Both the position numbers and the translations under genes were made by a program. Under the pieces are notes generated by a model. The model was not told where the DNA came from, searched no databases, and saw only the letters and a list, made by a program, of their open reading frames with translations. Below are positions 1 through 23,480 of a stretch of DNA of 23,480 bases, one piece after another. The stretch is from a virus: IMG/VR virus record IMGVR_UViG_3300006059_000013, positions 1-23,480 of that record, one strand, 5' to 3'. The stretch's first letter is position 1. Every line of letters begins with the position of its first letter.

Positions 1-730
1 GTCCTAAGCCCTGCATCCAAGGATTAGGAGCGTTTGTGGCTGTTCCATAAGTCTGCGCACCATAACCCAAACCAGCGTTATATTCGCTAGCCTGTGGGCC
101 TGCTAAGCTTGTGCCTAATCCAGCCCCTTGAAAGCCCAATTCAGGTGTAATTGGAGCAAATCCCGGCGCATTCATGGAATTACTTCCAAAGTTCTGGATG
201 CCGGGGATTTCCCCGGTCAAAGCACCAATTCCACCCTGACCAGCCACATTACCCGCAAACTGTTGCCGTTCCTGCTGCATGGCTAATCCTGCACTACCAA
301 GGCTCAACGCTTCAGCGTTCCCCGCTGCATCACCAAGGCTATTACCCCGCGCTGCTTGCGCACCCCTGATACTCTGCTGCAACTGAGCTGCGTAGGCAGG
401 ATCTAAGGACGTTCCTAAGCCTAATTGCTGGCTGGCTGATCCTTCAAGTTGTGACCGTAAGGCAACTTCTGCCGGGTCAAGTGTGTTCAGATTTTGAACG
501 GCTAATGCACTATAACCGGGTGAATATTGCTGTTGCATCCCATAGTTCAGGCCGGCATTGGAAGTTGCTGCTTGTCCCTGAGAGGCGATATTTTGAGCCG
601 TTAAAGCAGGCGCATTTTGTAAAGCTGAATTAAGAGCCGATGAGTAAAGACCAGAAACGGCTTGCTGCGCTCCAGCCTGGTTAAAAGCGGGGGCTGCTGG
701 TGTTGAGGGGGCTGTTTTTCCTGGAGGCAT
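1..730 (-). CDS. Ala/Gln/Gly-rich virion protein, possibly ejection/internal protein (partial, C-terminus missing)
   Basis: Reading the minus strand from the ATG at 730 gives at least 243 codons with no stop before the left edge, so the gene is incomplete at its C-terminus. It begins MPPGKTAPSTPAAPAF and is dominated by Ala, Gln, Gly, Ser and Leu, with stretches such as QGQAATSNAGLNYGMQQQ and LAMQQERQQFAGN. No signal peptide, transmembrane segment or catalytic motif is visible. The start lies four bases after the stop of the 133-aa gene, with no clear Shine-Dalgarno. Its position after the adaptor and tail proteins is where podoviruses often carry internal virion or DNA-ejection proteins, and the composition fits that. 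This role is inferred from context. A tail-tip or fibre-base protein is an alternative. Confidence 0.72.
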   Translation of the reverse strand, partial: MPPGKTAPSTPAAPAFNQAGAQQAVSGLYSSALNSALQNAPALTAQNIASQGQAATSNAGLNYGMQQQYSPGYSALAVQNLNTLDPAEVALRSQLEGSASQQLGLGTSLDPAYAAQLQQSIRGAQAARGNSLGDAAGNAEALSLGSAGLAMQQERQQFAGNVAGQGGIGALTGEIPGIQNFGSNSMNAPGFAPITPELGFQGAGLGTSLAGPQASEYNAGLGYGAQTYGTATNAPNPWMQGLG

Positions 731-734
731 AAAA

Positions 735-1136
735 TTAGGTCAACTTTCTGGCTATCTTGTTCATGTCGTAAATTTTTAGTCCGCTTCCGTTCTTTTCTCT
801 CGAAAAAGCGACTTGATTGCACTTCTCGAAACGCTGTTTAATCTGCCGTCCAAGAGTCCTAAACACTTCTGGATATTGGGAAGCAATTGACTCGACCCAA
901 ACCACTTTTCCATTCGGATCAAAGCTATACTCTTTAAAACCTTCCACAGGGGTAGCGATGGTACGTGCAAGGGCGATTCCTTTGATCTTTTTGCCCCATC
1001 GACACACAAGAAGTCCCGCCGCACCGTCATACCATCGAAGCCAGTCATAGAGCTGCTTCCAAGGCCAGCGTTTAGCGGGGAAATACATCTTTCTGAAGAA
1101 AGCAGCGATTTCCTTGATTTCTTTTTCATTTCTCAC
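735..1136 (-). CDS. Small phage protein of unknown function (133 aa)
   Basis: The gene uses a GTG start that overlaps the stop of the upstream tail gene as GTGA, a strong sign of translational coupling. The 133-aa product is basic and soluble, starting with a Lys/Glu-rich helix (MRNEKEIKEIAAFFRKM), then a Trp-rich patch (KRWPWKQLYDWLRWYDG). A beta-rich middle follows (GLLVCRWGKKIKGIALAR) and then VWVESIASQYPEVFRTL. The pattern of a strand with a Gly-rich turn followed by helices is loosely like the GNAT acetyltransferase fold, but no acetyl-CoA-binding signature can be pointed to, so this is only a weak suggestion. It lies in the tail gene cluster, so a virion or assembly role is equally possible. 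Confidence 0.7.
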   Translation of the reverse strand: MRNEKEIKEIAAFFRKMYFPAKRWPWKQLYDWLRWYDGAAGLLVCRWGKKIKGIALARTIATPVEGFKEYSFDPNGKVVWVESIASQYPEVFRTLGRQIKQRFEKCNQVAFSREKNGSGLKIYDMNKIARKLT

Positions 1137-2938
1137 GTTTGTAAAACTATGGTGTTAATATATGCATCAGCAAGGATCGTCCTTAAAGATAAATTACCGC
1201 TCGTTGCTGTTACGTTAAATTGCACTTCCCGAAAAGGCTGTTGACCCATCAAAGGAATAGCTTTTTTGTAAGTACCCGCCTGAATCAAATTAAAAGGTAA
1301 ATTAACAGGCAGATTGACTGATGCGCCGAAAGAGGGAAATGAAGTTAGAGTGATCGCGCTGCCTAAATCAGGTATCATTTGGGCTGTTGCAGTTGCGTCG
1401 CTCTGGATAAACTCCATTTCAAAATGTAAAATTTTCTTAGGATTGAATGGCTCTTGAAAAGTCATGCTTCGGGTGGTTACTTGAGATGTAATGGCTACCC
1501 CATCATCCGTAAAATTGGCATCAACAAGGCTTCCTGAAGGGATATAATCCAACCAAGCCGGGACACGACCATCAGACGTGCCAAAGATCATCCTGCCGCC
1601 CTGAGACGTAAAAAAGGTCAACTCAAAGATGGTTGGCGTCCAGCCAGTCCAATAACCAGACCAGCTTTTTGTTAAAGTGTTGTAAACAATGGTGTAATTG
1701 TTCGACGTGGAACTATCTACAGGTACGCTAAGTATATATCTGTTATTCCAAAAAACAGCACACGCATTGCCAGCTTGCGGCCAGTTAATGCGCTCAATGA
1801 TATCTTGAATAGGCAAAGAGATTGGAAATGTAACTTCGTTCTGATCCTGGGTTTGAATGCGTTGAACGCTTCTAATGCCGTCATGCGCCAGAAACCAAAT
1901 ATCTGCCCCTACTTGAACTGCTGAACGATGGGCGACGCAACCTATTTTACGGTGGATTGTACCAATATTCCAAGTAGCTGTCGCAACAGTTGGATCGGCA
2001 TCGACTGCATAAATGGAGTTGCGCTTGAAGCAGACAAACACAGTATCAGTCCAAGGGACACAAGCAACAATAGGATCCCCATCACCACTACCAACATTGA
2101 AACTATTAAGACCTTGATTCCACGTTGTAGCATCAAGAATATTTGAGGCGTTGATTTGGGTTGGTTGAGTAGGATTGCCATAAGAAAATAAGCGATTAGT
2201 GAACCAAAAAATATAAGGCGCAATCGGGGCTGAATAGTTGTTTTGAATGACTGCACTAGCATCTGCCGTCGTCGCTATGTCAGCCGAAACCAACGGAAAT
2301 GTAAAAGTGTTACTTCCAGTGACCGTAATAACCTGATTTGTTACATCAAAGATTGCATTATTTGAGCCTGTGATCGTAACAAGCGTGCCAGTCCCTAAAA
2401 GATTAGAGATTGAGCTTGTGGTTGTGATTGTAGCGACATTGGAAGTAACGGCATGGCTGGAAATGGCAATAATACCGTTAACACCCAAATCGTACCACGT
2501 CCCACCGTCCCAGCTAAAAAGATCACCAATTCCATCAGTGATAAAGAGCTTGTTCAATCCTTGCGCCATTTCAACGGAAACACTGATATTGGCTGGAGTA
2601 TAGCCAGCCAAGGCCGTCCATGAGTTGCCATCCCATTTCTGTAATGCACCATTGACGCAAGCAATCACCAGGCTAAGCGTTGGTGGAAAGAACCATTTCA
2701 AACCTTGAATCTTATTCCCGGCTGATATGGCTGCTCCACCTAAAGACGTGCTGCCTACCCTCGTCTGAGCAACGGCAAACTCCGATATATCCATGTTCTG
2801 AAGTAATGCGGCTTGATTAGCCTGCAAAAGCTTAGGCTGTACGGATGAAACCTGCCCACCCTCAAAAGAGGGGCAAGCATCATAACTAGGCGAATCGCCT
2901 GTTGGTAAAATTTGAGGATTGGCAAAAACGTAGGGCAT
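1133..2938 (-). CDS. Propeller-like podovirus tail protein (nozzle/stabilisation-like)
   Basis: This 601-aa beta-rich protein probably forms part of the short tail, as a P22 gp10-like or T7 gp12-like nozzle. The N-terminus has an Asn/Gln-rich start (LLQANQAALLQNMDISEF, about residues 37-54). It is followed by blade-like repeats such as LQKWDGNSWTAL near 99-110 and DLFSWDGGTWYDLG near 139-152, and later NRYILSVPVD and MIFGTSDGRVPAWLD. Residues about 164-232 form an inserted Ig-like module (SNVATITT ... TVTGSNTFTFP). The gene sits directly after the adaptor-like gene and before the 133-aa gene, which is the expected place for a tail tube or nozzle protein. The family assignment is from pattern recognition and position only. 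Confidence 0.75.
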   Translation of the reverse strand: MPYVFANPQILPTGDSPSYDACPSFEGGQVSSVQPKLLQANQAALLQNMDISEFAVAQTRVGSTSLGGAAISAGNKIQGLKWFFPPTLSLVIACVNGALQKWDGNSWTALAGYTPANISVSVEMAQGLNKLFITDGIGDLFSWDGGTWYDLGVNGIIAISSHAVTSNVATITTTSSISNLLGTGTLVTITGSNNAIFDVTNQVITVTGSNTFTFPLVSADIATTADASAVIQNNYSAPIAPYIFWFTNRLFSYGNPTQPTQINASNILDATTWNQGLNSFNVGSGDGDPIVACVPWTDTVFVCFKRNSIYAVDADPTVATATWNIGTIHRKIGCVAHRSAVQVGADIWFLAHDGIRSVQRIQTQDQNEVTFPISLPIQDIIERINWPQAGNACAVFWNNRYILSVPVDSSTSNNYTIVYNTLTKSWSGYWTGWTPTIFELTFFTSQGGRMIFGTSDGRVPAWLDYIPSGSLVDANFTDDGVAITSQVTTRSMTFQEPFNPKKILHFEMEFIQSDATATAQMIPDLGSAITLTSFPSFGASVNLPVNLPFNLIQAGTYKKAIPLMGQQPFREVQFNVTATSGNLSLRTILADAYINTIVLQT

Positions 2939-2941
2939 CGT

Positions 2942-3901
2942 TTAAAAATATTGTTTGTCCCACCAAGGATTTGCGCCCCAATCTTCCACACCCCAACCGC
3001 CTGTTGGTACTGGAATAATCTGGGCAACATTACCCTGCTGGCTTTGCTCCACTTCCATGGCTTCCTGAACAAATTGTTCCGCTTCACTTTGATATTTGGC
3101 TGCTGCGGTCGGAAACTGACGCAAAAATTCAAGCATATCCGCCATTCCATAAGAATAGAGAGCGTTATCAATATTCCTGAGTCGTGGCGTGTCATTATCG
3201 TTTATCAATGGGTCAACCTTACGTTTGAAAAGAATCGTATAAACCTGAGCTTGGACAGGCGCACTAATCGACGTAATCCGGGGATATTTACGCTCTGTCT
3301 CATACGGCATAACCGTATTGATCACATTTGAGTTTGAATCTTTGACTGTTAAAGTTCCCGTCCAGGTTGGAGCCTTGGCAATGACATAAGGCGTATCATA
3401 GGAATTGACTGAATTAACCGGAGTCGTTCCACCGCAAGTAACCGTTTCAATATATTCAGCCCCGGCCAAATCACCAAAAAGGCTGATCGGCAATCCATTG
3501 TCCTGAGTTGAACTACTAACAAAAGTCAATACCCCGGCTGTCTGTGGTAGCTGGGAACAGGCAATCGGGGGTTGCTCATTATACGCTATCGGTTGTCCTG
3601 AACTGACATTATTAAAAAGAGCAGGTTGAGAGCGGAAAAGCGTTCCTAATTGGACATTCGGCAATGAATAAAGGCTGGCCGTGTTAAAAACAGCCATGAT
3701 GCGGTCAATCAAGGGACTCAAGATCAAATTGCCCGTTGTCGGCATTGTGACACTATAATAAAATTGGCTGTCAAACCATGTAGCCATCTCATAAATCTGG
3801 ATGTAGCGCATATTGACATATTTCTTGGCCACAGAAACCGTATTAGGATCATTCTGGCCAAGCTTGCTACAAATCAAATCTACAATGTCAGCTAATCGCA
3901 T
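2942..3901 (-). CDS. Head-to-tail adaptor-like (neck) protein
   Basis: This 319-aa protein starts with two amphipathic helices (MRLADIVDLICSKLG and VSVAKKYVNMRYIQIYEMATW) typical of podovirus neck or adaptor proteins such as P22 gp4 and related head-completion proteins. A beta-rich insertion with Gly/Thr-rich loops occupies roughly residues 100-215. A C-terminal helical part follows (DPLINDNDTPRLRNIDNALYS and GMADMLEFLRQFPTAAAKYQ). The split-helix layout around a beta insertion is the main evidence. It starts with ATG directly after the stop of the fibre-like gene, preceded by AGGATG, one of the better Shine-Dalgarno sequences in the window. It lies immediately upstream of the propeller-like tail gene, supporting a connector role. 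Confidence 0.68.
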   Translation of the reverse strand: MRLADIVDLICSKLGQNDPNTVSVAKKYVNMRYIQIYEMATWFDSQFYYSVTMPTTGNLILSPLIDRIMAVFNTASLYSLPNVQLGTLFRSQPALFNNVSSGQPIAYNEQPPIACSQLPQTAGVLTFVSSSTQDNGLPISLFGDLAGAEYIETVTCGGTTPVNSVNSYDTPYVIAKAPTWTGTLTVKDSNSNVINTVMPYETERKYPRITSISAPVQAQVYTILFKRKVDPLINDNDTPRLRNIDNALYSYGMADMLEFLRQFPTAAAKYQSEAEQFVQEAMEVEQSQQGNVAQIIPVPTGGWGVEDWGANPWWDKQYF

Positions 3902-5308
3902 TTACATCCTTATAGTCGCTGTCATTCCAGTTTTTTGAGGTGAATTGACGCCATAAAAAGTTGCTCCACCTGCCTGCGAAGCCTCAAGCCAATTTATTGA
4001 GTGATAACCAGCCGATAAGGTCCCGTTATATTCTGCATCAGCAGGAGCAAAATCGTTATTAACATTGGAATTACTACCGCGAGTAATTTGAGCTGAATTG
4101 GAAGTAACTGAATCAATTCCTATACCTTGAGCGGCAAAAATACGACCTGAAGTTGATTGAAATAATCCATAAGCCCTTGCAGAAAGATTTTCTTCTCCAA
4201 TACCAGAAACAACATTAAAAGTGTTTGCTGCATTCGCATTAACTTGATGAAAGGCGGTTGCGCCGTAAGACCATGAAACGGCTGTTTCAGTAACGGCCAA
4301 TCCACGTTCAACCTGATTATAGCGATTATATACAAGCCGATTCTTTACCGAATCTTCAGTGGTATTAGCGTTATTCAAATAAATTGTCCCAAGATAACGC
4401 TTGGCCGTTGATCCTGTTAAAACCTCAATTCCATCCTGATAAGTCAATGCTGTTGCTCTTGCTGTTGCGCTTGACCAAGCCAGGTTTGAAATTGTTACCG
4501 CACCACCATTAATAAAAACAAAAATATCCTGCGGGATGCTTCCGGTAAGACCGGATAACGTTAAGGCCTGTTGTGAAAATGTGTATGTACTCCACTGATT
4601 AGAACCGTTCCAAATTGAAACCAAATTACCCTTATAAGGAGTCCAATAGAGAGTACCGGCTGCCGTAACATCATTAATTGTTACAGGCGTCCCGCTGGTC
4701 AAAGTCAATCGACCATTACAAACTGTATTACCTGAGCTATAGGGATAAAGGCCGTCTAAATTCAAAATAGCTGCCGTGGAACTAAGTGCTAAAAATATTG
4801 GAACGACATAAGAACCAACAGCCGAAGGAGGGGTTGATGTCGTATTTCCAGCTACCGATGCGCTTAAATAATATTGAGAACTAGAAACAAGTCCGCTTAA
4901 TCCAGTAATAACACCAGCTTGAGACAGCGTAAAATTATTACCATCAGTTACAAACGAAACAACGCCTGCAACAACTGAGGTTCCAATTGCATTCGCTTCT
5001 GCTGCCGCATAAGCCGTCCCTGTCCAATAAAGAACATTACCAACAGAAAAACCATGCGCTGTCTGTGCTACATTCTTCCCCACCAAACCAGCCGTAGATT
5101 GAGCGGCCAATGCGCTGATCGTAAATGCCCTTAATGTTGAACTGGATGATTGCCAGTAAAGAACACGGTCAACATTCTGTACCGTTGAATCTACCGATCT
5201 TCCACTAATACAAGTTGGATCAAAAGCACCGCCGGCCAATGAAGCCAGCTTAGTATTTGTTACCTGTTCAGTTGGTGTAAAAGCGTACCCTGGATTTACA
5301 TCAGACAT
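3902..5308 (-). CDS. Fibre-like virion structural protein
   Basis: This 468-aa, Ser/Thr/Asn/Gly-rich beta protein has no cysteine motifs or enzymatic residues. The central part (about residues 198-335) shows a segment widespread in phage fibre and decoration proteins: GRLTLTSGTPVTINDVTAAG, TLYWTPYKGN, a stretch around LTLSGLTGSIPQDIFVF, TARATALTYQDG, KRYLGTIYL and TTEDSVKNRLVYNRYNQV. The N-terminal half has HGFSVGNVLYWTGTAY, resembling short Ig-like surface modules. The start overlaps the 104-aa gene by 8 nt, implying coupling. It probably decorates the tail or capsid and may bind the host surface. No depolymerase or protease residues are visible. Confidence 0.75.
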   Translation of the reverse strand: MSDVNPGYAFTPTEQVTNTKLASLAGGAFDPTCISGRSVDSTVQNVDRVLYWQSSSSTLRAFTISALAAQSTAGLVGKNVAQTAHGFSVGNVLYWTGTAYAAAEANAIGTSVVAGVVSFVTDGNNFTLSQAGVITGLSGLVSSSQYYLSASVAGNTTSTPPSAVGSYVVPIFLALSSTAAILNLDGLYPYSSGNTVCNGRLTLTSGTPVTINDVTAAGTLYWTPYKGNLVSIWNGSNQWSTYTFSQQALTLSGLTGSIPQDIFVFINGGAVTISNLAWSSATARATALTYQDGIEVLTGSTAKRYLGTIYLNNANTTEDSVKNRLVYNRYNQVERGLAVTETAVSWSYGATAFHQVNANAANTFNVVSGIGEENLSARAYGLFQSTSGRIFAAQGIGIDSVTSNSAQITRGSNSNVNNDFAPADAEYNGTLSAGYHSINWLEASQAGGATFYGVNSPQKTGMTATIRM

Positions 5309-5615
5309 TTTGTAATTTCTGTAATTTAGGTTTTACCGGAGGTTGCGCCCAAATCCGTTTGACTTGTTCCGGTGTAAAGCTTCCGTGCCGTTTCTTAAGT
5401 TTTCCCTGTTCTTCTCGCTCTTTATATCCCCTCAAGGCATGAGCGGTAAAATCCAATGGGCTTGTTGGATTGTTAGAAACGAAAATCCGTGAAGGAACGG
5501 TTAACCGTTTCAACTTCACGCCATCCTCAAAAACTTCTGAATCTCTGCCTTCTACCGTCAATAAATGCTGGCTTAACTCGTTAGTATTTGGATTGATAAA
5601 CTCATAGACAGGCAT
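5301..5615 (-). CDS. Small phage protein of unknown function (104 aa)
   Basis: The 104-aa product starts MPVYEFINPNTNELSQHLL, like the beginning of FmdB-type zinc ribbons (MPxYEF), but it contains no cysteines, so it cannot be a zinc ribbon as written. The C-terminal half is basic and helical (HALRGYKEREEQGKLKKR, TPEQVKRIWAQPPVKP). It lies two bases after the stop of the 89-aa gene and overlaps the fibre-like gene by 8 nt, in the head-to-tail gene cluster. A head-completion or assembly role is possible. The function is unknown. Confidence 0.72.
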   Translation of the reverse strand: MPVYEFINPNTNELSQHLLTVEGRDSEVFEDGVKLKRLTVPSRIFVSNNPTSPLDFTAHALRGYKEREEQGKLKKRHGSFTPEQVKRIWAQPPVKPKLQKLQNV

Positions 5616-5617
5616 TT

Positions 5618-5887
5618 TTAACTCATGCTGGATGAACCCATGCCCATCTCTGGCTGTGCCTGTTCTGAATTATTCGTATCGGTTGATTCACCTTCGTCGC
5701 CTTCAGCTTCAGGGCTTGAATCAGGCTCAACTTTTTCGACATCAACCAAAATATTGGCATTTGTCATGCCTTGGACTGTTCCATAAACACAAACCGGATC
5801 GCCAACTTTGGGAGGCGTTCCGCCGTCATCCTCATTCCACATCGACATCGGAACATTCATTTTTGCTTTCTGCTTTCTATCTTCCAT
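5618..5887 (-). CDS. Acidic small protein downstream of capsid genes (89 aa)
   Basis: I place the start at the ATG at 5887 because it is preceded by AAAGGATTT. A TTG four codons upstream (5899) would add only MKGF and would lie within the Shine-Dalgarno. The product has a short beta-rich part (VGDPVCVYGTVQGM, ANILVDVEKVEPD) that resembles an OB-like barrel. A very acidic, disordered tail follows (SSPEAEGDEGESTDTN) and ends in a Met/Ser-rich run. It lies downstream of a terminator-like hairpin that separates it from the capsid genes. The function is unknown. An acidic tail could mimic DNA or act in assembly. Confidence 0.68.
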   Translation of the reverse strand: MEDRKQKAKMNVPMSMWNEDDGGTPPKVGDPVCVYGTVQGMTNANILVDVEKVEPDSSPEAEGDEGESTDTNNSEQAQPEMGMGSSSMS

Positions 5888-5904
5888 AAATCCTTTCAAG
5901 CCTT

Positions 5905-5935
5905 AAAGCCGGGAAGCTATACACTCCCCGGCTTT
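5905..5935 (-). terminator. Terminator-like hairpin after the capsid genes
   Basis: AAAGCCGGG (5905-5913) and CCCGGCTTT (5927-5935) form a perfect 9-bp GC-rich stem around a 13-nt loop, in the 61-nt gap between the 108-aa and 89-aa genes. On the minus strand the stem ends in CTTT followed by AAGG, so there is no long U run. Partial termination, attenuation or protection of the capsid transcript from 3' decay is more likely than full termination. Confidence 0.5.
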
Positions 5936-5948
5936 GAATGGCTAATTT

Positions 5949-6275
5949 TTACTGGCTATACAACCCAATCGAACCCGCATAATTAACGGTATGAACTCCA
6001 TCGGTATATGCGCTTACCTTCGCATTGACCGCTTGGAAACAACCCGCAAACGTATAGGCGTTACTGGCATTAGCAGTTGAGGAAATCGTCTGCAATGTGC
6101 ATGTGTTATTTCCGAAATCCACCATTTGTAATACAATGGTAGCTCCAGAGGTTACTGCGGTTGAAATCACCGTAAACGTATGCTCACGTTGATTAGGACA
6201 TTGAAACTGTGTCCCTTGGGCAGTTGCAGCAACCGCGCTTACAAGCGCACTATATTTTACATTACTAGTAGGCAT
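5949..6275 (-). CDS. Small capsid-associated beta protein (possible decoration protein)
   Basis: The 108-aa product is a beta-rich, Thr/Ala/Val/Asn-rich protein (HTFTVISTAVTSGATIVLQM, ANASNAYTFAGCFQAVNAKV) with no enzyme motif. The gene starts 20 nt after the stop of the major capsid gene and has a purine-rich AAAGGGGG sequence about ten bases before the ATG, stronger than most starts here. Size, composition and position immediately after the capsid gene match head decoration or cementing proteins. I did not recognise a specific family. Confidence 0.7.
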   Translation of the reverse strand: MPTSNVKYSALVSAVAATAQGTQFQCPNQREHTFTVISTAVTSGATIVLQMVDFGNNTCTLQTISSTANASNAYTFAGCFQAVNAKVSAYTDGVHTVNYAGSIGLYSQ

Positions 6276-6295
6276 AATTGCTTATCCCCCTTTCT

Positions 6296-7324
6296 TTAGG
6301 AGAACCGGCTCTTGGTACGAAGATTGATTACAAAATTCGAGTTGAGTAGTGAGCTCATGTAGAATTGTTTGTAACCGATTACTTTGAGCTGATTCAATGG
6401 ATCGAGTTTATCTGGCTGATCCAGAATGATCATGCGTGGAGCAGTCAGTGAATCACCCGAAATCGGGCAAATACCGAATGAATCACCACCAATGATCAAA
6501 CAGGAGTAAATAGGGCCAGCAGTCGTATTAGTCACACCGCCAGTTGTGGCAGCAGACGTATCAATATACTGTGCGCTATTAGCCTCACGAAAGGCGTTAG
6601 TTGCTTCCACAATCCGAAGACCATAGAGGCTTCCAACTTCACCTTTATAGAGAGCTTGAACATTGGAATATTCAGCCGCTCGCAGGAAATCCGCATCCCG
6701 CATGATATCACGAATGACCTGCGGAGGGAAAATACCCACATAACCACCATCAGGAACAGGAGCAAGATTGCTCTTGAGAGCTGTTACCGCATCCAGAACG
6801 TCCTGTGCATCAGTATAAGCTGCCGTAGTAGCAGCCGAGCTGATAGCAGAGAAAGTTCCCAATCCCTGAACGTAACGCTCAGTAATACCCGATGTAGCAC
6901 CGGAAGTTCCGGTATAATCGGATGTTACAAGCACGTTACGAGTAACGGTATCGGCCTTATAACCTGCATCCTCACCAAGCGTCTTTGTGCCCTGCTTGGT
7001 CGCATCGAAGAACTGGGTATCTGTCAGAATATCTGACAATTGAACCATTTCACCGAATTGCTTTAGAGGGACATTAATACGAGTCAGCGTGAGAGTACGC
7101 GAAATTGAAATCGGCACACCCTCGGTTAAATTTTGTACCTGAGTGGCATCAGCCGCCCCAGGACGGAAGAAAGAAACCTGTACGGCTCCTTCATTCTTGG
7201 GCAATTCGCCCGTTACTCCGTATTCATTAAGACGGAGAGTCATCATCTGGTACTTCAGAAGCCGCTTAATAAAGTAGCTCTGGTACTCAACTGAAAATGA
7301 GCCTGTCGTTGTTTGTACTGGCAT
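6296..7324 (-). CDS. Major capsid protein, N4-gp56 type
   Basis: This 342-aa protein forms the icosahedral head shell. It carries the order of features typical of the N4-gp56-family capsid proteins. The N-terminal TTTGSFSVEYQSYFIKRLL leads into ELPKNEGAVQVSFFRP and TEGVPISISRTLTLTRINV. QFGEMVQLSDILTD and GTKTLGEDAGYKADTVTRNV come next, then the conserved block GEVGSLYGLRIVEATNAFRE. The C-terminal part has DPLNQLKVIGYKQFYMSSLL. The length is close to that usual for the family. It follows the scaffold-like gene by 8 nt and precedes a likely decoration gene. The leader before the ATG is A/T-rich with no clear Shine-Dalgarno, notable for a gene expected to be highly expressed. Confidence 0.93.
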   Translation of the reverse strand: MPVQTTTGSFSVEYQSYFIKRLLKYQMMTLRLNEYGVTGELPKNEGAVQVSFFRPGAADATQVQNLTEGVPISISRTLTLTRINVPLKQFGEMVQLSDILTDTQFFDATKQGTKTLGEDAGYKADTVTRNVLVTSDYTGTSGATSGITERYVQGLGTFSAISSAATTAAYTDAQDVLDAVTALKSNLAPVPDGGYVGIFPPQVIRDIMRDADFLRAAEYSNVQALYKGEVGSLYGLRIVEATNAFREANSAQYIDTSAATTGGVTNTTAGPIYSCLIIGGDSFGICPISGDSLTAPRMIILDQPDKLDPLNQLKVIGYKQFYMSSLLNSNFVINLRTKSRFS

Positions 7325-7332
7325 TATTTATT

Positions 7333-8385
7333 TCATAAGGAAAGCCCCTGGCTAAGTCGCTCACGAAGTGACCGTTCTTGTTCAGCTTCTGTCATGCTGT
7401 CAAAATCCTTCTCTCCGATTGGCTGCGTAACGCCACCACGACCAAGACCAAGTTTCCTTAATGATCCTTTAAGTTTGTCTTTTAATTCGTTTAGTTCTTC
7501 ACGCAAATCGGAAGCGGCATCAGCTTCAACTTTTAAATGGGCCAGATAAGCAACGGTAGAAATGCCATGCGGAGAACCCCGTAAAGCTTGTCTCCAGTAT
7601 GGATCGGGATGATCCAACAATTGCATGGCTTCGTAATGGATGGGTGATCCGGGCTGAGCCAAATCAGGATACTCTTCAACCGCTTTCTTGAGATTATCGT
7701 CCCAAGTCCGGTTAAATTGTTCCTTTTGGGCTTTCGTGCGTTGTTCAACCTGAACTTTTACACCTTCAGCTTCTTTTTGGGCTTTTTCAACCTGATTAGC
7801 CTTTTCCCGCATCTTGGCCGCATTCTGCTTGAGCTTGGCCTTTTGTGCTGGATCGGTTGCATTAACCGCTTCCTCGAGGGTTTCATCCGCCCATTGGCGC
7901 AACTGATCGGGAGTATATTCCGATTGCGCTTTTTGAGCGGTTAATTCCTGGGTTAGGCGGTCTATTTCCCGTTGTGCTGCTGGAGAAACATACGTTTCAC
8001 GTTCTTGGTTAAGCTTCTTTTTATCTTCGTCGATCTGCAAACGAATCTTATTAAGTCGCTCTTCACCACGAGAAACGGGCTGTTCTTCAGTTTTAACTTC
8101 TTTTCCATTAAGCTTTCCGTTTTTGTCTGTACCATTCTGAATCGGTTTACTGGTTTTCTTTTCTGAGACCGATTCCGACTTGCGTTCTATCTTTTTATCC
8201 TCTTTCTTGAGCGGGATTTTTTGCTCAGTAGTTTTATCCTGATTGTTTTGTTCCGTGGGCCGAACTTCGTTATCCTCACTTGATGCCAGAGCGTCAGCCT
8301 TCTCTTGACTGAACAACGCGCCAGAAGCGAGTCCTTCCCTCAATTTAGCTTCTTCCTGAGCATCCGTTATTTGACTATCGGGCAT
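7333..8385 (-). CDS. Scaffold-like head assembly protein
   Basis: This 350-aa, highly charged, Glu/Lys/Gln-rich protein is consistent with a phage scaffolding protein that guides procapsid assembly and is absent from mature heads. Residues about 40-120 are disordered and Lys/Glu-rich (KIPLKKEDKKIERKSES). Long coiled-coil heptads follow (LNKIRLQIDEDKKKLNQERE, about 111-130, and AKMREKANQVEKAQKEAEG). The C-terminal region has EEYPDLAQPGSPIHYEAMQL and a basic end (KGSLRKLGLGRGG) of the kind that contacts capsid subunits. It lies directly upstream of the major capsid gene. AAAGGT precedes the ATG by about nine bases. A minor head protein is an alternative. Confidence 0.75.
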   Translation of the reverse strand: MPDSQITDAQEEAKLREGLASGALFSQEKADALASSEDNEVRPTEQNNQDKTTEQKIPLKKEDKKIERKSESVSEKKTSKPIQNGTDKNGKLNGKEVKTEEQPVSRGEERLNKIRLQIDEDKKKLNQERETYVSPAAQREIDRLTQELTAQKAQSEYTPDQLRQWADETLEEAVNATDPAQKAKLKQNAAKMREKANQVEKAQKEAEGVKVQVEQRTKAQKEQFNRTWDDNLKKAVEEYPDLAQPGSPIHYEAMQLLDHPDPYWRQALRGSPHGISTVAYLAHLKVEADAASDLREELNELKDKLKGSLRKLGLGRGGVTQPIGEKDFDSMTEAEQERSLRERLSQGLSL

Positions 8386-8407
8386 GTATTCTACCTTTCT
8401 TGTTTGG

Positions 8408-8914
8408 TTATGGCCTTAAGTGATCCAACGATTCATCGGAGCGGCCATTACTCCGAGCGTGGCGTATTCCCAAAGCCTCAAGCTGTTGGTCAACCATATT
8501 ATCAGGTTGTTTTTCAACTTCTTGCACTTGGGAAAGTTCATCAATCTTTAAAACGGCTGATTCAAAGCCTGCCGCTTTACCGCAAAAATATTCAGAATGA
8601 ACAGGCTGTTTAGTTGCAGCAGAATTAGCCACAAAAGTCCAATTTCTCATGACAGCAGCAAACCTTGCCCCTGTTCCTTCACTCAAAAACTGCTTAAGCA
8701 TTGAACGATCTTTTTCTGTCCATTCAACTACCGGAGAAAGTTTAAGAAAACCCATTTTTGATTTATCAAGTTCCTTTTTAAGAAATTCACACTTTTCTTG
8801 AAGTTTCATAAAATTATCCCAGCCTTCGGCACATTCTTTTCGATAATTTTCAATTCGATCCTCAAGTCTAGCAATCTCAACCCCAGCCAATAAATTCTTT
8901 AACCATTTAATCAT
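8408..8914 (-). CDS. Coiled-coil phage protein between portal and scaffold
   Basis: The start overlaps the portal stop as ATGA, so it is probably coupled to portal translation. The 168-aa product starts with an amphipathic or weakly hydrophobic segment (MIKWLKNLLAGVEIARL) and a predicted coiled coil (about residues 18-52). The later block WTEKDRSMLKQFLSEGTGAR is followed by an Asn/Ala-rich helix and FCGKAAGFESAVLKIDEL. This arrangement, an (N/K)CGxAxGF segment behind a WT..D...L..FL motif, recurs in uncharacterised phage genes next to portal genes. The function is unknown. It may be a head-assembly accessory. There is no catalytic motif. Confidence 0.75.
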   Translation of the reverse strand: MIKWLKNLLAGVEIARLEDRIENYRKECAEGWDNFMKLQEKCEFLKKELDKSKMGFLKLSPVVEWTEKDRSMLKQFLSEGTGARFAAVMRNWTFVANSAATKQPVHSEYFCGKAAGFESAVLKIDELSQVQEVEKQPDNMVDQQLEALGIRHARSNGRSDESLDHLRP

Positions 8915-10785
8915 TGTGCACCTGCTGGTTGTGGTTGATTGTGCATTTTAATCGTTTCCATGATCTGTTTCTTGACCGCTGCGGCCTGCTGCGGGTTCTT
9001 GGTGTAAAGTCTCTGGATATGCGCCTGAATATGTTGACCCGCCAGATTTTGAACATTAGGAGCATTGGGCTTACCCTGAAGTTTCAAAGCTTCCTCCCGC
9101 TGGAAATGAGTTATAGCGTGAATGGCATCATCATCATTCGGATTCAAAACAACGGGATAACCTGAATCTAATAAAAGCGATTCAGAAGCTGCCAATTCCG
9201 CCTGATCTGTCTGCGTCCGTTTAGGATCAATAATCAGCCGTGGAATAAGGTGCGGATCGTCGATTTCAAGGATACTTTTATCAAGTTCCACCTGATCAAT
9301 ATTCGGGTCATTGGAAAACATCTGCTTACGAGCAATAGCCTTCTGGTAAAGAAGCGGTTTGTTGATTCCATCCGCGCTTCCTGATGGCTTGATGAAATAA
9401 TCCTGCTGCAACACTTCAGGCTGGATTTGCGAGCCACCGATGCCCTCTTGGTAGTATGTGAGATCATCAAATTTATAGTCCCTTAAAATAAACCAACTAT
9501 ATTGGAAAAGTCGGCCAAGGGATAAACGAAATATTCTCGCCCTTTGATCCATGTTATTTCCACTTAAAGTCATTTGGGCATTCGTCAATGTAGCGGATGG
9601 CCCTTCTTTATAATCGGGAGGATCTGAAACACCCAAATCTGGAACTTTGATAAGCTGCTGGGCAATCAATCTGCCTTGCGTCATTTCCTGATCAAAACTG
9701 ATTGGCGGTTGAGGCATGACAACCGGCTTGATTCCGTAAGGCAAAATCTGGCCTGGATTAAACCGTAAATTGATTGTGTTAGGAACTTCCTGTTCAGCCG
9801 TGAACAAAGGGCGATTATAGAACGTCATGCAATCGAGCTTTTCATTCCAAAGCTTACAGAGAGATGTTTCAAAAGGAGCAATTCGCTCAGGAATACCTCT
9901 AGGAGAATAAAAGCCCTTGTCTTTTATCTCTGTAACAAACGGTACAAAGGGAAGGAAAGTATTTCCTTTATCATCACTGAAAGGACTTTCAATTGTCGGC
10001 TTAACATCCGCTTCCGGTTTAAGAGGTGAAAATGTATGGACATACCAAACACCTTTGACCTTTTCGTAAACTTCCCAAACAACAATCTCATCATCTTCCT
10101 GACCAATATTTAGACCTTCACGGAGCTTCTTAGTAAGCTCTTCCATTTGAATCTGAGATTCATTATCTCCACGGCCAGTAATGCTCTTAACAAAATCTTC
10201 GTCCTGATTATATTCCGGGTTATCCCGGTAAGCATCGACCGGAAGCCGCATAACATGGCACATCCGGGTTAAATCTTCCCACCGAGGACAAAACGAAGGG
10301 ACTACAATGTAAAATGGCTCAATCGCATCAAAAATAATCGCTGATGCATCAACATCCCAAGTCAATTTAACAACGCAAATACCGCGCATGAGCATAGCAT
10401 CGATACAATGCTGAATTTCCCACTCTAAATTTGAGCTTTGTCGAATTTGATAATCAAACCACATTTCCGCTGCGGTTGACATGGCCTTGTCTGTACCGTC
10501 AAACGGTGAAAATTGGGCGATTAGCTCACTTCCATAAATCTGCTGAAAATAATACGGCTTCAGCTCATCAATGATCGAATCAGCAAGCGGATAATGCATA
10601 TCGGCTGCACCGGGAAAAGGAAGATATTTCCGGCGCAGTCCGTTATGCCTCATGTCATACCATATTTTCTGCCTAGAAGCCCAAAGGATACGAGCATTCA
10701 TATCGGCTTCGATGAGCGCAGTAAGCTCTCGCCTATTGCGCCCATCTTTACCGGAAATCCTCGTTGATTGAACTTCAGTTTCCAT
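8911..10785 (-). CDS. Portal protein, P22-type
   Basis: This 624-aa protein forms the dodecameric ring through which DNA is packaged and ejected. Its length and features match P22-like podovirus portals. These include an N-terminal helical wing (ALIEADMNARILWASRQK, WYDMRHNGLRRKYLPFPGA) and QFSPFDGTDKAMSTAAEMWF. Next come IQHCIDAMLMRGICVVKLTW and YSPRGIPERIAPFETSLCKL. The C-terminus is rich in Gln and Pro. I start it at the ATG at 10785. A TTG just upstream would add one Met and lies inside the TAATTG of the preceding stop. It sits between the 148-aa structural gene and the accessory/scaffold/capsid genes, the usual order from portal to capsid. Confidence 0.87.
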   Translation of the reverse strand: METEVQSTRISGKDGRNRRELTALIEADMNARILWASRQKIWYDMRHNGLRRKYLPFPGAADMHYPLADSIIDELKPYYFQQIYGSELIAQFSPFDGTDKAMSTAAEMWFDYQIRQSSNLEWEIQHCIDAMLMRGICVVKLTWDVDASAIIFDAIEPFYIVVPSFCPRWEDLTRMCHVMRLPVDAYRDNPEYNQDEDFVKSITGRGDNESQIQMEELTKKLREGLNIGQEDDEIVVWEVYEKVKGVWYVHTFSPLKPEADVKPTIESPFSDDKGNTFLPFVPFVTEIKDKGFYSPRGIPERIAPFETSLCKLWNEKLDCMTFYNRPLFTAEQEVPNTINLRFNPGQILPYGIKPVVMPQPPISFDQEMTQGRLIAQQLIKVPDLGVSDPPDYKEGPSATLTNAQMTLSGNNMDQRARIFRLSLGRLFQYSWFILRDYKFDDLTYYQEGIGGSQIQPEVLQQDYFIKPSGSADGINKPLLYQKAIARKQMFSNDPNIDQVELDKSILEIDDPHLIPRLIIDPKRTQTDQAELAASESLLLDSGYPVVLNPNDDDAIHAITHFQREEALKLQGKPNAPNVQNLAGQHIQAHIQRLYTKNPQQAAAVKKQIMETIKMHNQPQPAGAQ

Positions 10786-10788
10786 CAA

Positions 10789-11235
10789 TTAGTAGTTTGT
10801 GTATTCGTTTCCAGCCAAGTAGAAATCCATATATCCAACATTTGCCGGAGCGGTCTTCAAATAGATAAACAGGTTGTTTGCTTGTGGATAAGCCGTAAGC
10901 GTGGCCAATCCAACATTTTGATAACCTGTCGTAGAGTTAAGATTAGAAAGAGTATTAGTACCCGTATCCAATCTAGTTCCCGTTCCACCTGTTGCCGTCC
11001 AAATTTGAATAACTGCCGCACCCATCGTTGCAAAAGTTCCATAACCTGCTGAAGGCAGATATTCACTTGAAACCGGAGTAACTGAAACATCACAACGAAT
11101 AGGAACCCATCGCTGAACTCCGCCAGCATTAATCATGGGAATGCCGCCTGGAACTAGATCAATATTTGATCCAGAATTGGTTAAAAAAATTGCTGATTTC
11201 TGAGCTAACATACCGCCAGGGAAACGTGTATCCAT
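10789..11235 (-). CDS. Small beta-rich virion protein of unknown function (148 aa)
   Basis: The 148-aa product has no enzyme motif. It contains VQRWVPIRCDVSVTPVSSEY, IQIWTATGGTGTRLDTG and a beta-rich C-terminus (NNLFIYLKTAPANVGYMDFY), the composition of phage surface or capsid-decoration proteins. It is the last gene of the decoration cassette and its stop lies three bases before the portal start, which may make portal translation dependent on it. The leader before the ATG is an unbroken A-rich, purine-rich tract (11236-11282 on the complementary strand) with no Shine-Dalgarno consensus. Confidence 0.68.
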   Translation of the reverse strand: MDTRFPGGMLAQKSAIFLTNSGSNIDLVPGGIPMINAGGVQRWVPIRCDVSVTPVSSEYLPSAGYGTFATMGAAVIQIWTATGGTGTRLDTGTNTLSNLNSTTGYQNVGLATLTAYPQANNLFIYLKTAPANVGYMDFYLAGNEYTNY

Positions 11236-11282
11236 TTTATTTTTCTTTCTTTTGTTTTTTGTTTATTTTTCTATCTAAAATT

Positions 11283-12485
11283 TTATGCTCCGCATCCAAG
11301 CAAAGCCATTTGATGACCTGATGGATAAGTTGCTAAAAAACCAACTGTATTTAATGACATACTTACACCTGAAGTTGCCGTTACTATCTGATAATTTATT
11401 TCATCAGTTGAAGAGCAAATATCTGTATTTGAAACATCTTCAAAATAACCGGAAGTGGCCGATGTAATACTTACAGATTGATTTCCATTAACCGTATTTT
11501 TCCTAAACGTACAAGTTGATGCACCTGTAACGGTATTGGCATTAAGAAAAACAGCTAAATTAGAAGCTGTTAAATTTGTCAATGCCTTTGCCTGTGCATC
11601 TGATTCTGCGGCTACTACTCCAGCTGCCCCGGTCAATGCAATAACACTAGAAGTGTTAACATTCAAAGTTTGCCCATTCTTTGAGACAAGCATATGGGAC
11701 GTGTTATTTGTTGTAATCATGTCCGATGCCATTCCAACAACGGTTATCGAATTTGCATCAGCTCCAAATAAAAACGAATAGTTGTAAAGATCATTAACAA
11801 CAATTGAATCGGAGTTAGAAATGTCTTCAAAAAATCCAGTGGTTGACGCAGTAATACTTATTGTCAAAGCGCCCGCTCCTGTATTTTTACGACTTCCAGC
11901 CGTACAGGTTGTCTTGGAATTTGAACTGACGTTAACCATTAAATTTTTCATGGTTGCGGCAGTTTTAATCTTATATTGAAGATTCGCCTCTGTTGTTCCA
12001 AATGCCAAACCTCCAGCCATTGCTACAAATCGAGTTGAATTATTCAACGTCTGTGCGGAAGAACCCGAATTAATCATTCTAGTTGCTGTGCTGGTATTGG
12101 CAGAAAACAAAAATGAAATTGTATCACTGGTAATAGTGGTTCCAGTTCCTCCATTGATCATCTGGGCAGATAACTTATTCGTTGCAGAAATAGAATCAGA
12201 ATTTGTTAAATCCTGAAATTCTCCCGATGTGGAAGCTGTAATTGAAATAACCTGAGAACCATTTGACCCATTAATTCTTGTTCTTAATGTCGATGTAGCG
12301 GAAATTCCATTTGAACCAAGGCGAAGATAAAGGCCCGAAGCTGTACCTGGAGTTTGCCAAGTTGATTGATTATTTGCCTCCGTTGTAGAAGTCGATAGCT
12401 GGGTCATACCAACATTAAAATTGTTGGTTGAACTTGTAGCTAATCCAGCGGTTCTTAGCGAAGAACACAAAAGAACCGTTGCCAT
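11283..12485 (-). CDS. Surface protein with three tandem beta domains
   Basis: This 400-aa Ser/Thr/Asn-rich protein is built from three related units of about 128 residues. The clearest shared motif is SITASTSGEFQDLTNSDSI (81-99), ISITASTTGFFEDISNSDSI (209-228) and SITSATSGYFEDVSNTDI (339-356). Each is preceded by a basic strand with RTRINGSNG, SRKNTGAG or FRKNTVNG. The N-terminus (MATVLLCSSLRTAGLATSST) has weak hydrophobicity but no convincing cleavage site. The start overlaps the previous stop as TAATG, so it is likely translated by reinitiation. Repeats of this kind occur in phage head fibres and tail-surface proteins that may bind glycans. The function is inferred. Confidence 0.72.
   Translation of the reverse strand: MATVLLCSSLRTAGLATSSTNNFNVGMTQLSTSTTEANNQSTWQTPGTASGLYLRLGSNGISATSTLRTRINGSNGSQVISITASTSGEFQDLTNSDSISATNKLSAQMINGGTGTTITSDTISFLFSANTSTATRMINSGSSAQTLNNSTRFVAMAGGLAFGTTEANLQYKIKTAATMKNLMVNVSSNSKTTCTAGSRKNTGAGALTISITASTTGFFEDISNSDSIVVNDLYNYSFLFGADANSITVVGMASDMITTNNTSHMLVSKNGQTLNVNTSSVIALTGAAGVVAAESDAQAKALTNLTASNLAVFLNANTVTGASTCTFRKNTVNGNQSVSITSATSGYFEDVSNTDICSSTDEINYQIVTATSGVSMSLNTVGFLATYPSGHQMALLGCGA
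11382..12293 (-). repeat. Threefold protein-level repeat within the 400-aa gene
   Basis: Three diverged copies of a motif of about 46 residues lie at 12293-12156, 11912-11769 and 11522-11382, with centre-to-centre spacing of about 128 codons. Shared residues include RKN/RTR, the SIT.STSG.FED.SN.D core and a following NY/NK. The DNA similarity is low, indicating old duplications under selection. Confidence 0.7.
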
Positions 12486-12841
12486 TATTTAAGCCCTTCG
12501 GTTGGCTTTTTAACTTTGGAAATGGATTGATCAATTTTATCTGCATGAACATCAGGATGAAATAATATTAGATTTCTATTTTCATCAAAATTACCTTCGA
12601 CTTCTTCATGACTTTTTAGACCGTGATCTTTAGCCACCTGTTCACGACATGCCTGCCGATATGCGTTATCCCGCCAAGCTGAAAAATGGACTTCCTTATG
12701 ACTGGAAGATTTATGATGCTCACAAGGAACAGAATCGATAGCTTCATGAGTCCTGGCTTCTTGCGGCAAATCCGCATCAAACTGATATTGTATTTCACAA
12801 TTACAAGTATCAGAAACCCATTTTGTAATCGACATTCTCAT
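12485..12841 (-). CDS. Small Cys/His-containing phage protein (118 aa)
   Basis: The gene starts at 12841 in an ATGA overlap with the 418-aa gene and ends in a TAATG overlap with the 400-aa gene, so all three are probably coupled. The product starts MRMSITKWVSDTCNCEIQYQ and has a later SVPCEHH. The two Cys of TCNC with CEHH could form a zinc- or metal-binding site, which is unproved. The second half is charged and helical (RDNAYRQACREQVAKDHGLK). Proteins with this WVSDTCxCxIxYxFD start are common among unnamed genes of tailed phages. The function is unknown. Confidence 0.72.
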   Translation of the reverse strand: MRMSITKWVSDTCNCEIQYQFDADLPQEARTHEAIDSVPCEHHKSSSHKEVHFSAWRDNAYRQACREQVAKDHGLKSHEEVEGNFDENRNLILFHPDVHADKIDQSISKVKKPTEGLK

Positions 12842-14094
12842 TTATAAATAAGATTAGCAACAAGCGCGGTTGTTGGATTTGTTCCACCTGAAGCGGTCGT
12901 TGCGGCCAGATATGAAATTGCCGTTCCAAATGCTATTCCGTTTGAAAATTCTACATTTGCGCCCGATGAAGCTGGAATACCAAGCGACATGGTTGGAGTC
13001 GTAGTTCCTGCCGTTACCGTTGCAGCTGTGGCATTAAAAATCTGAATAAAAGAAACAACCGTATTCGGATTATAAACATACCAACCGCCTACTTGACCCG
13101 CTGAAGCCTTTGCCTGAACTGCCACATTTGTTAAAGTTGCGGCAAAACTAGTTGACCAACCACCCGATGTGGCGGGCTGAAGTGAAACAAGCCAAGGCGT
13201 ACTATTGGGAGTATTTCCAGGCTGAACCGTCCAAGTACCTGATTGGGTAGATGGAAATGTAGTATTCGTTACCCCAACAGAAATAGGATTTTGATTACTA
13301 GCGATTACTACCGGCATCGAAGCTGCCATTGTAGTGGCTCCAAGGGCAATAGCAGCCCCGCCAACTTGAGCTAAATTTGTCGAAGCATTCGCCTGAATAT
13401 TAAAAGTACCCGTTCCAGCGTTGGCAGTAACCGTTCCCGACATTGGAATGGCAGTCTGATTACTAGCAATAACGACCGGCATACTTGCCGCCATTGTGGT
13501 AAGACCAAGAGCAATTGCTCCACCTCCAATCTGATTAACATTAACCGATTGATTAGCTGGAAGCGCAACTGAATCAGGTGTAACTAAAAATTTATTTGTA
13601 TTAGCAGGTGTATCAGCAAGAGAAACCCGGATTAATCCGTTAACATCCATCGAAACAGGATTTGTTTGACCTGTGGTATAAGTTGGTTTGGCCGTTGTTA
13701 CCGCTCCCTGAATCAGCATTCCGCTTTTACCGGGAGTACCAGAACTTTGAGTTACAACGCCACTTGTGCCGCCAGCTGCTACATTTACCAAAAGATTTCC
13801 GCTAGCATCTACTAAATTAGTAAAAACTTGACCATTGGTTAATGTCGTCGCTCCCGAAAGATACTGAGCCATTGCCAACGTACCAGTTGGATTTGTAACA
13901 GTAGTCGGACTAACATACTGAGTGCCGGAAGTTCCCCCTGAACCAATATCAACCAGCAATTTTCCAGTGGCCTGATTTACAGCAAGATAAACAGAATCAT
14001 CAATATTATAGGTAGGCGTTGAAGTAGCATTAACAGCCCTTGCCAAAGGAATAACATATTCTCTACCGGGTACGCCTGATAATGACCAGTCCAT
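12838..14094 (-). CDS. Repeat-containing virion surface protein (418 aa)
   Basis: This 418-aa protein is low in charge and rich in Ala, Thr, Asn, Val and Gly. Two near-identical segments contain TTMAASMPVVIASNQ, at residues about 199-213 and 254-268, each preceded by GG.AIALG. An earlier pair of related strands is at 31-57 and 82-113 (GKLLVDIGSGGTSG, GNLLVNVAAGGTSG). Such repeats are typical of extended phage fibres or head fibres. The ATG lies just downstream of the palindromic element at 14097-14115 and a promoter-like sequence, so this gene may start a separate transcript. No receptor-binding or hydrolase motif can be named. Confidence 0.74.
   Translation of the reverse strand: MDWSLSGVPGREYVIPLARAVNATSTPTYNIDDSVYLAVNQATGKLLVDIGSGGTSGTQYVSPTTVTNPTGTLAMAQYLSGATTLTNGQVFTNLVDASGNLLVNVAAGGTSGVVTQSSGTPGKSGMLIQGAVTTAKPTYTTGQTNPVSMDVNGLIRVSLADTPANTNKFLVTPDSVALPANQSVNVNQIGGGAIALGLTTMAASMPVVIASNQTAIPMSGTVTANAGTGTFNIQANASTNLAQVGGAAIALGATTMAASMPVVIASNQNPISVGVTNTTFPSTQSGTWTVQPGNTPNSTPWLVSLQPATSGGWSTSFAATLTNVAVQAKASAGQVGGWYVYNPNTVVSFIQIFNATAATVTAGTTTPTMSLGIPASSGANVEFSNGIAFGTAISYLAATTASGGTNPTTALVANLIYK
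13270..13533 (-). repeat. Twofold repeat inside the 418-aa gene
   Basis: Two copies about 165 bp apart (13426-13533 and 13270-13368) encode GG.AIALG.TTMAASMPVVIASNQ. The DNA still shares runs such as ggcat and gattactagc, so duplication is more recent than in the 400-aa gene or is maintained by gene conversion. Confidence 0.72.
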
Positions 14095-14096
14095 AT

Positions 14097-14115
14097 TTTA
14101 CTTTATCGTTAAAGT
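14097..14115 (-). repeat. Palindromic element, copy B
   Basis: The 19-bp sequence TTTACTTTATCGTTAAAGT is identical to part of 17780-17798. Its core arms ACTTTA and TAAAGT flank a 4-nt centre. It lies three bases before the ATG of the 418-aa gene and just downstream of a promoter-like sequence, the position of a repressor operator or a 5' UTR hairpin. Confidence 0.75.
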
Positions 14116-14117
14116 TA

Positions 14118-14145
14118 TTTGTAGTTTTGCTTGATTATTTGTCAA
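14118..14145 (-). promoter_or_regulatory. Possible sigma70-type promoter before the 418-aa gene
   Basis: On the minus strand a perfect TTGACA (14145-14140) is followed after 16 bases by TACAAA (14123-14118), four of six positions matching TATAAT. It lies in the 59-nt gap after the 190-aa gene. The expected transcription start falls within or next to palindrome copy B. The -35 also sits within a short inverted repeat, CTTGA/TCAAG. Confidence 0.38.
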
Positions 14146-14153
14146 GTTTTAAT

Positions 14154-14726
14154 TTAAATTCCAAATGCGTTAACTATCAAATTTTTGCATGTCATGGTGT
14201 TCGATGCATTCGAGGTTCCCCATGCAGCAGTCAGCCCGCAAGTAAGCGTTACAGCATTACTAAATGCACTTCCCTGATCCGTCATATCGTATTGAGCATT
14301 AACTAATCCTGTACTGAAATATTCAAAAGCACCCACTGAATAACTGGTTGATGTCAAACCAGCAACTCGGCAAGTCATTAAGAAATCAACGTACCAATTG
14401 GTTGTCCCTGTAATCGCCACCGTAGCATTAGCTGCTGTTGCGGCCATGACTGTACCATTAAACTTGAACTTAATAGTTAAGTTTGGAGTTGCGGTATTAG
14501 TTATAATTCCATTAGCTTTAACATGTAATCCACGCCCAGCTATAAACCAATTGGCCGGAATTACCTTCGTTCCAACTCCCGTACTATCTAAATTTGTTTC
14601 AGAGGTGGAATTTCCAGCCGTACCATCTGCCGTTTGAACAAAAATAGTCCGCATCGGCATAACCGATAGAGATCCAGTGTCATACCAATCAATATCCGTT
14701 AAAAGTATGGGATTACCAGTTGACAT
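14154..14726 (-). CDS. Beta-rich virion surface protein (190 aa)
   Basis: The 190-aa product is rich in Thr, Ala, Asn and Gly, with alternating beta-strand patterns. Blocks include TKVIPANWFIAGRGLHVKAN and TATPNLTIKFKFNGTVM, followed by TNWYVDFLMTCRVAGLTS. The VIPAN.. motif followed by a G..L.V.A.G and T.TP.LT...K.G pattern recurs in small phage virion proteins that decorate capsids or fibres. It begins four bases before the stop of the tailspike gene would be reached in the opposite sense, that is, its ATG follows that stop by three bases. The function is unknown beyond a likely structural role. Confidence 0.7.
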   Translation of the reverse strand: MSTGNPILLTDIDWYDTGSLSVMPMRTIFVQTADGTAGNSTSETNLDSTGVGTKVIPANWFIAGRGLHVKANGIITNTATPNLTIKFKFNGTVMAATAANATVAITGTTNWYVDFLMTCRVAGLTSTSYSVGAFEYFSTGLVNAQYDMTDQGSAFSNAVTLTCGLTAAWGTSNASNTMTCKNLIVNAFGI

Positions 14727-14729
14727 AAA

Positions 14730-17255
14730 TTATTGAAGAATATGACTATCTACAACATTATACGGAGTTGTAACTGAATTTGTTATACTAGAATCCAATG
14801 CACTAAATAAATTGCACTGAACAATTGAAGTAGATCGAGTACCACCATTATTAATATAAACCTTTCCAGGTGATAATGGAATGAGGGTGCAATATCTGGT
14901 CACTCCACCCGCCGTTGTATTATTAGATCCAGCTTCATAAATACAATGACTGCTGGTTGTAACTACATTAATAGTACAATGATCTATAACTCCAATATTT
15001 CCATTAAAAAAAGAAATTCTATAAGCTAAATTACAATTTTTAATAGTATACGATTGTGCCGTGCCTCCTAAATAATTAGTATCATTATTACCTAATGTAC
15101 AATTATCAATTATAGCACCATTGGCTAAATTACCATTCGAGTGGCCTGGCCATCCACCATTAGCCCAATCGCACCGGATTGCCTGGCCCTTAAATGCTTG
15201 GCCTCCACGCCATGCATTATAAGTACCGGCCCCGTTAAAACGCATATCTTCCAAAATAATGGCTGTTCCACCACTTCCCAAAGGCCAATAAGCTGCAGTT
15301 GTGCTGCTATCCTGACTTCCTACCGTTGATCCATCTGAAGTAGTTATCTGAAAGTTTTTAAGTCGATAATCAGATACTGAACTGGCAATTGTAAATGTCT
15401 GCGCCGAACTGGTAATAATTGTATCATCCCGACTACCCTGACCAATAAAATCAATAAAATTATTTGAAGCAATCAATGATCCCGTCGCAGTTCCGGAAGA
15501 ATTTCCGGCCGTAACTGTGTAATTACCGGCAGGAATCATCAGAGAAACCCGATTTGTCGCTGACGGTGCAGCCCCGTTGGGGTAAATGAGCGATGCATGG
15601 GTATAAGCCGCGACGAGATTGGAGCCATTGGTCGTTACGTTTGAACCAGCTGCCCAACGCACTTCCGATGGAAGCGTGTTTGACGTACCGGGCTGAAGCG
15701 TGATTGGCGCACCTGTCTCAGTCAGATTATCATGCCAAACAAACGTCAACGGAGCCGTATAGGCGAAGACACTATAGAGCTTGGAATCGACCTGATTGTC
15801 CGTAATGTCCACCAGGAAAGCCGTTCCGCTATTGAGCAAGAAACCGCCGGTCGAGCAGTCCAGATGACCCCCCGTATCGGCTGTCGATCCTTCGCTAGAT
15901 CCAGTCGAGGGAAACGAAAAACTAGTTGAACTATTACGAGTAACTGTAACATATCCTAAATTGTAACCTGTACCGCTAAAACCCGACGTGTCCACAATGT
16001 CGCCAGTCTGATAGTTCTGGGCCGTGCTGAACGTGACCGTAGCCACGTTTGAACCGTTACGTGATCTAGTAGCCGTTGCCACCGTTCCCTGTTTCCAGAC
16101 GACGGTGTTTCGCTTAATCCGGTAGCGCGTGGCATTGCTCGCGCTGCTGCCGAACCCGTTGAAGGCCGCCTTCAGGTTGTTGATGTTGCTGCCGGTACTC
16201 AATGGCATCGTGCTCATCTCAATAAAGTTGTCCGAGGTGTCGAGATTCAGCGATATGTTCGACCCTGATATATTAAAATTGAACGCCTGGATGATGATGC
16301 CGCGCAAAATATTATTGTGGGCCTGAAGCTGCGAAATCGGGCCTTCAGTATAGAGGAACTTGTTGCAGTTCGTGGCGCGATTTCCGTAGATGCTAAAGCC
16401 CGATCCAGTCACCCCGATGCAGCCGCAATTCGTGTTGGTAGCCGACGAGAATTGCAGATGATTATAATTCTCAAAGTAATTCTCGTAGATCGACGAATTA
16501 GCATTGTACACCGTTGTCGATCCACCATTTGCTCCGAGCGAGAAAATATCGCAGGCCGTCCCATAATCCCCTTGAAAGGCCGAAAACCAGCAGTTGTGAA
16601 TCGATGCATTGGTAAGGGCCGTGACGATTCCCGAAAGCGTTGGGGATGAAATCTTGCATCCGAAATGTTCCTGTCCGTTGGCGAAGTTTCCGTATCCGTT
16701 CTTGAACGCGCAATTAAAGACCTCGCACCCTGTCGTCCCATCAATCTCCAGAAAGTTAGCAACGCTGGTCGATGGAGGTGAACCTGATCCCAAAGTCGGC
16801 CAATTCGCATCAAAGGTAAATCCGCTAATCCGTGTGTTTTTATTGTCCGTAGTCGCAAGCGTCTGAAACATTACAATCTGTCCGCTGTCAGGCAATGCGA
16901 ACTGCTGAATCGTAGATAACGTCAGGCCGGCCCCCTCATACCAATTTCCTCCCGGCAAATTAAATCCATGAGCAACTGAACTAAAATTATTAGGAGAACC
17001 GTAAGTTGGAAATGTTCCGGGGCCAAAATGAATATGCGCTCCCCCGCTAGGCGCAAGAGCTGGCAAAGTCGTATTAAAAAATGTATCTACTAAAGCAGCA
17101 GTTGATAAATTATAGGGATTGGTTATTGCACCATTACCAGAAACACCGTCCGTCCTAAGTGCAACCCAAATATCCAATGGATAACCAAGCAGAGTAGGCG
17201 TTGGTATTACTGATCCAGAACCTCCACCGCCTAAAATTGTCGGCCAATAGGCCAT
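14730..17255 (-). CDS. Beta-helix tailspike, probable receptor-binding/depolymerase protein
   Basis: I place the start at the ATG at 17255, two bases after the preceding stop. A longer frame starting at 17330 would overlap the previous gene by 73 nt and add a basic, unlike segment. The 841-aa product starts MAYWPTILGGGGSGSV, a Gly-rich tail-attachment region. From about residue 140 it has beta-helix rungs (GFTFDANWPTLG, NCAFKNGYGN, NCWFSAFQGD, IYENYFENYNH, IYGNRATNCNKF, HNNILRG). An Ig-like module lies at about 388-460, and a second rung series toward the C-terminus (DNCTLGNND, IKNCNL, IDHCTI). Such right-handed helices bind and often cleave surface polysaccharide, but I cannot assign catalytic residues. 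The middle of the gene is GC-rich relative to both ends. Confidence 0.82.
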   Translation of the reverse strand: MAYWPTILGGGGSGSVIPTPTLLGYPLDIWVALRTDGVSGNGAITNPYNLSTAALVDTFFNTTLPALAPSGGAHIHFGPGTFPTYGSPNNFSSVAHGFNLPGGNWYEGAGLTLSTIQQFALPDSGQIVMFQTLATTDNKNTRISGFTFDANWPTLGSGSPPSTSVANFLEIDGTTGCEVFNCAFKNGYGNFANGQEHFGCKISSPTLSGIVTALTNASIHNCWFSAFQGDYGTACDIFSLGANGGSTTVYNANSSIYENYFENYNHLQFSSATNTNCGCIGVTGSGFSIYGNRATNCNKFLYTEGPISQLQAHNNILRGIIIQAFNFNISGSNISLNLDTSDNFIEMSTMPLSTGSNINNLKAAFNGFGSSASNATRYRIKRNTVVWKQGTVATATRSRNGSNVATVTFSTAQNYQTGDIVDTSGFSGTGYNLGYVTVTRNSSTSFSFPSTGSSEGSTADTGGHLDCSTGGFLLNSGTAFLVDITDNQVDSKLYSVFAYTAPLTFVWHDNLTETGAPITLQPGTSNTLPSEVRWAAGSNVTTNGSNLVAAYTHASLIYPNGAAPSATNRVSLMIPAGNYTVTAGNSSGTATGSLIASNNFIDFIGQGSRDDTIITSSAQTFTIASSVSDYRLKNFQITTSDGSTVGSQDSSTTAAYWPLGSGGTAIILEDMRFNGAGTYNAWRGGQAFKGQAIRCDWANGGWPGHSNGNLANGAIIDNCTLGNNDTNYLGGTAQSYTIKNCNLAYRISFFNGNIGVIDHCTINVVTTSSHCIYEAGSNNTTAGGVTRYCTLIPLSPGKVYINNGGTRSTSIVQCNLFSALDSSITNSVTTPYNVVDSHILQ

Positions 17256-17257
17256 GC

Positions 17258-17587
17258 TTAATCCAAGCCTCGATAGTAATCTCCTGAAACAACCTGACCA
17301 CCATTGGTTGCGCCTGAAACTGAACACCAAACCTGGCTCGTGTTAGTTATGCCTGCAATGGGGCAGGATTGACCATTGGCTACTATCAAAGCATCAATTG
17401 TCGGGGAAGAATTACTGGCATTGGCAATGCCCTGATCACCATCCCAAATCAACTGAATACTTACTCCGGTCGTGTTATTGACCATCATGCCATCGGCGCG
17501 GCCTACTGATCGAAATCTGCAAAACGCATTACCACCAGTTGAAAGAGTGAGAGAAATTGGTGAAGATGATCCATTTGCTAAGGCCAT
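17258..17587 (-). CDS. Small beta-rich surface protein upstream of the tailspike (109 aa)
   Basis: The 109-aa product is Ser/Thr/Gly/Asn-rich with beta-strand patterns (SPISLTLSTGGNAFCRFRS, TGVSIQLIWDGDQGIANAS, TIDALIVANGQSCPIAG). It lacks a transmembrane segment and enzyme motif. Its stop lies two bases before the tailspike ATG, so it may be translationally linked to it. This could be a small virion protein, tailspike chaperone or attachment protein. The ATG follows GTTAAAAT, with no Shine-Dalgarno. Confidence 0.66.
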   Translation of the reverse strand: MALANGSSSPISLTLSTGGNAFCRFRSVGRADGMMVNNTTGVSIQLIWDGDQGIANASNSSPTIDALIVANGQSCPIAGITNTSQVWCSVSGATNGGQVVSGDYYRGLD

Positions 17588-17590
17588 ATT

Positions 17591-17776
17591 TTAACTTTCA
17601 AGTTGGCGGCGCGGTTCTAATGCTTCCCCTCGCAAGAGGATTTGCATGACTGGAAACTTTTCTCTTGTCACCTCCAATCCTGATTTCTTGTCGTGAACCG
17701 CGCCAAATTTAGAAAATAGGAGCATTAAAGCGTTCTTTGTTGCGAAAGAATTACGCCTGCCTAACCAGACTGTCAA
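17591..17776 (-). CDS. Possible small protein (61 aa, TTG start)
   Basis: An open frame of 61 codons begins at TTG 17776, just after the palindromic element at 17779-17802, and ends three bases before the next gene. The product is basic and helical (GRRNSFATKNALMLLFSKFG, then KKSGLEVTREKFPVMQILL and a charged end). The lack of an ATG near the start and of a Shine-Dalgarno makes coding uncertain. It fills an otherwise empty gap of about 185 bp in a tightly packed region, which favours a real gene. The function is unknown. Confidence 0.45.
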   Translation of the reverse strand: MTVWLGRRNSFATKNALMLLFSKFGAVHDKKSGLEVTREKFPVMQILLRGEALEPRRQLES

Positions 17777-17778
17777 GA

Positions 17779-17802
17779 ATTTACTTTATCGTTAAAGTAA
17801 AT
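17779..17802 (-). repeat. Palindromic element, copy A
   Basis: Arms of 10 bp, ATTTACTTTA (17779-17788) and TAAAGTAAAT (17793-17802), flank the loop TCGT, forming a perfect inverted repeat. The internal 19 bp at 17780-17798 matches copy B exactly. It lies between the stop of the 69-aa gene and the TTG of the 61-aa frame, at the border between packaging genes and the decoration cassette. No T run follows, so a simple terminator is unlikely. Confidence 0.75.
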
Positions 17803-18011
17803 CAGGGAAAAGCGGGTCTTTTGATGCTGTAAGTAGGATTTTCGCAGCAGCGAACATCATTGGTATCAAAATGCTTGAATTGACCTGTATCACTCAAGAT
17901 AACCAAAAAATAACTATTATGATCCATACCGGGATCAGCCCAAATTATAGCCCGACCTTCGCCTAATGGCGTAATCACCCAAATCCAAGGCTCAAGTTGT
18001 AATGCCTTCAT
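17802..18011 (-). CDS. Small protein coupled to the large terminase (69 aa)
   Basis: The ATG overlaps the large-terminase stop as ATGA. The product has a beta-rich pattern with LEPWIWVITPLGEGRAII, then GMDHNSYFLVILSDTGQFKH and a short Cys pair (RCCENPTYS). ITPLGEGRAIIW followed by a D(T)GQF.HF motif is typical of short uncharacterised phage proteins, sometimes related to beta-barrel or SH3-like folds. The function is unknown. Coupling suggests a role near packaging or early capsid assembly. Confidence 0.72.
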   Translation of the reverse strand: MKALQLEPWIWVITPLGEGRAIIWADPGMDHNSYFLVILSDTGQFKHFDTNDVRCCENPTYSIKRPAFP

Positions 18012-19435
18012 ATTCCGGCATAGAACCCTTCCATGCCCTTACGATCAGCTCCATACTCCTGCTGATAGGTAAAACTGTCCTGTTCATTGGTATATTCCAT
18101 TGTCTTGTTACCAATCTGGTTAAAGAACCCGGAACAAGCGATTACCCCGCAAACTGCGTCAGCCCTGTCCGGGCTGTCCAATCCTCTTTCTTTCATCTCG
18201 TCTTTCTGCTCTAAACCATCTTTACCGGATGGGGAAGGCTTTTGACGCCTGGCTTGCATCTGGGAATGAGTCTTTTTATCCTTGGGCAAAATCACTTTGC
18301 AATTACGGATTGCCTCAGAAGCCTTGAACCAAATCTCAGCCCCACGATTGGCAAAGCGTTTACTATTCCGGGCTGGGCTATTATTCAATACTGGCATGAC
18401 TGGAAAACCCATCAAGCGCATCTGATTGTTCATGGCCATATTGCCCATACCCGAACCATCCGCAAATGTGTTATCACAACTAACCCCTTTTTCTCTCAAA
18501 TATTTGATGGCTTTACCTACGCTCATATTAGTATCAGACGATCTCCAGCAGAACGGCTCATAACACCTGTTACCCTCCATTACCGCTACCACACATTCAT
18601 CGCCGCCGGCTGCCCAATCAATAAACGCATACTTATCCCGGCCAAAATGGATCGGGGGATTAGTCAAACACTCATTTAAAATTGACCATGAAATAACCAC
18701 TTTATCGCCGTCCACCTCGTAAAACTCACTGAAAATAGCTGACTTAACCAGCGGATGTTCCCGGCCATATTCGGCAATCATTTGCGCCGTCTCTTCCGGC
18801 TTCAAATGCGGGCAATCCTTGGCCTGCACCCGATGCGTTCCAAAAAGATGGCTCTTTTCACCAAAGCACCGAGCAAAGTAACCCAAATTTTCACCAGTGC
18901 TTGACATGATCAAAGTACGCTTTTTGCTCTTGGCATTACACCGTTGCCATGCATCGAAGATAGCATCCGGGATGGCCTTCGCCTCATCAAATATACCCAT
19001 CAAATAACCACTGTCCCCACCATGCCAACCCTCAAACTTGTAAGGGTCTTCCGTGGTAAATCCCAAAGCCCTGGAAGCCGCCTTACCCTTTGGTCGATAA
19101 GTCAAATCCGTTTCGTTAATCTCCCAATCAGCCCCCAGCCTGCCATGAAACCTCTTGATTTGGCCCCAAAGCTGCTCCTTTACCTGCCGGAACACGCCCG
19201 CCGTCGTAACAACCTCACTACCCGGATAAGCCAGACAATGCCAAAGCAACGCCGGAGCCGCTATGGTTGAAGTCTTGCCCGATCCATTCGCAGCAGCCAA
19301 AGCCACCGGAATATCGCTCAACCCCAAATCCCACAGAACCAACTCCTGCCACCTGTATAAATTCAACCGAAGCTGCAATTGAGCAAACCCCACCGGAGTA
19401 CAGCGCGGGTCAATGCCTTCAAAGGGATTAGACAC
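18008..19435 (-). CDS. terL: Terminase large subunit
   Basis: This 475-aa ATPase/nuclease packages DNA through the portal. The ATPase half has AAANGSGKTS (residues 48-57; K54), a Walker A variant, YLMGIFDEA (144-152; D150, E151), the Walker B, and MSSTGE (177-182), the coupling motif. The nuclease half shows the acidic RNase H-like pattern: D273 in AFIDWAAGGD, D326 in FADGSGMG and an Asp in DRADAV (423 or 426). All key residues are present, so it looks functional. The gene starts with GTG and overlaps the 182-aa gene by 8 nt, implying coupling. It is followed by an ATGA overlap with the 69-aa gene. Confidence 0.94.
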   Translation of the reverse strand: MSNPFEGIDPRCTPVGFAQLQLRLNLYRWQELVLWDLGLSDIPVALAAANGSGKTSTIAAPALLWHCLAYPGSEVVTTAGVFRQVKEQLWGQIKRFHGRLGADWEINETDLTYRPKGKAASRALGFTTEDPYKFEGWHGGDSGYLMGIFDEAKAIPDAIFDAWQRCNAKSKKRTLIMSSTGENLGYFARCFGEKSHLFGTHRVQAKDCPHLKPEETAQMIAEYGREHPLVKSAIFSEFYEVDGDKVVISWSILNECLTNPPIHFGRDKYAFIDWAAGGDECVVAVMEGNRCYEPFCWRSSDTNMSVGKAIKYLREKGVSCDNTFADGSGMGNMAMNNQMRLMGFPVMPVLNNSPARNSKRFANRGAEIWFKASEAIRNCKVILPKDKKTHSQMQARRQKPSPSGKDGLEQKDEMKERGLDSPDRADAVCGVIACSGFFNQIGNKTMEYTNEQDSFTYQQEYGADRKGMEGFYAGI

Positions 19436-19976
19436 CTACTTGCTCTTTTTTCTTATCATCGCTCATGCTTGGATCTAATCGAACAATCGGCAATTCCTTT
19501 TCCCATTCAGCAGGCAATACCCCTCTTTTAACATCAGCCAGCCAATTCTCCCCGTACGTCTCTTTGTACCGCTTGTTATCCCCGTTCTGCATAATCCGGT
19601 TCATCGTCGTGCCAATGTCATCCAAGGCGACGCCCTGCACCGTTCCATCCGCATTACCACTAATCACCGCAAACTTCCGGCTGTTCAATGAAATCAATCG
19701 CCCCGTCCCAATCCTCTTCGCCACCTCAACCACATTCATATTCATCAACTTGGCCGTGTCACTCGGCGTAGCCGATCCATAAGAAGCCCCAGGCATCGCC
19801 TGTTGTGCTTTAACCGTCTCTTCCTTGGCAATCGAATCAAGATGCTTTTCCTGCTCATCTTCGATCACCTTCTCAAACCTTGGCCTGCCCGGTTTGCGTT
19901 TCTCCGCCATCGGATCTGAAACATAAGTCGCTTTCGTCACATCTTCCACCTGATTACTCGTTGTCGTTACTCCCAT
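19428..19976 (-). CDS. AT-hook-containing protein between small and large terminase genes (182 aa)
   Basis: Residues about 26-33 read KRKPGRPR, the classic AT-hook DNA minor-groove-binding motif. The rest includes a charged helical stretch (FEKVIEDEQEKHLDSIAKEE) and a beta-rich middle (ISLNSRKFAVISGNADGTVQ). The Lys/Asp-rich end is SMSDDKKKEQVGV. The AT-hook, together with position directly upstream of and overlapping the large terminase gene, suggests a DNA-binding packaging accessory. It could itself be the functional small terminase subunit, but it lacks the usual small-terminase helix-turn-helix pattern, which the 219-aa gene has. The ATG follows AAGGAAAGTTAGAAT, a moderate Shine-Dalgarno. 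Confidence 0.72.
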   Translation of the reverse strand: MGVTTTSNQVEDVTKATYVSDPMAEKRKPGRPRFEKVIEDEQEKHLDSIAKEETVKAQQAMPGASYGSATPSDTAKLMNMNVVEVAKRIGTGRLISLNSRKFAVISGNADGTVQGVALDDIGTTMNRIMQNGDNKRYKETYGENWLADVKRGVLPAEWEKELPIVRLDPSMSDDKKKEQVGV

Positions 19977-19979
19977 ATT

Positions 19980-20150
19980 CTAACTTTCCTTTTGTTTGTT
20001 TTGTACTTCCTTAATCCTTGGCATGATCTGATCTTCCAAAAATCCTATGTAACCCATCAATGCCTCAATGTGGCCTACAGTCTCATCCGGCAATACATTA
20101 TCCTGCAAATAAATCTTAGCCTCTTCCACTGGATTTATTTCTTCAGTCAT
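19980..20150 (-). CDS. Tiny acidic phage protein (56 aa)
   Basis: I start the gene at the ATG at 20150, which overlaps the stop of the 96-aa gene as ATGA. A longer frame from 20282 would run through the middle of that gene. The product (MTEEINPVEEAKIYLQDNVL start) is acidic and helical, with a C-terminal IKEVQNKQKES. No motif is recognised. The function is unknown, and a coiled-coil or accessory role in the packaging operon is possible. Confidence 0.6.
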   Translation of the reverse strand: MTEEINPVEEAKIYLQDNVLPDETVGHIEALMGYIGFLEDQIMPRIKEVQNKQKES

Positions 20151-20437
20151 TGCTTCGCCAACGGTGTAAAAGTTTTTTGCATTGTACCACGCCAAGTACC
20201 AGAACTTTCCGCAGGCGGAGTATTGCGCTGATTGGCTTCTCCCAACGCCTTCGTCGCTTTCCTCGCCTGCTCCACCTGCCATTCCATATACTCATCCTCC
20301 GTCGCTGGCCTTTGTTCCTTAACCGTCACCGTAAACCCCGCATCATTCCTCGTCTTAACAAACCGATCCAATTCCACCAGGCTTTCAAAGAATCGTGTTG
20401 TTGCCCTGTTATCAATGCTGTAATTAAGCTTTATCAT
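20147..20437 (-). CDS. Small phage protein of unknown function (96 aa)
   Basis: The start overlaps the stop of the 64-aa gene as ATGA, and its own stop overlaps the start of the 56-aa gene the same way, so the three are probably coupled. The product has a short beta-rich start (MIKLNYSIDNRATTRFFESL) then a charged helix (DEYMEWQVEQARKATKALGE) and a disordered Pro/Ser/Thr-rich tail. There is no motif assignable to a function. Confidence 0.66.
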   Translation of the reverse strand: MIKLNYSIDNRATTRFFESLVELDRFVKTRNDAGFTVTVKEQRPATEDEYMEWQVEQARKATKALGEANQRNTPPAESSGTWRGTMQKTFTPLAKQ

Positions 20438-20628
20438 GGTGAATCAATCTTGGGGGATTTGCTGCAAACTTTTGGCTTTGGTACTATGCAATGATAAATG
20501 TTCGGATGGTAAACGTAAACCCGATTAGCAGCCTCAGGATCTGGCACTTCCTTCCATTCGCCCTTCTCAACCCATGAAATAATCGTCCTGTCACTATCAG
20601 GATAGGCCATATCAAAGGGTTTGTTCAT
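20434..20628 (-). CDS. Tiny phage protein (64 aa)
   Basis: The 64-aa product reads MNKPFDMAYPDSDRTIISWV at its start, then a Glu-rich turn (GEWKEVPDPEAANRVYVY) and a basic Lys/Ser/Pro-rich tail. It follows the hairpin-rich noncoding stretch 20629-20837 and is coupled by an ATGA overlap to the 96-aa gene. No family is recognised. Confidence 0.62.
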   Translation of the reverse strand: MNKPFDMAYPDSDRTIISWVEKGEWKEVPDPEAANRVYVYHPNIYHCIVPKPKVCSKSPKIDSP

Positions 20629-20691
20629 AATGGTGAATAAAGCTTATAAGTTGTAGCGATAGGTTATGGCCCCTCTAAAGGTAAATCTGGC

Positions 20692-20753
20692 GTAGGGGGG
20701 ATACCACCCCTACCCCTCGAGGGATGGTCACCACCCCATTGCTGTGGGGATGG
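20692..20753. other. Cluster of GC-rich inverted repeats upstream of the packaging genes
   Basis: Three GC-rich inverted repeats are packed into 62 bp. GTAGGGG/CCCCTAC (20692-20698 with 20707-20713) has an 8-nt loop. CCCTCGAGGG (20714-20723) is a perfect palindrome. CCACCCCA/TGGGGATGG (20731-20738 with 20745-20753) has a one-base bulge. They contrast with the AT-rich surroundings in the 209-bp gap between the small terminase and the 64-aa gene. No gene was found here. Candidates are a packaging (pac/cos-like) site, a terminator, or a structured RNA. Confidence 0.5.
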
Positions 20754-20790
20754 AGCACCCTCCTTCCTAGCTTGACTAAGCTGGTTAGCC

Positions 20791-20804
20791 TTGACGTTTG
20801 TCAA
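20791..20804. other. Short inverted repeat in the same gap
   Basis: TTGACGTTTGTCAA has 5-bp arms around a 4-nt loop, 40 bp from the GC-rich hairpins. On the minus strand it contains TTGACA, a -35-like sequence, but I cannot find a good -10 at suitable spacing. Confidence 0.4.
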
Positions 20805-20837
20805 GTAGTAATCTATTGCGCCCAACATAAGTTATCT

Positions 20838-21497
20838 TTAATCAGCCCTTGTTTCTGGCTTAACATCCTCAATCCTAGTTACTTGAGTATCTATTACCTG
20901 CTTATTCCTTTGCTCAAATGCTTGCCAGCTTTGGGTGAGCTGTTGTGACTGTTCTGGCGTAATGTGAATGTGGTTGAGCTGGCCGGATACTTCCAGGCTT
21001 GTGTGATTGCCCCAATCTTTACGATGCCGACGCTCAAGCGCAAACATGATTCCACGCTCTGATAACTGATCGTGATTGAGCAATGCTCGGATCAAATCTT
21101 TCTGTCCAATTTCTCGCGCACGCGCGAGAGCGTCACCCAATCCTTCAATTGAGTCAATCCACTCATACAAAGTTTTCTTACTTACACCTTCACAACTTGC
21201 CGAAGCTTCCAAGCTCATGCTGTATCTAGCCATATTCTTGGCTATGGCAAAAAGGATTTGCTGAGTTAGCTTGGGCGGTTTCTTGGTCTTTGGCTTATAA
21301 GTTGAAACTGCTTTAGAAACCATTGATGCTGTTTGACTATCAAGTTCATCAGACCACTTATCAATAGTTTCAAGCGTATCCTCGTTTAAAGTAGTAGGAT
21401 AAGCTGCGCCCATTTTCTTTAATTTTGCGTTAATCTCGACACCTTGATCATCGTAGAATCTTTTTTTACGATTAGGCTTGTTAAGATGAGAGGGCAT
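20838..21497 (-). CDS. terS: Terminase small subunit-like protein
   Basis: This 219-aa protein probably recognises the phage DNA for packaging. Residues about 80-116 form a helix-turn-helix pattern (ILFAIAKNMARYSMSLEASA then GVSKKTLYEWI). It is followed by a helical oligomerisation region (DALARAREIGQKDLIRALLN) and by ERRHRKDWGNHTSLEVSGQL, resembling the end-of-core signature of many small terminases (K.R..D.W......V..SG). The C-terminus is Gln-rich. It lies on the same strand, about 1.4 kb upstream of the large terminase, with four small genes and a hairpin-rich gap between them, an unusually wide separation for a terminase pair. Confidence 0.72.
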   Translation of the reverse strand: MPSHLNKPNRKKRFYDDQGVEINAKLKKMGAAYPTTLNEDTLETIDKWSDELDSQTASMVSKAVSTYKPKTKKPPKLTQQILFAIAKNMARYSMSLEASASCEGVSKKTLYEWIDSIEGLGDALARAREIGQKDLIRALLNHDQLSERGIMFALERRHRKDWGNHTSLEVSGQLNHIHITPEQSQQLTQSWQAFEQRNKQVIDTQVTRIEDVKPETRAD

Positions 21498-21668
21498 CAG
21501 TCACAAGATTAATACCTGTTAATCAGGTGTTGCATGAGGTGACAATTACTTACTTTGCGAATGTTGTCAAGAGATTATTTACAATTCAAGGCCGGAGTAA
21601 TGGATGGAGATGATGATGAGACTGAGTAAGATTGGCAATAACATAGATCAATAGGGTGCAAGCTTGTG
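21498..21668 (-). promoter_or_regulatory. Leader region before the small terminase
   Basis: The 171-bp gap contains a perfect TTGACA on the minus strand (21570-21565) with no convincing -10 at normal spacing, and a 15-bp inverted repeat ACCTGTTAATCAGGT (21514-21528) near the ATG at 21497. The inverted repeat could be an operator or a hairpin in the 5' leader. A 22-codon frame at 21579-21644 could encode a 21-aa hydrophobic peptide, but evidence is too weak to call it a gene. Confidence 0.3.
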
Positions 21669-22106
21669 CTATTTACGTTGGTTCTCAATTTCTTCACAAA
21701 TCTTTAAATCTTCTTCTGAAGGCTCATAAAGTTGCTCAAATCCAAGTTCTTTAGCTCGAATTGACAACTGTTGTTTAATATCATTTAAAACTTCGTTGAA
21801 TGACTTACTTATTTGTTGATTTGTAAAGCGAATGACTTTGACTCCTGTTGAAAGCAGTTTACTGGAGCGATAAGAGTCGTAAGACTGCTGTGGCACCTGG
21901 GAATGATGTTTACCATCAAGTTCAATGGCTAATTGCATTTTTGGGCAATAGAAATCAAGAATGAAACCATTTCTGGGATGTTGAGTCCTGAATTTAAATC
22001 CTTGGAGATTTCTACATCTCAAAATCCTCCACAGTTTAAGCTCTGATGGAGTCATTTTCTTCCTTAAAGATTGAGCACGTTTGAGTAAAATTTGACGAGT
22101 TACCAT
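21669..22106 (-). CDS. DUF559 / Vsr-like endonuclease
   Basis: This 145-aa protein (from ATG 22106) matches the DUF559 domain, a PD-(D/E)XK fold related to very-short-patch repair nucleases and found in some homing endonucleases. Visible residues are E22 in the helix MTPSELKLW, then FRTQHPRNGFILDFYCP with D51 and LAIELDGKHH with E62, D64 and H67. A C-terminal helix-rich region has VIRFTNQQI and NEVLNDIKQQL. A TTG at 22145 would add 13 residues and is preceded by AGGA at good spacing, so the start is uncertain. It lies directly upstream of the small terminase. It may be a homing enzyme or take part in DNA processing. Confidence 0.85.
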   Translation of the reverse strand: MVTRQILLKRAQSLRKKMTPSELKLWRILRCRNLQGFKFRTQHPRNGFILDFYCPKMQLAIELDGKHHSQVPQQSYDSYRSSKLLSTGVKVIRFTNQQISKSFNEVLNDIKQQLSIRAKELGFEQLYEPSEEDLKICEEIENQRK

Positions 22107-22184
22107 GCGTGGCGCATATCTACAAGGGGGGAGCGAAAAAGTCAAGCGTGAAGTCCTAAGTGGTTAAGCTATAAAGATTGTCTT

Positions 22185-22397
22185 TTAATCGGGACATCCC
22201 TTAAAAATCCACTCACGAGCCTCTGTTTTTTCTTTCCATCCAACAGGAGGATCAATCTTTCTTTCCATTTGTTTGTTTGCATCGAATGATCCGGCGCAAG
22301 TGCGTCCAACGGTTGTCTTCTCGCATTCGTCCATGAGTTCTTTAAGCATTCTTGCGGCTTTCTTGAAATCCTCGCTTATCAATGTTTTATAGTCCAT
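22185..22397 (-). CDS. Small phage protein of unknown function (70 aa)
   Basis: The 70-aa product is charged and helical (FKKAARMLKELMDECEKTTV) with a short Trp-containing end (GWKEKTEAREWIFKG) and three Cys. It follows the 143-aa gene by 12 bp and precedes the nuclease gene. The leader CTAAAAT before the ATG lacks a Shine-Dalgarno. There is no family assignment. Confidence 0.62.
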   Translation of the reverse strand: MDYKTLISEDFKKAARMLKELMDECEKTTVGRTCAGSFDANKQMERKIDPPVGWKEKTEAREWIFKGCPD

Positions 22398-22409
22398 ATT
22401 TTAGATCGT

Positions 22410-22841
22410 TCATTTATTCCAGAATGGGTTATTACATTTAACGCCTTCTTGAAATCCTTGAGGGCCACAATTACAATAGTCAGGAGTGCAATAATGATGA
22501 TCGTCTGAGCTATGCGACATTAGCTCGTAGAGCTGTTCGGCTGTTTTATTGTCGAGGTATTGCTTAAGTGCTTTGCCGCGGTCTGTGAGCCATCCGAAGC
22601 GAGGAGACGTGCCATATTCGAGCATATCCAGATCATGAGCGCATAGCCTGTTAATGAGTAGCCAAGCGACTGTAGGAGTTAGAGCTGTTTCGAGCTGTTT
22701 ATAATCGTAAGATCCGTCCATTGGACAAGCGGCCAAGAATGTTTTAAGGGCTGGAAAGATGTGCCCCTCGCCTGAGCCATAATTATAGCCAAAAGCATAA
22801 GCCTCCCAATCAATCCAGTTTTGATCAAGTGATTTAGTCAT
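22410..22841 (-). CDS. Cys-rich-tailed phage protein of unknown function (143 aa)
   Basis: The start region (NWIDWEAYAFGYNYGSGEGH) and middle (ALTPTVAWLLINRLCAHDLD) are helical. The C-terminal CTPDYCNCGPQGFQEGVKCN has four Cys within a short space and could bind a metal ion or form a structural knot. I recognise the YAFGYNYG and CxPDYCNCG patterns as recurring in unnamed phage proteins but cannot give a function. The ATG follows an A/T-rich leader with no Shine-Dalgarno. Confidence 0.65.
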   Translation of the reverse strand: MTKSLDQNWIDWEAYAFGYNYGSGEGHIFPALKTFLAACPMDGSYDYKQLETALTPTVAWLLINRLCAHDLDMLEYGTSPRFGWLTDRGKALKQYLDNKTAEQLYELMSHSSDDHHYCTPDYCNCGPQGFQEGVKCNNPFWNK

Positions 22842-22881
22842 ATAATTATATTAATAGCGCACCTGCTTGCTCGCTTAGCTG

Positions 22882-23480
22882 CTAATAATTTGTTCCATGA
22901 ATTAAATTGTGTAATTTGATACGTTCTGGCTGCTCAAGCAATGGGTTAATTTTAGCCTGATCGCTTTCATGGCCGTTTTTAAAGTGATCTGATGTTAAAT
23001 TCCCTGCCCTAAATTCCTTCACCAGTTGACCCAGGCGCAACGATTCGATAGGATCTAATACCTTTGGAGCCTCCTTGATTTGTTCGCCGTCTGGAGCATA
23101 AAGCTTTTTCCAGTTTCCCGCGATTGAATGATTGATGCAAATAATTGAAAAATCCGCCCCCCATTCCAAACATGCTTTGAGGTGTAAATCCCGCGCCTGA
23201 CCTGTCAGCGCAATCTGAAGCTGCTTTAAATGCGAGAGCCATCTTTCCCAAGCCGCCTTGAAATCTTCCCGATCCAAAGCCGAAGGCAGCGAAGCGCAGG
23301 ATGCCGCAGGCATCGGCGATGGCTTTGGACTAATGGCGATGGCTTCTGAAGGCAGCGGATCGCTGCGTTGCGCTGCGGTTGGCTGCGGATTGCCTTCAAA
23401 TGCAGGATATCTACTTTCATTTGTCCGCGCTCTTTCTTGCCATTTATTTATTTGTAAGTATCTCTTTCCATTAATTATAT
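22882..23480 (-). CDS. Phage replication/DNA-binding-type protein, C-terminal part (N-terminus outside the window)
   Basis: The frame is open to the right edge, so the N-terminus is missing. An internal ATG at 23313 is probably not the true start because the codons above it read KRYLQINKWQERARTNESRY in the same frame, a segment typical of the middle of phage replication-organiser or helix-turn-helix proteins. A low-complexity Pro/Ser/Ala linker follows (SEAIAISPKPSPMPAAS). The C-terminal domain has REDFKAAWERWLSHLKQLQI and FSIICINHSIAGNWKKLYAP, a WxxW...A..I..SI..GW pattern common at the C-termini of such proteins. This suggests a role in phage replication initiation or helicase loading. The family is inferred. 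Confidence 0.72.
   Translation of the reverse strand, partial: IINGKRYLQINKWQERARTNESRYPAFEGNPQPTAAQRSDPLPSEAIAISPKPSPMPAASCASLPSALDREDFKAAWERWLSHLKQLQIALTGQARDLHLKACLEWGADFSIICINHSIAGNWKKLYAPDGEQIKEAPKVLDPIESLRLGQLVKEFRAGNLTSDHFKNGHESDQAKINPLLEQPERIKLHNLIHGTNY

Follow-up and report, generated by a model that had tools for sequence, protein, structure and literature searches.

Introduction

In regulation of the P2 Ogr type, a small phage regulator and a dyad site coordinate several late promoters, and the sites bound by Ogr always lie some 55 bp ahead of the transcription start. The C1 repressor of phage P1 has 22 dispersed operators, which are 17 bp long and asymmetric (PMC8546580). Stoperators of the L5 type are 13 bp long and asymmetric, number 20–30 per genome, are oriented with transcription and lie mostly away from promoters (PMC6550527). 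These repressor sites are dispersed over the genome, and related phages have similar, non-identical motifs (PMC6550527).

How the uncultivated phages, which dominate metagenomes, regulate their genes is little understood, and a recognisable operator would offer a handle on co-regulated genes and on phages that share a regulator. Here we analyse a repeated palindromic element in a linear virus record of 23,480 bases (the window), a fragment without its early region. We consider it likely that the 16-bp palindrome is a dispersed operator for a dimeric regulator, probably a repressor, at sigma70-type late promoters.

Results

Two copies of a palindromic element in the window

The structural genes of the window, which lie on its minus strand, encode TerS, TerL, a spike cassette, portal, scaffold, capsid and tail proteins; the portal, scaffold and tail names come from relatives and gene order. 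Comparison of the region with named phages by BLAST returned no match. The features around the two copies are as follows.

18008–19435, minus strand: TerL gene, upstream of copy A; matches phrog_2 (large terminase subunit) at E = 2.4e-19
17779–17802, minus strand: predicted operator copy A, palindrome ATTTACTTTA-ACGA-TAAAGTAAAT, with arms of 10 bp and a spacer of 4
17258–17587, minus strand: 109-aa gene, first after copy A and the leader and followed by the spike gene; no PHROGs match
14097–14115, minus strand: predicted operator copy B, ACTTTAACGATAAAGTAAA, with a 16-bp core at 14100–14115
12838–14094, minus strand: 418-aa gene, directly downstream of copy B; no PHROGs match

The preliminary description had reported an identical 19-mer at two sites, one of them inside a perfect palindrome with 10-bp arms. 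Both statements are exact: TTTACTTTATCGTTAAAGT occurs at 14097–14115 and at 17780–17798, the latter within the palindrome at 17779–17802. The copies are intergenic, form direct 19-bp repeats 3.68 kb apart, and read alike as ACTTTAACGATAAAGT on the coding strand, in the same orientation. Copy A overlaps the final stop-codon base of a 69-aa ORF behind TerL. At copy B, palindromy is limited to the 16-bp core (6-bp arms), the end of which is separated by 5 nt from the ATG of the 418-aa gene. With up to three mismatches allowed, the 19-mer has three matches in the window (the third is the palindrome at 17783 on the opposite strand) against 0.01 expected from window shuffles. A chance coincidence of the two copies, earlier judged unlikely, is very unlikely.

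Copy A lies on the TerL side of a spike/virion-protein cassette (10789–17801, about 7 kb, between TerL and portal), in the gap that holds the TerL–portal site of relatives. One copy had been placed at the cassette border, which is correct for copy A; the pair does not border the cassette, which is downstream of copy A and contains copy B as an additional site in its middle. Relatives have gaps of 40–800 nt between TerL and portal, and the same cassette was absent there from every relative found. Within the cassette, a 400-aa gene (11283–12485, minus strand) probably carries a triplicated domain, because it contains three diverged DNA repeats at a spacing of exactly 387 nt (129 aa). Elsewhere in the window, a 158-aa ORF beside the TerS gene (21669–22145, minus strand) resembles by eye a DUF559-type (very short patch repair-like) endonuclease.

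Promoter-like boxes and a possible structured leader

Outside long ORFs, the coding (minus) strand of the window has four TTGACA hexamers, and two of the four adjoin copies A and B.

17771–17776, minus strand: TTGACA (-35-like), separated from palindrome A by 2 nt on its downstream side; a -10 at 17 bp would be the poor TAATTC
17588–17770, minus strand: possible structured leader, from the TTGACA of copy A to the 109-aa gene, with a strong RNA fold
14140–14145, minus strand: TTGACA (-35-like), upstream of copy B and 24 nt upstream of its 16-bp core; possible -10 TACAAA at 14118–14123 with a 16-bp spacer

The promoter-like sequence noted earlier next to the copy before the 418-aa gene is the TTGACA at 14140–14145. 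A strict sigma70 scan called a full promoter at neither window TTGACA, because the -10 hexamers are poor.

The stretch 17588–17801, palindrome included, folds more strongly than its shuffles (z = -3.58), and GGCGCGGTTC...GAACCGCGCC closes a branched structure in the leader. Rfam gave no match for the window or the leader, and the structured stretch 17588–17780 had none in 289 genomes in a search without a positive control. A 61-aa ORF with a TTG start spans 17588–17770, and the leader may be coding. The same layout of palindrome, CTTGACA, strongly folding leader of ~200 nt (z = -3.64) and late gene is seen in the unrelated contig G006.

Recurrence and divergence of the site in related phages

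TerL alone as a query found no relatives among viral contigs, so we turned to alignments of portal and capsid. The 19-mer matched nine viral contigs. One of these, L012, is distantly related to the window phage (29% identity in TerL, 25–26% in portal and 24–25% in capsid) and has two copies in coding orientation, in the TerL–portal gap and in the gap after portal; the first occupies the spacer of TTGACA-17-TACAAG. Other relatives were chosen by protein homology and not by motif. In L134, found through portal homology to L012, three sites have diverged but share the same centre (TTAACGATAAA); one precedes TerS, the other two flank portal on either side, and all have a TTGAC box beside them. L188 and L189, near-duplicates found through capsid homology, have three diverged sites, again with the same centre and all in late-gene gaps; the portal ATG follows one of them after 28 nt. 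Relatives thus carry sites in the TerL–portal gap, and copy A therefore stands at that same place.

The closest relative, L017 (portal 51%, capsid 54%), is without the window motif. It has a palindrome pair of its own, GGTGTTWAACACC, as GGTGTTTAACACC and GGTGTTAAACACC at 4224–4236 and 6607–6619, before and after portal and each just downstream of a TTGAC. A different palindrome at comparable gaps is expected if operator specificity diverges, and the change from the window, L012 and L134 to L017 looks like specificity divergence of phage immunity systems; we recognised the variants in L134, L188 and L017 only after the fact. Relatives at 41–51% portal identity have no motif within two mismatches, and among those at 41–48% few have repeated palindromes in their gaps (two contigs, early region). 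Another kind of repeat was seen in L028, L037, L044, L025 and L024, where many pyrimidine-rich copies (GGTTCTTTCTTTGGTT or TCATGGGTTCCTTTCTTG) lie before TerL in intergenic gaps of the early region; this is perhaps another promoter or regulatory repeat.

Across the gaps of the window family (100 contigs, 86 kb) there are 10 motif matches, and four contigs have two or more; five permuted palindromes gave 0–6 matches in the same gaps, with 0, 0, 0, 1 and 0 such contigs. Two of these four are the window and L012, so the independent gain is L188/L189.

The palindrome in other phage contigs

Contigs without clear overall kinship to the window phage also carry the palindrome, several of them in two to four copies, and in these the site is often separated by only 1–20 nt from the start codon of a structural gene. 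G005 (37.8 kb, with an integrase and a long late block) has two exact sites and one variant, each 2–8 nt before a late ATG, and G297 (42.8 kb) has three, 1–14 nt before late ATGs. Two overlapping copies precede CTTGACA in G006, and a single site precedes CTTGACA upstream of the terminase genes in G298. Three sites within 200 nt lie in L061, a phage-like contig from a Verrucomicrobiia genome bin. Repetition at several intergenic positions is seen in the window (2), L012 (2), G005 (3), G297 (3) and G299 (4). Markov models predict 0.11 or less per contig at up to two mismatches, against the two to four seen in multi-copy contigs; only the extra copies count as independent evidence, because most of these contigs were found through one exact match.

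In the near-complete genomes G005 and G297 all sites lie in the structural block, and the early and integrase blocks have none within three mismatches; on these two genomes, the site is apparently limited to late genes. Related integrases occur in G005, G298 and L004, with a fragment in G297, and for this reason some of the motif-carrying phages are probably temperate. Integrases apart, we found no genes clearly common to the motif-carrying phages.

In G297, at 15189 and 28608 (L171: 189–204 and 13608–13623), the TTGAC box and the predicted operator are separated by another small palindrome, GGGTTTTATCCC or GGGTAAAACCC. The perfect palindrome ACTTTAACGTTAAAGT, or a near copy of it, is found in L007 (743 and 1598), a phage contig that encodes an RNA ligase, and in L011 (12268 and 4173), adjoining gene pairs that are homologous between both contigs.

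Position of the site relative to TTGAC

A TTGAC lies near 10 of 16 sites (3.6 expected, P about 4e-4), as counted from up to 40 nt upstream to up to 25 nt downstream over sites that had not been chosen via the TTGACA search. The position of the palindrome relative to this box varies: upstream of the -35, in the spacer, over the -10 or at the start.

This variation bears on the direction of control. A phage late activator could turn on these promoters, as Ogr does in P2, and such a protein would account for the restriction of all sites to the structural block in the two near-complete genomes. The palindrome also occupies an activator position, just upstream of TTGACA, at copy A, in G006 and G298 and at one G299 site. 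Activators normally keep a fixed distance, however, and most of the other sites overlap the spacer, the -10 region or the start. We therefore favour repression, because the placement is so varied, and regard activation as unlikely.

A T7-type single-subunit phage RNA polymerase promoter was dropped as an explanation because the orientation of the site is not fixed; the site is palindromic, is used in both orientations and usually lies beside a bacterial-type TTGAC.

Search for a chromosomal regulon and a regulator

The site could also belong to a conserved host protein, for example a repressor of the LacI family, that phages exploit. LacI-type operators are palindromes with a central CG, as is the site described here, and a near-identical site across unrelated phages suggests a conserved binding protein. 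In addition, two close copies (GCTTTATCGTTAAAGC and ACTTTATCGTTAAAGT) and a degenerate third lie in the Verrucomicrobiota genome G287 (L150) just before an ORF that by eye resembles LacI and that is a possible lead to the type of regulator. Against this, the exact palindrome is present in only 2 of 289 Verrucomicrobiota genomes, once on a phage-like contig. As exact copies are practically missing from these genomes, no chromosomal regulon is seen in them. The phylum is a candidate host of the window phage, on the strength of one binned contig and distant portal homologues. A host regulator thus seems a rather doubtful owner of the site. In two Verrucomicrobiota genomes no motif was found near the distant portal homologues.

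Among bacterial genomes there were 88 matches, mostly in genes, and L061 was the sole multi-copy phage-like case. Search patterns that combined TTGACA with the palindrome likewise gave mostly in-gene matches, in which ACTTTAACGATAAAG could code in frame for D-F-N-D-K and which redundant contigs repeat. We set aside L005, L008, L151–L158, L160, L161, L164 and L166–L169 as coding chance; the contigs with an in-gene match that were checked had no further copy at up to one mismatch. The LexA motif of Verrucomicrobia is TGTTC-N4-GAACA, which does not match the palindrome. G297 encodes some HTH_17/MerR-like proteins, none of them common to all motif phages, and no regulator gene for the site was identified, the window being only a fragment.

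Sequence of the site and its symmetry

In an alignment of 20 sites, the element is NCTTTAWCGWTAAAGN, with the core TTAWCGWTAA in all 20; TTA, CG and TAA never vary. Relative to the genes, the asymmetric centre is found in either orientation, and pairing is lost at the three outer positions in 7, 1 and 4 of the sites. Symmetric changes of outer pairs are few, yet above shuffles.

These properties also speak to an element that acts in the mRNA, a hairpin before start codons with a role in translation control or processing. Copy A could form a hairpin of 9–10 bp, many sites lie 1–20 nt before an ATG, and the excess of symmetric changes is what pairing would produce, although a DNA palindrome predicts such changes equally. 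The broken outer pairs beside a core that is fixed even in its loop CG, the use of both orientations and the distance of copy A and the G006 site from the ATG all count against a hairpin, and we hold this reading to be improbable. A DNA site for a symmetric dimer is favoured instead, since the core with its central CG is fixed, both orientations occur and the outer flanks vary.

The suggestion that the copies serve recombination, to excise or exchange the intervening spike block, has in its favour the two direct 19-bp repeats and the lack of the 7.2-kb cassette between TerL and portal in relatives, but it found no support and is extremely improbable: the copies flank other intervals in relatives (the portal gene in L012, for example), no empty, excised or swapped junction was seen, copy B is inside the cassette and not at its end, and the window fragment shows no recombinase.

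Discussion

A probable late-gene operator

The other suggestion of the preliminary description, a repeated operator, gains support from the recurrence of the site in late-gene gaps of related and unrelated phages, from the TTGAC enrichment and from the practical absence of the site from the 289 Verrucomicrobiota chromosomes. It fits the placement of the site on or beside TTGAC boxes and start codons. We infer that a dimeric regulator of the helix-turn-helix type, presumably encoded by the phage, would bind the palindrome and control sigma70-type promoters of individual structural genes. With several intergenic sites, one such regulator could govern several late transcription units jointly. In the window, the unit beginning behind TerL (leader, 109-aa gene and spike) would be under copy A, and the one beginning at the 418-aa gene under copy B. 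Repression would be the most likely mode of action, through overlap with the -35, -10 or start region.

More tentatively, TTAWCGWTAA with CTTT/AAAG flanks may be one nearly invariant late-gene operator common to several otherwise unrelated phage lineages that use the same or interchangeable regulators, a reading we raise with some doubt. The lineages concerned are uncultivated, podovirus-like and tape-measure-type, some with integrases. If it were true, a prophage already present in the cell could shut off the structural genes of a very different phage, or be unable to do so.

Comparison with known dispersed phage sites

As with the P2 Ogr system, one dyad site recurs at several putative late promoters, here for a presumed regulator. 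Unlike the fixed spacing of Ogr sites, the position relative to TTGAC varies. The likeness to the P1 C1 operators is that one short site stands at many intergenic promoters of one phage genome. In contrast to these 17-bp asymmetric operators, the site analysed here is a palindrome, occurs two to four times in a contig and, on the evidence of G005 and G297, stands at late genes only. With the L5-type sites it shares dispersal in a phage genome and the occurrence of similar but different motifs in related phages; unlike them, it is palindromic, few in number, near TTGAC boxes and start codons, and found in both orientations. The asymmetry of both repressor systems is not seen in the palindromic core TTAWCGWTAA, and sites at early lytic promoters, a trait of P1 and L5-type phages, were not found in G005 and G297. 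Because this defining asymmetry fails and the site is confined to late genes in two near-complete genomes, we do not file it with P1 C1 or L5. From this comparison, the element appears to be a dispersed phage operator akin to the P1 C1 and L5 sites, yet a member of neither class.
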